NCBI GenBank assembly: GCA_900199595.1
Contig: FZRB01000018.1
Location: 1 to 64,000, forward strand
Reading direction: 5' to 3'
DNA: 64,000 bases
From: Lachnospiraceae bacterium
GTDB lineage: Bacteria > Bacillota > Clostridia > Lachnospirales > Lachnospiraceae
Position numbers and translations under genes: made by a program. The notes beneath the pieces were generated by a model. The model saw only the letters and a list, made by a program, of their open reading frames with translations, made no database searches and was not told the origin of the DNA. Below are positions 1 to 64,000 of the stretch, piece by piece (positions within the stretch are counted from its first letter, which is position 1; each line of letters begins with the position of its first letter).

Positions 1-35
1 TAATTTTCAATTTTTATAAATTTAGCCTTGACTTT

Positions 36-1232
36 TTATTTGCAGGCTATGTTATAAGATGCAGATAGATCTGAGTTATATACTTTTCCATTTGAAAATT
101 TGCAAAGACTATAGCATTTAAGATCTGCCTCTTTGCCACGAAGAACTCTTCCACTTCCATCGAATGCCAGTCTGCTCGTTCCCCATGCACATATATGACT
201 TATACGCATTCCATGTCTATGTGCTTTATTCTCTACCATTGACTGAACATACTGACTTCGCCACATATGCAGCCTTTGCTTCTTTGAGCCACGTTTCTTT
301 CCATTACGGTCTAAATGTTCAAAAACGATTATATCAGCATTATAAAGAACTGCAGTTTCTATAATAAAAGCCGCTGTCTTAACTGCTATATCTTTGTTGA
401 TTCCTTTTGCTCTGGCCCATAGCTTCGGAGTTTTTCGATTACCTTTTTGCTGTGCCTTTTTTATCTTGTTTATTGAATGATTCAGAGAGTCGTATTCTTT
501 TGGAAGTTTTAGAAAATGCCTTCCAATGACCGTGCCATCTGATTTCATTACTGATAAGGTAGCAGCGCTGTTAATTCCTAGATCTATAGCTACTATAGTC
601 TGTTCAAATACTCCAGTGTCTGTTAATTCAGTTCTTTCCTCAAAAGGAAAATCCAGAAACCATTTAGAACCACGTTTTTGAAGTGTCGGGGCACATTTCT
701 TTCTGGATTTACATCTACGATTGATATAATCTACGTCTGATTTACGAAGCCGAACGTATATCCAGTCCCAGGTATTTCTGATATAAACCTTTATCTTTGC
801 CTCATAAGTAGCTGTTTCTTCGTACATGACTGTTTTATAAAGACATGGGTATACATAGCCCGCTTTAGGATAAGATGGCTTTCTTCCTCGTGTCTTTATA
901 TCAGAGTTTTCCCAATTACAAAGATTACTCTTATACGACGAAACTTTTCCTATGGCTTCGTTGATAGCTCCACGTCTCAGATAACTCGGAAACTTGTAGA
1001 ATCTTTTGTCAAAGGAAATATACCTTACATCCGGATTATCTGCCGTTTTGTGACAAAGTCGTTCGATATACTGCTGTTGTTTCAGATTACCTTTTATAGA
1101 GGAAATGTCATTCCACTCTTTTAAGCATACATCGATAAGGAAGTCTACAACTTCACGATAAATTTTTACCGTATCTTTGAAGATATGATTATAATGTTTG
1201 ATCTTTACACTATATGTGGAAAATATCTTCAC
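36..1232 (-). CDS. tnpB: IS200/IS605-family TnpB (RNA-guided nuclease), probably C-terminally truncated
   Basis: TnpB proteins are transposon-encoded RuvC-like nucleases guided by an RNA made from the element's right end. The RuvC acidic residues are visible: D217 in the AIDLG motif, E305 in VFEHLD and D388 in NSDLSASYNI. Cysteines 348, 373 and 377 lie in the usual zinc-finger region. A GTG start follows a strong GGAGGT ribosome site 7 nt upstream. The gene lies 30 nt behind tnpA on the same strand, as in IS605 elements. The protein stops only three residues after the YNI motif, whereas relatives usually run on with an ARYFIRE-like tail. The frame after the TAA stays open to the window edge and still encodes AKFIKIE, suggesting a recent nonsense change. 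The right end and guide RNA would lie off the window. Confidence 0.88.
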   Translation of the reverse strand: MKIFSTYSVKIKHYNHIFKDTVKIYREVVDFLIDVCLKEWNDISSIKGNLKQQQYIERLCHKTADNPDVRYISFDKRFYKFPSYLRRGAINEAIGKVSSYKSNLCNWENSDIKTRGRKPSYPKAGYVYPCLYKTVMYEETATYEAKIKVYIRNTWDWIYVRLRKSDVDYINRRCKSRKKCAPTLQKRGSKWFLDFPFEERTELTDTGVFEQTIVAIDLGINSAATLSVMKSDGTVIGRHFLKLPKEYDSLNHSINKIKKAQQKGNRKTPKLWARAKGINKDIAVKTAAFIIETAVLYNADIIVFEHLDRNGKKRGSKKQRLHMWRSQYVQSMVENKAHRHGMRISHICAWGTSRLAFDGSGRVLRGKEADLKCYSLCKFSNGKVYNSDLSASYNIACK

Positions 1233-1262
1233 TTCGTATACCTCCCTACTTAGCTACAAAAG

Positions 1263-1691
1263 TCACTTTGTCTTCTGGTTATCTATATATTTTTTTACTT
1301 GTTCAAGTGTCCTGTCACTTACTGTAGCAACAAAATATGATGGGTTCCAAAGATGTCCACCCCAGAGTTTTTTCTTTATCTCCGGATGTGCCAGGAATAA
1401 CCATCTTGCTGTATTGCCCTTTAATATTTTAATTGCGTCCGACAAACGCAGCTGTGGTTTACAGTCCACAAGAAGATGTATATGATCCGGCATTATCTCC
1501 ATTGCAATAGGTACCATATCTAAAGATTTAAGTGTTTCAAGAAGATAATTTCTGACATCCTTCTCTATTTCACCTACAAATATGGGTTTTCTGTACTTTG
1601 TAACCCATACGATATGATACTGCAAAGAGTATATATATCCTCGACCATGCGTAACATCTTTAGGCATTGAGAAATACACTGTTTTATCCAT
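1263..1691 (-). CDS. tnpA: IS200/IS605-family TnpA, Y1 HUH transposase
   Basis: This small single-strand transposase cuts and joins hairpin ends of IS200/IS605 elements through a 5'-phosphotyrosine. At 142 residues it has normal family length. The HUH metal motif is H70-I71-H72 in PDHIHLL, and the likely nucleophile is Y135 in the C-terminal helix (VKKYIDNQ). I see no good ribosome site before the first ATG; a start at residue 9 is possible but no better supported. It is transcribed with tnpB, and a terminator-like hairpin lies upstream of it, as expected for the left end of such elements. Nothing suggests it is broken. Confidence 0.93.
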   Translation of the reverse strand: MDKTVYFSMPKDVTHGRGYIYSLQYHIVWVTKYRKPIFVGEIEKDVRNYLLETLKSLDMVPIAMEIMPDHIHLLVDCKPQLRLSDAIKILKGNTARWLFLAHPEIKKKLWGGHLWNPSYFVATVSDRTLEQVKKYIDNQKTK

Positions 1692-1733
1692 ATTTAAATT
1701 ATACCATATGATTATACTTTTTACAAGAAAAAT

Positions 1734-1773
1734 GCCGCCTAACTCACGACTAAAGTCACAAGTGTGCGGCGGC
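1734..1773 (-). repeat. Left-end hairpin of the IS200/IS605 element, terminator-like
   Basis: On the minus strand GCCGCC pairs with GGCGGC 28 nt later. Inside, ACTTGTGAC pairs with GTCGTGAGT using three wobble pairs around a TTTA loop. The 3' arm is followed by ATTTTTC. IS200 elements are known to carry such a hairpin upstream of tnpA, where it blocks read-in transcription and serves in end recognition. Confidence 0.6.
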
Positions 1774-1813
1774 TAGTTATCAAATCAGTCTTCTATATTA
1801 TTAAATAAAAATG

Positions 1814-1848
1814 ATGTGGGTGTCAAAAGTAACTTTAGACACCCACAT
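1814..1848 (-). terminator. Intrinsic terminator of the vWA/glycan operon
   Basis: Eleven perfect base pairs (ATGTGGGTGTC with GACACCCACAT) plus an inner AAAG/CTTT stem lie just after the stop at 1856. On the minus strand the stem is followed by ATCATTTTTATTT. The sequence is closely related to the non-terminator hairpin at 58630-58660. Confidence 0.8.
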
Positions 1849-1855
1849 TTTGAAT

Positions 1856-3496
1856 TTACATCTGAGAATTGAACAGACTCTTAATCTTATATACTATATC
1901 CTCACTGTCGGCATTGATGGTTGCTGCCTCGTTAACCTCTGACAGCTTTCTCATGGCATCTGTATCAGCATCAGAAGTATAGCTTATGGTATATACAGGT
2001 ATTTTAGATTCATCTAATGCCGGTGTAATGGAACCAAGGCTGTAGCCAACATTCTGATAACCATCACTGAGAAGGAATATCATTGCCTTTGCATCCGGGT
2101 TGGATTTTTTAGCCTCTTCTATCATGTTCATTGCAACGACTACCGCATCATAACTTGCTGTAGAACCGTTAGCTGTAAGTCCGTTTATTCCTCCCTGGAA
2201 ATAAGCCTTCTGATTCATATCAAACTTTGCAATCGGAACCTCTATGGTTACATCATCACTGTAGCTTACAAGTCCTACATAGTTATTTTCATTTATATAC
2301 TGCATACCATTTGAAAGTGATGACTTAAGCTGATTGATCGGATCACCATACATACTTCCACTGCAGTCAGCTACGAATACTGCGATTATATCCTTACCAT
2401 TATCCTTATTGGATTTATACATTTCCAGAGCTTTATTTACCTCTGAGCCTGTAAACTGTGCTTCTGATTTATAATCATCATTGGCATTAAATCCATACTT
2501 TGTAGCAACTGCCTGTGAATCTGAACTCATCAAAAAGTCGTTTATTATTCCGGCAGCTTCTATCTCATCATTACTCAGATATTCCTGATTTACGATATAA
2601 AGCGGATTATCATGTCTGATACCAAATGGAATAAAGTTATAAAGCTTATTTATGTTCGGCTCGTTTATATAGGTCTGGTACTCAAGTATCATTCCATCCA
2701 GTGTTCCCTTCTGGGCACTGTCTCTCATCTGCATAGTGTTGTAAGCAACAAATGGAATATTCTGCTGGAATCTCTTGAAGGAGTCAATTCCTGCATCACT
2801 GAACATGTTTTCATCTCCCATCTTAAGTATAGACAGAAGAAGATTCATTCCTGTTGAGCTTGTCTGTGGATTGGTATAACCAATATTGATCTTGCCATCC
2901 TGAACTGCTGTTATAATATCTTTAAAGCTTTTATATTCACTATTCTTATCTATAAGAAGTCCTGCAGTATTTCCGACCAGACGATCATTGAGAACCGTAA
3001 CACTTCCACCATTTGCATTTACATACTCTCCCCACAGATAATTGGAAGGAGTAAACAGCTGTGGTGTATGCTTGTTTGAAATAATATAGTCTGCAGCAAG
3101 TCCCGAAGATACCGGACGAACACTGAGGGCGATGGTATTTCCATTCTGAGTTGTAAGCTTCTGCTTGTTAAATCTTTCAGCAACATCTATCAGCCACGCC
3201 TCATATGAATCTCCTGCTTTCTCCGGAGATGTCATGATCTCGATGGATATGTCAGCTGTAGCACTTACAGCAAGCGGATACTTACTGATTTCAGGAAGTT
3301 CATCATAAAGTGTATTATCATCCAGGGAAATAGAAGCCTTTGTAGGTGTATTCTCATACACTTTGATATGCTTAAGCATGGACTCCACAGTCCTTCCCTT
3401 TGAGGACGTTTTAACCAGTGCAAGTATTCCGAGTATAAACACTATTACAACTGCAAAAACTATTCCAACAATTGCAACTACATTACTTTTTTTCAT
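1856..3496 (-). CDS. Membrane-anchored solute-binding-fold / von Willebrand factor A fusion protein
   Basis: The 546-residue protein has an N-terminal membrane segment at about residues 7-29 and then an extracellular part. Residues about 80-345 resemble a type II periplasmic solute-binding protein (a middle section with YTNPQTSSTG-type ligand-loop wording). The C-terminal 170 residues are a vWA domain with a complete MIDAS metal site: D377, S379 and S381 (DCSGSMYG), T446 and D478 (LLSDGY). vWA domains bind proteins or matrix through a metal ion; the ligand here is unknown. Its start overlaps the preceding gene in an ATGA motif, so the two are translationally coupled, and it is the last gene of a glycan-synthesis operon. 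It could act as a surface sensor or assembly factor; that is inference. Confidence 0.8.
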   Translation of the reverse strand: MKKSNVVAIVGIVFAVVIVFILGILALVKTSSKGRTVESMLKHIKVYENTPTKASISLDDNTLYDELPEISKYPLAVSATADISIEIMTSPEKAGDSYEAWLIDVAERFNKQKLTTQNGNTIALSVRPVSSGLAADYIISNKHTPQLFTPSNYLWGEYVNANGGSVTVLNDRLVGNTAGLLIDKNSEYKSFKDIITAVQDGKINIGYTNPQTSSTGMNLLLSILKMGDENMFSDAGIDSFKRFQQNIPFVAYNTMQMRDSAQKGTLDGMILEYQTYINEPNINKLYNFIPFGIRHDNPLYIVNQEYLSNDEIEAAGIINDFLMSSDSQAVATKYGFNANDDYKSEAQFTGSEVNKALEMYKSNKDNGKDIIAVFVADCSGSMYGDPINQLKSSLSNGMQYINENNYVGLVSYSDDVTIEVPIAKFDMNQKAYFQGGINGLTANGSTASYDAVVVAMNMIEEAKKSNPDAKAMIFLLSDGYQNVGYSLGSITPALDESKIPVYTISYTSDADTDAMRKLSEVNEAATINADSEDIVYKIKSLFNSQM

Positions 3497-4146
3497 GAGC
3501 CCAGGGCCCCCTTTCCAGTTTTTCTCATGGTTTCAAGAGCTTCTATCATATCATCTATCTCTCTGGTATCATAGTCTCTTGAAGTATCATCATATGTAAC
3601 AGTCAGCTCAACAAGTTTATTAAACTTATCAACCAGATGCTGAGATTCATCACATATACTTCTTACATAACCGGAATCCCGCCCGGATATATAATCAAAT
3701 GTTTCCATATATTCCGCAACATTCGTTGCATTTCTTATCATCTGATTTGTAGTCAGTTCAAACAGTTCCGGAAGCTTACTGTTTCTGTCCATGGCACCAA
3801 AATATTTTTCTCTGGCAGCCAGACTGTCCAGCAATGTCAGAAGCATATTTCTTTCCTTAACAAAGAACCTTTTATTTCCGGCCCTCATAAGTCTGTTTCT
3901 TACTTCAACTATATTTCTCTTTTTTTCCAGCTTTTCCTCTTTGACTACAGATACATTTGAATAAATGGTAAATGCCGCCCACAAAGCAAGAAAAACAAAT
4001 GACAGCACGAGGGAAAATGTATATAAACCTGAATTATTTACATCATGAGCGTCAAAAAGCATTCCTGTAAACACCTTAAATAACATGATGAGTCCCAGGA
4101 TAATTACATTTATTATATTTACTTTTATGAGCTTTCGAATGTTCAT
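3493..4146 (-). CDS. Conserved two-helix membrane protein of unknown function
   Basis: This 217-residue protein has two N-terminal membrane segments (about residues 8-27 and 43-63), separated by a short loop, and a long charged, helical cytoplasmic part. I recognise no catalytic motif. It sits 3 nt behind a glycosyltransferase and overlaps the vWA gene by four bases, so it is almost certainly made together with the vWA protein and may be its membrane partner. Genes for vWA/solute-binding fusions often sit next to small helical membrane proteins, but I cannot name the family. Confidence 0.65.
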   Translation of the reverse strand: MNIRKLIKVNIINVIILGLIMLFKVFTGMLFDAHDVNNSGLYTFSLVLSFVFLALWAAFTIYSNVSVVKEEKLEKKRNIVEVRNRLMRAGNKRFFVKERNMLLTLLDSLAAREKYFGAMDRNSKLPELFELTTNQMIRNATNVAEYMETFDYISGRDSGYVRSICDESQHLVDKFNKLVELTVTYDDTSRDYDTREIDDMIEALETMRKTGKGALGS

Positions 4147-4149
4147 ATA

Positions 4150-4911
4150 TCAGAATTTCCAACCCCATTTATTAAAATAAATAATGAGTGACCTTATAAA
4201 TCTTACGAACCCCCTGAAGTGTCTGGTATTATCTCTTGACCAGTTATGATATGCACTTACATATGGGTAATAGATTATATTATGTTCATCCTTAAGGACC
4301 TTTTTTGAAAGATCCGAATCTTCACAATAAATAAAGTATTCCGGACTAAAGCCATGAAGCTTCTTAAGGTAATCTGTCCTGCCCCCGAAAAAACAGCCCG
4401 TACAGAACTCAATTTCCGTAGCCTCTGAAAGATCCTCATCAAATCTTGAATACTTTCTTCTAAGCCATTTAAATCCCGGGAGGTTACCTATAAATGAATA
4501 CCTTATGCTGGGACCATATTTGGGTATCGGCTGAAGAGTTCCGTCCGTATTCAGAATCTTCGGAGTGATAAGTCCTGTTTCAGCATTATATTTTAAGAAC
4601 TCAGCCATTTCACCTAATATATCTTCTTCTATGTATATATCAGGATTTATGACAAAATGTACGTCTGAGCGGACTCTTTTTATAATATAATTATGTCCGT
4701 ATCCAAAACCTTTATTTGTGTCTCCGTAAATCACCTTTACTCTGTCAGAATATCCGCTCAGAAGTTCGGGTGTAATATCCGTCGAAGCATTATCATAGAT
4801 ATACAGCCTGAATTTATATCCTCTGTTCCCGGTTTCCTTCAGAAGAGACTCTATACATTTTTCTATAGTTTCTGAATTATTGTATGTAACAATACTTGCA
4901 GTTATTTTCAT
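4150..4911 (-). CDS. Family 2 glycosyltransferase (rhamnosyltransferase-like)
   Basis: A 253-residue GT-A fold enzyme of the WbbL-like group. The N-terminal nucleotide-binding strand (SIVTYNN) and the YDNASTD motif are present, and NPDI occupies the place of the DxD metal motif. CTGCFFGG and the later CEDSDLSKKV segment match the acceptor and catalytic region of GT2 enzymes. It would add a sugar to a lipid-linked oligosaccharide on the inner face of the membrane. It starts 3 nt after the stop of the next glycosyltransferase upstream. Sugar donor and acceptor cannot be read from the sequence. Confidence 0.87.
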   Translation of the reverse strand: MKITASIVTYNNSETIEKCIESLLKETGNRGYKFRLYIYDNASTDITPELLSGYSDRVKVIYGDTNKGFGYGHNYIIKRVRSDVHFVINPDIYIEEDILGEMAEFLKYNAETGLITPKILNTDGTLQPIPKYGPSIRYSFIGNLPGFKWLRRKYSRFDEDLSEATEIEFCTGCFFGGRTDYLKKLHGFSPEYFIYCEDSDLSKKVLKDEHNIIYYPYVSAYHNWSRDNTRHFRGFVRFIRSLIIYFNKWGWKF

Positions 4912-4914
4912 AAT

Positions 4915-5889
4915 TTAGCACCAGATCATCTGAACCGCCTTTTTGACAAGACCGTTTTTATATACTCCATACTTCTGGAAGAATTCCACTCTCTGAAGCT
5001 TATCAGCCATTATCAGCTCAGAATATTCCCGAAGCATCTGAACTGTATCTTCACCCTTTGCTTCTCTGATATATTTCTCATATCTTTTCAGTATATAGCC
5101 TGCCTGTCTGTAGCTCAGATCCATATCTTTAAGAAATTTGCCTCTTCCAAGATCAAATCTCTCTTTATATTCCGATGTACTTCCGGCAGCACGAGCACCG
5201 ATCACATTTCCACTGTGCTGTCTGTATCGGATAAGCGGCTCGTCAAGAAGCCTGACCTTTCCTGTAGCAGCAATTAAAACTGCAGCATAATGATCATGCA
5301 TAAGAATCATCTCATCTGCAGGAGCCTGCTTTAACAGATCTGTCGCAGCCTTATTAAGCATCATAGTACAACCGGTAACTGTATTTTGAATGAGCAGAGT
5401 ACTGAGCCTGTCTTCTCGCGGAAGCTTCTGATAATCATAGAAAGACTCTGCAATTTTCTTCCCATCTGCATTCATAAGTGATAGATCGGTATGAACCAGT
5501 ATCGGTGTATCCTTTCCATACTTCTCTTCACATCGTTTCATATAATTATATGTAACGGAGGTCTTTCGTCTGTACCACATATCATCCTGATCCGAAAACA
5601 TCACATAATCCGCATCACTTAAACTGAGCAGCTTCATGAAGTTCGCCGCAGGACTTCCTGAAGGGGTACTATCCTGTACAATAACAACCTCCATAGGATT
5701 AGGTCTCTTAGCCCTGTAATACTCAAGTCTTCTTTTTATGATATCCAGAGTTTTATCTGTTGAGCCATCATCTCTTATAAGCAGACGGATGTCCGTATCC
5801 ATGTTGTCACGATCCTGAGTAACCAGAGACTTTATCTGTCTGTCTATGTATTTTTCACCGTTATAAGTTGCTAAAAGTATGTCTATCAT
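4915..5889 (-). CDS. Family 2 glycosyltransferase
   Basis: This 324-residue protein begins with ILLATYNGEKYI, the typical GT2 start, followed by IRDDGSTD and the metal-binding SDQDDMW motif seen in rhamnosyl- and related transferases for surface polysaccharides. The C-terminal third is helical and charged and may attach to the membrane. It has an AAGGA ribosome site and begins 10 nt after the sugar-phosphate transferase stop, so it should extend the glycan started by that enzyme. The sugar is unknown. Confidence 0.88.
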   Translation of the reverse strand: MIDILLATYNGEKYIDRQIKSLVTQDRDNMDTDIRLLIRDDGSTDKTLDIIKRRLEYYRAKRPNPMEVVIVQDSTPSGSPAANFMKLLSLSDADYVMFSDQDDMWYRRKTSVTYNYMKRCEEKYGKDTPILVHTDLSLMNADGKKIAESFYDYQKLPREDRLSTLLIQNTVTGCTMMLNKAATDLLKQAPADEMILMHDHYAAVLIAATGKVRLLDEPLIRYRQHSGNVIGARAAGSTSEYKERFDLGRGKFLKDMDLSYRQAGYILKRYEKYIREAKGEDTVQMLREYSELIMADKLQRVEFFQKYGVYKNGLVKKAVQMIWC

Positions 5890-5898
5890 AATAAATCC

Positions 5899-7278
5899 TT
5901 AATTATAGGTCTCACTGTAGTGATCCATACGTTCTTCAACTTCCCTGTCAAAGGCCTCTGTTGAATCCTTCTTAAAAATAACAATGAGCGTCTGGAATAT
6001 AAGCTTTATATCCAGCCACAAACTGTAATCTTCTATATACATAAGATCAAGCACGAGTTTGTCTTTCGGAAGTGTATTATATTTTCCGGCTATCTGGGCA
6101 TATCCTGTTATTCCGGCCTTAACACGAAGCCTGTACTCAAATTCCGGCAGTGCATTTGTATAGTTAAATATATTAGCAAGTATCTCAGGTCTCGGACCTA
6201 CAACAGACATATCGCCCTTTATTACATTCAGAAACTGCGGAATCTCATCTATCCTGAAACGTCTTAAGACCTTTCCAACCTTAGTGATTCTTTCGTCATC
6301 AACCACGGAGAGATAATTATCCACATTTTCCTTCATAGTTCTCAGTTTATAAACTGAAAATATCTTTCCACCACGCGTAGCTCTGTTCTGCTTGAAAAAT
6401 ACTGTTCCACCATCCTCGATTTTTATGGCTATAGCCGATATGAGTACCAGCGGCGAAGTAATAACAAGCGCAAAAACAGACAGAATGATATCAAAAGCCC
6501 TTTTCACAAATTTCTGTTCTGCAGTGAGTCCCATGGATGAAAGCTCGAGAAGAGATACATCATCCAACATAACATGATGAGAATTAAGCTCGACAACATC
6601 TGCCATCTCAGGATTGATATATACATTTTTCATGTTCTGATAACAGAACTCAACTATCTGAGTCCTCTCCTTTACAGGAACATCATAGACAAAGATAGTG
6701 TCATATTTGGGAATTATATCTCTTAATGCTTCATTTCTGTAATCAATATTTCTGCATATCTTAAACTGAAGCTTATACTTTTTAATACTTTTGCTTATCT
6801 CATTCAGTGATCTCTGGGATGATGTGACTATAAGACATTTTTCTGGATCATATATCTTAAAATATACCCAGTTTCCTCCATAAACCGCAAATTCAATAAC
6901 TATTATCTGAAGCGCACAGACAACAAGAATAAGCCATGGCTGCTCTAGGGTAAACTTAATATTGTTATTATTATTTGTGTTCATGACCATCAGCATGACA
7001 TAGGCAACCATGTCTGTCATAAAAGCCGCCAGAGATAAGGAAATAACTATAGGCTTACTCTTTCTCTTTCCTATATCATATCCACCATATATCTTGATGA
7101 ACAGATAACCTGATATCAGATAACTGAGTATAGTTACAGCCGCTGTTCTTGAAATCGACAGAAGCTGCCAGTTACGAATGGCAAAAAGACCGTAAAACGA
7201 CCAGAACACCAGAAAATATAAAATTACCTTAAACAGCAGAACTATTAGATTTTCACACTGTCTGAGTTGTTCCTTCAT
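5899..7278 (-). CDS. Polyprenyl glycosylphosphotransferase (initiating sugar transferase)
   Basis: This integral membrane enzyme transfers a sugar 1-phosphate from a UDP-sugar to undecaprenyl phosphate and so starts a surface glycan. The 459 residues contain four or five N-terminal membrane helices, a middle Rossmann-like region, and from about residue 260 the catalytic sugar-transferase domain with a membrane re-entrant helix, KLRTM, the RRFRIDEIPQ helix, GDMSVVGPRPE and the GITGYAQIAG region, all WcaJ/CpsE-type motifs. An AAGGA site precedes the ATG. As first gene of the five-gene operon it sets the identity of the reducing-end sugar, probably glucose or galactose by family precedent. Confidence 0.92.
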   Translation of the reverse strand: MKEQLRQCENLIVLLFKVILYFLVFWSFYGLFAIRNWQLLSISRTAAVTILSYLISGYLFIKIYGGYDIGKRKSKPIVISLSLAAFMTDMVAYVMLMVMNTNNNNNIKFTLEQPWLILVVCALQIIVIEFAVYGGNWVYFKIYDPEKCLIVTSSQRSLNEISKSIKKYKLQFKICRNIDYRNEALRDIIPKYDTIFVYDVPVKERTQIVEFCYQNMKNVYINPEMADVVELNSHHVMLDDVSLLELSSMGLTAEQKFVKRAFDIILSVFALVITSPLVLISAIAIKIEDGGTVFFKQNRATRGGKIFSVYKLRTMKENVDNYLSVVDDERITKVGKVLRRFRIDEIPQFLNVIKGDMSVVGPRPEILANIFNYTNALPEFEYRLRVKAGITGYAQIAGKYNTLPKDKLVLDLMYIEDYSLWLDIKLIFQTLIVIFKKDSTEAFDREVEERMDHYSETYN

Positions 7279-7335
7279 AGAAATAATCCTTTTATTAAAA
7301 AGATAAGGGCATTATAAAACAAATATACCTAACTT

Positions 7336-8256
7336 TCAAGAAATCACTGAGCTCTTATCCTTGAGTATTATGGATACAGCCTTCTTTATATTAGAAACTC
7401 TGGTGGTTTTATAGCTTCCGCCAAATTCACCGTCAACGGTCCACGGAACCTCTTCGCTGCATTTTACAACCACTCTGGTGGATTTTCTGAATACAATCAT
7501 CTCATCAGACAGATCATCTATAAGAAGACAGTTGATGATTCTTTGTAACTCGATAGGATTCTCCGGAGTTTTTATAAGAACCGTCTCGAATTTACCATCT
7601 GAAAACGACATATCCTTGGATCCAATATTTTTAAACCCACCTATAGAAAGTGAATTAGTGATCTGACCATATATGAAATCACCCTCTATTATTTCACCAT
7701 CGAATAACAGCTTCATTCTGTAGCTTTTCATGTTAAACATGGCTTTGCCGGCTTCCAGTACATAAGCAGCATGACCAAGGGCATTCTTAAGATTCTGCGG
7801 AGTGGAATATGATACATCTGTAAATGCGCCAAAGGCAGCAACATAAATAAAAAATGTATTCTCTATTCGACCCACGTCCACGTGGCAGATGTCACCTTCT
7901 ACTATATCCTTAGCAGCCTGAACCGGATTCATGCTTATCCTGAGGCTTCTGGCATAATCATTAGTGCTTCCACAAGGTATGTAGCCCATATGTATACGTC
8001 TTTTCAGCTTACGCTCCAGCCGCATTATTCCACCGACCGTATTGTCAAGTGTTCCGTCTCCACCGGCACATACTACAAGGTTAAAGCCTTCAGCATGTGC
8101 ATAGACAAATTCTTCAGTCTGTTCCTGGCTTTTGGTCGGATATACCTCTACACGGTATCCGGCATTCGAAAAAATCTCCAGGATATTGATCATATCATTT
8201 CTTATAACAGTTCTACCCGCTTTCGGATTAACAACAAACAGAAGCTTCTTTTCCAT
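7336..8256 (-). CDS. Diacylglycerol/lipid kinase family protein (YegS/DgkB-like)
   Basis: The enzyme phosphorylates diacylglycerol or a related lipid using ATP. The nucleotide site CAGGDGT is at about residues 54-60 of the chosen protein, with VNPKAG at the start and GSTNDYAR further on; all are family signatures. Length (306 residues) is normal. I use the ATG at 8256 rather than a TTG five codons earlier, because the GGGAG ribosome site sits at the right distance from the ATG and overlaps the TTG reading. It follows queC by 27 nt and precedes the glycan operon; it may help recycle lipid carriers, which is inference. Confidence 0.9.
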   Translation of the reverse strand: MEKKLLFVVNPKAGRTVIRNDMINILEIFSNAGYRVEVYPTKSQEQTEEFVYAHAEGFNLVVCAGGDGTLDNTVGGIMRLERKLKRRIHMGYIPCGSTNDYARSLRISMNPVQAAKDIVEGDICHVDVGRIENTFFIYVAAFGAFTDVSYSTPQNLKNALGHAAYVLEAGKAMFNMKSYRMKLLFDGEIIEGDFIYGQITNSLSIGGFKNIGSKDMSFSDGKFETVLIKTPENPIELQRIINCLLIDDLSDEMIVFRKSTRVVVKCSEEVPWTVDGEFGGSYKTTRVSNIKKAVSIILKDKSSVIS

Positions 8257-8283
8257 AATAAAAACTCCCAAACAAATGCTTTT

Positions 8284-8940
8284 TTATCTGCGCTGCAAAT
8301 ATCTTTCCAATCCTCGTCTTCGGAGCTTGCAGGATGGACAATCACCACATCCGTCTCCTATGATTCCATTGTAGCATGTCAAAGTTTCGTTTCTTACTAT
8401 ATCAAAAACCCCCAGCTGATCTGCCAGCTCCCATGTGCTCTCTTTATCTATCCACATAAGTGGTGTTATTATATCAAATTCATAGTCCATTGCCAAACTG
8501 AGAGTTGTAGTAAGTGATTTAATAAATATATCCCTGCAGTCAGGATATCCTGAATAATCACTCTGGGACACTCCCGTTATTATATCAGTTATTCCATGAG
8601 TTTTTGCAAAAATCGCTGCATAAGTCAGAAAAAGCAGATTTCTGCCTTCAACATATGTATTAGGAGTCCCTTCCTCGGGAGCATCCTTGTCAACCTCAAT
8701 ATCACTTCTGGTAAGCGAATTAGGTGCCAGCTTATTCAGCTCCTTAAGATTTAGAATCACATGCTCTGCTCCCAGCTTCTCTGCAAGACTCTTAGCACAT
8801 TCCAGTTCTTTTTTATGTCTCTGTCCATAATCAAAGGAAATCGCATATACCTTTTCATATTTTTTTAAAGCCCACGCAAGACATGTTGTACTGTCCTGAC
8901 CACCACTGAACGCAACAACTGCTTCTTTATTATTTTTCAT
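8284..8940 (-). CDS. queC: 7-cyano-7-deazaguanine (preQ0) synthase QueC
   Basis: QueC converts 7-carboxy-7-deazaguanine, ammonia and ATP to preQ0 in queuosine synthesis. The PP-loop motif SGGQDSTT lies near the N-terminus and the C-terminal zinc-binding cysteines are in CYNG and GCGDCPSC, with the family LRRRG helix after them. The track of in-frame starts allows a TTG 12 codons earlier, but AAGGA sits 8 nt from the ATG at 8940, which also gives the normal family N-terminus. It is the last que gene, downstream of folE. Confidence 0.95.
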
Positions 8941-8980
8941 ATTCATCGTCCTTAATAATCTGATTTTTTGATTCAATTTT

Positions 8981-9571
8981 CTACTGCTCTAAAGGTTTCA
9001 TCTCTATCATCCTGAACAATCTGTCCTGGAGTTTTACATCATCCTTGAACGCACCTCTGAATGTAGTTGTCAGAGTAACAGAAGTATTATTTTTTATTCC
9101 CCTGGCCGTCATACAGCTGTGCTTTCCTTTTATAACAACAGCTACATCCGGAGACAAAGTGGCTTTTTCCATTATATATGCTATATCACTTCCAATTTTC
9201 TCCTGAAGCTGCAGTCTCTTTCCGACCATATCTGCTATACGGGCTATCTTGCTAAGTCCGATAACTCTTTCTCTTGGAATATATGCAACAGCAACCTTCA
9301 TATCATACATAAGAGCCATATGATGTTCACAATAACTGAATATCTCTATATCCTTTACAAGAACCATGTCTCTGTCAGTAGGTGCCTCGAAGGTTTTATT
9401 GAACATAGCTGCTATCTCATCATTTGTATAGCCTATCCCTTCAAAGATTTCACTATACATACGCGCAACTCTGTCCGGAGTTTCACGAAGTCCCTCTCTG
9501 TCCGGATCTTCTCCGATAGCTTCAAGGATTCCTCTTATATGCTCTCTTATTTTTGCCTGATCGACTGCCAT
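8981..9571 (-). CDS. folE: GTP cyclohydrolase I
   Basis: FolE converts GTP to 7,8-dihydroneopterin triphosphate, the shared precursor of folate and of queuosine. The catalytic zinc and substrate residues are in YCEHHMAL, the GLSKIAR and GKRLQLQE motifs follow, and HSCMTARG closes the zinc site. At 196 residues it is normal length and has an AAGGAG site. Its place between queE and queC, behind a probable preQ1 riboswitch, indicates that this copy feeds deazapurine synthesis. Confidence 0.96.
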
Positions 9572-9586
9572 TTTTTATTCTCCTTT

Positions 9587-10273
9587 TTATACTCCTCTTT
9601 CATCAGGATCCCAGATAATCTTGTGCTGCTGAAGCTGAAATCTGACTTCATTCATTTTATTATCTATCATATACTGAACTATTGTCCTGTATTCCAGCTG
9701 TCCGAACACAGGACTGAAATATATTTTAACCTTTTTATCTTTTAACGAACAGGTCCTGATTATTTCTCTGGCTCTATCCATATCTTCAACGCTTCCAACC
9801 ACAAACTTGACCGTATCATATTCTCTCAGATGGTCATAGTTGTCCATAAGCATCCTGTCTTCCATAAGACTCGACGGACATTTATAGTCAAGAGTGATAC
9901 TCAGCTCATCAGTGAGTCCGAGAGTATCAGCAAGCTCCCTCATTGATCCTATGCTTATCGCTCCATTGGTCTCTATCTCAACCTTATGGTTCTTTCCGAT
10001 CAGCTCGGCCACAAGGTCCGTTATCCCCGCCTGAAGAAGAGGCTCACCTCCGGTCAGAGTGACATTGGTTATCCCGGTATCATCAACATATCTGATTATA
10101 TCAGCTGTACTCATTACCTCATGTGGTGTATCCGCCGATAATGCCCATGCGGTATCGCAATATGAACATCTGAGATTACAGCCCGCAAATCTGATGAATA
10201 CCGCAAGCTCTCCGGCCAGTCTTGATTCTCCGTTTATGCTTACAAATCTTTCGGCAACCCTGAACTCTTTCAT
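9587..10273 (-). CDS. queE: 7-carboxy-7-deazaguanine synthase QueE (radical SAM)
   Basis: QueE is a radical SAM enzyme that rearranges 6-carboxy-tetrahydropterin to 7-carboxy-7-deazaguanine. The 4Fe-4S motif is CNLRCSYC (C-x3-C-x2-C), followed by the GGEPLLQ SAM-binding motif. I place the start at the ATG at 10273: GGAG lies 8 nt upstream and the ATG overlaps the queD stop as ATGA, which implies coupled translation. An earlier in-frame TTG has no such support. The substrate is made by the neighbouring QueD. Confidence 0.94.
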   Translation of the reverse strand: MKEFRVAERFVSINGESRLAGELAVFIRFAGCNLRCSYCDTAWALSADTPHEVMSTADIIRYVDDTGITNVTLTGGEPLLQAGITDLVAELIGKNHKVEIETNGAISIGSMRELADTLGLTDELSITLDYKCPSSLMEDRMLMDNYDHLREYDTVKFVVGSVEDMDRAREIIRTCSLKDKKVKIYFSPVFGQLEYRTIVQYMIDNKMNEVRFQLQQHKIIWDPDERGV

Positions 10274-10689
10274 AATGAATACTCCGCACAATTCTCCGGA
10301 GTTTCATAAACCCGCGTTCTAATTACCGTGTAGCCCTTTGCTAACATTAATTCATAGAAATATTTTGCCAGATTCTCGGCTGTTGGTCTGAAGGACATCT
10401 CACATAAGCTGAATCCTTCCTCCTTAAGTGCTGCAACAGTTGCAGGCTTCAGGCTGCCTTTTTCTATAATAAAAACATGATCCAGCTTAGAAGTCTCCTC
10501 CTTAAGATCCTCCTTAAGCTTTCCAAAATCCACCACCATGCCGCGGGACTGTCCGCTTTCCTGAAGAGTATCGGAACCAACCTCTATGGTAACGACCCAT
10601 CTGTGACCGTGGATATTGGCACATTTTCCTTCATAGTCCTTAAGAAAATGAGCACTGTCAAATTCTGATTTTGTTCTGAGTATATACAT
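10270..10689 (-). CDS. queD: 6-carboxy-5,6,7,8-tetrahydropterin synthase QueD
   Basis: QueD converts dihydroneopterin triphosphate to 6-carboxy-tetrahydropterin. The zinc-binding histidines are in the segments FDSAHF and NIHGHRW, and the C-terminal TRVYETPENCAEY is a family hallmark with the catalytic glutamate. I use the ATG at 10689 with a GAGGTG site 8 nt upstream; the longer reading frame would run through the hairpin terminator and riboswitch leader. It is the first gene of the queuosine operon. Confidence 0.94.
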   Translation of the reverse strand: MYILRTKSEFDSAHFLKDYEGKCANIHGHRWVVTIEVGSDTLQESGQSRGMVVDFGKLKEDLKEETSKLDHVFIIEKGSLKPATVAALKEEGFSLCEMSFRPTAENLAKYFYELMLAKGYTVIRTRVYETPENCAEYSL

Positions 10690-10702
10690 ATTACACCTCG
10701 TG

Positions 10703-10727
10703 AAAAGAGCGCAGACTAGCTGCGCCC
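10703..10727 (-). terminator. Leader terminator of the queuosine operon
   Basis: On the minus strand GGGCGCAG pairs with CTGCGCTC (8 bp with one wobble) around a CTAGT loop, followed by TTTT. It ends just before the GAGGTG ribosome site of queD. Lying between the aptamer and the gene, it is probably the expression platform of the preQ1 riboswitch. Confidence 0.7.
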
Positions 10728-10734
10728 TGATAGT

Positions 10735-10776
10735 CCTGGTATTTTTATAGTAGGAAGGCACAAACGAACTACTACT
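10735..10776 (-). promoter_or_regulatory. Probable preQ1-I riboswitch aptamer upstream of queDE-folE-queC
   Basis: On the minus strand TAGTAG (10774-10769) pairs with CTACTA (10753-10748), matching P1 of the preQ1-I class. The loop begins TTC, and the 3' arm runs directly into an A-rich tail (ATAAAAATAC), the class signature. A three-base pseudoknot GTG:TAC (with one wobble) is possible next to a C that could contact the ligand. The loop is about 3 nt longer than usual, so it is a variant or I have the alignment slightly off. Position directly ahead of a preQ0/preQ1 operon supports the call. Confidence 0.58.
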
Positions 10777-10782
10777 ATTAAT

Positions 10783-12273
10783 TTATTGAATCTCAAGGAA
10801 TTTCTTTACAACTGCTTCCATTTCTTCTTTATCACATACTGTATCATGTACTACAGGAGCAGTTCTGATCTCCTCAACTGCCTTTGGAATTCTTACTGCT
10901 GAAAGCTTCTCAAGCTCATCAACCAGTTCAAAGTCTCCCTTTGATTCCAGTGATGAATCTATAGCTGTCATAACGCTTCTTGTGAATTTATATGGACTGG
11001 CTGTTGAAGCAATAACCGTCGGAGTATTATCCTCTGTTTCCTTCTTATACTTATCATATACAGAAACAGCCACAGCAGTATGTGTATCGATTATATAGCC
11101 ATCCTCGGCGTAAAGTGTGCGTATGATCTCGGCAACCTCATCTGTGTCAGCATAATTACCATAGAACTGATACAGATTCTTCTTCATCTCGTCCGTAATC
11201 TCATAGCTGCCTGTCTCTGTAAGGCTCTTCATAAGCTCTGAATTCTTCTCAGCATCATTTCCTGCTATACGATAGATAAGTCTTTCCAGATTGCTGGAAA
11301 TCAGAATATCCATAGACGGCGATGTCGTAAGTATGAAATCACGATTTCTGTCATAGGTTCCTGTTGTGAAGAAATCATAAAGAACCTTGTTATCATTTGA
11401 TGCACATATAAACTTTCTAACAGGAATACCCATCAGAGACGCATAATATGCAGCGAGTATATTTCCGAAATTACCTGTAGGAACAACAATATTTATACTG
11501 TCACCGGGAGCAACAGTTCCGGCCTTTACAAGTCTGGTATAAGCATACACATAGTAAACCATCTGTGGAACCAGACGACCAATATTAATAGAATTGGCTG
11601 AGGAGAATATATATCCCTTTTCATCCAGATAAGCAGCCAGTTCTTTATCGGAGAACATCTTCTTTACTCCGGTCTGGGCATCATCAAAATTGCCTGTAAT
11701 ACCAGCCACAAATGTATTCTTACCCTTTTCGGTAACCATCTGTTTTTCCTGAATAGGGCTCACACCGTTCTTTGGATAAAATACAGCTATATGAGTTCCC
11801 GGCACATCTGCAAAACCTGCCAGGGCTGCCTTTCCTGTATCTCCCGAAGTTGCAGTAAGAATAACTATCTCTTTATTCAGGTTATTCTTCTTTGCAGCAG
11901 TGGTCATGAGATATGGAAGTATGGAAAGAGCCATGTCTTTAAAGGCTATGGTTTTTCCATGAAACAGCTCTAATATGAAAGCTCCGTGGTGATATTTCAA
12001 AGGAGCGATCAGCTCAGTATCAAACTTACTGTCATAAGCTCCTTCTATGCAGAACCTAAGTTCTTCTTCTGTAAAGTCAGTAAGCATACGACTCATCACT
12101 TCATATGCCACCTCTTTATAATCCATCTCAGCCAGCTCTTCAAAAGGTATATCCAGGGCAGGAATCTCATCCGGAACAAAAAGTCCTCCGTTTTCCGCAA
12201 GGCCCTTCAGAATAGCTTCACTTGCTGTTGCTGTTTCTTCCGCATTTCTCGTGCTTCTGTAAAGAAAACTCAT
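10783..12273 (-). CDS. thrC: Threonine synthase
   Basis: ThrC converts O-phosphohomoserine to threonine with pyridoxal phosphate. The PLP lysine is in TIAFKDMAL, the phosphate/serine pocket in ATSGDTGKAAL, and VVPTGNFGN is the glycine-rich cofactor loop. At 496 residues it belongs to the longer, fold-type II class with an N-terminal extension (STRN, KGLAENGGLFVP). A GGAG site precedes the ATG. No other threonine genes lie beside it. The queuosine riboswitch starts a few bases after its stop, so some transcripts may read through. Confidence 0.96.
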   Translation of the reverse strand: MSFLYRSTRNAEETATASEAILKGLAENGGLFVPDEIPALDIPFEELAEMDYKEVAYEVMSRMLTDFTEEELRFCIEGAYDSKFDTELIAPLKYHHGAFILELFHGKTIAFKDMALSILPYLMTTAAKKNNLNKEIVILTATSGDTGKAALAGFADVPGTHIAVFYPKNGVSPIQEKQMVTEKGKNTFVAGITGNFDDAQTGVKKMFSDKELAAYLDEKGYIFSSANSINIGRLVPQMVYYVYAYTRLVKAGTVAPGDSINIVVPTGNFGNILAAYYASLMGIPVRKFICASNDNKVLYDFFTTGTYDRNRDFILTTSPSMDILISSNLERLIYRIAGNDAEKNSELMKSLTETGSYEITDEMKKNLYQFYGNYADTDEVAEIIRTLYAEDGYIIDTHTAVAVSVYDKYKKETEDNTPTVIASTASPYKFTRSVMTAIDSSLESKGDFELVDELEKLSAVRIPKAVEEIRTAPVVHDTVCDKEEMEAVVKKFLEIQ

Positions 12274-12325
12274 AAATCTGTCTCCATTTCTTTATTGTAG
12301 ATTCTTCATTCCGATCAGAACGGAA

Positions 12326-13609
12326 TTACTTTATCGCATTATAAATCATCTGTGCAAAGGTATGGTAACCATCACTGGTCAGATGTATTCCGTCACCACT
12401 GAAAAGCCCTGTATTGGAGGATCCCTTAGAATACCAGTCTATCAAGGTAACATTGCTGTTTTTCGATACCAGTGTGCTTATAGTTGAATTAACCTCTGCA
12501 TACCAGTCCAGACTCGGTCCGTAGGTGTTAACCCAGAAAATCCGTTTATCAGAGCCTATATTATCTATCAGCTGCTGACCTGCACTTTCTGAAAATGGTC
12601 CGTTGGTACCAAGCTCTATAACAACCGTATCTCCAAGAGTACCGGCGCTTTTCATTTCAGAAACTATATCATAACCTGCCGACTGCTGTCTTCCAACCTT
12701 GGCATCTATATTTGCATCAGGAATAAGTGACTTAAGGTCTGAGGTTGCTCCTACCATAAGAGAGTCACCGATCACGGATACTTTACCCATTCCGGTACTG
12801 CTCTGCTGTGTAGTAGGAGTGGAACTTGCTGTCGGAGTTGTAGTAGACGGTCCATTATAGAGATAAACATCTCCCGTCTGCTTACCAAAACGAAGTGCCT
12901 CTGCATGAGTGTTAAAATATATATCAATATGATTACCTGTAATAGCACCACCACGGTCATCAACCGTATATACCATTCCGTTAATTATCATCTGGGTTCC
13001 AAATGCATATCTGCTGTCTGCCGCTATGGTATGATTAGCCATGGCAGGTCTTCCGCTGGCAGTTATACCATTTGTCTTACCACAGCAAATAACACAGGCA
13101 CAATAACCGGTAAGAACAAACTTTCCAAGATAAGTTCCGTTGGCATTGCTTGCATACACTCCGCTTGACCCCTGGGACACCGTAACAGAAGCGTTGCCAT
13201 TTACTTCCTTTATCTTATTGAGTGCATACTTTTCATTTCTGGATCTTGCTTCATCACCCTTGGACTTACCACCGGTATTGCTGCTATTAAGAAGCTCTTC
13301 CAGTGCCGCCTTATCTTTTTTCTGCTGATCTGTCAGATCCTTTCCGGACAAAATAGAACCGGAGGTTGTATCTGTCACTCCACTCGCTGAAACGATACCA
13401 AGACTCTCGTATTGGGCTCTGGCATAAAGCGGTCTGTACGCCTTATCATCATAAAGCGCATTCAGCATTACCATTCTGCCCACATCCTTGGTAACCTTCC
13501 TTCTGTCTTCTATAACAGATGTAAGGCATGCCAGCACAAGAGCTGCTATAACAGCCACAGAAAAAATCACTTTTAAATTATCCTTAATAAATGTAAGAAA
13601 ATGCTTCAA
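12326..13609 (-). CDS. Cell-wall-associated 3D-domain / SGNH-hydrolase fusion
   Basis: The 427-residue protein has an N-terminal membrane segment (about 13-32), a low-complexity stalk, a 3D domain at about 160-252 with its three aspartates (D198, D217-D218 and D229), a Ser/Thr/Pro-rich linker (253-275) and a C-terminal SGNH/GDSL domain at 276-427. The SGNH residues are all visible: S283 (GDS), N336 (ELGTNG), D406 and H409 (DGIH). 3D domains belong to MltA/RpfB-type muralytic proteins; SGNH domains act as esterases or O-acyltransferases. It may edit peptidoglycan acylation and cleave glycan strands. It starts at TTG, 10 nt after AGGAG, behind a strong promoter. Confidence 0.85.
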   Translation of the reverse strand: MKHFLTFIKDNLKVIFSVAVIAALVLACLTSVIEDRRKVTKDVGRMVMLNALYDDKAYRPLYARAQYESLGIVSASGVTDTTSGSILSGKDLTDQQKKDKAALEELLNSSNTGGKSKGDEARSRNEKYALNKIKEVNGNASVTVSQGSSGVYASNANGTYLGKFVLTGYCACVICCGKTNGITASGRPAMANHTIAADSRYAFGTQMIINGMVYTVDDRGGAITGNHIDIYFNTHAEALRFGKQTGDVYLYNGPSTTTPTASSTPTTQQSSTGMGKVSVIGDSLMVGATSDLKSLIPDANIDAKVGRQQSAGYDIVSEMKSAGTLGDTVVIELGTNGPFSESAGQQLIDNIGSDKRIFWVNTYGPSLDWYAEVNSTISTLVSKNSNVTLIDWYSKGSSNTGLFSGDGIHLTSDGYHTFAQMIYNAIK

Positions 13610-13659
13610 TAAACAAAATCTCCTTATTCATTAAAAAATACAAGAAAACTACTGCATGA

Positions 13660-13688
13660 ACTATAACACCTCTTTATGTTAAGGTCAA
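13660..13688 (-). promoter_or_regulatory. Sigma-A-type promoter of the 3D/SGNH gene
   Basis: On the minus strand TTGACC (13688-13683) is followed after exactly 17 nt by TATAGT (13665-13660), about 50 nt ahead of the TTG start. Both boxes are close to consensus. Confidence 0.75.
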
Positions 13689-13739
13689 GCCTTCCACAAA
13701 TCTTTCACTGTTCCTGACGGGAGCAGTAAAAGATATATT

Positions 13740-14684
13740 TCATCGGCCGATTCCCTCGATCAGCTCCAGCATATCAGCCTCTGTTTCCAGCTCACTGGCT
13801 CTTTTTCTCAGTTTTGCTGATCCATATATTCCTTCCGTATACCATGCCACATGCTTACGCATTTCGCGGATACCTATATACTCGCCCTTTTCTTCTACCA
13901 TAAGCTTTACATGTCTTTTCATCATGTCTCTAAGTTCTTCCATGCTCCTTCGCTCTATGGCTTCACCTCTGAGACCGGCCTTAATCTCCCTGAATATCCA
14001 GGGATTTCCCTTAGCCGCTCTGGCAATCATAACACTGTCGCAGCCGGTTTCCTTCATTATTCTTTTTACATCATCAGAGGTCCTTATGTCGCCGTTCCCA
14101 ATAACAGGAATCTTCACTTTATCCTTTACTGCTTTTATGATACTCCAGTCAGCCCTGCCACTATAGTACTGTTCTCTTGTTCTGGCATGAACTGCTACTG
14201 CAGCCGCTCCGCCTGACTCGGCTGCAAGAGCAGCGTCAACAGCATTTATATGATCGGCGTCAAAACCTGTTCTTATTTTAACAGTCACCGGAATAGAAAC
14301 AGCATCCGAAACCGCTCTTACTATCTGCTCTATAAGGTCCACATTCTTCATAAGAGCCGATCCCTCACCATTATTAACTATCTTCGGAACAGGACAGCCC
14401 ATATTGATATCAATAAAGTCAAAACCTCTGTCAGAAAGCTTTGCCGCCTCTCCTGCAAGTATACCCGGATCATTTCCAAACAGCTGAATACCTACAGGCT
14501 TTTCCAAAGCGCTGGTTTTCAGAAGAAGGTCTGTTTTTTTACTGCCATACATGAGACCCTTTGCAGAAACCATTTCTGTTATACAGACATCCGCTCCCTG
14601 CTCCTTGCAGAGAATACGAAATGGCAGGTCTGTTACCCCTGCCATTGGTCCTAAAATTATTTTTTGATTAAAATCCAGTTTCAT
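13740..14684 (-). CDS. dus: tRNA-dihydrouridine synthase (DusB-like)
   Basis: Dus enzymes reduce uridine to dihydrouridine in tRNA using FMN. The FMN-binding start GPMAGVTDLPFR, the catalytic cysteine in NMGCPVPK, the GSALM segment, VKIRTGF, VHARTREQYY and GNGDI are all present. The natural start is the ATG at 14684, which lies just after the coaX stop; the earlier in-frame ATG overlaps coaX. It is the last gene of a run that begins with dapA, so it may be expressed from the lysine-riboswitch promoter. Confidence 0.94.
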   Translation of the reverse strand: MKLDFNQKIILGPMAGVTDLPFRILCKEQGADVCITEMVSAKGLMYGSKKTDLLLKTSALEKPVGIQLFGNDPGILAGEAAKLSDRGFDFIDINMGCPVPKIVNNGEGSALMKNVDLIEQIVRAVSDAVSIPVTVKIRTGFDADHINAVDAALAAESGGAAAVAVHARTREQYYSGRADWSIIKAVKDKVKIPVIGNGDIRTSDDVKRIMKETGCDSVMIARAAKGNPWIFREIKAGLRGEAIERRSMEELRDMMKRHVKLMVEEKGEYIGIREMRKHVAWYTEGIYGSAKLRKRASELETEADMLELIEGIGR

Positions 14685-14688
14685 ATTA

Positions 14689-15456
14689 TTATTTCTGCTT
14701 ATCATATATTATTCTCAGACCATGAAGCGTAAGCTCCGGATCGTATATATCTATTGCATCGGTAGCCTCAGATATCAGCTTACCGAGTCCTCCGGTTGCT
14801 ACAACCTTTATACCTTCCAGTCCGGATTCCTTCTTGATTCTTTTAATTATATATTCGGTCTGACCAACATAACCATAGAAGATACCGGCCTGCATACTTG
14901 ATACAGTATCCTTACCCAGTATGGTATCTACCTTCTTTATTTCAACCTCAGGCAGCTTGGCAGTACCCTTCCAGAGTGCATTTGCAGAAAGTCTTATTCC
15001 GGGCGAAGTAACGCCTGCCGAAAATGTACCATCCTCCAGAACCAGATCATGTGTAGTTGCAGTACCGAAATCCACAACTATTATCGGACCGCCATACATC
15101 TCGTATGCCGCCACTGCATCTACAAGTCTGTCAGCACCCAGTTCCTTAGGATTAGGGATAGCAAGTCTGATACCAGACTTGATTCCAGGTGCCACTATAA
15201 GAGGCTGTACATTGAAATACTTTATAATACCGCTGATGAGAGAATGCATGATATCAGGCACAACAGAGGATATGATAACATCCTTTATCTCAGAACCATC
15301 AACTTCGTTTATGCTCAGCCACTGCCTTAAGAATACTCCGTACTCATCAGATGTACGTGAGGTCTGTGTGATCATCCTAAACTGCTTGATAAGCTTTTTT
15401 CCATCAAACAGTCCTACAGTAATATTCGTATTTCCAACATCTACCGCAAATAACAT
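14689..15456 (-). CDS. coaX: Type III pantothenate kinase
   Basis: CoaX phosphorylates pantothenate in the first step of coenzyme A synthesis and is not feedback-inhibited by CoA. The ATP-binding DVGNTN motif at the N-terminus, [13 protein letters not shown] and VVDFGTATT place it firmly in the type III ASKHA family; 255 residues is normal. An AAGGAA site precedes the ATG. It lies 30 nt downstream of a small gene and just ahead of dus, in the presumed dapA operon. Confidence 0.96.
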
Positions 15457-15486
15457 AATGCTATTTCCTTTTCTTCTATAAATATA

Positions 15487-15810
15487 TTAGCGAGCCATCA
15501 TGATGAGCAGCTCATAGTATTCCTCCAGCTGCTCAAAGAGTTCTCTCTTCTCGTTTCTCATCTGATTTACCTTAAGACCACTGCCTATTTCGTCATAGAG
15601 AAAATCGTCCTCATGAAAATCAGTTGCTATCGAAAGTCCTCCCTCATCATCATAGTATAGTGTGATAATACCACCTATTTCTTCTGTAAAAATAACCAGG
15701 GCAACCTTAAGTTCGTCCTTGATTTTCTGGGGAAGATTCGCAAATCTCGGATTGAGATAGAACTTTTCAGTATATTTTGATGCACTGCATAGTATCTGTT
15801 CTTCAGTCAT
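15487..15810 (-). CDS. Small acidic conserved protein of unknown function
   Basis: A 107-residue, strongly acidic protein with no membrane segment or signal peptide. It has a beta-rich middle (GGIITLYYDDEGG) and a C-terminal helix. It resembles small Lachnospiraceae proteins grouped as DUF6145, but I hold that name loosely. The ATG at 15810 has a GAGGTG site; a GTG three codons earlier overlaps that site and is less likely. It lies between dapB and coaX with short gaps, so it belongs to the same transcript. Confidence 0.75.
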   Translation of the reverse strand: MTEEQILCSASKYTEKFYLNPRFANLPQKIKDELKVALVIFTEEIGGIITLYYDDEGGLSIATDFHEDDFLYDEIGSGLKVNQMRNEKRELFEQLEEYYELLIMMAR

Positions 15811-15834
15811 GGTATCCACCTCTTTACTAAAAGC

Positions 15835-16605
15835 TTAACCATTTATCCTGGATTCAATAACATCCTGCATTGTATACATGCCCGGGCCTTTATCTGCCAG
15901 GAACTTTGCTGCGCTGATAGCACCGTTTCCGAATATATTTCTTGAATAAGCTATATGTCTTATCTCTATAACCTCATCAGGTCCTGCAAATATAACATCA
16001 TGAGTTCCCGGTATGGAACCTCCTCTGACTGCTGATATTCCCAGCTCCTTTGCATCTCTTTTTTCACGCTTCTGACTTCTGTCAAAAACATATTCATACT
16101 GTCCGTCTGCTGCTTCATTTATAGCATCTGCAAGTGCCAGAGCTGTTCCTGAAGGAGCATCCAGTTTATTATGATGATGCTGTTCAACTATTTCTATGTC
16201 GAAGCCGGCTGAACCAAATACACTGGTTGCAGTTTTAAGAAGATTCATAATCGTGTTAATTCCAAGGCTCATATTTGCAGATTTGAGAATTGCCACTTTC
16301 CCGGAAGCTTCCTTTATTTCCTCAAGCTGTTCATCACTGAAGCCTGTGGTACAAAGAACAACCGGAATACTGTTCTTTATGCTGTAGTCAAGAAGGGCTG
16401 CAGTAACCTTCGGAGAAGAGAAATCGATTATTACATCTGCTTCAACATTTATTTCCTCTGTAGATTTAAATACAGGATAACCAAGCGTTCCGTCATCAAC
16501 TATATCGATGCCGGCCACTATTTCAGCTTCACTGTCATCCTTTACAAGTTCAGTAATAACACGTCCCATACGGCCCGAACAGCCGCTCATTATTATTTTA
16601 GTCAT
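15835..16605 (-). CDS. dapB: 4-hydroxy-tetrahydrodipicolinate reductase
   Basis: DapB reduces the DapA product with NAD(P)H in lysine and diaminopimelate synthesis. The Rossmann motif GCSGRMG is at the N-terminus, and the catalytic block EQHHHNKLDAPSGTA is intact, including the lysine and the histidine pair. Length is normal at 256 residues. It follows dapA after 51 nt without a terminator, so both are under the lysine riboswitch. Confidence 0.97.
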   Translation of the reverse strand: MTKIIMSGCSGRMGRVITELVKDDSEAEIVAGIDIVDDGTLGYPVFKSTEEINVEADVIIDFSSPKVTAALLDYSIKNSIPVVLCTTGFSDEQLEEIKEASGKVAILKSANMSLGINTIMNLLKTATSVFGSAGFDIEIVEQHHHNKLDAPSGTALALADAINEAADGQYEYVFDRSQKREKRDAKELGISAVRGGSIPGTHDVIFAGPDEVIEIRHIAYSRNIFGNGAISAAKFLADKGPGMYTMQDVIESRING

Positions 16606-16656
16606 ATATTATTCTACCTCTATACTCGTTAACAACCATAAACCTCATGGAGAGGA

Positions 16657-17544
16657 TTAAAACTCAATTCCATAGTCCTTCATAGTCTTAATCAGGAATT
16701 CTGTATGTTCCGGTTCCATCTCTGTAAGTGGAAGTCTTACTTTACCGTTTGTAAGTCCCATAAGCTCTGAAGCCTTTTTAACAGGAATAGGATTAACCTC
16801 ACAGAAGAGTGCCTTACAAAGAGGTATAGCCTTAAGCTGAAGTGCCTTTGCTCCTTCGATATCTCCTTCAAGGAATTTAGCACACAGATCATGTGTATCC
16901 TCAGGAATTACATTTGCAGTAACTGAGATGACACCGATTCCACCAAGTGACATAAGAGGAACAATCTGATCATCATTTCCTGAATATATATCTATACATC
17001 CGTCTGCAAGAGCTGCAAGCTCAGCCACCTGAGATATATTTCCGGAAGCCTCCTTAATAGCTACAACGTTCTTTATTTCCTTAGCCATCTTAACTGCTGT
17101 TGCAGGAAGTATATTTACACCGGTTCTGCTTGGCACATTATAAAGAATAATAGGTGTATCAACATGCTCACTTACTTTCTCATAGTGCTTAATCAGTCCG
17201 TTCTGTGTACATTTATTATAATAAGGAGTAACCATGAGAAGTCCGTCTACTCCACATTTCTCTGCTTCAACAGAAAGCTCGATAGCTGTATGGGTATCGT
17301 TTGAGCCAGTTCCTGCTACTACAGGAATACGTCCGTTTGCCTGCTCTGCTACAACGGCTATGGCCTCAAGATGCTCCTCAACAGTCATCGTTGCAGACTC
17401 TCCTGATGTTCCGCATACAATAATTGCATCTGTCTTATGATCAATATGATAATCAACCAGCTCTCTCAGCTTCTCATAATCTATCTCCATATTTTCCTTG
17501 AACGGAGTTACTAATGCGACTCCTGACCCCTTAAAAATAGCCAT
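16657..17544 (-). CDS. dapA: 4-hydroxy-tetrahydrodipicolinate synthase
   Basis: DapA condenses pyruvate and aspartate semialdehyde, the committed step to lysine and to the diaminopimelate of peptidoglycan. Visible family motifs are CGTSGES, the catalytic tyrosine in YNVPSRTG and the Schiff-base lysine in AIKEASGN. It has an AAGGAGG site and 295 residues, the normal length. A promoter, lysine riboswitch and terminator lie directly upstream, so transcription should fall when lysine is plentiful. Confidence 0.97.
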   Translation of the reverse strand: MAIFKGSGVALVTPFKENMEIDYEKLRELVDYHIDHKTDAIIVCGTSGESATMTVEEHLEAIAVVAEQANGRIPVVAGTGSNDTHTAIELSVEAEKCGVDGLLMVTPYYNKCTQNGLIKHYEKVSEHVDTPIILYNVPSRTGVNILPATAVKMAKEIKNVVAIKEASGNISQVAELAALADGCIDIYSGNDDQIVPLMSLGGIGVISVTANVIPEDTHDLCAKFLEGDIEGAKALQLKAIPLCKALFCEVNPIPVKKASELMGLTNGKVRLPLTEMEPEHTEFLIKTMKDYGIEF

Positions 17545-17577
17545 GCTACTTTCCTCCTTTGAATTAATATTCTTACA

Positions 17578-17609
17578 TAAAAATTTGGACCAAAACAGAG
17601 TTTCGGTCC
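17578..17609 (-). terminator. Riboswitch-controlled terminator ahead of dapA
   Basis: On the minus strand GGACCGAAAC pairs with GTTTTGGTCC (10 bp with one wobble) around a TCT loop, followed by AAATTTTT. It sits between the lysine aptamer and the dapA ribosome site. Confidence 0.85.
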
Positions 17610-17627
17610 ATTAGATAATCTAGATAA

Positions 17628-17830
17628 TCACATGTACCGTAGCTCCCCATCTAATCCTTTAGATGACAGTCCTCAGACTCTTAATCTGAAGCCCAGCCGG
17701 ATACATGTCCCTTAGAAACTTTACAGTTACTTTGCATCCGCTTCGGCGAATCATCCTTTCTCACATCTTCAACTGAATGGGCTTCATCCGATATGATACT
17801 GATAATCATCGCAACCTCTACATACATCGA
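17628..17830 (-). promoter_or_regulatory. Lysine riboswitch (L-box)
   Basis: On the minus strand the conserved core elements occur in order: AGAGGTTGCGA with ATCAGTA, then AAAGGAT with TTCGCCGAAGC, then GGCTGGGCTTC, then GGACTGTCAT, then GGGGAGCTAC. P1 is formed by ATGTATGTAG and the CTAC-GTACAT segment at the 3' end. Together with the following terminator and dapA this is a standard lysine-sensing attenuator. Confidence 0.93.
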
Positions 17831-17831
17831 T

Positions 17832-17860
17832 ACTATAACACTGTGCTACAGCTCTGTCAA
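17832..17860 (-). promoter_or_regulatory. Promoter of the lysine riboswitch-dapA operon
   Basis: On the minus strand TTGACA (17860-17855), exactly 17 nt, then TATAGT (17837-17832). Transcription would start a few bases before the aptamer P1 stem. It lies between the stop of the TrmH-family gene and the riboswitch. Confidence 0.85.
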
Positions 17861-17868
17861 CCGAAGAA

Positions 17869-18711
17869 TCAGAACATTTCTGCGATATCTATACTTACCC
17901 TGTTCTCTCTCTGTCTCATAGCCTCATAGCTGATAACAGTAGCAGAGCTGGCGGCATTCAGGCTTTCCAGAGAGCCCTTCATAGGGATTCTTATGAGCTT
18001 ATCTGCAGCCGCGCTGATATTCTCTGTAAGTCCCCTGCCCTCATTTCCAATGAGAAATGCAACCGGTCCCGTAAGGTCAGTCTCATACATAGATGAACCA
18101 CTCAGATGCATGCCATATATAACTATGCCATTACTTCTGAGTCTGTTAATATCACCGAACAGATCATAGGTTACGGCAACATTTTTTCTGAATATGGAAC
18201 CCATTGTCGATCTGATAACCTTAGGACTGTAAATATCGACTGAATCATAGCTTACAAGAATTCCGGTAACTCCTGCTCCTTCAGCACTTCTGATAATAGT
18301 ACCCATGTTACCCGGATCCTGAAGCCTTTCAATTATAAGAATAAGCGGATTCTCGGTTCCATCTCCCAGAAGATCATCAACAGTTTTTTCTTTTATCATA
18401 ACAGTTGCGAGGATTCCCTGAGGAGTTTCCGTATCAGTAATACGCCTTAATACAGGTTCAGTTACAATATAGCATTTATTCTTTGCTGCAGCTATATTTA
18501 CAAGTCTGAGAAGCTTTTCATTGTTAACAACCTTCTTGTCATAATAATCCTGAGTAAAATACATCTCTCCCAGAAGATTGTCAGGAATTTCTTCTACCAT
18601 TCTCATTCCTTCAACAACATATTTCCCGGAATACTTTCTCTCCTTGGGACTGCTAAGCAGCTTAGCAACAAGCTTTACCTTTTCATTATTTGGTGATGTC
18701 AATATATCCAT
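17869..18711 (-). CDS. TrmH/SpoU-family RNA 2'-O-methyltransferase
   Basis: This family methylates ribose 2'-hydroxyls of rRNA or tRNA with SAM through a knotted SPOUT fold. The three motifs are present: DPGNMGTIIRSAEGAG, then IGNEGRGL, then SLNAASSATV. The N-terminal about 110 residues form the substrate-binding domain of the L30e-like type seen in 23S rRNA methyltransferases. The target base cannot be read from the sequence. It has a GGGGG-rich ribosome site and follows dnaE by 23 nt, so it is probably co-transcribed. Confidence 0.9.
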   Translation of the reverse strand: MDILTSPNNEKVKLVAKLLSSPKERKYSGKYVVEGMRMVEEIPDNLLGEMYFTQDYYDKKVVNNEKLLRLVNIAAAKNKCYIVTEPVLRRITDTETPQGILATVMIKEKTVDDLLGDGTENPLILIIERLQDPGNMGTIIRSAEGAGVTGILVSYDSVDIYSPKVIRSTMGSIFRKNVAVTYDLFGDINRLRSNGIVIYGMHLSGSSMYETDLTGPVAFLIGNEGRGLTENISAAADKLIRIPMKGSLESLNAASSATVISYEAMRQRENRVSIDIAEMF

Positions 18712-18734
18712 GTCTGCCCCCCCTATCTTTCAGG

Positions 18735-21700
18735 TTATTTTTTCTTATCTCTGACCAGTACTCTGTCTCTGCCAAATTCCAATACTAGTGCATCCTCCGC
18801 ACCTTTATCCAGGTCTGCTGCCACATATGACTTCACCGCTCGTTTTTCTTCCTTAAGCTGTACATATACCGGTGTGAAACCTGCACGGGATTTGAGCACT
18901 TCATTCAGAATACCCTGTTTCTTCTTCAGGTCCTCACTGTTATCAAGCAGAAGCCACAGTTCCTTCTGCATGGCCTTGTTTTTCTCTTTTATTTCATCAA
19001 GAGAATAAATCTCTGACGCTATGAGCTTGCTGTCTCTTTCAGATACCTGAGCTCTTCCCTTAACTATAATCGACTTTCCTTTTTCGATTAATCCACGGTA
19101 CTTCTCATAGGTTTTTGGAAATGTGATCACCTCCAGTGTACCATAGAGATCTTCCAGCTTCAGAAAAGCCATATTTTCATTATTCTTTGTAATCTTAGCG
19201 GTTATATCCTCGATCAGTCCGCCTATTGTATAAGTATATCCATCCTTTGCACCTGTGGCAGTCTCCTGGGAAATAACCTCTTCCTCATCACCTGTATCAA
19301 CCATAAAATCAGCAGAAGTGATATTGGTTTCTTTTTCAAGTATTTCCCTGACATCATCCAGTGGATGACCACTTACATAAAAGCCGAGAACATCTTTTTC
19401 TCCCTTGAGCATTATGTCCTTACCAAACTCCGGTACATCCGGATATTCTATATCAAAGGCTTCTTTCTCTTCCTCACCCATGAAGTCAAGAAGTGACATC
19501 TGGCCTGTCGCATTTTTCTTTTTCTCAGCAGTAACCTGATCTATAATCTGCGGATACACCATGATAAGCTGTCTTCTGCTTCTTCCGAAGCCGTCAAATG
19601 CACCTGCCATAATGAAGTTTTCGATTGTTCTTTTATTTGCTTCCTTACCGGACATTCTCTCTATAAAATCTTTTATGTCCTTATAAGGTCCATTCTCGTC
19701 TCTCTCTCTGATGACAGCATCCACCACCGTCTCACCCACAGACTTGATGGCATACATACCATACCTTATGCTGTTTCCAGAAACCGCAAAATTGCCCTTA
19801 CCTTCATTAACATCGGGAGGAAGGATTTTTATACCCATCTGCTTAACAGCATCCATATACTTCTGCAGTTTATTTGGATGATCCTTTACCGATGTAAGAA
19901 GAGCTGCCATAAAGTCCAGTGGATAATAAAGTTTCAGATATGCTGTCTGATAAGCCACAACCGCATAAGCTGCCGCATGTGATTTATTAAAGGCATAGCT
20001 GGCAAAATCAGTCATTTCATCGAAAATCTTATTAGCCGTTTCTTCACTTATACCTTTATTTATACAGCCCGGAACACCTGTTTCTTCATTTCCATATACA
20101 AAGTATTCCCTCTCCTTCTCCATGACACTTGCCTTTTTCTTGGACATGGCACGTCTCACAAGATCGGATCTTCCAAGGCTGTAACCTGCCAGAGCCATAA
20201 CTATCTGCATAACCTGCTCCTGATAAACTATACAGCCATAGGTAGGTTCAAGAATCGGTTCAAGTTCAGGAGTATCATAGCTGATAGGTCCTGTAGAATC
20301 CTTTCCCTTTATATACTGAGGAATAAAATCCATGGGACCGGGACGATAAAGCGATATACCCGCTATAACATCCTCTATACTTCTAGGTTTCAGCTCTTTC
20401 ATGAAACTCTGCATTCCGGAGCTCTCAAGCTGAAATATACCATCACATCTGCCTGATGATATCAGCTTAAACACCCTTTCATCATTCATTTCAAGATGCT
20501 CTACATCAACATCCTTTCCTAGACGTTCCTTAACACTTTTTATGGTATCCTGAATAACCGTAAGATTCCTGAGTCCCAGAAAGTCCATCTTAAGAAGGCC
20601 CAGCTCCTCAAGAGTATCCTTCTCATACTGTGTAGTAACCGCATCTCCGTTTTTGCATAACGGTACATATTCCACTATGGGCTCACTGCCGATTACAACA
20701 CCGGCCGCATGCATGGAAGCGTGTCTTGGAAGTCCCTCCAGACGTCTTGACATATCGACCAGATATTTTACTTCTTCATCTTCATTATAAAATTTATTAA
20801 AATCAGGACTTTCCTTTAACGCTTTATCTATAGTCATACCCGGAGTTCCCGGAATCGACTTGGCAACCATATCAACCTTTTTAAGTGGTACAGCAAGAGC
20901 CCGTCCCACATCTCTGATACAGTTACGGGCAGCGAGAGTACCAAAGGTAACTATCTGAACCACCTTTTCCTCGCCGTATTTTTCAGATACGTAATCAATT
21001 ACTTTCTGTCTTCCCTCAGGCTCAAAATCCACGTCTATATCCGGCATGGATACACGCTCAGGATTCAGGAACCTCTCGAAGATAAGACTATATCTGATAG
21101 GATCTATATTTGTGATCTTAAGAGCATATGAAACTATACTTCCTGCTGCAGATCCTCTTCCCGGACCTACGCCAATACCATGCTCCTTTGCATAATTAAT
21201 AAAATCCCATACTATCAGAAAGTAGTCTACGTAGCCCATGTTCTTGATAGTTTCAAGTTCATAAAGAAGTCTTTCGATGAGTTCTTTATTATTATCTTCA
21301 GTCTGATCATTTATATACTCATCTCTTACTGCTTCAACTATTCTGCTTCCGACCGTCTCATCCTGTTTTCTCTGGGCATCTCTGTCTTCAGCTGATACTG
21401 CTTTGAAAGCTTCATCCTCTGTTATGGCACCAACTACTCTGTCATATATATCCTCTACATTTATTGATAGATTATATCTTTCATTTAATCCGTTTAAGCA
21501 AAGATATATCAGGTACTGATAAGCTCCGCCGAATCCTTCGGGAACCTGATACTTAGGAATTTTCTGCTCACCAAAAACAATATTTACATTGCATCTTTCG
21601 GCAATCTTATGGGTATTCTCTATAGCCTCCTCTGCATATGGAAAAAGCTTTCGCATTTCCTCCTCAGACTTCAGATAATACTGACCGCCCTCATATCTCA

Positions 21701-22406
21701 TTCTGTTTTCATCATCCACCAGAGTGTTGGTCTGAATACACAGAAGTATATCGTGGGCTTCCCAGTCCTCTGCTTTTACATAATGGGAATCATTTGTGCA
21801 TACCAGCTCTATTCCGGTCTCCTGGGACATACGCAAAAGATCGGTATTTACCAGCGTATCATCTGAAAGCCCGTGATCCTGCATCTCAAGAAAATAATTC
21901 CCCTCACCGAAGATATCCCTGTATTCCAGAGCCACCTTCTTTGCTTCATCATAAAGCCTTCTTCTCAGATAAAATGCGACCTCACCCTGAAGACATGCTG
22001 AAAGGCATATGATTCCTTCATGATACTGTCTTAAAACCTCTTTATCCACCCGGGGCTTATAATAAAAGCCCTCGGTAAAGCCCTTTGAGACTATCTTTGA
22101 CAGATTCCTGTAGCCTAGATCATTTTCAGCCAGAAGAATCAAATGATAATATCTTTCATCATTGTTCCCCACCTCGCGGTCAAATCTCGAACCCGGAGAT
22201 ACATATACCTCGCATCCGATGATAGGCTTAATCCCCTGTTTCAGGCATTCTCTGTAAAAATAGATAGCGCCATACATGACACCGTGATCTGTTATGGCCA
22301 GACTATCAAAACCAAGTTCCTTTGCACGCGAAACAAGCTCGGTCACTTTGGCCGAGCCGTCCAGTAAGCTGTATTCAGTATGTACATGTAAATGTGTAAA
22401 TGCCAT
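18735..22406 (-). CDS. dnaE: DNA polymerase III subunit alpha
   Basis: DnaE is the alpha subunit of the replicative polymerase family; in Firmicutes it works beside PolC, extending primers mainly on the lagging strand. The N-terminal PHP domain (THLHVHTEYSLLDG, TDHG) is followed by the polymerase core with the catalytic PDIDVDF aspartates and GRGSAAGS, then helix-hairpin-helix and an OB fold near residues 1010-1100. Length (1223) is typical for DnaE1-type proteins. It lies 10 nt after a DUF5662-type gene and ahead of the methyltransferase gene. Confidence 0.96.
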   Translation of the reverse strand: MAFTHLHVHTEYSLLDGSAKVTELVSRAKELGFDSLAITDHGVMYGAIYFYRECLKQGIKPIIGCEVYVSPGSRFDREVGNNDERYYHLILLAENDLGYRNLSKIVSKGFTEGFYYKPRVDKEVLRQYHEGIICLSACLQGEVAFYLRRRLYDEAKKVALEYRDIFGEGNYFLEMQDHGLSDDTLVNTDLLRMSQETGIELVCTNDSHYVKAEDWEAHDILLCIQTNTLVDDENRMRYEGGQYYLKSEEEMRKLFPYAEEAIENTHKIAERCNVNIVFGEQKIPKYQVPEGFGGAYQYLIYLCLNGLNERYNLSINVEDIYDRVVGAITEDEAFKAVSAEDRDAQRKQDETVGSRIVEAVRDEYINDQTEDNNKELIERLLYELETIKNMGYVDYFLIVWDFINYAKEHGIGVGPGRGSAAGSIVSYALKITNIDPIRYSLIFERFLNPERVSMPDIDVDFEPEGRQKVIDYVSEKYGEEKVVQIVTFGTLAARNCIRDVGRALAVPLKKVDMVAKSIPGTPGMTIDKALKESPDFNKFYNEDEEVKYLVDMSRRLEGLPRHASMHAAGVVIGSEPIVEYVPLCKNGDAVTTQYEKDTLEELGLLKMDFLGLRNLTVIQDTIKSVKERLGKDVDVEHLEMNDERVFKLISSGRCDGIFQLESSGMQSFMKELKPRSIEDVIAGISLYRPGPMDFIPQYIKGKDSTGPISYDTPELEPILEPTYGCIVYQEQVMQIVMALAGYSLGRSDLVRRAMSKKKASVMEKEREYFVYGNEETGVPGCINKGISEETANKIFDEMTDFASYAFNKSHAAAYAVVAYQTAYLKLYYPLDFMAALLTSVKDHPNKLQKYMDAVKQMGIKILPPDVNEGKGNFAVSGNSIRYGMYAIKSVGETVVDAVIRERDENGPYKDIKDFIERMSGKEANKRTIENFIMAGAFDGFGRSRRQLIMVYPQIIDQVTAEKKKNATGQMSLLDFMGEEEKEAFDIEYPDVPEFGKDIMLKGEKDVLGFYVSGHPLDDVREILEKETNITSADFMVDTGDEEEVISQETATGAKDGYTYTIGGLIEDITAKITKNNENMAFLKLEDLYGTLEVITFPKTYEKYRGLIEKGKSIIVKGRAQVSERDSKLIASEIYSLDEIKEKNKAMQKELWLLLDNSEDLKKKQGILNEVLKSRAGFTPVYVQLKEEKRAVKSYVAADLDKGAEDALVLEFGRDRVLVRDKKK

Positions 22407-22416
22407 TGGATTTTCC

Positions 22417-23169
22417 TTATTTGAGCCTCAGGTTTTTGATTTCATTAAATATACTCTCTAAGCACGCAGATACTCTCGTGCCCATTCTATCTCTTTTTAT
22501 TCTTCTTACATATTTTTTATTCAGGCTTCTCACAGCCTTATCATTGTATTTTTTCTCAAGTTTTTTCTTCAGCTTCTTCTTATATTCCTGTCTCTTAAGA
22601 TATTTCTTATATTCTTTCATATATCTTTTTGCATATCTGAAGGTCTTTTCTTCACCCTCTTCGGCAAGCATATTCAGAAGCAGATTGATCTTTTTTCTGA
22701 CATAAGGATGCATAGCACCCTTTGATTTTCCATTCAGGAAATAATCCAGAGCCGTCCTGTCTGTATAGTCATTCTTATGATATATTTTGCTGGCTGCTAC
22801 ACGGTCACAGAACATTTCTACAATATAATTATCCGGCATTTTCATACCGACCATACTTCCATCTCTTTTTACCAGATCATAATCTAGCCAGTACTCCAGA
22901 TGATGCTTATTCCTCCCCTTATGATGAAGCCAGGAGGATGTATATCCCTTGTCCTCTCTTTCAGCATCATTGGGACTTCTTGTCCCCTGATAATACTTAG
23001 CTCCAACCAGAAATTCTGATGGAGAATACTTTGACAGATCATGTAAAAGACCCTGCTTATAAAGCCCGCATCTAAAACAGTTTCTGCCCACTTCAAACTT
23101 ATGTTCATTTATGGTCTGAAGATGTTTAAACCACTTCTTTTCTTTTATTTTATCCATAATACCCATCAT
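22417..23169 (-). CDS. DUF5662-like conserved protein
   Basis: This basic protein of about 250 residues has a conserved N-terminal half with histidine/aspartate pairs (LLHDLSKYSP, WLHHKGRNKHH) that recall a metal-binding HD-type fold, and a lysine/arginine-rich C-terminus. The family is common in Lachnospiraceae and has no known function to me. I choose the ATG at 23169, 8 nt after AAGGAAG, not the upstream in-frame start that would add a hydrophobic stretch lying over the promoter. It is first in a probable operon with dnaE. Confidence 0.75.
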   Translation of the reverse strand: MMGIMDKIKEKKWFKHLQTINEHKFEVGRNCFRCGLYKQGLLHDLSKYSPSEFLVGAKYYQGTRSPNDAEREDKGYTSSWLHHKGRNKHHLEYWLDYDLVKRDGSMVGMKMPDNYIVEMFCDRVAASKIYHKNDYTDRTALDYFLNGKSKGAMHPYVRKKINLLLNMLAEEGEEKTFRYAKRYMKEYKKYLKRQEYKKKLKKKLEKKYNDKAVRSLNKKYVRRIKRDRMGTRVSACLESIFNEIKNLRLK

Positions 23170-23209
23170 AGTTTTTACTTCCTTAATGATTAGAATTCCA
23201 CATTTATAA

Positions 23210-23238
23210 ATTATAACAATAATCAACTTTTGATACAA
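23210..23238 (-). promoter_or_regulatory. Promoter of the DUF5662-dnaE operon
   Basis: On the minus strand TTGTAT (23238-23233), 17 nt, TATAAT (23215-23210), about 40 nt before the chosen ATG. Confidence 0.7.
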
Positions 23239-23349
23239 TAATAAAAAAGTATGGCACTATCCATGTTCTGATGATAGAATGACATAAGTGTCATAAGTCG
23301 GCACGCGTTCTTGCTTGCAAGAAAAGCGTGTTGACTTCATGACACGCAA

Positions 23350-23373
23350 AACACGAGGAAAAAGCATTTTTTG
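23350..23373 (+). repeat. 24-nt direct repeat, copy 1
   Basis: Starts AACACGAGG and ends CATTTTTTG; identical to copy 2, 117 nt downstream. It is followed by a run of A that could fold back on the T run. Confidence 0.85.
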
Positions 23374-23466
23374 AAAAAAAATAGCGGTTTCCGAGTGTTT
23401 TCAGGATTGCGAGAGTTTTCGAAGAAAACGGAGCAATCCGTATGTCATTCAATTGATAAGCGTCTT

Positions 23467-23490
23467 AACACGAGGAAAAAGCATTTTTTG
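23467..23490 (+). repeat. 24-nt direct repeat, copy 2
   Basis: Exact copy of 23350-23373. It ends 17 nt before the ATG at 23508, so any pairing or protein binding here could affect the ribosome site AAGGAA. Confidence 0.85.
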
Positions 23491-23507
23491 TAAAAAAGGA
23501 AATCATT

Positions 23508-24392
23508 ATGCAGTTAAAAAATGAAGATAATTCAAATCAAAATGTAACAAATCAGAATCCTAACCCTAATTATAACTCTGCTTCTCCAAATGGAAATTTT
23601 AATCAACAGACATCTCCTTATGGAAACAACACGGGGCAAACTGCCCCATACGGAAGCTATAATCAACAGAATACTCCATACTATAATCAACAGAATACTC
23701 CATACTATAATCAACAGAATACTCCATATGGAAATAATAACCAGCAGGCAGTGATCAGTCAGAAGAGCAGCTTTCCGGTATGGCTTGTAATTCTTATAGC
23801 CGTTCTTGTTATAGGGGCAGCAGGATATTTTCTGCTTGGTACTTTTAATGATATATTCGGAAAGGCTGATTATACTCCGGGCACGGTAACTGACAAGTCC
23901 TATCAGAACAATTATTTTGAATTCAAAACAACACTTGGTTCCGGTTGGAAGGTAACTCAGAGTGTTTCTGATACTGAGCTTGTTAAGAAGACTCTTAATC
24001 AGAAGCAGGTTGTCACTGAGTTTTCTGCTCAGAATGATAAGTCAATAGAAGTCATTGGTTTTTCTGTACAGCAGACGCCTTATAACATAAAGGCCGTAGG
24101 AACAGATATAGATAATCTTATGGATAATCTGAAGTCTGAATTCGTAAAGGAAATGGAAGCCGGTGGATATAAGATATCAAATATAGAAAGAGATACCATG
24201 ACCATAGCCGGAAAAACCTGCGAAGGCTTTAAAATGACAGGAAGAGTTGATGGAGTCAATATGGATCTGAGTCTGGTTCAGTTCTATATGTTCAAGGGAA
24301 ATTATGTCGGCGCATTTTCCGCCGCTTCAACCTCCCAGGGAAAAGCAAAGCTTGTTATCACAAATAATGTCAGTGAACTCTCTTCTAACTAA
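23508..24392 (+). CDS. Asn/Gln/Tyr/Pro-rich single-pass membrane protein
   Basis: The 294-residue protein has an N-terminal low-complexity half of about 85 residues built from YNQQNTPY-type units, a membrane helix at about 91-111, and an extracellular domain of about 180 residues. The outer domain has a mixed alpha/beta pattern and one cysteine (KTCEGF); I do not recognise its family. With no signal peptide cleavage site, the repeat-rich part should lie in the cytoplasm. The repeats are encoded by three perfect 24-nt copies. It is followed after 33 nt by an SDR gene in the same direction. Confidence 0.8.
   Translation: MQLKNEDNSNQNVTNQNPNPNYNSASPNGNFNQQTSPYGNNTGQTAPYGSYNQQNTPYYNQQNTPYYNQQNTPYGNNNQQAVISQKSSFPVWLVILIAVLVIGAAGYFLLGTFNDIFGKADYTPGTVTDKSYQNNYFEFKTTLGSGWKVTQSVSDTELVKKTLNQKQVVTEFSAQNDKSIEVIGFSVQQTPYNIKAVGTDIDNLMDNLKSEFVKEMEAGGYKISNIERDTMTIAGKTCEGFKMTGRVDGVNMDLSLVQFYMFKGNYVGAFSAASTSQGKAKLVITNNVSELSSN
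23657..23728 (+). repeat. Three perfect 24-nt tandem repeats inside a gene
   Basis: Copies at 23657-23680, 23681-23704 and 23705-23728 are identical, each encoding eight residues of the YNQQNTPY pattern. Imperfect relatives flank them. Such arrays change copy number by slippage while keeping frame. Confidence 0.93.
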
Positions 24393-24425
24393 TAACAAAT
24401 AAAGTGAATAATCTGGAGACCAATA

Positions 24426-25202
24426 ATGATCAAAAATACATATGCAGTAGTGACAGGCGCCAGCAGCGGACTTGGACTGGAATTTGCCAAACAGCTTTCG
24501 GAAAGAGGTTATAAGCTGGTCCTTGTTGCAAGACGCAAAGATAAACTCGAAAAAATACAGGGCATATTAAAAACTGAAAGTAAAATAATCGTTGCTGACT
24601 TAAGTGACAGGTCGGAATGTGTAAGGGTTGTCGAAGAAGTAAAGGATCTGGAAGTCGAAGTATTTATTAACAATGCGGGCTTCGGAGACTGCGGAAGATT
24701 TTACGAAACTGATATAAATAAAGAACTGGGAATGATAGATGTAAATGTAACGGCTGTTCACATCCTCATGAAGCTTATGCTCATGAAAATGAAGGCTAAG
24801 GTAAGCGGCGCCTATATACTTAATGTGGCTTCCTCTGCAGGACTTTTTCCTGGCGGACCATATATGGCAACCTACTATGCAACAAAGGCCTATGTAACAA
24901 GTCTTACCCAGGCCGTTTCAAGGGAGATGAAAGAAGCCGGAAGTGATATATACATCGGAGCTCTCTGTCCCGGACCGGTGGATACAGAGTTTAACGATGT
25001 GGCGGATGTTCAGTTTGCTCTAAGGGGAATGAATCCAAAGGACTGTGTAAGCTATGCATTAAAGCAGATGTTCAGATACAGGAAGGAAATTATAGTCCCC
25101 ACCCTGAGAATGAAGATAGCAGTTTTGGGAACAAGACTCCTTCCTCGCGATCAGGTAGTAGCAATGACAGGTGGACAACAGAAAAAGAAAAAGGATTTTT
25201 AG
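24426..25202 (+). CDS. Short-chain dehydrogenase/reductase
   Basis: A classical SDR of 258 residues. The cofactor motif TGASSGLG is at the N-terminus, NNAGFGD follows, and the catalytic serine (NVASSAG) and YYATKAY tyrosine-lysine pair are intact. An arginine pair after the second strand (ARRKDK) suggests NADP(H). The substrate is unknown; close relatives act on ketones, acyl chains or sugars. It follows the membrane protein gene by 33 nt with a GGAG site, so the two may share a transcript. Confidence 0.92.
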   Translation: MIKNTYAVVTGASSGLGLEFAKQLSERGYKLVLVARRKDKLEKIQGILKTESKIIVADLSDRSECVRVVEEVKDLEVEVFINNAGFGDCGRFYETDINKELGMIDVNVTAVHILMKLMLMKMKAKVSGAYILNVASSAGLFPGGPYMATYYATKAYVTSLTQAVSREMKEAGSDIYIGALCPGPVDTEFNDVADVQFALRGMNPKDCVSYALKQMFRYRKEIIVPTLRMKIAVLGTRLLPRDQVVAMTGGQQKKKKDF

Positions 25203-25234
25203 CATACATTTAACTTCTCATAACTGTGCATATT

Positions 25235-25243
25235 TGTTATAAT
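25235..25243 (+). promoter_or_regulatory. Extended -10 promoter of the desulfoferrodoxin gene
   Basis: TGTTATAAT matches the extended -10 pattern; the -35 region (TTCTCA, 17 nt upstream) is poor. It lies about 77 nt before the ATG. Confidence 0.5.
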
Positions 25244-25319
25244 AATTTTCAGAGTTGCTTTAGCAATTTTCGATCCGTATATCATAATCGGGGTTAAAAA
25301 AAATTAGGAGGATTACAAA

Positions 25320-25694
25320 ATGAAGGTATTTAAGTGTACAAAATGTAACAACATGATTTCGTATCTTGAGAAGGATGCATGTGACGTTAAATGCTGTGGA
25401 GAAACAATGGTTGAGATAGTACCTAATACTACAGACGCAGCCGGCGAAAAGCATGTTCCTGTTATCGAGGTTGATGGAAATATCGTAACAGTAAAGGTTG
25501 GTTCTGTAGAACATCCTATGACAGAGGCTCATCTCATCAAATGGATTGCTATTGAAACAGAGCAGGGAAGACAGCGTAAGACCCTAACTCCTGAAGATAA
25601 GCCTGAAGCTACATTTGCTCTTGTAGACGGCGATAAGGTTAAGGAAGCTTACGAGTTCTGCAACCTTCACGGACTTTGGAAGGCAGAGGCATAA
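25320..25694 (+). CDS. dfx: Desulfoferrodoxin (superoxide reductase)
   Basis: Desulfoferrodoxin reduces superoxide to hydrogen peroxide without making oxygen, a typical defence of strict anaerobes. The N-terminal desulforedoxin-like iron site is built from CTKC and CC (residues about 6-29). The catalytic square-pyramidal iron site uses histidines in EKHVPV, VEHPMTEAHL and the C-terminal cysteine and histidine of FCNLHGLW. Length (124) is normal for the two-iron class. AGGAGG lies 8 nt before the ATG. It is monocistronic, ending in a strong bidirectional terminator. Confidence 0.95.
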   Translation: MKVFKCTKCNNMISYLEKDACDVKCCGETMVEIVPNTTDAAGEKHVPVIEVDGNIVTVKVGSVEHPMTEAHLIKWIAIETEQGRQRKTLTPEDKPEATFALVDGDKVKEAYEFCNLHGLWKAEA

Positions 25695-25707
25695 TCTGCT
25701 ACTCAAT

Positions 25708-25755
25708 AAAAAAGATGACAGAAGTGGCACTGGTTCACTTCTGTCATCTTTTTTT
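25708..25755. terminator. Bidirectional terminator, TGACA-core family
   Basis: GATGACAGAAGTG pairs with CACTTCTGTCATC around a GCACTGGTT loop, flanked by A and T runs that make it work in both directions for the two converging genes. One of five related hairpins in the window. Confidence 0.9.
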
Positions 25756-26533
25756 AATTTAGTATGTATTCTGCCAGAATTCCGTACATTTCCCTTACAT
25801 AGTAGGTAGGAAGAAGCCACCAGGCTGTCTTTGCAGATACCGCCCCATGCTTAAGTCCATACTTATCTGCTATTTTTCCGGCTCTGTATTCATGAAATTC
25901 ATTTGTGGCAATTGATATGCTGCTTCCAAGATCATTATCATCCATTATCTGTTTTGAAAATCTGATATTTTCATCTGTAGAAGTAGACTTATCCTCCATG
26001 AGTATACGATTTTTTGAAATGCCTTTACTTATCAGCCATCTTCTCATGCATTCAGCTTCCGAGATATCTTCTCCTTCACCGGTTCCTCCGGACACTATAC
26101 AAACCGTATCAGGATAAGTTTCTAAATAATCCTTCGCCACCGTAAGTCTTTCAACCATCATAAGACTCGGAGATTCTCCCCTGACCTGACAACCGAGAAC
26201 TATAAGCACCGCATTTTTCTCAAACCTCTCATAACAGCCCTTTACTATACAGGTTGTTGTCACTATCGCCAGAACCAGTATAGTAGCTGCCACAGCTGAA
26301 ACTATTATAAGAAATATTTTTCCACCAGACACAGACCATAGCTTTAATATCGTCTGGTTTATCTGCTTCATAAAAAAACCGTACAAGATCAGTATAAGCG
26401 ATATGATTATTCCGGTTACATTGCCGATGTTCAGGATGCCCCAATAGATCACATTTGTAAACAATAGGAAACATATCAATCCGATTAAAATAAATATTAC
26501 TGGTAAAACTTTTTCTCTCATATCTTTTTCCAT
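25754..26533 (-). CDS. DUF218 (YdcF/ElyC/SanA-like) membrane protein
   Basis: About four N-terminal membrane helices fill residues 8-100, followed by a DUF218 domain with LGCQVRGESPS, VSGGTGEGEDISEA, MEDKSTST and ATNEFHEYRA motifs. Family members such as ElyC and SanA affect envelope and peptidoglycan precursor metabolism, possibly through lipid carriers. Length is 259 residues. The start is uncertain: no clear ribosome site precedes the first ATG, and a second ATG four codons later is also possible. It is flanked on both sides by terminators, so it is a single-gene unit. Confidence 0.85.
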   Translation of the reverse strand: MEKDMREKVLPVIFILIGLICFLLFTNVIYWGILNIGNVTGIIISLILILYGFFMKQINQTILKLWSVSGGKIFLIIVSAVAATILVLAIVTTTCIVKGCYERFEKNAVLIVLGCQVRGESPSLMMVERLTVAKDYLETYPDTVCIVSGGTGEGEDISEAECMRRWLISKGISKNRILMEDKSTSTDENIRFSKQIMDDNDLGSSISIATNEFHEYRAGKIADKYGLKHGAVSAKTAWWLLPTYYVREMYGILAEYILN

Positions 26534-26537
26534 TAAT

Positions 26538-26572
26538 AAAAATCGGCGTACTGCTATAATACACCGATTTTT
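26538..26572. terminator. Terminator of the amino-acid ABC operon
   Basis: AAAAATCGGCGTA pairs with TACACCGATTTTT over 13 bp with one wobble, 9-nt loop. On the minus strand it ends in TTTTT and follows the solute-binding protein gene. It lies next to the start of the DUF218 gene. Confidence 0.85.
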
Positions 26573-26600
26573 AACTAGTTTATTCTTTGTTTAATAAATA

Positions 26601-27410
26601 TTACTCTGAATCTGAAGATGTATCAGCATCAAGGTACTCTACAGAAATGCTTGAAATAGTACCATCACTTAACATCTTGTTGATGGACTCATTTATCTGA
26701 TTGAGAAGCTCTGTATTACCCTTCTTTACAGCAATACCGTATTCTTCAGCACCAAATGTATCAGTATCCTCTACTATCTTGATACCCTGGTTATCACCAA
26801 CATATTTTTCAGCTGTAGCTGAGTCGATAACAACAACATCACACTTACCATTCATAAGCTCAAGAATTGTTTCTGATCCCTTCTTGAAAGCTTCGTAGCT
26901 GTATCCAAGGCCCTTTACACACTCTTCACCTGTGTATCCCTGAACAACTGCTATCTTCTTATCTGCCATATCAGATGCCTTCTTGATCTCAGAATCTTCT
27001 TTAACGATCATAACCTGTGTAGCTGTATAATATGGAACTGAAAAATCAACTGCTTCCTTTCTCTCATCTGTAATGGTCATACCTGCAATAACTGCATCAA
27101 CCTGACCATTCTGAAGTGCAAGAAGAAGTGAATCAAATTCCATATTGTTTATAGATGCTGTCTTTCCGTTATCTTCAGCTATCTTCTTTGCAATAGCCAT
27201 ATCGATACCATCAAAACCATCTACAACGCCTTCTCCTCCAACATACTCAAATGGAGGGAACTCTGCATTTGTTCCAAATACTATTTTTCCACCTGTAGTG
27301 TTGCTTTCTTCTTTAACTGTTTCATCAGTTTTTGCCGAACCACATGCTGCCATTGATAATGTCATAACTGCTGCAAGACCAAGTACAGCTATCTTTTTTA
27401 CTAGTTTCAT
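26601..27410 (-). CDS. Polar amino-acid ABC transporter substrate-binding lipoprotein
   Basis: This 269-residue lipoprotein has a short signal peptide and a lipobox (MAAC, about residue 23), then a type II solute-binding fold: GTNAEFPPFEYV, GFDGIDMAIAKKIA, MTITDERKEAVDFSVPYY and VVIDSATAEKYV are characteristic of the polar amino-acid family (glutamine, cystine, arginine and similar). The ligand is not certain. A consensus AGGAGG site precedes it. It is third in the operon after the permease and ATPase genes, with a 116-nt spacer that holds a hairpin. Confidence 0.93.
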   Translation of the reverse strand: MKLVKKIAVLGLAAVMTLSMAACGSAKTDETVKEESNTTGGKIVFGTNAEFPPFEYVGGEGVVDGFDGIDMAIAKKIAEDNGKTASINNMEFDSLLLALQNGQVDAVIAGMTITDERKEAVDFSVPYYTATQVMIVKEDSEIKKASDMADKKIAVVQGYTGEECVKGLGYSYEAFKKGSETILELMNGKCDVVVIDSATAEKYVGDNQGIKIVEDTDTFGAEEYGIAVKKGNTELLNQINESINKMLSDGTISSISVEYLDADTSSDSE

Positions 27411-27457
27411 TTCTGTTTTCCTCCTTATATTACGGAACCGTAAATACAGCTCCTAAG

Positions 27458-27485
27458 ATTCCTCGTCGCTAATGCTACTCGGAAT
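27458..27485. repeat. Small inverted repeat in the ABC operon spacer
   Basis: ATTCC and GGAAT enclose an imperfect GC-containing hairpin (the TCGTCGC side and the GCTACTC side). It resembles short ATTCCTCG...CGGAAT repeats scattered in many gut Firmicute genomes. It could stabilise the separate mRNA of the binding protein. Confidence 0.4.
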
Positions 27486-27526
27486 GAAATAACTATTTTA
27501 TTCTTCGAAAGTTAAGTAAGCTACGA

Positions 27527-28249
27527 TTACAGAACCTTACTCAGAAATTCTCTGGTTCTGTCATTCTGAGGATTCTCAAATATATCCTCCGGCGTACCCT
27601 GCTCTATTATCTCACCTTCGTCCATAAAAAGGATTCTGCTTCCAACCTCTCTGGCAAAGCCCATCTCGTGAGTAACAACCACCATGGTCATTCCACTCTT
27701 TGCAAGACGTTTCATAACATCCAGAACTTCTCCAACCATTTCAGGATCAAGCGCCGATGTAGGCTCATCAAAGAGCATGATTTCCGGCTCCATGGCAAGC
27801 GATCTTGCAATAGCAATTCTCTGCTGCTGACCACCTGACAGCTGCTTAGGATATACATTTGCCTTATCCTCAAGTCCAACTATTTTAAGCAGCTCATCTG
27901 CCTTTTTATCTGCCTCTGCCTGTGTCATTTTCTTCAGCTTCACAGGTGCAAGAGTAATATTTTTACGGACCGTAAGATGTGGAAACAGATTAAAATGCTG
28001 GAAAACCATTCCCATCTTGGCACGAATCTGATTAATATTTACTCCATGCTGATTTATCTGCTGATCATCCACCCAGATTTCACCGGACTGAGGCTTCTCA
28101 AGCAGATTCAGACATCTTAAAAATGTACTTTTACCGGATCCGGATGGACCGATAACAACCACAACTTCACCGTCGTCTATATGTTCAGTTATTCCCTTAA
28201 GAACCTCAACTCCGTTAAAGCTCTTGTGTAAATCATTTACCTTTATCAT
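27527..28249 (-). CDS. Polar amino-acid ABC transporter ATP-binding protein (GlnQ type)
   Basis: This 240-residue ATPase powers the importer. Walker A is GPSGSGKST, the signature is LSGGQQQR, and Walker B is [12 protein letters not shown] followed by the switch histidine in VVTHEMG. The sequence [14 protein letters not shown] is typical of the GlnQ/HisP subgroup. It follows the permease gene by 20 nt and has an AAGGA site. Confidence 0.95.
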
Positions 28250-28269
28250 AGCATTTTCCTTAATGGGAC

Positions 28270-28968
28270 TTATCTCTGGTCTGACTTTCTCAGCCTGTTC
28301 TCAACTCTTCCGAGTACAAGCGTAAGCACCTTTATTATAACGAAATAAATAATTGCTGTTGCAATAAGCGGCATAAACGCCTCATAAGTCGCACTTTTTA
28401 TAAAGTCTCCGGCCTTCTGGATATCCACGAGACCTACGTAACCTACTATTGCAGTTTCCTTTATAAGAGTTATGAACTCGTTACACATAGCAGGGAATAT
28501 ATTCTTAACTGCCTGCGGAACTATGATGTTCATCATCGTCTGGCTCTTACTGAGTCCAAGAGATAATCCCGCTTCTGTCTGACCTTTATCTATAGAAAGA
28601 ATTCCCGCTCTGATTATTTCTGATACATACGCACCGGAATTAATAGAAAATGCGATAGCCGCTATAATCCATTTCTCCCAGTTAACTGTTGCAAACACTA
28701 CAAAATATATTATCATCAGCTGAGTAACCGATGGTGTTCCACGAATAATATCCGTATATATCTTTCCGATCAGATTGAGCGGTTTCTTCTTTGACAGATT
28801 AAAGAGAGCAATAATAAAGCCGATAACAAGCCCCATGGCAGCAGCAAGAAGTGCAACCTTAACAGTTACACCAATTCCACTTAGAAGCAGCTTATATCTG
28901 TCATCTCTTATGAAACATTTATCAAATGTTTCTGAAAATGTTGAATAATATATACCGTGATGGAGCAT
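28270..28968 (-). CDS. Polar amino-acid ABC transporter permease (HisM/GlnP type)
   Basis: A 232-residue permease with about five membrane helices. The cytoplasmic coupling loop [21 protein letters not shown] matches the EAA motif of the HisM group, and [10 protein letters not shown] is the typical segment ahead of it. A single permease gene implies a homodimer. It is the first gene of the operon; an AGGTGA site precedes the ATG. Confidence 0.93.
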
Positions 28969-29033
28969 ATCGTCACCTATAAAATCAAAAATGTTACTTC
29001 ATAAATTTCAAAAGAAAAAATCAAGTAAAAAAA

Positions 29034-29064
29034 TAGTGGGTTGTATACAACATACAACCCACTA
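29034..29064. terminator. Terminator of the PadR-DUF1700-DUF4097 operon
   Basis: Thirteen perfect base pairs (TAGTGGGTTGTAT with ATACAACCCACTA) with a 5-nt loop; on the minus strand the stem runs into ATTTTTTTA. Confidence 0.9.
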
Positions 29065-29126
29065 ATAATTGCATAAAATCCGCATAAAGTCAATGATTTG
29101 TTGGTTTTAACTTACCATTCAGGGCA

Positions 29127-30029
29127 TTAGAAATCAATATCTATATTTCCGGCATTTGCATTAACCTTTATAGATTTTCCTGATTTTCCTTCAAAACTAA
29201 ACTTATTTCCCTGTTTTTCACCATCTATTTTAAGATTTCCAAAATCAGCCTTTGCGTCGATACTGTAGTCAGCCATCTCACCTATAATATCCAGCTTTAC
29301 ATTTCCTGCATCAGCTTTAATATCAACATTACTTATTCTTGTTTTTTCTATTTTAGTATTTCCAGCATCGGTATCCAGTGTGAGGTCTGTGATTTCAGAA
29401 TCTTCGATTTTGAAATTACCATAATCCACATCGCCATCTATTTTATCAGCCTTTGTATCATTTAATGACAAATTTCCTGCATTGGATTTGAATAAAGCAT
29501 CTCCAAGTTCCGATTCATTAATTTTGATATTACCTGCATCGGTATCTACATCCAGTTTAGCCATAGTCTGGGTTTCAATAAGCAGATCACCGGCATTAAT
29601 ATCTACTTTACATTCATTTATTGCAGTTCCCTTTGGTATGAATATATCTACATGAGAATCATCCAGCTCTTCGAATCCCAAATGAAATCTAAACTTTTTG
29701 CTGTTTTCTTTTTCCTTTATTATGAGTTTTCCATTGTCATTTTTTATTTCCGGAGCTTCTTCATATACCTTATATACTACCTTGAAGCTGTCTCCTTCGA
29801 TTATATTCACATCTGAAGCACTCATATCTATATCAATGTCTGAAAAAGCACCAGTCTCCACTTCTCCTGACTTCATGTTTTTTTCATTAACTGAATGTAT
29901 TCTTCTGTTTACTAAATCTATATCAAAATCTGTAGCAGCACCCATTTTCCAGCCGGCAATGACCATGACAACTCCCAGAGCAAATAGTACTGCACATATA
30001 ATAAGAGTTATTATCAATCCCTTTTTCAT
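29127..30029 (-). CDS. Membrane-anchored DUF4097 beta-helix-like protein
   Basis: One N-terminal membrane helix (about 5-27) is followed by a repetitive beta domain of the DUF4097 type, in which DAGN-like units recur roughly every 20 residues from about residue 165 to the end. Such proteins sit outside the membrane. In Firmicutes they are encoded with PadR regulators and DUF1700 membrane proteins and are tied to envelope stress. Its ATG overlaps the preceding stop codon by one base (TAATG), so translation is coupled. Confidence 0.88.
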   Translation of the reverse strand: MKKGLIITLIICAVLFALGVVMVIAGWKMGAATDFDIDLVNRRIHSVNEKNMKSGEVETGAFSDIDIDMSASDVNIIEGDSFKVVYKVYEEAPEIKNDNGKLIIKEKENSKKFRFHLGFEELDDSHVDIFIPKGTAINECKVDINAGDLLIETQTMAKLDVDTDAGNIKINESELGDALFKSNAGNLSLNDTKADKIDGDVDYGNFKIEDSEITDLTLDTDAGNTKIEKTRISNVDIKADAGNVKLDIIGEMADYSIDAKADFGNLKIDGEKQGNKFSFEGKSGKSIKVNANAGNIDIDF

Positions 30030-30634
30030 TAGTTTGCTCCTCCTGCCTTAACTTCATCTTTCTTCTTTTTTCCTATATTTCTCAGCAGTTTGATGAGTCC
30101 TCTGATAATTACTTCACCCAGCTTATAGAAGCCTATACATAGAACTATTCCAACAGAGAAGCATATAAGTCCCGCTCCGACGATGAGCATCACCTGAGCC
30201 ATTGACTCAGCCCAAAACGCTGCACATATAACTCCTATTCCACTAAGTGTAACCGCTGCTCCTGCAGCAAGCATTGAAAATACCACAGCAATTACAGCTA
30301 CAAATACTGCAAATATCACAGATACTATGGCAATTGCTATAGGAAGTGCTATAGGAGCCGCAAATATACCAAGTATTATATACCAGATGGCTCTTGAACT
30401 ATTCTTCGCACCACCCTCTGTTTCTGCTTTAACAATCTGCTTTTCACTGGCCTCATCTATTATTCTCGATGCCACTTCATCAACCGTTCCGACCAGCGGA
30501 GTAACATCCTGATTATCATCAATTCCCGCATCCAGAAAATATTCTGCGTAATACTTCATAGCATCGTCATAATCCTCTTTAGGAAGCCTTCTGAGTCTTC
30601 TGGATAATTCTGACATAAATGTTATCTTATTCAT
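30029..30634 (-). CDS. DUF1700 family membrane protein (HAAS domain)
   Basis: The N-terminal about 80 residues form the HAAS-type helical domain (FMSELSRRLRRLP, YYAEYFLDAG), and four membrane helices follow. HAAS proteins are thought to bind PadR-type regulators and so link membrane state to transcription; that is family knowledge, not shown here. I use the ATG at 30634, which is 7 nt after AAGGA, rather than the GTG one codon earlier. It lies between padR and the DUF4097 gene. Confidence 0.87.
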   Translation of the reverse strand: MNKITFMSELSRRLRRLPKEDYDDAMKYYAEYFLDAGIDDNQDVTPLVGTVDEVASRIIDEASEKQIVKAETEGGAKNSSRAIWYIILGIFAAPIALPIAIAIVSVIFAVFVAVIAVVFSMLAAGAAVTLSGIGVICAAFWAESMAQVMLIVGAGLICFSVGIVLCIGFYKLGEVIIRGLIKLLRNIGKKKKDEVKAGGAN

Positions 30635-30680
30635 CACTGTATCCTTTCACCTTTTTTCATTTAACCATATTATTCTTTAT

Positions 30681-30983
30681 CTATCCAAGCAGTAAGTCAA
30701 TCTTTCCCTTATAGGCATCCCATTCTTCTCTGTAATGCAGAAGTATGTTTTTTCCCTCATCAGTTATTCTGTAGTATCTTCTGTTTCGTCCCTGATAGGG
30801 CTGATCATAGGTTTCCAGATATTTTTCCTTTTGCAGCCTTCTAAGAACCGGATATAGTGTTGATTCGGATATGTCTATCAGCTCTCTGACCTTTTGTGTC
30901 AATGTATAGCCATAAGAATCTCCGTTTGCTACTATCCCCAGAACACATGCATCAAGAAGCGGTGCAGCAACCTGGTATGTCAT
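30681..30983 (-). CDS. PadR family transcriptional regulator
   Basis: A 100-residue minimal PadR protein: winged helix with YGYTLTQKV, SESTLYPVLRRLQKEKYLE recognition helix, GRNRRYYRITDEGK wing. PadR proteins repress their own operon and respond to phenolics, drugs or partner proteins. AGGAGG lies before the ATG. A perfect 10-bp inverted repeat 100 nt upstream (31083-31107) is a plausible operator shared with the divergent purine permease gene. Confidence 0.93.
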   Translation of the reverse strand: MTYQVAAPLLDACVLGIVANGDSYGYTLTQKVRELIDISESTLYPVLRRLQKEKYLETYDQPYQGRNRRYYRITDEGKNILLHYREEWDAYKGKIDLLLG

Positions 30984-31082
30984 CTTGTTTCCTCCTTTTT
31001 TAATTAATGAAGAAAATAATTCTTATTCATACAATAATGTTTTAATAATAATAATGTTTTTTCAACAATATTATTTATTTAT

Positions 31083-31107
31083 CAATATTATATTTCGTAT
31101 AATATTG
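31083..31107. promoter_or_regulatory. Perfect inverted repeat, candidate PadR operator
   Basis: CAATATTATA and TATAATATTG form 10-bp arms around TTTCG. Further AATATTA half-sites lie just to the left (about 31063-31070). It is in the divergent region between padR and the NCS2 permease gene. PadR dimers bind AT-rich dyads of this kind. Confidence 0.5.
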
Positions 31108-31120
31108 TATTTATTCATAA

Positions 31121-31149
31121 TTGTCAAGCATTTTTTATTTTATTATTCA
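31121..31149 (+). promoter_or_regulatory. Candidate promoter of the purine permease operon
   Basis: TTGTCA, 17 nt, TATTCA; start codon 63 nt further. The DNA is very AT-rich here, so chance matches are likely. Confidence 0.45.
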
Positions 31150-31212
31150 CTTTTGCCTTTATATATTATAAAATAGGAAGGTAATTATTCAAATAAAGGG
31201 GAGGGATATTCC

Positions 31213-32580
31213 ATGTTAGAGAAAATGTTCAAACTTAAGGAACACGGAACTGACGTTAAGACTGAAGTAATAGCCGGAATCACTACATTTCTTGCTATGG
31301 CTTACATTCTGGCGGTCAATCCAAACATTCTAGGTAATGTAATGAATGCCGGAGGAGTTTTTCTTGCTACTGCTATTGCTTCAGCTGTTGCAACCTTCGT
31401 TATGGCATTTCTTGCAAATTATCCAATAGCACTTTCAGCAGGAATGGGATTAAATGCATACTTTGCATTTACCGTCTGTCTGGGCGAACTTTCTGAAGTA
31501 CCGGATGCTTATACCATAGCTCTTACTGCTGTATTGGTTGAAGGTATATTTTTCATTATTATTTCCATATTTAAATTCAGAGAAGCTATTATAAATGGTA
31601 TCCCTCAAAATCTTAAATATGGTATCACAACAGGTATAGGTCTTTTCATAGCCCTTATCGGTCTGGTTGGTGCTAATATCGTAGTAGCTGATCCATCAAC
31701 TACTGTTGCACTCGGAGATTTTTCTTCACCACAGGTTGTGCTTGCTCTGATAGGCTTTGTAATAATAGTTGTTCTCAGTCACTATAATATAAAAGGTTCT
31801 GTGCTTATAGGTATCATCGCGACATGGATCCTTGGTATGATTGCTGAAGCTATCGGCTGGTACAAGGTTGATATCGCAGCAGAAATATACAGCGTTTATC
31901 CAAGCTTCTCCGGAGGACTGAATCTCGGAGGACTCGGCGAAACAGCCTTCAAGTTCAACTTCTCATGGGTTGGATCACATTTCATTCAGTTTATAGCTAT
32001 AGTATTCAGCTTCCTTTTCGTAGACCTCTTTGATACAGTTGGAACTGTAGTCGGCGTTGCTGACAAGGCAGGACTTCTGGCAGAGGATGGAACACTTCCG
32101 AGAGCAGGAAAGGTATTTATGGCTGATGCCATCGGAACTACTGTAGGTGCATGTCTTGGTACATCTACCGTAACAAGCTTTGTTGAATCCAGTGCCGGAG
32201 TTGCTGAAGGAGGAAAGACAGGTCTTACTGCATTTACTACAGGAGTTCTGTTCCTTATCTCCATAATACTCAGTCCTATATTCCTTGCTATTCCGAGCTT
32301 TGCTACAGCTCCTGCGCTTATATATGTTGGAATGCTTATGTTCTCCAGCGCAGCAAAGATCAAATATGAAGGCGATGTTGCTGATACGGCAAGCGCATAT
32401 ATGGCAGTCCTCATGATGCCACTTACATATTCAATAGCAAATGGTATCATGTTCGGGGTTATTTCATGGGTAATTATAAAAGCACTTACCGGTAAGGCTA
32501 AGGATGTAAAACCTATCATGTGGATAATATTTGCACTATTTGCACTTCGAATAATAGCTCTCGTAACAAATTTCCAATAA
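31213..32580 (+). CDS. NCS2 family purine permease (AzgA type)
   Basis: A 455-residue transporter with about 12-14 membrane helices. The start TTFLAMAYILAVNP, the motif TSTVTSFVESSAGVAEGGKTGL and the FVDLFDTVGTVVG segment are hallmarks of the AzgA (adenine/guanine/hypoxanthine) branch of NCS2, a proton-driven purine importer. A GGGGAGGG ribosome site lies upstream. No purine riboswitch core was found in its leader. It is followed after 15 nt by glycerate kinase. Confidence 0.93.
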   Translation: MLEKMFKLKEHGTDVKTEVIAGITTFLAMAYILAVNPNILGNVMNAGGVFLATAIASAVATFVMAFLANYPIALSAGMGLNAYFAFTVCLGELSEVPDAYTIALTAVLVEGIFFIIISIFKFREAIINGIPQNLKYGITTGIGLFIALIGLVGANIVVADPSTTVALGDFSSPQVVLALIGFVIIVVLSHYNIKGSVLIGIIATWILGMIAEAIGWYKVDIAAEIYSVYPSFSGGLNLGGLGETAFKFNFSWVGSHFIQFIAIVFSFLFVDLFDTVGTVVGVADKAGLLAEDGTLPRAGKVFMADAIGTTVGACLGTSTVTSFVESSAGVAEGGKTGLTAFTTGVLFLISIILSPIFLAIPSFATAPALIYVGMLMFSSAAKIKYEGDVADTASAYMAVLMMPLTYSIANGIMFGVISWVIIKALTGKAKDVKPIMWIIFALFALRIIALVTNFQ

Positions 32581-32595
32581 AAAAGGAATGATCAT

Positions 32596-33789
32596 ATGAA
32601 AGTAGTCTTTGCAATAGATTCAATGAAAGGGTGTCTCAGCTCCCTCGACTGCGGTAAAGCCGCAGCTGAAGGGCTTAAACGTGCATTACCTGACGCCGAG
32701 TATGTTATCCGGCCTCTGGCTGATGGTGGTGAAGGAACTGTAGAAGCCCTTACAATCGGACTTGGTGGAACCTTCCATGATGTAGAAGTTATAGGACCTC
32801 TTGGCAGAAAGGTTATGGCCAGGTACGGTATAGTAAATACAGAAGAATCTGATGAAGTCACAGGTGACAGCTCAAATCTTACAGCCATCATAGAGATATC
32901 GTCTGCGGCAGGGCTCACATTGATAAGCGCCATAGAAAGAGATCCTATCAAAACAACCACTTATGGTGTTGGCGAGCTTATAAGTGATGCAATATCAAGA
33001 GGCTGCCGTAACTTTATTATCGGACTTGGCGGAAGCGCTACAAATGATGCCGGAATAGGTATGCTTCAGGCACTTGGAGCCACATTCTATGATGACAGAC
33101 GAAAACTTCTTACCGGTGATAATGGATATCTTACAGGTGGAGATCTCGAATTTATTCATGCCATGTCTTTTGAAAACTTCAATCCACACATTTCAGGCTG
33201 CAGATTCAGAATCGCCTGCGACGTAAATAATCCCCTCTGTGGAGAAAACGGATCAAGCTTCATATTTGGACCGCAAAAGGGACTTTTCGATTCTGAGATT
33301 CAGATAATGGATAAATGGATAGAAAGATTCGTAGATACTTCCAGAGAAGCTCTGAACACATCAATCGACCCCAATTATCCGGGCTCCGGAGCCGCAGGAG
33401 GACTTGGTTTTGCATTTAAATACTTCCTTGGCGGAGAGCTTGAGGCAGGTAATAAAATAGTAATAGAAGAAACTAACCTGAAGAAATATCTGAGCGATGC
33501 AGATATCGTCGTAACAGGCGAGGGAAAGCTCGATGAACAGACACTTATGGGCAAAGCCCCGATCGGTATATCCCATATAGCAAAGGTATTTAAAAAACCA
33601 GTAATTGCAATTGTCGGTTCAGTCTCGGCAGGCTTCGACGGAGACAGACTCCCTGATGTGGATGCATATTTTCCGGTTATAAGAAGAAACTGCACCCTCG
33701 AGGAAGCCATGGATCCTCATACAGCCCACTCAAATATAGCCGCCACCACCGAACAGATATTCAGACTCATAAAAAAAATAACATCATAA
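32596..33789 (+). CDS. glxK: Glycerate kinase
   Basis: This enzyme phosphorylates D-glycerate with ATP. The N-terminal FAIDSMKGCLSS, LADGGEGTVEAL, the LGGSATNDAGIGMLQALGA core and the VTGEGKLDEQT segment are signatures of the GlxK/GarK family. Length (397) is slightly above average owing to a short insertion near residue 90. Coupling to a purine permease recalls allantoin-type pathways, where purine rings end as glyoxylate and then glycerate. That link is inference. Confidence 0.94.
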   Translation: MKVVFAIDSMKGCLSSLDCGKAAAEGLKRALPDAEYVIRPLADGGEGTVEALTIGLGGTFHDVEVIGPLGRKVMARYGIVNTEESDEVTGDSSNLTAIIEISSAAGLTLISAIERDPIKTTTYGVGELISDAISRGCRNFIIGLGGSATNDAGIGMLQALGATFYDDRRKLLTGDNGYLTGGDLEFIHAMSFENFNPHISGCRFRIACDVNNPLCGENGSSFIFGPQKGLFDSEIQIMDKWIERFVDTSREALNTSIDPNYPGSGAAGGLGFAFKYFLGGELEAGNKIVIEETNLKKYLSDADIVVTGEGKLDEQTLMGKAPIGISHIAKVFKKPVIAIVGSVSAGFDGDRLPDVDAYFPVIRRNCTLEEAMDPHTAHSNIAATTEQIFRLIKKITS

Positions 33790-33807
33790 CGACCATCACA
33801 ATCCAAC

Positions 33808-33851
33808 AAAAAAGGTGACACTTGAACCAGGTTCAAAGTGTCACCTTTTTT
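33808..33851. terminator. Bidirectional terminator, TGACA-core family
   Basis: AAAAAAGGTGACACTT pairs with AAGTGTCACCTTTTTT; the tip is GAACCAGGTTC with one bulged A. It lies between the converging glycerate kinase and cstA genes. Confidence 0.9.
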
Positions 33852-33866
33852 ATGTTAACCAATAAT

Positions 33867-35636
33867 CTATGCTGCAGTTTTCTCTTTTCCCTGTTTTGCA
33901 AGATTTACAAAGGAGTAAACTGCAAGTACAAGTGCAAGTATTACGAGAAGCGCTGCTAGTATTGCCTGTATATATGCCCACACATCTGCTCCGCCCGCAC
34001 CAATCAGTTTAATCTTGCCTGATATGGTAAGGATAAGTGATGTAATAGTAACTATAAGCATGAATACCATAGGAACGTAGAACATCTTGTTGTTCTTTCC
34101 AACCTTGCCGAGCCAGGTACATACTGCAAGAAGTCCGACTGCTGCAAGAAGCTGATTTGCTGCTCCGAAGAGTGGCCATATCTTTGCATATCCTGTCATA
34201 CCCAGTCCTACACCGAGTACAACTGTTACTGCTGTAGCAAAGTAAGGATTGCAGAGGAATTTCTTTGTTCCGGTAACATCCTGAACTGTCTCATCAGGCG
34301 CAAGCCAGAACTCCTGGAACATATAACGTGCAAGTCTTGTTGCGGTATCTAGTGATGTAAGGCAGAAAACTGATACTGCAAGAACGAACATACTGTATAT
34401 TATATTTACTATAGGACTGTCTGCTCCGACAAAGCTTCCTATCATCTGTGATACACCACCGGCAAATACTGCTGTAGGACTTGTAAGTCCGCTTTGAGCA
34501 AGTTCTTCAGCATTAACATTAACTGTATGCCATACGAAACCTACTGCACAAAGTGATATAACTGCAACTACGCACTCTATAAGCATGGAACCATATGCTA
34601 CAGGACGCGCATTTGCTTCATTATCGAGCTGCTTGGATGTTGTACCTGAGGAAACCAGTGAATGGAAACCTGAGATAGCACCACAGGCTATAGTAACGAA
34701 AAGTGCCGGGAATAAATTACCTGTTGCAAAAAGTCCGTTAGTTTCTGTTATCTGCCAGCCTGCAAATGCAGGAATATCAATATGTCCATGACCTGTGAGT
34801 GATGCTCCGATGACAGCGATAACTGCAACTGCAATCATGAAGTAAAGCAGGAATGAACTTAGGTAGTCTCTTGGCTGAAGCAGAATCCATACAGGAGTTA
34901 CAGATGCTATCAGGATATATACTGCCAGTATCCACATCCATGCATTGTAGGAAATGGTTATAGGGCAGAAATTCATACCGATGGCAACGATTATAACGAT
35001 GCCGATCACACCGATTATTGAAGCAGGTCCGATAGGTACATTCTTACGATATACCAGGAAACCGAAACCAACTGCAAGTACTATAAAAAGAAGAGATATC
35101 ATAGCTGTCTGCTGGTGAGCAAGAAGTGCTGCTCCCTCAACTGCCACGCCTGCTGCTGTCGTGCTTCCAAATGTGCTGGCCACGATAGAACTGAAGGCTG
35201 CAACTACAAGAAGCAGTGTAAGATATCCGAATACGATGAATATCTTCTTTGCGAAGTTGCCCATGGCATCTTCGATAACCTCACCTATGGACTGTCCCTG
35301 GTGACGTATAGATGCAAAAAGCGCACCATAATCATGCACACCACCGAAGAAGATTCCACCGATGAGAACCCACAGAAGAACCGGAACCCAGCCGAAAACT
35401 GCTGCCTGAATAGGACCATTTATAGGTCCGGCGCCTGCTATTGATGAGAAATGGTGTCCCATAAGAACCGGTGTCTTAGCCGGAACATAGTCCACGCCGT
35501 CTTCCATCTCATGTGCAGGAGTTTTCTTTGAAGGATCGACTCCCCACTGCTCAGCAAGCCATTTCCCATAGAAAATGTAACCGCAGAGCAAAACTACGAT
35601 ACTAACAATAAGTACTAATGCTGCATTCATTATCAT
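33867..35636 (-). CDS. cstA: Carbon starvation protein CstA (pyruvate/peptide transporter family)
   Basis: A 589-residue protein with about 15 membrane helices. VPAKTPVLMGHHFSSIAGAGP near the N-terminus, GGVHDYG, SGTTSKQLDNE and the later LDTATRLARY are CstA signatures. CstA proteins import pyruvate or peptides and are induced by carbon limitation. The start overlaps the stop of the preceding small gene by four bases (ATGA). No BtsS/BtsR-type regulator is adjacent. It is followed by a terminator. Confidence 0.95.
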   Translation of the reverse strand: MIMNAALVLIVSIVVLLCGYIFYGKWLAEQWGVDPSKKTPAHEMEDGVDYVPAKTPVLMGHHFSSIAGAGPINGPIQAAVFGWVPVLLWVLIGGIFFGGVHDYGALFASIRHQGQSIGEVIEDAMGNFAKKIFIVFGYLTLLLVVAAFSSIVASTFGSTTAAGVAVEGAALLAHQQTAMISLLFIVLAVGFGFLVYRKNVPIGPASIIGVIGIVIIVAIGMNFCPITISYNAWMWILAVYILIASVTPVWILLQPRDYLSSFLLYFMIAVAVIAVIGASLTGHGHIDIPAFAGWQITETNGLFATGNLFPALFVTIACGAISGFHSLVSSGTTSKQLDNEANARPVAYGSMLIECVVAVISLCAVGFVWHTVNVNAEELAQSGLTSPTAVFAGGVSQMIGSFVGADSPIVNIIYSMFVLAVSVFCLTSLDTATRLARYMFQEFWLAPDETVQDVTGTKKFLCNPYFATAVTVVLGVGLGMTGYAKIWPLFGAANQLLAAVGLLAVCTWLGKVGKNNKMFYVPMVFMLIVTITSLILTISGKIKLIGAGGADVWAYIQAILAALLVILALVLAVYSFVNLAKQGKEKTAA

Positions 35637-36157
35637 CCCCTCACTTTCATATAGAAATCTGACAGGTGTTTTGCCACCCTATTTGCATAGGCCTTCCCTG
35701 TGGAAAGGTCCATTAGTACCATATGAGCTTCAACATGACCACGTATGGTCATGAGGTAGTTCTTTTCATATTTAAACTTTTTTAACGCATTAAGCGTTTC
35801 CTGATCAGGCGTTTTATCACATATATAAGCTATTGTAAGATAGGAATACATATGATCCTTTTCAGGATATTTGTTACCCTTACATACAAGCTCAGGAGCC
35901 ATATGCTCCTCCATAAGTGATCTTGCCTCATCCAGATCACTTAATGTAACAGTCTCCTTATCCAGAAACAATATATGCTCAAACCCATGAATGCTCCACA
36001 GATTTGCCTTTGGACTGATAACATACTTTTCACTGATTGTCGAGAAATAACCATAGGCTCTGGCCTTTACTCCGCCTATTTCATAATCCCTTGTAATATC
36101 AAAGGATTTGGAATATTCCTGCAACAATTTTTCTATGTATCCATCCTTATCAATCAT
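35633..36157 (-). CDS. Small soluble protein translationally coupled to cstA
   Basis: A 174-residue protein without signal peptide or membrane helix and without motifs I recognise. Its middle contains GFEHILFLDKETVT and its C-terminal half has the pattern GHVEAHMVLMDLSTGKAYANR. Because its stop overlaps the cstA start (GGATGA), it should be made in step with CstA and could be a cytoplasmic partner or regulator. A GGAAG ribosome site lies upstream. Confidence 0.7.
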   Translation of the reverse strand: MIDKDGYIEKLLQEYSKSFDITRDYEIGGVKARAYGYFSTISEKYVISPKANLWSIHGFEHILFLDKETVTLSDLDEARSLMEEHMAPELVCKGNKYPEKDHMYSYLTIAYICDKTPDQETLNALKKFKYEKNYLMTIRGHVEAHMVLMDLSTGKAYANRVAKHLSDFYMKVRG

Positions 36158-36261
36158 AACAAAATCTTCCTGAAACTTAATTAAAAAAACCTTCTCAATT
36201 ATAATACTTTAATTTCTTATTATCTACCCCCAAAAATTAATTTTTTCAAATATCAGATTGA

Positions 36262-36289
36262 AAAAAGCCGCGCCAAAGCGCAGCTTTTA
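36262..36289 (-). terminator. Second terminator after nifJ
   Basis: On the minus strand AAAAGCTGCGC pairs with GCGCGGCTTTT (one wobble) around TTTG, ending in TTTTTT. It backs up the hairpin at 36298-36330. Confidence 0.8.
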
Positions 36290-36297
36290 AAACAAAA

Positions 36298-36330
36298 GAT
36301 GACACTTTGAACCTGGTTCAAAGTGTCATC
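36298..36330 (-). terminator. Terminator after nifJ, TGACA-core family
   Basis: GATGACACTTTGAACC pairs perfectly with GGTTCAAAGTGTCATC; on the minus strand it is followed by TTTTGTTTT. Same family as the hairpin at 33808-33851. Confidence 0.88.
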
Positions 36331-36351
36331 TTATTTATGTTAACTAATGAC

Positions 36352-39300
36352 TTACTCAGCCTTTGTTCCATCGTAGAGATCTACGAGACCCTGAAGGTGA
36401 GCGAATCTCTTCTTTGAGTTCTCCTCAGCCATTGCGAAGAGCTTGTCAGCCTTATCCTTGTTAACCTTCTGAAGAGCTGTGTAACGAGCCTCTCCTGCAA
36501 GGAATTCCTGATAAGGAACTGTAGCAGCCTTAGAATCAAGAATAAACTTCTTGTCAGCATCAGGATTGAATCTGAACAGATTCCAGTATCCAGCATCAAC
36601 TGCCTTCTTCTCCTCAGCCATAGCCTTGCTCATACCAACACGGATTCTGTGGTTGATACATGGAGCGTAAGCAATGATTAGTGATGGTCCATGATAGCTT
36701 TCAGCTTCCTTGATAGCCTTGAGTAACTGCATGTAGTTAGCACCCATAGATACCTGAGCAACATATACATAACCATAGCTCATTGCTATTCCGGCAAGAT
36801 CCTTCTGCTTGATCTCCTTACCACCTGCAGCGAACTGTGCAACAGCTCCTGTAGGAGTAGCCTTTGAAGACTGTCCACCTGTATTTGAGTAAACCTCTGT
36901 ATTGAATACGAAGATGTTTACATCCTCTCCTGAAGCGAGTACGTGGTCAACTCCACCGAATCCGATATCGTATGCCCAACCGTCACCACCGAAGATCCAC
37001 TGTGACTTCTTAGCAAGGAAATCCTTATCCTTAACAACTGCCTTAGCATCTGCGCTGTCTACCTTCTCAAGTGCAGCAACTAATTCATCAGCAGCTTCTG
37101 TATTTGTCATTGTATCATCATATGTCTCGAAGAATTTATCAGCAGCAGCCTTAACTTCTGCGTTAGTCTCAGCTACAGCCTTAACCTTAGCTGAAAGGCT
37201 CTCACGAAGTGTCTTCTGTGCAAGATACATACCAAATCCGAATTCAGCATTGTCTTCGAACAGTGAGTTATCCCAAGCTGGTCCCTTACCTGCCTTATTT
37301 ACTGTATAAGGTGTTGAAGGTGAAGAGTTACCCCAGATAGATGAACATCCTGTAGCATTTGAAATGTACATTCTGTCACCGAAGAGCTGAGTAATAAGCT
37401 TAGCATAAGGTGTCTCACCACAACCAGCACAAGCTCCTGAGAACTCAAGCAGTGGCTGTCTGAACTGTGATCCCTTAATTGTAGCGATACCAAACTTATT
37501 GATAACTTCTTCCTTATCAGGAACTGAAATAGCATAATCAAAGAGATTCTGCTGAGCCTTAAGAGCATCATCAAGTGGCTTCATCTCAATAGCCTTCTTA
37601 GCACAGACATTTGTACATGATCCACATCCAAGACAGTCCATAGTAGAAATTGCTACGTTGAACTTGTAACCAGGCATTCCTGTAAGATCCTTTGCAGCAA
37701 AGCCTTCTGGAGCTGCAGCAACTTCTTCCTCTGTAAGAGCAACTGTTCTGATAGCAGCATGAGGACATACATATGCACAAAGACCACACTCGATACACTC
37801 ATCCGGATTCCATACAGGAACTGATACGGAAACACCTCTCTTCTCGTAAGCTGCTGTACCTGAAGGTGTAGAACCATCCATGTATCTTGCAACTACAGAA
37901 ACAGGAATTGTATTTCCTTCCTGAGCTGAAACCTTGATCTGAACGTCGTTTACGAAATCCTGCTGTTCCTTAGTTCCCTTTGTAGCTGCAGGATAATCAA
38001 GACCTTCATCAACACAATTTGTCCAGTCTGCAGGAACATCTACCTTAACTACTGCATTAGCACCAAGGTCGATAGCCTTCCAGTTCATCTGAACGATGTC
38101 ATCACCCTTCATTCCATATGACTTCTTAGCAGCTGCCTTCATATGCTCGATAGCTTCTGCCTCAGGAATGATACCTGTAAGCTTGAAGAATGCTGACTGA
38201 AGGATAGTATTGATACGTGTAGGTCCCATACCTGACTCGATACCAAGCTTAACACCATCGATAGTGTAGAAGTTGATATTGTGGTCAGCGATATATTTCT
38301 TAACCTGTCCAGGAAGGTGCTTATCAAGTTCTTCTCCTGACCATGGGCAGTTAAGAAGGAATGTACCACCATCAACAAGCTCTTCAACCATCTTATACTT
38401 TCTTACGTATGCAGCATTGTGGCATGCAACGAAGTTAGCCTTGTGGATGAGGTATGTTGACTTAATTGGCTTATCACCAAATCTAAGGTGTGACATTGTA
38501 ATACCACCTGACTTCTTTGAATCATAATCAAAGTAAGCCTGAACATATTTATCTGTGTTATCACCAATGATCTTGATAGAGTTCTTGTTAGCACCAACAG
38601 TACCGTCAGCACCAAGACCCCAGAACTTACAGCAAACTGTTCCTTCAGGAGTTGTAACAAGAGCCTCACCTGAATCAAGTGAAAGATTTGTAACATCATC
38701 AATGATTGAAAGAGTGAACTCTTCCTTCTCTGTATTATTGAATGCAGCAACGATTTCTGAAGGAGTTGTATCCTTAGAACCAAGTCCGTAACGACCTCTT
38801 GTAATAGGAGTATCCTTGAACTCTGTTCCACGAACAGCTGCCATAACATCAAGTGCAAGTGGCTCAGCGATTGAACCTGGCTCCTTTGTTCTGTCAAGAA
38901 CGATGAGCTGCTTAGCTGTCTTAGGAATAGCTGCGATGAACTTATCATTTACGAATGGTCTGTAAAGACGTACCTTTACAACACCGACCTTCTCGCCCTT
39001 AGCTGTAAGGTAATCAATTGTCTCCTCAATAGTATCACATACAGAACCCATAGCGATGATAACCTTCTCAGCATCTGGTGCTCCATAGTAATTGAAGAGT
39101 TTATAATCTGTACCGAGCTTAGCATTGATCTTGTCCATGTACTTCTCAACGATAGCAGGCATATCATTGTAAGCAGGGTTGCATGATTCTCTTGTCTGGA
39201 AGAATACGTCAGGGTTCTGAGCAGATCCCTTCTCGCATGGATGATTAGGATTAAGAGCCTCAGCTCTGAACTTATCCAATGCATCATATGGGAATATATC

Positions 39301-39876
39301 CTCGAAGTCTTCATTTGACCAGCAGTCGATTTTCTGAATCTCGTGTGATGTACGGAAACCATCGAAGAAGTTAATGAATGGAAGTCTTCCCTCAAGTGCT
39401 GCCATATAAGCAACAGGTGTAAGGTCCATTACTTCCTGAACAGATGACTCACAGAGCATTGCACAACCTGTCTGACGACAAGCGTAAACGTCTGAATGAT
39501 CACCGAAGATATTGAGAGCGTGTGAAGCAACGCATCTAGCTGATACATTGAATACACCCGGAAGTCTCTCACCGGCAACCTTGTAAAGGTTAGGGATCAT
39601 AAGAAGAAGTCCCTGAGAAGCTGTGTAAGTAGATGTCATAGCACCTGCAACAAGTGAACCGTGTACTGTACCGGCTGCACCAGCCTCAGATTCCATCTCT
39701 AAGATTTTAACTGTGTTGCCGAAGATGTTCTTTCTTCCGGCAGTTGCCCATTCATCAGTATGCTCAGCCATTGGTGATGATGGTGTGATAGGATAGATAG
39801 CTGCACAATCAGTAAAGATATACGATGCATGAGCAGCAGCTTCATTACCATCCATGGTCTTTTTGAATCTTGCCAT
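36352..39876 (-). CDS. nifJ: Pyruvate:ferredoxin (flavodoxin) oxidoreductase
   Basis: This single-chain homodimeric enzyme decarboxylates pyruvate to acetyl-CoA and reduces ferredoxin, the central step of fermentation. In 1174 residues the domains run in order: pyruvate/TPP domain I (CAAIYPITPSSPMAE), domain II, gamma domain, two 4Fe-4S sites (CIECGLCAYVCP and CLGCGSCTNVCA, about residues 695-760) and the C-terminal TPP domain with the proximal cluster (GACAGCGETPYAKL, NATGCSSIWG). AGGAGG precedes the ATG. It is monocistronic with a 250-nt upstream region and two terminators, as expected of a very highly expressed gene. Confidence 0.97.
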   Translation of the reverse strand: MARFKKTMDGNEAAAHASYIFTDCAAIYPITPSSPMAEHTDEWATAGRKNIFGNTVKILEMESEAGAAGTVHGSLVAGAMTSTYTASQGLLLMIPNLYKVAGERLPGVFNVSARCVASHALNIFGDHSDVYACRQTGCAMLCESSVQEVMDLTPVAYMAALEGRLPFINFFDGFRTSHEIQKIDCWSNEDFEDIFPYDALDKFRAEALNPNHPCEKGSAQNPDVFFQTRESCNPAYNDMPAIVEKYMDKINAKLGTDYKLFNYYGAPDAEKVIIAMGSVCDTIEETIDYLTAKGEKVGVVKVRLYRPFVNDKFIAAIPKTAKQLIVLDRTKEPGSIAEPLALDVMAAVRGTEFKDTPITRGRYGLGSKDTTPSEIVAAFNNTEKEEFTLSIIDDVTNLSLDSGEALVTTPEGTVCCKFWGLGADGTVGANKNSIKIIGDNTDKYVQAYFDYDSKKSGGITMSHLRFGDKPIKSTYLIHKANFVACHNAAYVRKYKMVEELVDGGTFLLNCPWSGEELDKHLPGQVKKYIADHNINFYTIDGVKLGIESGMGPTRINTILQSAFFKLTGIIPEAEAIEHMKAAAKKSYGMKGDDIVQMNWKAIDLGANAVVKVDVPADWTNCVDEGLDYPAATKGTKEQQDFVNDVQIKVSAQEGNTIPVSVVARYMDGSTPSGTAAYEKRGVSVSVPVWNPDECIECGLCAYVCPHAAIRTVALTEEEVAAAPEGFAAKDLTGMPGYKFNVAISTMDCLGCGSCTNVCAKKAIEMKPLDDALKAQQNLFDYAISVPDKEEVINKFGIATIKGSQFRQPLLEFSGACAGCGETPYAKLITQLFGDRMYISNATGCSSIWGNSSPSTPYTVNKAGKGPAWDNSLFEDNAEFGFGMYLAQKTLRESLSAKVKAVAETNAEVKAAADKFFETYDDTMTNTEAADELVAALEKVDSADAKAVVKDKDFLAKKSQWIFGGDGWAYDIGFGGVDHVLASGEDVNIFVFNTEVYSNTGGQSSKATPTGAVAQFAAGGKEIKQKDLAGIAMSYGYVYVAQVSMGANYMQLLKAIKEAESYHGPSLIIAYAPCINHRIRVGMSKAMAEEKKAVDAGYWNLFRFNPDADKKFILDSKAATVPYQEFLAGEARYTALQKVNKDKADKLFAMAEENSKKRFAHLQGLVDLYDGTKAE

Positions 39877-39907
39877 TGTTGATTCCTCCTAGATTTATTT
39901 CTTTTTG

Positions 39908-39923
39908 GGTTCTGACCAGAACC
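39908..39923 (-). promoter_or_regulatory. 5'-UTR hairpin of nifJ
   Basis: GGTTCTG and CAGAACC pair with a 2-nt loop 30 nt before the start codon; a second small hairpin (GCGCC/GGCG around T5) lies just upstream at 39930-39944. Both could protect the long mRNA or bind a regulator. Confidence 0.4.
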
Positions 39924-40004
39924 TCGGACACGCCAAAAAGGCGCATAAAGCTAGCTACCATAATAACACAAAACAACTAGATTGTGAACAAATAATGGCA
40001 TCTT

Positions 40005-40034
40005 TTGATTAAATCTTTGTACAATATATATAAT
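40005..40034 (+). promoter_or_regulatory. Candidate promoter of pyrC
   Basis: TTGATT, 18 nt, TATAAT, followed 16 nt later by a dyad that could be an operator. Confidence 0.55.
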
Positions 40035-40049
40035 AAAAATTAGTTGTAT

Positions 40050-40066
40050 TTAACCCCCTGGGTTAA
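40050..40066 (+). promoter_or_regulatory. Dyad TTAACCC-CCT-GGGTTAA, candidate operator of pyrC
   Basis: A perfect 7-bp inverted repeat with 3-nt spacer lies just downstream of the -10 box at 40029, where a repressor would block elongation or where an RNA hairpin would form. I recognise no PyrR antiterminator motif. Confidence 0.45.
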
Positions 40067-40128
40067 CTATAATTATAATTATCAAAATAATAAAACCGAT
40101 TATTAATTATATGAAAGGAAAAACTACC

Positions 40129-41424
40129 ATGATATATATAAAAAGCGGACGAATAGTTGACAGTGTTTCAGGATATGACGGTCCCGGTGATGTTGCCATA
40201 AAGGGAAATACTATTATCGGTGCCGGACCTGAGCTTGATATAGAGCTTATCAAGGCACGATTTGATATATCCGACTCGGAGATACAGATAATTGATGCAT
40301 CCGGTCTGGTTGTTGCCCCCGGACTGGTAGATACCCATGTACATTTCAGGGATCCGGGCTTTACTTATAAGGAGGATATCGAAACAGGTGCAAATGCAGC
40401 TGCAAAAGGTGGCTTTACCACTGTAGTATGTATGGCCAACACAAAACCAGCAGTTGATAATCTTAAAACACTTGAATATATCCAGGCTAAAGCTGAAGCT
40501 GCTCCTGTCCATGTTCTGCAGACCTCTACGGTTACAGTAGGAATGCAGGGAAAAGAGCTGGTAGAAATGGAACAGATGGCTGATGCAGGAGCGGCAGGTT
40601 TCACAGATGATGGTCTGCCTCTGATGGATGAAAAAATACTTTTAAAGGCACTCGAAATTGCTCAGGATCTGGATCTTCCGGTCAGTCTTCACGAAGAGGA
40701 TCCTTTGTTTATTTCCCAGGCTGGAGTAAATATGGGTAAAATATCAGAACAGCTGGGGCTTGGCGGAGCTGCCGCTGCCGCAGAGGATATAATGGTTGCC
40801 CGTGATACAGCCATAGCACTTCATACCGGAGCCACTCTCTGTATACAGCATATCAGTTCAAAAAACAGTGTTGAATATGTAAGAGCTGCTAAAAAGCTGG
40901 GTGGGGATATTCACGCCGAAGCAACGCCTCATCATTTTACTCTGACTGAGGAAGCTGTTCTAAAATATGGAACGAATGCCCGAATGAATCCCCCTCTCAG
41001 AACCGAGGAAGACAGACTTGCCATTATCGAAGGAATAAAAGACGGAACCATTGACATGATAGTAACTGATCATGCCCCTCATTCCAAAGAAGAAAAAGAG
41101 AAACCATTCAGTGATGCTCCCAGCGGAATTATCGGTCTTGAAACCTCTCTGGGACTGGGAATCCTGTCACTGGTAAAGCCCGGACACATAACTCTTCTGA
41201 AGCTGATGGAACTGATGAGTAAAAATCCGGCTGAGTTATACCGTATGATTCCCGGAAGCATTACAGAGGGTGCAGTCGCAGATATAGTTATTTTCGGAGA
41301 AGATGAAGAATGGATTGCCGACAGCTTTGCATCGAAAGCAGATAACAGTCCATTTAAAGGCTGGACGCTGCCGGGAAAAATCCACTATACAATATGCAGC
41401 GGAAATATCGTTTATAGATCATAG
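40129..41424 (+). CDS. pyrC: Dihydroorotase
   Basis: PyrC cyclises N-carbamoyl-aspartate to dihydroorotate in pyrimidine synthesis. The metal-binding DTHVHFRDPG is followed by the KEDIETG lysine region, SLHEE, HISSKNSV with a metal histidine, ATPHHF, and VTDHAPHS with the catalytic aspartate. It belongs to the longer type I class. The start is the ATG at 40129, 9 nt after AAAGGA; an upstream in-frame ATG lies on top of that site. It stands alone without other pyr genes and ends in a terminator. Confidence 0.95.
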   Translation: MIYIKSGRIVDSVSGYDGPGDVAIKGNTIIGAGPELDIELIKARFDISDSEIQIIDASGLVVAPGLVDTHVHFRDPGFTYKEDIETGANAAAKGGFTTVVCMANTKPAVDNLKTLEYIQAKAEAAPVHVLQTSTVTVGMQGKELVEMEQMADAGAAGFTDDGLPLMDEKILLKALEIAQDLDLPVSLHEEDPLFISQAGVNMGKISEQLGLGGAAAAAEDIMVARDTAIALHTGATLCIQHISSKNSVEYVRAAKKLGGDIHAEATPHHFTLTEEAVLKYGTNARMNPPLRTEEDRLAIIEGIKDGTIDMIVTDHAPHSKEEKEKPFSDAPSGIIGLETSLGLGILSLVKPGHITLLKLMELMSKNPAELYRMIPGSITEGAVADIVIFGEDEEWIADSFASKADNSPFKGWTLPGKIHYTICSGNIVYRS

Positions 41425-41442
41425 AATTAAAAAAGATGACAG

Positions 41443-41489
41443 AAAAAACATGACAGAATTGGCACTGGTTCAATTCTGTCATGTTTTTT
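41443..41489. terminator. Bidirectional terminator, TGACA-core family
   Basis: AAAAAACATGACAGAATTG pairs with CAATTCTGTCATGTTTTTT around a loop GCACTGGTT identical to that at 25708-25755. Just before it a partial GATGACAGAAAA copy (41434-41446) repeats the arm. It serves the converging pyrC and GH3 genes. Confidence 0.9.
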
Positions 41490-41493
41490 ATAC

Positions 41494-43821
41494 TTATAAC
41501 ATTTTTTTCAGTTCTGAAAGGATGGCGGCTATGGTTTCATTTGTCATTCCGCCAAATGGTCTCAGGGACCTGATCGGCATATATTTAAGCATAGCCTTCG
41601 TCATTTCATCCATTTCACCGGCACTTAAATCTGAAAACTGAGTTGATGCATTTGCAAATGCTTTCTCTGTGTATTCCCTTGTTTTATCATAACTCATGAG
41701 TTCTCCAAGCTGAACATCCTGATCAATAACCGGTGGTATCTGGAAGCTTCCCGTAAGACTTATCTCCTGCTCCAATGGAATATCTCTTGATGATTTTCCT
41801 ATCTCGATAACATAGCTTCCATTTTCAGCATGCCAGTCTCCTAATTCAACTGAGTACCATGCAAAGCTTCTTTTATCCAGAACAAATGTAACTGTTTTGG
41901 TTTCACCCGGTTCCAGCTCTATTTTCTCAAAACCCTTAAGTTCATGAACCGGTCTGTTGATAGCACCTGTCATATCTCTGATATACAGCTGAACTATCTC
42001 CTTACCCTTTACAGAACCAGTATTAGTCACATCAACTGTAATTTCAGTTTCTTTATTAATATCTATTACTTCAGGACACTTAAGATTACTGTATTCAAAT
42101 TCTGTATATGAAAGTCCGTGTCCAAACGGGAACAGAACCTCCATCTTCTTGGTATCATAGTATCTGTAACCTACGAAAACACCTTCTCCGTATACAACCT
42201 TATGTCTTGCCACAGGGAAGTTAAGGAAGCTCGGATTATCCTCTAGTTTAATCGGGAATGACTCAGCCAGTTTGCCGGATGGATTAACCTTTCCGTAGAG
42301 CACATTCATTACAGCCTCTCCTACGCCTTCTCCTCCGAGATATGCTTCAACTATTCCGGCAGCATAATCAACCCATGGCATCTCAACCGGAGAACCATTA
42401 TGAAGAACTATAATAACCGGTTTCCCGAGGTCAAGAAGCTTTTCTATAAGTTCATTCTGACAATCAGGAAGTCTCATGTGATCTCTGTCATAGCCTTCGG
42501 ATTCAAAAGAATCAGGCAGGCCCGCAAATACAACTATTTTGTCAGAATTCTCTGCAAGTTCTATTGCTTCAGTAAATTTATTCTCATCACTTACATCAGC
42601 ATCTGATGGGAAGCCTTCTGAATATTTAATCCAGCCCTCTGAATCATCATCAACATAATTATCCATAACTGATAATGCGGAAACAATGTTGTGAGCATTA
42701 ATATGACTGCTTCCACCTCCCTGAAATCTGGGGTTTTCAGCAAAGCCTCCTATGATAGCAACCTTTTCATCCGATGTGAGCGGAAGAACACTCTTTTCCT
42801 TAATGTTATCTCCTACAAGTTCGCCGTCATCAGTTATATCGGTAACGCCCTCAACTATAACATCATTTCTGAGAAGTACTATACTTTCCTCTTCAAAACG
42901 GACAGCCTTTTCATGATCTGCATCTCTGTCAAATACCTCATCCTGTCTATGCTCTACGAACTTTTCAACCCATTTGAGTATATTTTCCACAGCAGTATCA
43001 AGCGCCTGTTCAGACAGTTCTCCGTTTTCTACTGCTTTAATAATCCATGCATCATTAATTCCGTAGCATCCGGGCATTTCAAGATCCAAACCTGCATCAA
43101 TACCCTTTATGCGGTCTGAAACAGCTCCCCAGTCAGACATGACCAGTCCCTCATAGCCCCATTCATTTCTAAGGACATCTGTAAGAAGCCATTTATTCTC
43201 ACTGGCATACACTCCGTTTATACGATTATAGGATGCCATAATCGTCCATGGCTGAGCTTTCTTTACAGCCTTTTCAAATCCTGCAAGATATATTTCTCTC
43301 AGGGTTCTTTCATCTACGATATCATCTGAATACATTCTTTCAGTTTCCTGAGAATTTGCTGCAAAATGTTTAAGAGAGGTGCCCACATTCTGAGATTGAA
43401 CACCATTTATATATGAAGCAGACATTTCTCCTGTAAGATAAGGATCTTCCGATACATATTCAAAATTACGTCCGCACAAAGGTGAACGCTTTATATTTAT
43501 TGCAGGGCCGAGAACCGTTGAAACATTTTCAGCCTGACACTGTTTTCCAAGCATTACACCCATATCAAACATAAGCTTCTTATCAAAGGAAGACGCCGTA
43601 GCACACGCAGTCGGAAAACAGACAGCATCGATAGAATCATAAATACCTGCCTGATCATCCGGATCATTATCCTGCTTTCTGAGTCCGTGAGGACCATCAC
43701 ACATAAAAATAGCAGGAACGCCAAGCTCGGCAAACTCCTCAGTGGTCCACATATCATGACCTGAAACAAGGGATGCCTTCTGCTCAAGTGTCATCCTGCT
43801 AATTATACCCCTAATATCCAT
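41494..43821 (-). CDS. Glycoside hydrolase family 3 beta-glucosidase-type enzyme
   Basis: The 775-residue enzyme has the GH3 layout: N-terminal barrel with HFAANSQETERM and the nucleophile aspartate in GLVMSDWGAV, an alpha/beta sandwich domain with the region GLPDSFESEGYDR, and a C-terminal fibronectin-III-like domain (about 600-690, VTNTGSVKGKEIVQLYI). No signal peptide is present, so it acts in the cytoplasm on imported di- or oligosaccharides. Beta-glucosidase is the commonest activity; beta-xylosidase is possible. AGGAGG precedes the ATG; it follows the secreted SGNH gene by 13 nt. Confidence 0.92.
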   Translation of the reverse strand: MDIRGIISRMTLEQKASLVSGHDMWTTEEFAELGVPAIFMCDGPHGLRKQDNDPDDQAGIYDSIDAVCFPTACATASSFDKKLMFDMGVMLGKQCQAENVSTVLGPAINIKRSPLCGRNFEYVSEDPYLTGEMSASYINGVQSQNVGTSLKHFAANSQETERMYSDDIVDERTLREIYLAGFEKAVKKAQPWTIMASYNRINGVYASENKWLLTDVLRNEWGYEGLVMSDWGAVSDRIKGIDAGLDLEMPGCYGINDAWIIKAVENGELSEQALDTAVENILKWVEKFVEHRQDEVFDRDADHEKAVRFEEESIVLLRNDVIVEGVTDITDDGELVGDNIKEKSVLPLTSDEKVAIIGGFAENPRFQGGGSSHINAHNIVSALSVMDNYVDDDSEGWIKYSEGFPSDADVSDENKFTEAIELAENSDKIVVFAGLPDSFESEGYDRDHMRLPDCQNELIEKLLDLGKPVIIVLHNGSPVEMPWVDYAAGIVEAYLGGEGVGEAVMNVLYGKVNPSGKLAESFPIKLEDNPSFLNFPVARHKVVYGEGVFVGYRYYDTKKMEVLFPFGHGLSYTEFEYSNLKCPEVIDINKETEITVDVTNTGSVKGKEIVQLYIRDMTGAINRPVHELKGFEKIELEPGETKTVTFVLDKRSFAWYSVELGDWHAENGSYVIEIGKSSRDIPLEQEISLTGSFQIPPVIDQDVQLGELMSYDKTREYTEKAFANASTQFSDLSAGEMDEMTKAMLKYMPIRSLRPFGGMTNETIAAILSELKKML

Positions 43822-43834
43822 TATATAATCCTCC

Positions 43835-45202
43835 TCACTTTTTCTTTTTTGTCTTTTCTACATATATGCTTCTTGTCGTGCTTTCCCCGGTACACAGAAG
43901 CTCGTCATTAATTACCTTATAAGCTCTGACCTTGTAGATATATTTTCTGCCCTTTATCATATCCTTATCTACAAAGTAATTATCTCTGTCACAGTAAACT
44001 CTTTTGAAATGATTAGTGTTATATATACTTCTGTACACCTCAAAAACATCATCATTTCCGGAATAATTCCACCTTATTATATTGTTTCTGTAATTATCAC
44101 CCTTCCCTGATTTTTCAGATCTTACACTGATATCAAAAAACTCCCTGTCCTTTACTTCAACAGTAGTATTGATATACAGACCGCTATCTGACTCAGCTCT
44201 CACATAGGTGATTCCCGTGTTGTTGGCCTTTATCTCTCCCGTGGCTTCATCAACCTCTGCTATGTCCGGATCAAGGGATACGTATCTTATAACGTCTTTT
44301 CCATAATACTTGTCCATATAGAGACTGTTTTTTTCTGATACAGTAATCCCTGCCTCCACCTTACCTGTTCCGCCGGGAGCCATATACATATAGCTTTTAT
44401 CAATTGACATCCTGACATCTGCAAGCTGCTGGAGCTTTACAGCATTTTCTTCTTTTATTCCGATCTTTTTTTCATCAGTATCAAAATACTCTGTTCCTAT
44501 AACAGACTTTCCGAAAATAGTCTCATATATGGTACAGGCTGACAGATAGCTGCCTGCATACTTCGGATGCTTATCATCACTTTTATAAAGCTTTATATCA
44601 GGATATTCTTCAGCACACCTCAGAAAATTCTGTCCCACCGGAGCAACCTTGACACCGAACTCATTTCCCAGTCTGTAATAAACATCCGAAACCGCTTTAG
44701 TCGTCTCTTCTCTGGTAAGTGAACGCTTCTTGCCACGTTCCTTGTATTCCATACCGTCCTTCATGGACCAGGTCATATAAAGAATCGGTTCCGCTCCGCT
44801 TTTCCTTACCATTTTTATGATTTTTGATACAGCCTTATAAGAGTTCTTATTATATGATTTGACAAATTCTTCAGAATGTCCCTGAATAACAACATAGTCC
44901 CAGTCCTTTTTCAGGAGCTTTCTCAGCTTCTTTCCGGCCTTTGTTTTACTGCTGGAATATTTTCTCAGCTTGTAACCTCCATAAGCAAGCTTTTTTGTCT
45001 TGACCTTGTAGCCATTTGCCTTAGATATTCCCTTAAATATCTTATGGAGATTATTTCTCTCAGTAAAACTGTTTCCCACGAAAAGGATCTTAATTGTAGG
45101 ACCATCCTTGGTTCCTTCAGCATATGCAGTTAGATATTCTGATGATACTATGGAAAATGTAATCATCAGAATCAATATGACAGCTGTAAGCCTTCTTCTC
45201 AT
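43835..45202 (-). CDS. Secreted SGNH-hydrolase-like protein with Ig-like and C-terminal domain
   Basis: The protein has a signal peptide (about 1-28), then a DUF4886/SGNH-type hydrolase domain: the nucleophile serine is S45 in VGNSFTE, VIQGHSE is block III-like, and DDKHPKYAGSYL gives the aspartate/histidine pair. A bacterial Ig-like segment (about 285-355, ending in NNTGITYVRAES) and a small C-terminal beta domain follow. It is exported and may deacetylate or bind polysaccharide. It sits between an EAL c-di-GMP gene and a GH3 gene with gaps of 11 and 13 nt, suggesting one transcript for glycan use. Substrate unknown. Confidence 0.82.
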   Translation of the reverse strand: MRRRLTAVILILMITFSIVSSEYLTAYAEGTKDGPTIKILFVGNSFTERNNLHKIFKGISKANGYKVKTKKLAYGGYKLRKYSSSKTKAGKKLRKLLKKDWDYVVIQGHSEEFVKSYNKNSYKAVSKIIKMVRKSGAEPILYMTWSMKDGMEYKERGKKRSLTREETTKAVSDVYYRLGNEFGVKVAPVGQNFLRCAEEYPDIKLYKSDDKHPKYAGSYLSACTIYETIFGKSVIGTEYFDTDEKKIGIKEENAVKLQQLADVRMSIDKSYMYMAPGGTGKVEAGITVSEKNSLYMDKYYGKDVIRYVSLDPDIAEVDEATGEIKANNTGITYVRAESDSGLYINTTVEVKDREFFDISVRSEKSGKGDNYRNNIIRWNYSGNDDVFEVYRSIYNTNHFKRVYCDRDNYFVDKDMIKGRKYIYKVRAYKVINDELLCTGESTTRSIYVEKTKKKK

Positions 45203-45213
45203 TTGTTCTCTCT

Positions 45214-46905
45214 TTATTTTTTATAGACGCGACCTCCCCGAAGAATAATCTCAAAGTCATCATGTGACATAGGCTTATCATACAGATACCCCTGTGCCAT
45301 ATCACAACATACTTTCTTCAGAAATTCTGCCTCTCTTTCTGTCTCAACACCTTCTGCAATTATCTTCATACTAAGCTCATCCACCATATGGACAATATTC
45401 TTAATTACTACCTCTGTAGACTGAGCTTCTTCAGATTCATCTATGGATTTTATAAATGACTGATCCAGTTTTATTACATCAACCTTCAGATCCTTAAGCA
45501 GACTGAGAGAAGAATAGCCCGTTCCAAAATCATCAATGGATACCGCTATATTATTCTTCTTCATCTCACTTAAGAACTTTTTCAGTTTATTATAATCCTC
45601 ATAACAGGCAGTCTCTGTAAGCTCTACCTCAATGTATTTGGGATCTATATTGTACAGGCTGATTATAGATAATATACGACTCGAAAAATCATCATTCTTA
45701 AGATGATTCTTAGAAAAATTGACCGATACATTTATGGGCTCTACCCCTCTGTCCAGCCATTCTCTTATATCACGGCAGACAGTTTCAAACACATAAAAAT
45801 CCAGTTCACATATGGTTCCTTCTCTCTCCAGAGTAGGAATAAATGAAAGCGGCGGTATGACTTCTCCTTCACTTACCCATCTTACAAGAGCTTCAGAACC
45901 ACACAGCTTACTATCTTCAAGACTTACCTTAGGCTGATAATAAACAACAAACTCACGATTAACCAGAGCCTTGTTAAAGAAATAAGTAACTCTCTGCTCA
46001 CTCAGTTTCTCTTCTCTCATATCATCAGTGAACCAAATAACATCTTCATTTCCGTGAATCTTAGTCAGTGCCAGTGCCGTGCTTGAATTATTTATAGCTT
46101 CACCCATATTATCATCTTCAGTTATATCGAACAGACCTATCCTGAATGTAAGCTCAACGGTTTTTACCTTACCATCTGTGGTAACCTCAAGAGGAAGAGG
46201 ATTCAGATGATCAATAAATGCATCTACCCTGTCATCCTTCATGACAATAACAAAATTGTCACCCCCCAGACGTCCTATCATTTCTTCCTGAAGCTTGAAG
46301 CTATAAAGATCATCTATAAAACTCCTGAGTATCTTATCTCCCTGCTTCATTCCTATATGTCTGTTTATAAGCTTAAAGCTTTTTATATTTAAAAATGCAA
46401 CAGTATAATCCTGTAGCTTTCCCTGAGCTTTAAGCATTCCCGCTGTTCTCATAAGACCGCTCAAATTTAGCGCACCGGTCATTCCATCTACAAATACCGC
46501 TTTCTTCATGACGCTTGCAAGTCTTGCCCTCTCATAAAGGGCAAAAAAATTAGAACAAAGGAAATACAGATCATCCTTCTCCACATCATTCCATTCATAC
46601 CCCTTTGTAGGATAAGCATTCATGGTTATGGCAACACCGCTTCCCGTCATAAAATCCATCTTGTAAAGAAGCGGTTCATATCCTGACGGAGACTGATACA
46701 GCATTTCTCTGCCTTTAAAACCGACTCTGTCTATCTCGTTCGGACTCGCCTCAATCAAAGCTTCCAGTCTTCCGATAAATAATGAATCAGCTATAGACTG
46801 CATAGACTTTCTTGTATAATCAGCTATATCAGATATCGTACAGTGTTCTGAATCAATCCCCCGAATGAAACTTTTATAATTATCACTGCAAATTCTATCT
46901 ATCAT
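45214..46905 (-). CDS. c-di-GMP phosphodiesterase (EAL) with degenerate GGDEF domain
   Basis: About 563 residues: an N-terminal GAF-like or unclassified sensory region (1-140), a GGDEF domain (about 145-300) and an EAL domain (about 305-560). The GGDEF is probably inactive: the metal aspartates of the usual DIDxFK stretch are replaced (LNIKSFK) and the signature reads GGDNF. The EAL site is intact: EALVRW, SVNFSKNHL, DDFGTGYSS, KLDQSF and AEGVETE. It should therefore degrade c-di-GMP. The ATG at 46905 has GGGGTG upstream and is preferred to a TTG four codons earlier. Confidence 0.9.
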   Translation of the reverse strand: MIDRICSDNYKSFIRGIDSEHCTISDIADYTRKSMQSIADSLFIGRLEALIEASPNEIDRVGFKGREMLYQSPSGYEPLLYKMDFMTGSGVAITMNAYPTKGYEWNDVEKDDLYFLCSNFFALYERARLASVMKKAVFVDGMTGALNLSGLMRTAGMLKAQGKLQDYTVAFLNIKSFKLINRHIGMKQGDKILRSFIDDLYSFKLQEEMIGRLGGDNFVIVMKDDRVDAFIDHLNPLPLEVTTDGKVKTVELTFRIGLFDITEDDNMGEAINNSSTALALTKIHGNEDVIWFTDDMREEKLSEQRVTYFFNKALVNREFVVYYQPKVSLEDSKLCGSEALVRWVSEGEVIPPLSFIPTLEREGTICELDFYVFETVCRDIREWLDRGVEPINVSVNFSKNHLKNDDFSSRILSIISLYNIDPKYIEVELTETACYEDYNKLKKFLSEMKKNNIAVSIDDFGTGYSSLSLLKDLKVDVIKLDQSFIKSIDESEEAQSTEVVIKNIVHMVDELSMKIIAEGVETEREAEFLKKVCCDMAQGYLYDKPMSHDDFEIILRGGRVYKK

Positions 46906-46934
46906 AACGCACCCCAACCCAAAATAGTAACGCT

Positions 46935-46940
46935 ATTATA
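46935..46940 (-). promoter_or_regulatory. Probable -10 element of the EAL-SGNH-GH3 operon
   Basis: TATAAT on the minus strand, 30 nt before the EAL start; the -35 region 17 nt upstream (TTTTTA) is poor. Confidence 0.4.
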
Positions 46941-46990
46941 ACACACTTAATTGGAGATAAAAAGACACTAAAATAATAGAATAATATAAG

Positions 46991-47014
46991 AAAACAGCCA
47001 TTTCAGGCTGTTTT
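46991..47014 (-). terminator. Terminator overlapping the antiporter stop codon
   Basis: On the minus strand AAAACAGCC pairs with GGCTGTTTT around TGAAAT; the stop codon TGA lies within the loop. Followed by CTTATA. Confidence 0.75.
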
Positions 47015-48184
47015 TGAAAGTTCCTCCTTATACAGAAGTTTTAAAAGTATAGGAGTAAGTATTGAGCTTGTAATGATAAGCAGGATAACTGATGTAAAGA
47101 ATTTACTCTCCAACATATCAGCCTCAAGTCCTCTCTTGGCTACAATAAGGGCAACCTCGCCCCTGGTCATCATACCGATACCGACCTTAAGCGCATTTTT
47201 CCCTTTAAAGCCTGTCAGCCATCCTGACACACCACAACCGACTATCTTAGACACAAGTCCTACTATTACAAAGCAAAGTGAAAACAGAAGAATCGTTGTA
47301 TCCAGACTTCTGATATCTGTCTGAAGACCGATGCTGGCAAAAAATACCGGACCAAATATCATATAGGAATTAACATCCATCTTACGATCTATGTATTTCG
47401 AATCATCCAGCGAGCTGAGTATTATTCCGGCCACATACGCTCCGGTAATATCTGCTATTCCAAAATATCTGTCTGCCACATAGGACAGGGCAAGCGCCAG
47501 CGCAAGACCGATTATAGGAATCCTCTGAGTATGAGGATATCTCTCATCTATTTTCTTAAATATCTTGAATATGATTATTCCGACTACAATGGCCAGAACA
47601 AAAAAGCCTGCCGTCCTTAAGATTACATCAGATATTTTATTACTCGGATCCTTGAAGCCTATAACAACAGTAAGTACAAGAATTCCGATTACATCGTCGA
47701 TGATTGCTGCACTTAAGATGGTTGTTCCCGTTTCTTCAGTCAGCTTGCCCAGCTCCTTCAGAACCTGAACAGTAATGCTTACTGAGGTGGCCGTCAGAAT
47801 CGTTCCAATATATATTGCTTTAAGAAAATCAGGACTACCAAGTGGTGCGAAGCCATAGAAACACATATACAGAATAGCACCGCATACAAGGGGAACGAAA
47901 ACACCTGTACATGCTATCAGTGTAGATTTTAAACCGGTCTTTTTCAACTGTGGGATACTTGTTTCCAGCCCGGCACTGAACATTAACAGTACAACACCTA
48001 TCTCTGCAGTTCCTGAAATAAAGTCCGAAGGATGCACCCATTTCAGAAGACTCGGTCCTATCAGAAGACCGGCTATGATTTCGCCTACAACCTGCGGCAT
48101 TTTGAACTTACGTGCAACAAGACCAAAAAACTTAGCTGTGATTATTATAATTGATAAATCCCGAAGAATTCCCAGTTTATCCAT
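47003..48184 (-). CDS. Cation:proton antiporter (CPA2/KefB-like)
   Basis: A 393-residue membrane protein with about 12 helices of the sodium/hydrogen exchanger fold. Helix pairs such as VVGEIIAGLLIGPSLL, AAIIDDVIGILVLT (the DD ion-binding pair region) and MMTRGEVALIV are typical for the CPA2 branch. There is no C-terminal TrkA/RCK domain, so it is an ungated antiporter, for sodium or potassium. It is monocistronic, with a terminator overlapping its 3' end. Confidence 0.92.
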   Translation of the reverse strand: MDKLGILRDLSIIIITAKFFGLVARKFKMPQVVGEIIAGLLIGPSLLKWVHPSDFISGTAEIGVVLLMFSAGLETSIPQLKKTGLKSTLIACTGVFVPLVCGAILYMCFYGFAPLGSPDFLKAIYIGTILTATSVSITVQVLKELGKLTEETGTTILSAAIIDDVIGILVLTVVIGFKDPSNKISDVILRTAGFFVLAIVVGIIIFKIFKKIDERYPHTQRIPIIGLALALALSYVADRYFGIADITGAYVAGIILSSLDDSKYIDRKMDVNSYMIFGPVFFASIGLQTDIRSLDTTILLFSLCFVIVGLVSKIVGCGVSGWLTGFKGKNALKVGIGMMTRGEVALIVAKRGLEADMLESKFFTSVILLIITSSILTPILLKLLYKEELSKTA

Positions 48185-48221
48185 TTTAGATTTTCCCTCT
48201 TTTATAATCCCCGAAAAAAAT

Positions 48222-48246
48222 AAGGGGACATTTATACTGTCCCCTT
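48222..48246 (-). terminator. Terminator of the MacAB-like operon
   Basis: AAGGGGACA pairs with TGTCCCCTT around 7 nt; on the minus strand it ends in ATTTTTTT. Confidence 0.88.
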
Positions 48247-48307
48247 AATATATCACAATATTTTAAAATGTAAAGTATGGTTTTATACATTCTATCTGTT
48301 TGATCAC

Positions 48308-49609
48308 TTATTCGTAACGAAGTGCATCAATCGGGCTGAGCCTTGCTGCTCTTCTGGCCGGATATAGTCCGAACACCACACCAACCAGTGATGAGAACAG
48401 GAATGAAACTATTATTGCCATAATAGGTGGGCTTACTGATACTGTAAGCATGCTGAGGGTTTCATGACTCTGAACTATCATCTTTACTATAACTGAAATA
48501 AGTACTCCGTTAAATAAACCGAGAAGTATTCCCAGTATACCACCTATGGCGCAGATAAGTACTGCTTCTACCAGAAACTGCATTTCTATAACCTTGTTCT
48601 TGGCTCCCAATGCTTTTCTAATACCGATTTCCTTTGTTCTTTCAACTACCGATACCAGCATAATATTCATAACTCCGATACCACCAACTATAAGTGATAT
48701 AGCGGCGATTACCGAAATAGCAGCTGTGATAACATTTAATACAGTATTTATACTCTTAAGCTGTTCCTCAAGGCTTTCTATCCTTACGGTACTCTTTGGA
48801 TCAACACGATTTGACATGGTACGTCTTACATAAGACTTAGTATTTTCCTTAAGAATATCCATGTCAGCACCCGGCTCATTCATAAAATAAAGAATTGGTG
48901 AACCCTGTTCTTCTACAGGAGTATCTGTTATTTCCCAGGCATACTGCATCGGAATTACCAGATCTGTGGTACTGTCTTCTTCCTTAGTACTTGCCTGTCC
49001 CATGCTGATGAGCTGGCTCTGCTTATGCTTATATACTCCGATAATATAAACGGAAATCACATTATCGCTCTTAGTAGTTATCTCCAGTCTCTTTCCGATT
49101 GGATTCTTCATATTACCAAGACCATATTTTACAAAATGGTCAGATACAAGGCACACCTTACGGTTATCCTTGTTATCCTGAATAGTTATATCCCTGCCCA
49201 TGAGGATTTCAACATTATTGGCAACAGCATAGCTTTGAATAGAACCCACTATGTTTATATTTGCTTTTCTGCCATCCTCCTCATATGTAGCCGAATCACT
49301 TCCACCATAAAAAAATGCGGTTGATACCAGACCTTTAAAAGCCCTTTCATAGTTTTCGAGATCTTCTATCGTAAATACACCATCAGTATCTATTCCGTAA
49401 TCCATACTATACCAGTATACTGCCAGCTGATTGGTTCCGGTAAGATCTGAAAATGTTTTCTGGATTGTATCCCGAAGCGAACTGCCTATGGTCGATATTG
49501 TAATAACTGCGCTGATACCGATAATAATACCAAGCATAGTAAGTATCGAACGCATTTTATTTGATTTAACGCACGACCAGGCGAGACGGAGGTTTTCACT
49601 AAAATTCAT
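48308..49609 (-). CDS. ABC transporter permease (MacB type)
   Basis: About 433 residues: an N-terminal membrane helix after the LAWSCVKSNKMRS start, a large extracellular MacB_PCD-type domain (about 45-280) and three C-terminal helices with the FtsX core (IGIRKALGAKNKVI coupling segment). MacB-type proteins do mechanical work across the membrane to export peptides, lipids or drugs together with an adaptor. The ATG at 49609, with AAGGAGGTG 8 nt upstream, overlaps the 3' end of the ATPase gene. Confidence 0.92.
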   Translation of the reverse strand: MNFSENLRLAWSCVKSNKMRSILTMLGIIIGISAVITISTIGSSLRDTIQKTFSDLTGTNQLAVYWYSMDYGIDTDGVFTIEDLENYERAFKGLVSTAFFYGGSDSATYEEDGRKANINIVGSIQSYAVANNVEILMGRDITIQDNKDNRKVCLVSDHFVKYGLGNMKNPIGKRLEITTKSDNVISVYIIGVYKHKQSQLISMGQASTKEEDSTTDLVIPMQYAWEITDTPVEEQGSPILYFMNEPGADMDILKENTKSYVRRTMSNRVDPKSTVRIESLEEQLKSINTVLNVITAAISVIAAISLIVGGIGVMNIMLVSVVERTKEIGIRKALGAKNKVIEMQFLVEAVLICAIGGILGILLGLFNGVLISVIVKMIVQSHETLSMLTVSVSPPIMAIIVSFLFSSLVGVVFGLYPARRAARLSPIDALRYE

Positions 49610-50420
49610 TAACAGCACCTCCTTCTGTATTTTCTATGTCTTCAGCTGTATGACTCGTTGTTTCGTAATGCATCTTATTCGCATTCGGATCATTACGTCT
49701 CGCATCACGTTTCAGCTTAAACAATTCATTCTTTTCATCAGAAATAATGTAACCATCACTTATGGTCACTATTCTCTGAGTCTCTGCAGCAAGCTCCTTA
49801 CTGTGGGTTATAAGCACGATGGTTTTTCCCTGTTCATCATGCAGTTTATGGAAAATATCCATAATAAGATGACCGGTCTTTGAGTCAAGGGCTCCCGTCG
49901 GCTCATCGGCAAGTATGATAGATGGCTCACATGCCAGAGCTCTTGCTATTGCAACTCTCTGATTCTGTCCACCGGACAGCTCATTTGCCTTATGCTTATA
50001 TCTGTCACCCATTCCCACCATTTCGAGCAGTTCCATGGCTCTTTCACGGCGTTCTCTTCTTGACAAGCCGCTATACATAAGCGGTACCTCTACATTTTCC
50101 ACGGCAGAGATTCTTGGAATCATGTAAGCACTCTGAAAAACAAAGCCTATCTCCTGATTTCTGATCTCACTTAAATAATCATCATCCATCTCGGATATAT
50201 CTTCGCCGCTCAGAAAATATTTACCTGAGGTAGGGCGATCCAGAGCACCAATAATGTTCATCATTGTAGACTTTCCGGAACCTGATTCACCTACCAGAGA
50301 TACAAACTCACCGGTTTTCACCGTGAGGTCTATATCATGAAGTATATGCAGCTCATTTTCCTGACCTTCATAATATTTCTTGTTGATGTGCTGCATTTCA
50401 ATTACTGTTCTTTCTTCCAA
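49599..50420 (-). CDS. ABC transporter ATP-binding protein (MacB/LolD type)
   Basis: This 273-residue ATPase has Walker A GESGSGKST, signature LSGGQNQR and Walker B IILADEPTGALD, and resembles the LolD/MacB branch (MNIIGALDRPTSG, IGFVFQSAYMIP). The C-terminal about 45 residues are an extra charged tail. It starts at TTG with AGGAGAT upstream; the first ATG eight codons later has no good site. It lies 13 nt after the adaptor gene. Confidence 0.92.
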   Translation of the reverse strand: MEERTVIEMQHINKKYYEGQENELHILHDIDLTVKTGEFVSLVGESGSGKSTMMNIIGALDRPTSGKYFLSGEDISEMDDDYLSEIRNQEIGFVFQSAYMIPRISAVENVEVPLMYSGLSRRERRERAMELLEMVGMGDRYKHKANELSGGQNQRVAIARALACEPSIILADEPTGALDSKTGHLIMDIFHKLHDEQGKTIVLITHSKELAAETQRIVTISDGYIISDEKNELFKLKRDARRNDPNANKMHYETTSHTAEDIENTEGGAVNEF

Positions 50421-50433
50421 ATCAGCACATCTC

Positions 50434-51957
50434 CTATTCTGATATCTTAACTATCGATCCCTCGGTTATTGTATCCGGATAGCATATTACCTTGTCGCCT
50501 TCCTCGAGATCTCCACCTGTTATTTCTGTATAATAATCTCCTGTTTCACCGGTCTCTATATCAACTCTTGTTGCCATACAGATTCCGCTGCCCTGATCCT
50601 TTGCGATATATACATATTCCTTGCCGTCTTCATCCTCCATGATGGCAGTATAAGGAACGGCCATAACGCTTATTTCATTTCCTGTAGCAATCTTAACCTT
50701 TATCTTCATTCCGAGAAGAAGCTTCTCGAATTCATTTATATCTATAACTACTTTATATGACTGATTGTCAGTCTGCGCACCTGAAAGAGCATTCAGCTGA
50801 TCTGTTTCTGCTTCTCCTGAAACAAAATCTATTACCTTGGATACCTTACCCTTTCCACTTACCTCTTCTATGGAACCGTTTGAGATAATAGCATCCATGC
50901 CTTCATCCATTTTAAAGATATCTCTTTCTTTTATATCTACAGTTACAGAAAGGTTCTGATCATTTTCTATCTGAAGAATAACTCCACTTGGAACCAGACC
51001 TTCTGTTGCACTGACTGAAGTTACTATTCCATCCTGATCGGCTTTTATTATAGTCTTTTCCTTCATGACGTAATAATTTGCCAGCTCTGTAGCTATTGCA
51101 GAATAAGTTGATACATTTGAATGTGTCATCTCATTGGAATTCTCTGCAGATGCAACAGCATCTATCTGTCCATCTACGGTCTGATCATAGCCATCCATTG
51201 CTGTTTCATAGGCCACCTGCTTTTCTTTCATTGCAAGCTCTGCTGCATCCATAACCTTCTTAGCTGCAGTAACTTCATCACTACTCTTCTTTAAAGCATC
51301 AGTATTTGTAGCCTTTGATTTCTTCTTAAGTTTCTTGGCAGCCTTCTTATATGCCTTTTCAGCCTTTTCATAATCTTCCTTGGCATCCTCATAGGCTTCC
51401 TGTGCATCATCCACACTATCTTCAGCTCTGGATACAGTTCTTGCAGATGAATTGATTGCCTGACTAAGCTGTCTGTCTGCTATTTCAAGCTCCTTTGCCT
51501 GACGTCTGTCTTCATCAGATGCCTGAGCCTCGAGAGCCTCTATTCTCTCATCAATATCCTTATCATCTATAACGCAGACAGTGTCACCCTTTTTGACTCT
51601 GTCACCTACATCAACCTTTATCTCTTTGATAGGGTACTGAAGCGTAGTAACCACACTTTGTACCTCACGGCTTGCTACAACTCCTGTACTGTTTATATAG
51701 GTAGTCATATCCTGCTTCTTATATTCTTCGACAAGAGTTTCGTTACCTAGAGAATCTGTTGCCTTCTTCATAACATTACTAAAGCCGTAAACAGCCGCAC
51801 CGGCAATAGCCAGCACAACAACTACTATAATAATTATTATAACGGGCTTTCCTTTTTTCTTTGAACCCTTCTTCCTGCCGTATTTTTCATCCCATGAAAT
51901 CTTCTTATCAGCAGCTGTTTCGTTTAATCCATTGTTTGAAACATTTGTTTCTTCCAT
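50434..51957 (-). CDS. Efflux periplasmic-adaptor-like (HlyD/MacA) membrane fusion protein
   Basis: About 507 residues. A short cytoplasmic start is followed by a membrane helix (about 40-62), the first lipoyl half (GVVASREVQSV), a long alpha-helical hairpin rich in Lys, Ala and Asp (about 140-280), the second half (IIKADQDGIVTSV) and beta-barrel domains. Its partners are the ATPase and permease downstream. The coiled-coil stretch DEDRRQAKELEIADRQL and the AYKKAAKKLKKKSKA segment show the hairpin clearly. ATG at 51957 is chosen; GGAGG lies 5 nt upstream, and a GTG four codons earlier sits on that site. Confidence 0.9.
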   Translation of the reverse strand: MEETNVSNNGLNETAADKKISWDEKYGRKKGSKKKGKPVIIIIIVVVVLAIAGAAVYGFSNVMKKATDSLGNETLVEEYKKQDMTTYINSTGVVASREVQSVVTTLQYPIKEIKVDVGDRVKKGDTVCVIDDKDIDERIEALEAQASDEDRRQAKELEIADRQLSQAINSSARTVSRAEDSVDDAQEAYEDAKEDYEKAEKAYKKAAKKLKKKSKATNTDALKKSSDEVTAAKKVMDAAELAMKEKQVAYETAMDGYDQTVDGQIDAVASAENSNEMTHSNVSTYSAIATELANYYVMKEKTIIKADQDGIVTSVSATEGLVPSGVILQIENDQNLSVTVDIKERDIFKMDEGMDAIISNGSIEEVSGKGKVSKVIDFVSGEAETDQLNALSGAQTDNQSYKVVIDINEFEKLLLGMKIKVKIATGNEISVMAVPYTAIMEDEDGKEYVYIAKDQGSGICMATRVDIETGETGDYYTEITGGDLEEGDKVICYPDTITEGSIVKISE

Positions 51958-52036
51958 TGTTTCCTCCACTATCTTTCAAAGGCGCATTGATCAACATAAA
52001 GTTATATATTGTGACACTTTTATCATTATCTCGGTT

Positions 52037-52066
52037 AGTATAACAAATGACTATCCGTAATTACAA
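52037..52066 (-). promoter_or_regulatory. Promoter of the MacAB-like operon
   Basis: On the minus strand TTGTAA (52066-52061), 18 nt, TATACT (52042-52037), 80 nt before the adaptor start and directly after the HAD gene stop. Confidence 0.6.
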
Positions 52067-52076
52067 TATAGTTTCC

Positions 52077-52733
52077 TTAAGATTTCCTTAAAAAATCAAC
52101 GACGTCAGGAAGTGAATCCAGAATCACAGAAGCCTTATCCCTCATCTCGTCGTCTGGCTTCAGTATGTCGGGAACCATAATAGAAAACATGCCTGCAGCA
52201 TATGCCGCTCTCACGCCATTGAAAGAGTCCTCTATTACGATACATTTTTCAGGTTCAACCCCAAGGCACTCAGCAGCTTTTAAAAAAATGTCAGGATTCG
52301 GCTTACTTTTTTCAACCATATCGCCACAGATGATCTCATCGAAAAACTCAAGAAATCCTGCCTGCTTAAGCTCTCTGGTAACCCCTTCCTTTTTTGTTGA
52401 GGATGCAATTGCTATCCTGTATCCCTCCTGTTTAAGATATGTCAGAATCTCCTGAACCCCGGGTTTCACGGGAGTCTTCTCCTCGAATCTTGTTTTGAAA
52501 AGCACATCCACCTCACTTCTGAATTTATCCAGTGGAAAATCTCTTCCGAAGATATCATACATTATTTCAGCAGAAGCTTCGCTGTTAATACCTATACATT
52601 TGAAACAGGCCTCTTCAACATTTTTCAGGTTATACTTATTACCTACTTCAACACAGGAATCGATATACAGCTTCTCCGTATCGAAGATAACTCCGTCCAT
52701 ATCAAAAATCACAGCTTCTTTATTGTTTATCAT
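52077..52733 (-). CDS. HAD superfamily phosphatase (beta-phosphoglucomutase-like)
   Basis: This 218-residue enzyme has the HAD motifs: nucleophile pair in FDMDGVIFDTE, the threonine/serine in IASSTKK, the lysine in KPNPDIFLKA and the acidic pair in VIEDSFNGV. A helical cap sits between motif I and II. Relatives are beta-phosphoglucomutases and small phosphatases; the substrate is unclear. It follows proA closely (15 nt) and may share its transcript. Confidence 0.92.
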   Translation of the reverse strand: MINNKEAVIFDMDGVIFDTEKLYIDSCVEVGNKYNLKNVEEACFKCIGINSEASAEIMYDIFGRDFPLDKFRSEVDVLFKTRFEEKTPVKPGVQEILTYLKQEGYRIAIASSTKKEGVTRELKQAGFLEFFDEIICGDMVEKSKPNPDIFLKAAECLGVEPEKCIVIEDSFNGVRAAYAAGMFSIMVPDILKPDDEMRDKASVILDSLPDVVDFLRKS

Positions 52734-52748
52734 GTATTCTCCTATTTT

Positions 52749-54044
52749 TTATAAGTCTTTAAAGTGAAAACTCTTCTTTCCGGTTGCATAGTCGCCGACT
52801 ATCTGACCGTTTCCGCAAAGTCTGTATTTATAGGTTACGAGCCCCTCAAGTCCCACAGGTCCTCTGGCATGAATCTTACTGGTACTGATTCCTACCTCAG
52901 CGCCGAAGCCATATCTGAAGCCATCGGCAAATCTAGTGGAGCAGTTAAGATATACTCCTGCAGAATCCACCAGCTGAAGGAATCTTTCAGCAGTTTCCTT
53001 ATTCTCGGTAATAATACTGTCAGTATGATGGGATCCTCTGGTATTTATATGATCTATCGCTTCATCTACGCCATCAACCAGCTTTGCAGATACTATAAGA
53101 GCAAGATATTCCTTAAACTCTGATTCATCTATTGTTTCATAGTTATATCTGTTACTATCATCCGAAAGTAAATCTGTTACTTCCTTAGTACCTCTGAGCT
53201 TGACACCATTTTCCTTAAGTGCTTCAGCAAGCCTTGGTAAAAACTCCCCGGCTATATCTCTATGAATAAGCAGAGTTTCAACAGCATTACAGGCAGCTGT
53301 ATACTGAATCTTTGCGTCAATTATTATAGGGATGGCCTTTTCAAAATCAGCATCCTTATCAACATATATATGACATATACCGTCAGCATGCCCCATAACA
53401 GGGATACGGGTATTGTTCATGATGTACTGGACGAATTTGTTTGAACCACGTGGTATCAGAAGGTCTACCAGACCATCACAGGTGAGCAGTTCATCTATCT
53501 CATTATGCTGTTCAACCTGAAGCATACAGCCCTCAGGTAATCCGGCTTCGAGAACAGCACTGTATATAATTTCAAAAAGAATTCTGTTGGTAAATGTGGT
53601 CTCTTTACCTCCCTTCAGAACAGGACAGTTACCACTTCTGATACAAAGCGAAGATATCTGAACCAGCGCATCGGGACGTGCTTCGAAGATTACTCCGATA
53701 ACTCCGATAGGTGTAGCAATTCTTGTAAGTCTTAAATTCTCATCAAGCTCTCTGTCAAGAGTTACCTTTCCGATAGGGTCTTCAAGCTGTATCAGCTGAT
53801 TGATACCGGCCACCACATCAGCAAGCTTTCCCTCGTTAAATTTAAGTCTCTTTACGATCTGCTCTGCGACACCATTTTCAGCTGCAGCATCAAGATCCTT
53901 TTTATTCTCGGCAAAAATTTCCGCCTGTCTTTCCTGCAGTCTCTCTGCCACAAGCTTAAGAGCTGCGCATCTTGTTTCATTACTTGTTGCAGCAACCAAT
54001 GGTGCAACAGATTTCATTTTTCTTACTTCATCTTTTACTATCAT
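52749..54044 (-). CDS. proA: Glutamate-5-semialdehyde dehydrogenase (gamma-glutamyl phosphate reductase)
   Basis: ProA reduces gamma-glutamyl phosphate to glutamate semialdehyde in proline synthesis using NADPH. The aldehyde-dehydrogenase-like fold shows IGVIGVIFEARPD, LIPRGSNKFVQYI, VMGHADGICHIYVD with its active-site cysteine and the C-terminal HARGPVGLEGLVTYKY, all ProA hallmarks; 431 residues is normal. The usual partner proB is not next to it in this window. Confidence 0.96.
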   Translation of the reverse strand: MIVKDEVRKMKSVAPLVAATSNETRCAALKLVAERLQERQAEIFAENKKDLDAAAENGVAEQIVKRLKFNEGKLADVVAGINQLIQLEDPIGKVTLDRELDENLRLTRIATPIGVIGVIFEARPDALVQISSLCIRSGNCPVLKGGKETTFTNRILFEIIYSAVLEAGLPEGCMLQVEQHNEIDELLTCDGLVDLLIPRGSNKFVQYIMNNTRIPVMGHADGICHIYVDKDADFEKAIPIIIDAKIQYTAACNAVETLLIHRDIAGEFLPRLAEALKENGVKLRGTKEVTDLLSDDSNRYNYETIDESEFKEYLALIVSAKLVDGVDEAIDHINTRGSHHTDSIITENKETAERFLQLVDSAGVYLNCSTRFADGFRYGFGAEVGISTSKIHARGPVGLEGLVTYKYRLCGNGQIVGDYATGKKSFHFKDL

Positions 54045-54118
54045 ACCTTGTACCTCGTTTTCAATTCTATATAAGCATTTCTTCTTTCAAAATATACTTT
54101 TATATGTTGAAGTGTCTA

Positions 54119-54946
54119 TTAAATAAAGTTACTAATATACGGAGCCAGTCCGTCATTATTATTATCTTTCTCTGTTATTACATCCGCAGCCAGCTTTATC
54201 TTATCATCACCATTTATCATGGCTATTCCAAGGCCTGCCGCCGATACCATAGATGAATCATTATCAGCATCACCGGCTGCCATGGTATTTCCGGGTTTTA
54301 TTTCCAGATAGTCTGCCAGCCACCTGAGGGCACTTCCCTTGCCGGACCCCTTTGGAATCAGTTCCAGATAGTACTCATTTGAATACATCAGCTCCAGGCT
54401 GTCACCATACAGCCTTTCTATCTCTCTTCTGAAATCCTCCTGCTTCTCATGATCATGAAGTTCAATACAGATCATCTTACAGAGCGGCTTATCCATAAAT
54501 CTTCCTATATCATCACATACAATTACAGGCGTTTTTATGACCTTTCTGTAGTACTCAACACATTCATTATAATCGACTGTTAGTATAAAATCGTCATTAT
54601 AGGTATGGACATGAATTCCACGATCCCTGGCCAGCTTCAGGATCTCCAATCCCATTTTTACATCTATCCCAGTGCGGTAAACTGTCTTCTTATTATCCAC
54701 ATCATATATCTGCCCACCGTTAAATGCTATAACAAAGCTTCCCGGCAGCTTTACCCCAAGGCCATCATATACAGACCTTGCACTGTTAATGTCTCTTCCC
54801 GTGCATATGGCGAATACATTTCCTGCAGAAACAAACTCCGTGAGTGCCGAAATAGTCTCGGGAGTTATTATTTTCTGATCATTCAGGATCGTTCCATCCA
54901 GATCAGTAAGAAAGAGTTTTTGGTTGTTAGTTATATTTGTTTTCAT
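54119..54946 (-). CDS. Cof-type HAD hydrolase
   Basis: A 275-residue HAD phosphatase of the Cof/YidA group: LTDLDGTILN holds the nucleophile, ICTGRD is motif II, and GKGSALRWLADYL with AAGDADNDSSM closes the site. The C2B cap lies in the middle. Cof proteins dephosphorylate sugar phosphates, FMN or pyridoxal phosphate. It lies upstream of proA with a 74-nt gap, so it may be separately transcribed. Confidence 0.92.
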   Translation of the reverse strand: MKTNITNNQKLFLTDLDGTILNDQKIITPETISALTEFVSAGNVFAICTGRDINSARSVYDGLGVKLPGSFVIAFNGGQIYDVDNKKTVYRTGIDVKMGLEILKLARDRGIHVHTYNDDFILTVDYNECVEYYRKVIKTPVIVCDDIGRFMDKPLCKMICIELHDHEKQEDFRREIERLYGDSLELMYSNEYYLELIPKGSGKGSALRWLADYLEIKPGNTMAAGDADNDSSMVSAAGLGIAMINGDDKIKLAADVITEKDNNNDGLAPYISNFI

Positions 54947-55077
54947 GATTATCTTACTATGATTATTTAATAATTTTTTGACTTATATCCCAAATAATGT
55001 ATGATGTCCTTACCAAGGCAGAACATACACATCATCTTACAACAGTTAGGGGACAGGTGTCAAATCAACCAGAGCAC

Positions 55078-55122
55078 AAAAAAGATGACAAAAACGAACC
55101 AGGTTCATTTTTGTCATCTTTT
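55078..55122. terminator. Terminator, TGACA-core family
   Basis: GATGACAAAAA pairs with TTTTTGTCATC, with GAACCAGGTTC at the tip; A and T runs flank it. It follows the FtsX-type permease gene on the minus strand. Confidence 0.88.
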
Positions 55123-55140
55123 TATGTAAACCTCTATTGA

Positions 55141-57555
55141 TTACTCTTCCGTTATCATCTCTACCGGCTTCAGGCTTCTTACTTTAAGGCCTGCGGATGC
55201 TGATGTAATTATAGCTACTAACGCTATTCCAACTACAGTAATGATCATGTAGTATGAAGGTATATCAAATGGTACGCTCTTTATTACGAAGAGTGAAAAT
55301 GCTGCCTTAACTGCGCTTTTTCCGGCCAGCGGAGCGATGAATGCTCCAAGCACTGTACCCACAAGAATTGCCGGCATATTTGATAGCATGATCTGTGAGA
55401 TAAGATTGCCGCTAGTCTGACCAAGTGCTTTGCTGATTCCCATTCCCTTCCACTCACGGCTGATCTTTGCACGAATAACCAGTGACTCAACGAATACTAC
55501 TACTAATATTGTGATAATAGATATGATCACACAGATCAGTCTCATGGATATGGACAGAGAATCGAGAGTTGACATCATCATCTTCTCTTCATCTGTAGAT
55601 GTAAAGCTGTAATCCTTATCCTCTTCAAGTTTATCTAAATCCTTCACTATATTGTCAAAGGTCTTTCCATCCTTTGCAGTAGTATAATACTGATACTGCA
55701 TATTTCCGGGAATTATTCTCTTTGCTCCATCGATTGTCATATAGATGGTGCGTCCCATACGCTCCACTCTCTGATTGATTCCAACGATAATGTAATCGGC
55801 CTTTTCGTCTGCAAATGAGATAGTTATTACATCGCCTACATTTACACCAAGGTCTTCAGCTACAGCATTTGTGACCATAACCTCGTTATCTTTCTTCTGG
55901 ACTTTTCCTTCAGTAACAACAACATTATTGGCCTTATCTATATCATCAGCTGCATATGTATAGAATGTAGATTCCTTATCGCCGAACTTTACAACCGGTT
56001 CAAAACCAACGAGTGTGAACACGTGATCTACCGAATCCAGCTCTTCAATATCGTCAGCCACCTTTTCATAGTCTGTATGCATATCTGAGTCTGATACTAT
56101 TGCTGTTGCCATCTCAAATCCCATTAGATCAACAATTGTATCAGGATTTTTTCCAAAGTTTTCCAGGAAACCAAAGCCTGTAAGCATTGATACTGCAAGA
56201 ATGGCTGATATAAGCACCATAATTATATTTCTGCCTAATCCACCAAATGTATCCTTAAGTGCCATCGTTGCAGAGATTGGAAGTGGTGTACTTTCAAATG
56301 AGAAGAGATTCTTCTTAAAGTTATGTGTATTTATTCCACCTCTGAGTGCATCCAGAACCGAGATTTTCTTATAACCGCGGCTGATGAATCTTGCTACAAG
56401 ACCAAGTACAAATACTACACCAAGAACTGTTAATACTGCTGCTTCCCAGTTAACCGGCTGATTCCATCTAAGTCCTAATAACGATGCTACTATATCTCCA
56501 AATCCGCCAAATGTCATAACAGCTGCACCTATTCCAAGAATGCTTCCTACAAGTCCGATAGTTACTATCTGAAGTGTGAGTGCCCATCTAAGCTCGCTTA
56601 CTGTATATCCGCTTGCTTCCAGGATACCTGTATTCTTCATATTTTTCTGAATAAAGTTCTTAACACTGAAGGATATGATTACGATAGAAATTACCAGTAT
56701 AAGGACTGCAAATATAAGTATTATTGCTATTACGACCATTGGCAGGAACTGTGATCCGCCTCTCATCATCTGCCAGTTCATAAGCAGATAAGTTGTATAG
56801 TTCTTTTCAGGATTACTCTTTGCAATTTCTACTATTTCATCTTTGTAAGCATTTCCTATTTTTTTCTCTATATCATCAGTTTTAATTGTACCATCTTCAA
56901 GCTTTTTCTCGTCAACTCTACCCTTATGTGCCATGTATGATACTGCAAAGTTTGCCTGATCTTTTTCAAGTGTTTCATACATATCCTGTGAAATGATCAC
57001 GCTGTATGTAGTAATATTCATAGTTGAACAGAAGTATGGATCTTCTATATAACCTGCGACATTAAAGTCATATACATCATCATCAAACTGAAGTTCTATA
57101 GTATCGCCTTCTTTAAATGCTGTATGAAGGTTGAACGGAAGTAATATGTCGTCCTTCTTACACTCACTTACAGGTCTTTTCACATTCATAATAGTCTGCT
57201 CGGAATCAAAGCTCTGTGCCAGGAACCAGTAATCCATAAATTCCTTGTCACCCTTCTTCCTGTACTTGCAATGAATACTCAGAAGTGGAGTCTGCTCATA
57301 TGATATGATTTCATCCTGTTCCTTAAAAACCTTCTCAGCTGCCTCTGTTTCCTCGTCACTATCGCCACAGTAAAGAATTACGTGACCACCATTTATATCT
57401 GCAAATGTATTATCCAGGACGTGTCCAACTCCTGTTATAGCTGAAGCACAGTCAAAGATGAGAAATGCTGCCAGGAAGGTGAGGACGAGAAAGGTGATCA
57501 TATCACCCTTCTGCTTTTTCATATTATCTTTTGCAATCTTGAATAATTTATACAT
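55141..57555 (-). CDS. ABC transporter permease with two FtsX domains
   Basis: An 804-residue permease with an N-terminal helix, an outer domain (about 40-245), a first four-helix FtsX block (about 265-410), a second outer domain (about 450-650) and a second FtsX block at the C-terminus. This layout is shared with Firmicute peptide-export or antimicrobial-resistance permeases and with lipoprotein-type transporters. SVKNFIQKNMKNTGILEASG and SREWKGMGISKALGQ are the coupling segments. It follows its ATPase after a 55-nt spacer that holds a strong hairpin. The substrate is unknown. Confidence 0.92.
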   Translation of the reverse strand: MYKLFKIAKDNMKKQKGDMITFLVLTFLAAFLIFDCASAITGVGHVLDNTFADINGGHVILYCGDSDEETEAAEKVFKEQDEIISYEQTPLLSIHCKYRKKGDKEFMDYWFLAQSFDSEQTIMNVKRPVSECKKDDILLPFNLHTAFKEGDTIELQFDDDVYDFNVAGYIEDPYFCSTMNITTYSVIISQDMYETLEKDQANFAVSYMAHKGRVDEKKLEDGTIKTDDIEKKIGNAYKDEIVEIAKSNPEKNYTTYLLMNWQMMRGGSQFLPMVVIAIILIFAVLILVISIVIISFSVKNFIQKNMKNTGILEASGYTVSELRWALTLQIVTIGLVGSILGIGAAVMTFGGFGDIVASLLGLRWNQPVNWEAAVLTVLGVVFVLGLVARFISRGYKKISVLDALRGGINTHNFKKNLFSFESTPLPISATMALKDTFGGLGRNIIMVLISAILAVSMLTGFGFLENFGKNPDTIVDLMGFEMATAIVSDSDMHTDYEKVADDIEELDSVDHVFTLVGFEPVVKFGDKESTFYTYAADDIDKANNVVVTEGKVQKKDNEVMVTNAVAEDLGVNVGDVITISFADEKADYIIVGINQRVERMGRTIYMTIDGAKRIIPGNMQYQYYTTAKDGKTFDNIVKDLDKLEEDKDYSFTSTDEEKMMMSTLDSLSISMRLICVIISIITILVVVFVESLVIRAKISREWKGMGISKALGQTSGNLISQIMLSNMPAILVGTVLGAFIAPLAGKSAVKAAFSLFVIKSVPFDIPSYYMIITVVGIALVAIITSASAGLKVRSLKPVEMITEE

Positions 57556-57581
57556 ATCAATTCTCCTTTTTTTGAGCTACC

Positions 57582-57608
57582 AGCAAGATTTGCTTTGCAA
57601 ATCTTGCT
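57582..57608 (-). promoter_or_regulatory. Intercistronic 12-bp hairpin between ATPase and permease genes
   Basis: AGCAAGATTTGC and GCAAATCTTGCT pair perfectly around a 3-nt loop, directly after the ATPase stop and 20 nt before the permease ribosome site. On the minus strand no T run follows, so it is not a standard terminator. It may act as an RNA stabiliser that gives more ATPase than permease. Confidence 0.6.
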
Positions 57609-57610
57609 CT

Positions 57611-58447
57611 CTACCATCCCTGCTCCTGAAGGAAGTCTTTAAGCTTACGGTGTCTTTCAAGTGCCTGCTCCTGATTTGGATTTGATTCATCCTTGTAATC
57701 TCCTACGTATGGCCCAAGATCCAGCTCTTCTGAGATAACTCCATCCGAAAGATAGATTATACGATTGCCTCTTTCAGCAGCCTTTATTGTGTGTGTTACC
57801 ATTACTATGCTCTGGCCCTGATTATTCAGATCTGTCATAATGTCCAGAACATTGGTTGTATTCTGTGAATTAAGTGCTCCGGTTGGCTCATCAGCGAAGA
57901 GGACTTCCGGATCATTTATCACCCCTCTTACTACTGCAACTCTCTGCTGCATACCACCGGAAAGCTGTGTAGGGAACTTCTTATAATCATTCTGACCGAT
58001 CTCAACCTTTTCCAGGAGGTCTTTAGCTTTACCGGCGAGAGCCCTGCGATCCTTTGTTCTAAGGAGGCCGCTCACCATTACGTTGTCGAGAGCGCTCATA
58101 CTGTCGTTCAGATAATTCTGCTGGAATACGAAGCCTGCATGATTTCTTCTGAAGAGTGCCAGCTTATCATTTGAGAATTTTGATATTTCGATTCCGCTGC
58201 CTGTCTTTGATCTAAGCTTCTTATTATCCTCATCCACGAAGTAAGTAATGGTTCCGAGTGATGGTCTGTCCATTCCTGAGAGTGCATATAGCAGTGTACT
58301 CTTTCCTGATCCGGAGTTCCCCATTACTACTGTGAAGTCTCCCTTATATATACTTAGGTTCAGATTCTTCAGAACATGCTGCTGAACTGATTCATTTGAA
58401 AATGTTTTCGATAAATCCTTTGCTGTAAGTATTGCCTCTTTACTCAT
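57611..58447 (-). CDS. ABC transporter ATP-binding protein
   Basis: About 278 residues with Walker A GNSGSGKST, signature LSGGMQQR and Walker B VLFADEPTGALN, and a VVTHTIKAA switch. It belongs to the LolD/MacB/BceA-like branch. There is a small insert of about 20 residues after SLGTITYF. The C-terminal tail is charged. I use the ATG at 58447 with AGGAGA upstream, not the in-frame start 12 codons earlier. Its permease lies next downstream. Confidence 0.92.
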   Translation of the reverse strand: MSKEAILTAKDLSKTFSNESVQQHVLKNLNLSIYKGDFTVVMGNSGSGKSTLLYALSGMDRPSLGTITYFVDEDNKKLRSKTGSGIEISKFSNDKLALFRRNHAGFVFQQNYLNDSMSALDNVMVSGLLRTKDRRALAGKAKDLLEKVEIGQNDYKKFPTQLSGGMQQRVAVVRGVINDPEVLFADEPTGALNSQNTTNVLDIMTDLNNQGQSIVMVTHTIKAAERGNRIIYLSDGVISEELDLGPYVGDYKDESNPNQEQALERHRKLKDFLQEQGW

Positions 58448-58593
58448 TTTAATTCTCCTAATCTGATATATGATTCTTCGCAAAGCTCAGAATACTTAAT
58501 TTCTTAACGATTTTTTCTTTGTTGATGTTAATATACAACAACGCGGTATGGAAGTCTTAATCTGTTTCTTCTCTATTCCTTAATTAATTCTTA

Positions 58594-58611
58594 AACGTTA
58601 ATTCTAACGTT
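58594..58611. promoter_or_regulatory. Inverted repeat AACGTTA-ATTC-TAACGTT, candidate operator
   Basis: A perfect 7-bp dyad with 4-nt spacer in the 320-nt divergent region between the ABC ATPase gene and the HD-GYP gene. The region also holds the hairpin at 58630-58660 and a TTGACA box; otherwise I see nothing coding. A regulator of drug- or peptide-responsive transport is possible but none is encoded beside it. Confidence 0.45.
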
Positions 58612-58629
58612 ACTAAACAACATATTGAT

Positions 58630-58660
58630 ATGGGTGTCAAAAGTACCTTTTGACACCCAT
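58630..58660. repeat. 14-bp perfect inverted repeat in a divergent promoter region
   Basis: ATGGGTGTCAAAAG and CTTTTGACACCCAT pair with a TAC loop; no T run follows on either strand and no gene ends here. The arms match the terminator at 1814-1848. Confidence 0.7.
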
Positions 58661-58768
58661 TTGACATTTACAACTCAACTGTTTTGGTATACTATGGTGT
58701 TAACATATAAAGTTTTAAAAACCACGTCGTATTATATATTGAATAATAGTTTTGAGAGAGACTGTATT

Positions 58769-60478
58769 ATGATATCAATTTTCTATTTTATGACATTTAT
58801 CACCTCTCTTGTGCTTTCTCTCATCTACATCTACGAATGGCACAAGCATTTTGAGGTTAACATATCCCTTATCTTCACTCTTATCCCTATAGCCAACCTG
58901 GGATATCTGTTTGCTTGGAATGCCCAGACTAAAGAAAGCTATATTCTTGCAGTTAAGATCATATACATCGGATCCTGTTTTATGATTTTTTTCATAAACA
59001 TGAGTGTGTTCAGACTTTGCGGAATCATAGTAAAGAGATGGGTGCGTACACTGCTTTTTCTGATCAGTCTTCTGATGTATGTCGGAGTTCTGACCATAGG
59101 ATATTTCCCAGTATTTTATAAGAGACTCTTCTTCCAGAGAAATGAAAACCGGATCATAGTGGCAAAGGAATACGGTCCTCTGCACACCGTACTGTTTGTT
59201 TACCTGGGAATATTCTTTATATGCAGTCTTTGCGCGATCTTATATTCGCTTCACAGAAAAAGACAGATATCAAAGGAAATACTTCATCTCCTTATACTGC
59301 CTGAGGCCGTTACATTTCTTGGGTATGTGGGGACAAATGTAATCTCCAAGCATATGGAGATCACACCTCTTTCCTATAATCTGGCACAGCTTCTGTTTCT
59401 GCTTATTATAAGAAGAATGTCTCTTTATAACATAGATGATACAGTTATTGATTCCATGGTTCAGACCGGCGAAACCGGTTTCATATCAATCGATTTCAAT
59501 CACAGGTATCTGGGAAGCAATGCAACTGCGAAGACTATCCTTCCCGAGCTTAATACTCTTCGTGTCGACCAGTCCATCGACAGCTATGAATCACTGAAGG
59601 ATAATATCTCACACTGGCTGGCGCATTTTGAGGATGATAATGATGTTTCAAAAAATCTCTTTGTAAAAAGAAACCCCGAAGATGAGGATGATTTTCAGGT
59701 ATTTGATGTTACCATCAATTATCTTTATATCGGTTCAAGAAAAAAGGGCTATCAGATATTCCTCCGCGATGATACCAAGAACCAGAAATATATCACACTT
59801 CTGGACAAATATAATAATGAACTGGAAGAAGAAGTGTCTGCCAAGACAGACCAGATAATAGAAATGCACAACAACCTTATCTTAAGCATGGCTGTTGTAG
59901 TAGAAAGCCGTGACAATTCCACAGGAGGTCACATCAAAAGAACCAGCGACGGCGTCAAGATACTGATAAATGAAATAAGAAAAGATAATAAGTTCAATAT
60001 ATCTGAAGAGTTCTGCAAGGATATAATCAAAGCCGCTCCTATGCATGATCTGGGAAAAATAGCCGTAGATGATGCTATTCTGAGAAAACCTGGAAGATTT
60101 ACAGATGAAGAATTTGAGAAGATGAAGGTTCATGCAGCTGAAGGCGCTAAGATCGTTCACAAAATCCTGAAGGATACAGACGACGAATCCTTTAAGATCG
60201 TTGCAGAAAATGTAGCTCATTATCATCACGAAAGAATAGACGGATCAGGTTATCCGGAAGGTCTGAAGGGCGATGAAATCCCTCTCGAGGCAAGAATAAT
60301 GGCAATTGCCGACGTATACGATGCTCTGGTAAGCAAGAGAGTTTACAAGGAAAGCATGTCCTTTGAACAGGCAAATGCCATAATCATGGAGGGCATGGGA
60401 AAGCATTTCGATAAAAAACTTGAGGAGTACTATATAAAAGCACGCCCCAAGCTCGAAGAATACTACAGTAATTTGTGA
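58769..60478 (+). CDS. HD-GYP domain protein with N-terminal 7TM sensor region
   Basis: About 569 residues. Seven membrane helices (about 1-215) resemble the histidine-kinase N-terminal 7TM region, followed by a PAS-like segment (about 235-350), a short coiled coil and an HD-GYP domain. The HD-GYP core is intact: GGHIKR, MHDLGKIAVDD, HAAEGAKI and HHERIDGSGYPEGLKGDEIP. It should hydrolyse c-di-GMP or a related dinucleotide. The ATG at 58769 has GAGAGA upstream; an earlier in-frame start would read through the hairpin at 58630. Its last 16 nt overlap the converging esterase gene. Confidence 0.91.
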   Translation: MISIFYFMTFITSLVLSLIYIYEWHKHFEVNISLIFTLIPIANLGYLFAWNAQTKESYILAVKIIYIGSCFMIFFINMSVFRLCGIIVKRWVRTLLFLISLLMYVGVLTIGYFPVFYKRLFFQRNENRIIVAKEYGPLHTVLFVYLGIFFICSLCAILYSLHRKRQISKEILHLLILPEAVTFLGYVGTNVISKHMEITPLSYNLAQLLFLLIIRRMSLYNIDDTVIDSMVQTGETGFISIDFNHRYLGSNATAKTILPELNTLRVDQSIDSYESLKDNISHWLAHFEDDNDVSKNLFVKRNPEDEDDFQVFDVTINYLYIGSRKKGYQIFLRDDTKNQKYITLLDKYNNELEEEVSAKTDQIIEMHNNLILSMAVVVESRDNSTGGHIKRTSDGVKILINEIRKDNKFNISEEFCKDIIKAAPMHDLGKIAVDDAILRKPGRFTDEEFEKMKVHAAEGAKIVHKILKDTDDESFKIVAENVAHYHHERIDGSGYPEGLKGDEIPLEARIMAIADVYDALVSKRVYKESMSFEQANAIIMEGMGKHFDKKLEEYYIKARPKLEEYYSNL

Positions 60479-61401
60479 GGAATATACTGAGTGATAAAAT
60501 TGATATTATCCACCAGTATTCTTTCAGTTTCGGGAGTCCTCGTTCCCATAGTAGCAAATGCATGAAATGCGCCCTTCATCTGCACCATTTTGACAGGTGT
60601 TTTTGCATCCCTGCATTTTTTATAAATAGCCATTGAATCTGCATAAAGTGTTTCATTGTAATCACAGGTTAAGAATACCGGCGGGAAGTTACTATAATCC
60701 CCATAAACCGGAGATATATACGGATTCGAAGGATCGGCATCTCCTGCATAAGCTATTTTCATAGGCTCAATAAAGCCCGATTTCACTGTAAAATCATCTA
60801 TCTCATGCTGAGATCTGTCCAGTATTCCGGTAAAATCAACCAATGGACTATGTGCTATGACAGCTGCAATACTTCTGCGGCCTCTGTCTCTTGCCTTAAG
60901 AGCAAGCGCAAGACATAGATTTCCTCCAGCACTCTCCCCAGCCAGCACTATCTTCGAATCAGGGTACTTCTTTCTTATAGTACGAAGAATATTGTAACAG
61001 TCTTCAATCCCATCTGGAAATGTACTCTCAGGCGAAAGTCTGTACTCAGCTGATATGACCCTGTAGCCCGAATATGAAGCTAGACTGGAGCAGTACGCTC
61101 TTGATGCTGAAGCACAGCCGGATACAAAACCTCCCCCATGAATATACAGAATAACAGCATCATTTTTCACATCATCAGGAAGAAGAAGTTCTGATACAGT
61201 TCCACCTATAGGAACGCGATACCCCTTCACGCCCTTTTCCTTCGGAAGAAATGTATAACTGACATTTGGTATGATACGGGCTTTCTCCCAGTCCACTGTC
61301 AGCATATTCTCATCAAATTCCCTGCCCTTTGTAAGAAGTCTGACAACATTTTTGCACTTGGTCATCTCCTTACTGGTGGCCGTTCTGATAGCTATAGACA
61401 T
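60463..61401 (-). CDS. Alpha/beta-hydrolase, hormone-sensitive-lipase-like esterase
   Basis: The 312-residue enzyme has the oxyanion motif HGGGFVSG, the nucleophile in GESAGGN, and a C-terminal aspartate (CDYNE region) and histidine (GAFHAF). It lacks a signal peptide, so it acts in the cytoplasm, probably on short acyl or aryl esters. A GGAGG site sits before the ATG. Its last bases overlap the 3' end of the HD-GYP gene on the other strand. It follows the sensor kinase gene by about 36 nt and may share that operon. Confidence 0.93.
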   Translation of the reverse strand: MSIAIRTATSKEMTKCKNVVRLLTKGREFDENMLTVDWEKARIIPNVSYTFLPKEKGVKGYRVPIGGTVSELLLPDDVKNDAVILYIHGGGFVSGCASASRAYCSSLASYSGYRVISAEYRLSPESTFPDGIEDCYNILRTIRKKYPDSKIVLAGESAGGNLCLALALKARDRGRRSIAAVIAHSPLVDFTGILDRSQHEIDDFTVKSGFIEPMKIAYAGDADPSNPYISPVYGDYSNFPPVFLTCDYNETLYADSMAIYKKCRDAKTPVKMVQMKGAFHAFATMGTRTPETERILVDNINFITQYIPHKLL

Positions 61402-61437
61402 ATGTCCTCCCCATAGTAAACTGATGTATCGAAATAA

Positions 61438-62745
61438 CTATACCTTCTTTACAAGCAGTTCGACAGTAAATCCATTATCATTATAGTATTCCATTCCTCC
61501 ACCCTGTTTTTCCATATACCACTTTACAAGATAGAGTCCCAGGCCATAACCATTCTTATCCTTCGTGTCCTTACCACGATAAAACTTTTCAGTAAGGAGC
61601 GGCAGCTCTTCATCATCCACTCCGGGACCGCTGTCACTTACCTTTATCCTGATAAATCTTATGGTGTTTCCATCCAGATCATACGCCGCCTCTGTCTCCT
61701 CAAAGCTTACATGTATATCAGTCCCGGCATACTTATATGAGTTCCCGACTATGTTATCGATAACCTGTTCCATCCTGAGACTGTCCATATAAACCAGACA
61801 TTCAGGTATGTGATTATCAAGTATTATTTTTCCATAATTTTTAAGGCGAAGGAAATAATTCTCTATCTGCTTTGAATCCTTCTCTGATACATTTGTCTGC
61901 AGTTCATCTATCTCTTCCATCGTAACATGGAATACATTCTGAACAAGCTGGTTTATCATCTCAGCCTTTTCAGATATATATCCAACCTTTTCCTTCATGT
62001 CCTCAGCAAATCTTATTTCATCATCGGACTCAGCACTTTTCTCCCTTTTTATGAGGTTCATATCCATAACCTCACAGGTAGCCTTGATAGTTGAAACAGG
62101 AGTTTTTATATCATGACTGATCTCACCCACAAGCTCTCTTTTGGCCTTCTCAGCCTCAGCCTCTCTCTTACGTGACCTGATCAGTTCCTCTCTCATCTGG
62201 TCAAAGCTCTCAGTAAAATTACCAAAAAGATTGTCCTTTCTCATAGGAAGAGTAACCTCAAGATTACCCTTTGCTATCTCACCGGAAAAAGACTCAAAAT
62301 CACGGATAGGTCTCACTATGCTAAAATATAGAAACACAAGGAATATATATCCGGCTGCCAGAATGGCAAACCACATAATTATCACTGCCTTAAGGAGTGT
62401 ATTCTCTTTATCTTCATACACATCGCTGAGATCATTCCAGGCTATCTTACCGATTATCTCTCCCTCAGGTGCAAAATCTATAACCAGTGCACCCTCTCTG
62501 TAAAACTTTGTGATTTCGGCCTCCACCAGCTCAGTTGTAAGAATGATCGAACAATCATACTGTTTTTCCAAAGCTTCTATGGTCTCTCCGGCATTATAAT
62601 CATCATAGATATCATACTGCATTCTGTTATATTCAGTTATATCCCTGCCCTTAAAATCTGTGCTTTTATTTATGTACATCAGTAAAATGAAAGCAATCAC
62701 CATAAGCACAGTAAAAATAATGGCTATTTTAATCAGCTGCTTCAT
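61438..62745 (-). CDS. Sensor histidine kinase
   Basis: A 435-residue transmembrane kinase with helices at about 5-27 and 118-140, a roughly 90-residue outer domain, a HAMP region (about 143-195), a HisKA domain with the phosphorylated histidine in GEISHDIKTP, and a HATPase domain with N and G boxes (NIVGNSYKYA, DSGPGVDD, GYGLGLYLVK). The response regulator gene ends 3 nt before it. The signal is unknown. Confidence 0.94.
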   Translation of the reverse strand: MKQLIKIAIIFTVLMVIAFILLMYINKSTDFKGRDITEYNRMQYDIYDDYNAGETIEALEKQYDCSIILTTELVEAEITKFYREGALVIDFAPEGEIIGKIAWNDLSDVYEDKENTLLKAVIIMWFAILAAGYIFLVFLYFSIVRPIRDFESFSGEIAKGNLEVTLPMRKDNLFGNFTESFDQMREELIRSRKREAEAEKAKRELVGEISHDIKTPVSTIKATCEVMDMNLIKREKSAESDDEIRFAEDMKEKVGYISEKAEMINQLVQNVFHVTMEEIDELQTNVSEKDSKQIENYFLRLKNYGKIILDNHIPECLVYMDSLRMEQVIDNIVGNSYKYAGTDIHVSFEETEAAYDLDGNTIRFIRIKVSDSGPGVDDEELPLLTEKFYRGKDTKDKNGYGLGLYLVKWYMEKQGGGMEYYNDNGFTVELLVKKV

Positions 62746-62748
62746 CGG

Positions 62749-63474
62749 CTATATCTCCAGTATATACCCCGTACCCCATACCGTTTTAATCATCTTCGGA
62801 TTGTTGGGATCTTCCTCCAGCTTCTCTCTCAGTTTTCTGATATGGACATTCAGCGTCCCATCGCTGAAAAATGTATCTCCCCATACCTCTTCAAACAGCG
62901 TGTCCTTCTGAACGATAGTATTTCTATGATCATAAAGAGATTTTAAAAGTGCAAATTCCTTTGCCTTAAGACTTATTTTTTCGCCCTTATATATTACAGA
63001 CATAGTCGGTGCATCAAGCTTTAATACTGAGCTTTCTTCCTGATCACTATTTGTGTCATCCTTATCATTTCTGTCTGCTGATATACCGTCCTGATTTGCC
63101 GCACCTATCTGCTGCATTCTTCTTAGATTCGCCTTAACCTTTGCCAGAAGAATCGACAGGCTGTATGGCTTCTTTATATAATCATCTCCGCCGATACTAA
63201 GTGCTATCAGCACGTCATCATCACTCTGTCTTGCACTGATGAATAATATTGGTGCTATATTCTCTTCTCTGATCTTCTTGCACACCTCAAAGCCTGAACC
63301 GTCTCCAAGATTAATATCCAGAAGAATAAGCTGCACTGTATTTTTTTCAAGAAAATCAAAGCAGGCCTTAGCACTGCCAACATAAGCAGCAGTGACATCA
63401 AACATCTGGAAATATTCAGCCGTCATTTTGGCAAGCTCTACCTCATCATCCACAATAAGACAATCGTAATTCAT
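62749..63474 (-). CDS. OmpR/PhoB-type response regulator
   Basis: About 241 residues: a receiver domain with the acidic pair (VDDE), the phosphorylated aspartate in LLDINLGDGSG and the lysine in YIKKPYS, a short acidic linker, and a winged-helix DNA-binding domain (LKAKEFALLKSL, VHIRKLREKLE, VWGTGYIL). The ATG at 63474 with GAGGGG upstream is preferred to the earlier in-frame start. It is coupled to the histidine kinase gene and follows the SCIFF maturase gene by 38 nt. Confidence 0.94.
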   Translation of the reverse strand: MNYDCLIVDDEVELAKMTAEYFQMFDVTAAYVGSAKACFDFLEKNTVQLILLDINLGDGSGFEVCKKIREENIAPILFISARQSDDDVLIALSIGGDDYIKKPYSLSILLAKVKANLRRMQQIGAANQDGISADRNDKDDTNSDQEESSVLKLDAPTMSVIYKGEKISLKAKEFALLKSLYDHRNTIVQKDTLFEEVWGDTFFSDGTLNVHIRKLREKLEEDPNNPKMIKTVWGTGYILEI

Positions 63475-63512
63475 TATTAATCCCCTCTTCCTCACCTGAC
63501 TCAGAGTAATAA

Positions 63513-64000
63513 TTATTTACAATCCTCGTCACAGCCTTCACAACTAAAGTCTTCTCCCGCTGTAGCTCCCTTCACAGGTTCCAGACCCAGAGCATCATGT
63601 GCCACCTGTATCATTATGGCACACTCTATTCTCTTTCTGAAAAGCTCGCAGCCATACTCATAAATACCCTTTACATCACCTGTGGCATGATACGCATTTG
63701 CCGCACAGCCTCCCGAGCAGTAATGCATAGCCCAGCAGCCACGGCAGTCAGGTCTGGCGTAAGCATTACAAACACGGAACTCCTCCTGCCTGTCCTTATT
63801 AGTAACGCCTTCCCACAGATCACCGAGCTTGAACTTCTCATCACCTACAAACTGATGACAGGGATACAGATCACCCCATGGAGTAACAGCCATATATTCT
63901 GTTCCGGAACCACAGCCGGAAATTCTTTTATAGATACACGGTCCTGACTTAAGATCGATCATATAATGATAAAATGTAAACCCATTACCCTCTATGTCTC
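63513..64000 (-). CDS. scfB: SCIFF peptide thioether maturase, 3' part (gene runs off the window)
   Basis: The reading frame stays open through the right window edge, so only the C-terminal about 162 residues are seen. These match the SPASM/auxiliary-cluster region of the radical SAM enzyme that forms thioether links in the six-cysteine SCIFF peptide: CIYKRISGCGSG, MAVTPWGDLYPCHQ, GCWAMHYCSGGC and the C-terminal CEGCDEDC. The radical SAM core and the peptide gene scfA, which normally lies just upstream, would be beyond the edge. Confidence 0.9.
   Translation of the reverse strand, partial: DIEGNGFTFYHYMIDLKSGPCIYKRISGCGSGTEYMAVTPWGDLYPCHQFVGDEKFKLGDLWEGVTNKDRQEEFRVCNAYARPDCRGCWAMHYCSGGCAANAYHATGDVKGIYEYGCELFRKRIECAIMIQVAHDALGLEPVKGATAGEDFSCEGCDEDCK

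Follow-up and report, generated by a model that had tools for sequence, protein, structure and literature searches.

A decayed Clostridiales-1 RNA copy at a predicted promoter: a mobile-type repeat that may act as a folded mRNA leader

Within the window, that is, the whole 64,000-nucleotide stretch of DNA that was analysed, a strongly structured sequence lies directly ahead of a gene for an Asn/Gln-rich protein (23508–24392, + strand; 294 amino acids, one apparent membrane segment by eye, no Pfam match over the cut-off). This raises the question of whether it is a regulator dedicated to that gene, an independent small RNA or a mobile repeat. A cmscan search placed positions 23280–23447 (+) in Rfam family RF01699, the Clostridiales-1 RNA, at 114.3 bits against a curated gathering cut-off of 48, the match running the full length of the model (positions 1–166). 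The window copy belongs to this family by its sequence, its structure over the full length and its score, and the earlier note on this DNA, in which no family with such a core was recognised, was wrong in that respect. A covariance model built from copies at a V-ATPase site alone (see below) also recovered 23276–23451 of the window, at 99.5 bits (E 3e-20). In the table of Weinberg et al. (2010; PMC2864571), Clostridiales-1 is listed from Clostridiales and human gut as probably an RNA, probably not cis-regulatory and not a switch, and Rfam gives it the type 'Gene; sRNA'. Searching the literature by family name and accession returned, besides that study, only titles on other subjects; no paper was found giving RF01699 a sense-orientation bias or a transposable class. 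Taken alone, the feature in the window is a decayed and otherwise ordinary representative of an RNA family already known, and what appears to be new is the natural history of RF01699, namely its mobile units, a candidate insertion sequence (IS) partner and fixed copies under structural selection. Our main reading, to which a probability of about 0.78 is given, is that this Clostridiales-1 copy arrived as a miniature inverted-repeat element (MITE) and would now act in cis as a general folded mRNA leader and not as a ligand switch.

The region 23270–23500 was predicted to fold with a minimum free energy of −84.8 kcal/mol, compared with −48.8 ± 4.4 kcal/mol in dinucleotide shuffles (z = −8.2; none of 200 shuffles as low). 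A closing stem, P1 (23277–23286 with 23441–23450, + strand; two of its pairs were examined and have probabilities of 0.996 and 0.999), encloses three hairpins on the same strand and so forms a four-way junction. These are P2 (23288–23345; 25 pairs in the minimum free energy fold), P3 (23348–23401; 21 pairs, with an opposed GA/GA internal loop, ACGAGG/CCGAGT) and P4 (23404–23439; 13 pairs, with a purine-rich internal loop). The closing stem, the long first hairpin and the 13-pair hairpin had all been picked out correctly beforehand, whereas P3 had been missed, leaving a description of two hairpins in a three-way junction. An exact 24-nt repeat had also been reported; it is present and extends to a pair of 31 nt with one mismatch (23350–23380 and 23467–23497). 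The first member of the 24-nt repeat sits inside P3, and the second belongs to a partial second copy of the element (23467–23497, +; element positions 71–101, 30 of 31 identical). The 5′ strand of P1 overlaps a left terminal repeat, TGACATAAGTGTCATAAG, at 23280–23297, which differs by one mismatch from the end pattern of the mobile units described below.

The window's own genome (G000) contains 25 RF01699 matches, all over the cut-off. Among 61 genomes of the genus, G000 included, 49 had a match at E ≤ 0.001 and 46 had one over the cut-off, the number per genome ranging from 0 to 25, while in a class-wide sample, with up to seven candidates scored per genome, at least 16 of 391 genomes matched, at least 13 of them over the cut-off, in at least 12 of 223 genera. 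Further comparisons used 107 copies, composed of the 25 from G000 and 82 hand-picked by score and genome among the matches listed, and not a random sample. A regular expression applied to the first 20 nt split them into classes A and B, B taking in two second members of tandem pairs: 50 of the 107 begin like TGACATAAGTGTCAAAAG and are called mobile-type here, and the other 57 have diverged ends. Sites shared by at least two genomes, with both flanks similar, were seen for 22 of the 57 non-mobile-type copies compared with 2 of the 50 mobile-type copies, the copies at shared sites not being independent events.

Many scattered copies had been named in the earlier note as counting against a cis-regulatory RNA if they were unrelated to gene starts; the copies are indeed many and scattered, but they are not unrelated to gene starts. 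With neighbouring genes taken as mechanically called ORFs and not as annotation, and with 7 of the 107 copies lacking an assessable downstream ORF, 86 of 100 assessable copies lie in sense to the downstream ORF (40/48 mobile-type, 46/52 others). The next ORF was on the opposite strand for 8/48 mobile-type and 6/52 other copies, and of the 96 copies for which a neighbour was called on each side, 5 lie in convergent gaps. For non-mobile-type copies with a codirectional upstream ORF, the stop of that ORF ended between −1 and +16 of the element start in 27 of 43 cases, a count made with an ORF caller that overlooked the true stop codon upstream of some V-ATPase copies. The orientation bias may come from target choice (AT-rich, TATAA-like sites and so −10 boxes), from selection, or from both. 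A partial or full second copy on the same strand within 160 nt was found downstream of 34/106 copies and upstream of 3/104, all three of the latter being second members of tandem pairs. Partial second copies are often single domains (P2, P3 or P4), for example at L038-type loci and in the V-ATPase gaps L277 and L289.

Complete units of the mobile type can be delimited, in which the RNA core continues as TATGGTGTCAAAAGGTACTTTTGACACCCACATCA to give about 203 bp with the ends TGACATAAGTGTCAAAAG and TGATGTGGGTGTCAAAAG. The terminal repeats are 18 bp long and alike at 14 of 18 positions between the two ends, the right one ending 35–36 nt beyond the RNA core in complete units of the genus; its end sequence CTTTTGACACCCACATCA was exact in 13 of 21 two-ended units. 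On either side of a unit stands a short AT-rich direct repeat of 5–6 bp. Exact duplications of at least 5 bp bordered 12 of the 21 two-ended units, as against 36 of 420 (8.6%) mismatched left-right pairs; nine units were without an exact duplication, one of these having just 2 nt of left flank. Allowing up to two mismatches, the end pattern occurs at 82 places in G000 compared with 3 for the reversed control, and these places include 39-bp end-to-end palindromes, a 73-bp form and 310–311-bp forms with an insert in P4. The copies are dispersed and partly near-identical, the best pair of the own-genome set being 99.4% identical. A MITE-like repeat, offered in the earlier note as the alternative to an RNA regulator, is largely right, with terminal repeats of 18 bp instead of the supposed 10; the RNA reading and the MITE reading are not exclusive.

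Units of two other genera of the family (G355 and G147) differ at the left end, though this still forms pairs within P1/P2. As read by eye, the same right end with shorter tails is present in most G355 copies, exact 5-bp duplications flank four of the seven (TTTTA twice, TTACT, CTTTA), and TAATA is duplicated at the single G147 copy. Clostridiales-1 cores were also observed beside the shared right end in other genera, at L328, L354 (Catonella morbi) and L321 (Frisingicoccus), and at L363 (Saccharofermentans, 5′ end cut). A 108-nt multi-hairpin insert in P4 was seen at the G000 loci L010 and L025–L029 (in L027 at about 3150–3260) and, nearly identical by eye, in the V-ATPase-gap copies L281, L282 and L283 of three other species; apart from RF01699, everything that an Rfam search around it returned scored far below the respective gathering cut-off.

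A search for DDE_Tnp_1 in G000, G056, G041 and G019 gave three hits in G000 and one in G056. The latter is a 534-aa transposase within a 1,876-bp element bounded by perfect 18-bp ends, TGATGTGGGTGTCAAAAG, which match the right end of the mobile units; no target duplication was found for this element. The transposase has Pfam domains DUF772, DDE_Tnp_1_6 and DDE_Tnp_1 above cut-off and matches NCBIfam NF033551 (E 1.8e-33). Through NF033551 and the three Pfam domains it resembles insertion sequences of the IS1182 family, but at 116.2 bits it falls under the curated cut-off of 270 for members, so the partner can be called IS1182-like only. G033 holds a transposase 79% identical to this one, lying between the same ends, of which one has a mismatch, and flanked by duplicated TTATA, and three more loci, fetched by the right-end pattern, have a related transposase (59–61% identical) between two such ends. 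Two of these three have exact 5-bp duplications, TCTTA and TATAA, and the third starts too near a contig end, giving by eye an exact 5-bp duplication in 3 of 4 assessable IS copies. On the evidence of shared ends and duplication length, an enzyme of the G056/G033 type would be the one that moves the Clostridiales-1 units in trans. At E ≤ 1e-20 the transposase was found in 3 of the 61 genus genomes searched, G000 not among them, and around its G012 relative no such end was found.

Several other candidates for the mobiliser were rejected. The own-genome scan gave no end-pattern pair around any of the three DDE_Tnp_1 hits of G000, and no transposase of the IS3/IS21/IS30 type (rve, PF00665) was over cut-off in G000, G056 or G041, where there was one weak hit in G041. 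A 2-kb stretch of G000 (C2:43881–45878) has well-placed end patterns, its left part being a 73-nt palindrome, and its ORFs are not transposase-like by eye.

It should be asked whether such units are anything more than purely selfish MITEs, with a fold that serves transposition or acts as DNA and with fixed copies that are tolerated relics. The terminal repeats, target duplications, IS partner and near-identical copies all fit that view, as do the common partial second copies and truncations. The fixed copies, which occupy matching operon positions in several species, speak against it. The gap between the V-ATPase genes ntpK and ntpE was examined at 30 loci of the genus (35/61 genomes matched), sorted by eye: 11 have the element (10 full, one P3-deleted), 2 have truncated forms, 6 have diverged relatives (4 scored, at 25–38 bits, below the cut-off) and 11 have a gap of 13–49 nt without the element. 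Presence, truncated forms included, was clustered on an ntpK tree, with 4 changes compared with 10.1 for shuffled labels (0/500 as low), a tree which does not separate gains from losses. In the 10 full copies, which come from 10 species, pairing holds in 93.5% of cells and two-sided changes were seen at 31 of the 48 base pairs, where shuffled controls gave 77.0% and 18.3 pairs (0/500 as high on either measure). Slid structures reached at most 42.8% and 10 pairs, a control that leans towards the structure since the latter was derived from the same alignment, and a further shuffle measure based on further pair types was not extreme (39/500). The two-sided changes fall in P1, P2, P3 and P4; the outer P1 pairs overlap the last ntpK codons, so constancy there is uninformative.

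These V-ATPase-site copies no longer display terminal repeats and have retained the fold through two-sided changes, whereas relics would lose pairing. The fold has thus been kept at a fixed site while the species diverged, as would not be expected of a dead repeat. The strong orientation bias is a second point against purely selfish units, together with the scarcity of copies in convergent gaps, since BOX and RUP of Streptococcus pneumoniae are reported to be enriched between convergent genes in the account of Croucher et al. (2011; PMC3049150). A purely selfish MITE is on balance an unlikely explanation, if one to be taken seriously. The earlier claim of a structured regulatory RNA holds at the level of the family as far as structured RNA is concerned, by the compensatory changes at a fixed site elsewhere; the place before orthologues of the same gene, which the note had named as possible support, was not found (see below). 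A diverged Clostridiales-1 relative was also observed in the ntpK–ntpE gap of another clade, own genome included (L294, L297, L300, L304), with a GAGGAA/TTCCGA motif, an apparently rearranged domain order and scores of 25–38 bits.

Movement of the units between species is suggested by identities far above those of dnaE. The 203-bp unit of G007 matches that of G000 at 202 of 203 bases, where aligned dnaE is 71% identical, and it matches the G019 unit, which runs into a contig end, at 196 of 196. The core shared by G041 and G056 is 99.4% identical compared with 73% for dnaE, and the copies of G004 and G056 are 98.2% identical compared with 76%. Near-identical units across divergent species point to recent horizontal movement. 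This signal could be an artefact if the contig with the G007 unit had entered that assembly as contamination from a relative of the window's organism; the G007 draft has about 150 contigs and 2% contamination, and its match is on a contig of 22,533 bases. Excess identity in the two other pairs argues against contamination, although G056 and G041 are also drafts and the comparison is not decisive, and on the whole we regard an artefact as quite unlikely. In two phage records, MT837057.1 (6532–6665) and MT835871.1 (13792–13901), stretches of the element were found with 72–75% identity and 56–71% coverage; both are unannotated 'Bacteriophage sp.' from human faeces and represent a possible vehicle. 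A search of a plasmid collection gave no element match.

The role of the RNA has next to be weighed against its filing as a trans-acting sRNA gene with its own promoter. Besides the Rfam type, this filing has behind it the listing of the family as probably not cis-regulatory in the table of Weinberg et al. (2010; PMC2864571) and the genes downstream of the own-genome copies, which look mutually unrelated by eye. Against it, the great majority of assessable copies point into the downstream ORF, the copies that begin at an upstream stop codon leave little room for a promoter of their own, and a consensus scan of the + strand of 23150–23560 found no terminator-like site. An independent sRNA is possible and less likely than a cis effect, and as an account of the family it is, in our view, very unlikely. 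The preferred reading, a leader that acts in cis, is itself a guess from position, with copies in sense to the gene and at promoters or right at stop codons; it leads because of that position and orientation, the seemingly unrelated genes beside the own-genome copies and the analogy with known transcribed repeats as described in PMC3049150.

At the window locus the element begins at a predicted promoter. An extended −10 box, TGATAGAAT, was predicted by consensus scan at 23272–23280 (+), as part of a match ATGGCA-18-TAGAAT with TG before the hexamer, a type of match that is weak alone (2 sites compared with 1.9 expected in shuffles). The last T of this box is the first base of the element. A transcript is predicted to start at about 23286–23288, and with a start near 23287 most of the P1 5′ strand would be outside the RNA and the leader would open with P2. 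If transcription begins at the predicted promoter, most of that strand would thus be untranscribed; the fold computed from 23287 has −77.9 kcal/mol. The window copy retains its left end with one mismatch, and neither a right end nor a target duplication was recognised, so that its history has to be read from its relatives, of which the nearest in the sample is another own-genome copy (88.2% identical). From its sequence it is best described as a copy of the mobile type that has decayed and that sits at a predicted −10 box.

The sequence of events proposed for this leader is as follows. A non-autonomous mobile repeat of the MITE type, moved in trans by an IS transposase with the same ends, would have inserted at the −10 region of the promoter belonging to the downstream gene, and a TATAA-like target there would, with the first T of the element, rebuild the −10 box. 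The right end would later have decayed, leaving the partial second copy adjoining the ribosome site. In the mRNA the rigid folded leader would then change, in cis, how stable the message is, how it is processed or how the downstream gene is translated. Other copies, landing in promoters or operon gaps, would join mRNAs in the same way, and some of these would then be kept for their fold.

The orthologues of the Asn/Gln-rich protein bear on how specific this arrangement is. Of 20 loci scanned, the window's own was the one with the RNA, and none of the 19 others had a Clostridiales-1 RNA; on this ground gene-specific cis-regulation of this protein was rejected at the window locus. In G019 (L040) the orthologue is preceded by a very similar promoter stretch with no Clostridiales-1 match, and TGTGGGTGGTGTC stands just after the matching −10 box. 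As TGTGGGTGGTGTC may be a relic of another unit, G019 is not a clean empty site.

The TGACA/TGTCA inverted repeat on which the earlier note had based two competing folds is present in the sequence; forcing it, however, gave −74.1 compared with −84.8 kcal/mol, a cost of 10.7 kcal/mol, and the probability of its outer pair was 3e-8. This 5-bp hairpin occurs in 42/50 mobile-type copies, as part of the terminal repeat, compared with 0/57 others. Strand exchange with the second 24-nt copy was also rejected as a switch, with 0.000 and 0.019 expected pairs compared with about 13. A ligand riboswitch or attenuator for the Asn/Gln-rich membrane protein, alternating between the closing stem and the TGACA/TGTCA hairpin, has in its favour that the alternative pairing exists in the DNA and that the RNA lies directly upstream of the gene, but it is extremely improbable given the cost of that hairpin and its absence from all non-mobile-type copies, a second 24-nt copy not predicted to displace the first, the single orthologue locus with the RNA and the unrelated look, by eye, of the genes downstream of other own-genome copies.

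Under the preferred reading of a mobile repeat turned mRNA leader, Clostridiales-1 can be compared with BOX and RUP, which according to PMC3049150 are likewise small multi-copy interspersed repeats with inverted ends resembling those of IS and with a fold when transcribed. Unlike BOX and RUP as described there, Clostridiales-1 copies are mostly upstream of genes in sense and include orthologous fixed copies with compensatory evolution. ERIC, Correia and BIME/REP are reported in the same source (PMC3049150) to be transcribed intergenic repeats that alter mRNA stability or attenuation; these are analogies by description and not by sequence. The findings also differ from the view tabulated for Clostridiales-1 (PMC2864571) in that most of the hand-picked sample of 107 copies is in sense to a downstream ORF and one class of copies has the look of a transposable unit. 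An 'sRNA' family catalogued without known role would in this way gain a natural history, in which a mobile-repeat body with a candidate transposase is joined by copies kept for their fold. The annotation of RF01699 matches would shift from sRNA genes to mobile mRNA leaders or intercistronic elements, and the uneven copy numbers would be explained by mobile history. The ntpK–ntpE gap with and without the element offers a testable case of a transposable sequence becoming an RNA part of an operon.

A bolder version of this reading is put forward tentatively, as an idea with a somewhat smaller chance of being right than wrong. Clostridiales-1 would be a portable mRNA control element, with IS ends that carry the fold between species into −10 boxes and operon gaps in sense, and with some copies selected as a general module for mRNA stability or processing that a shared host factor would recognise, possibly at the conserved GA/GA and purine-rich loops. 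If true, this would be a mobile element that installs ready-made RNA regulation.

Elsewhere in the window, the end-pattern scan found a 39-bp end-to-end palindrome of the same mobile family at 58626–58664, and a short imperfect palindrome with one end of that family lies at 1812–1850 (end pattern at 1812–1829), neither being assigned to a strand. It should also be noted that a lysine riboswitch aptamer (RF00168) was detected on the − strand at 17632–17828, with 101.2 bits.
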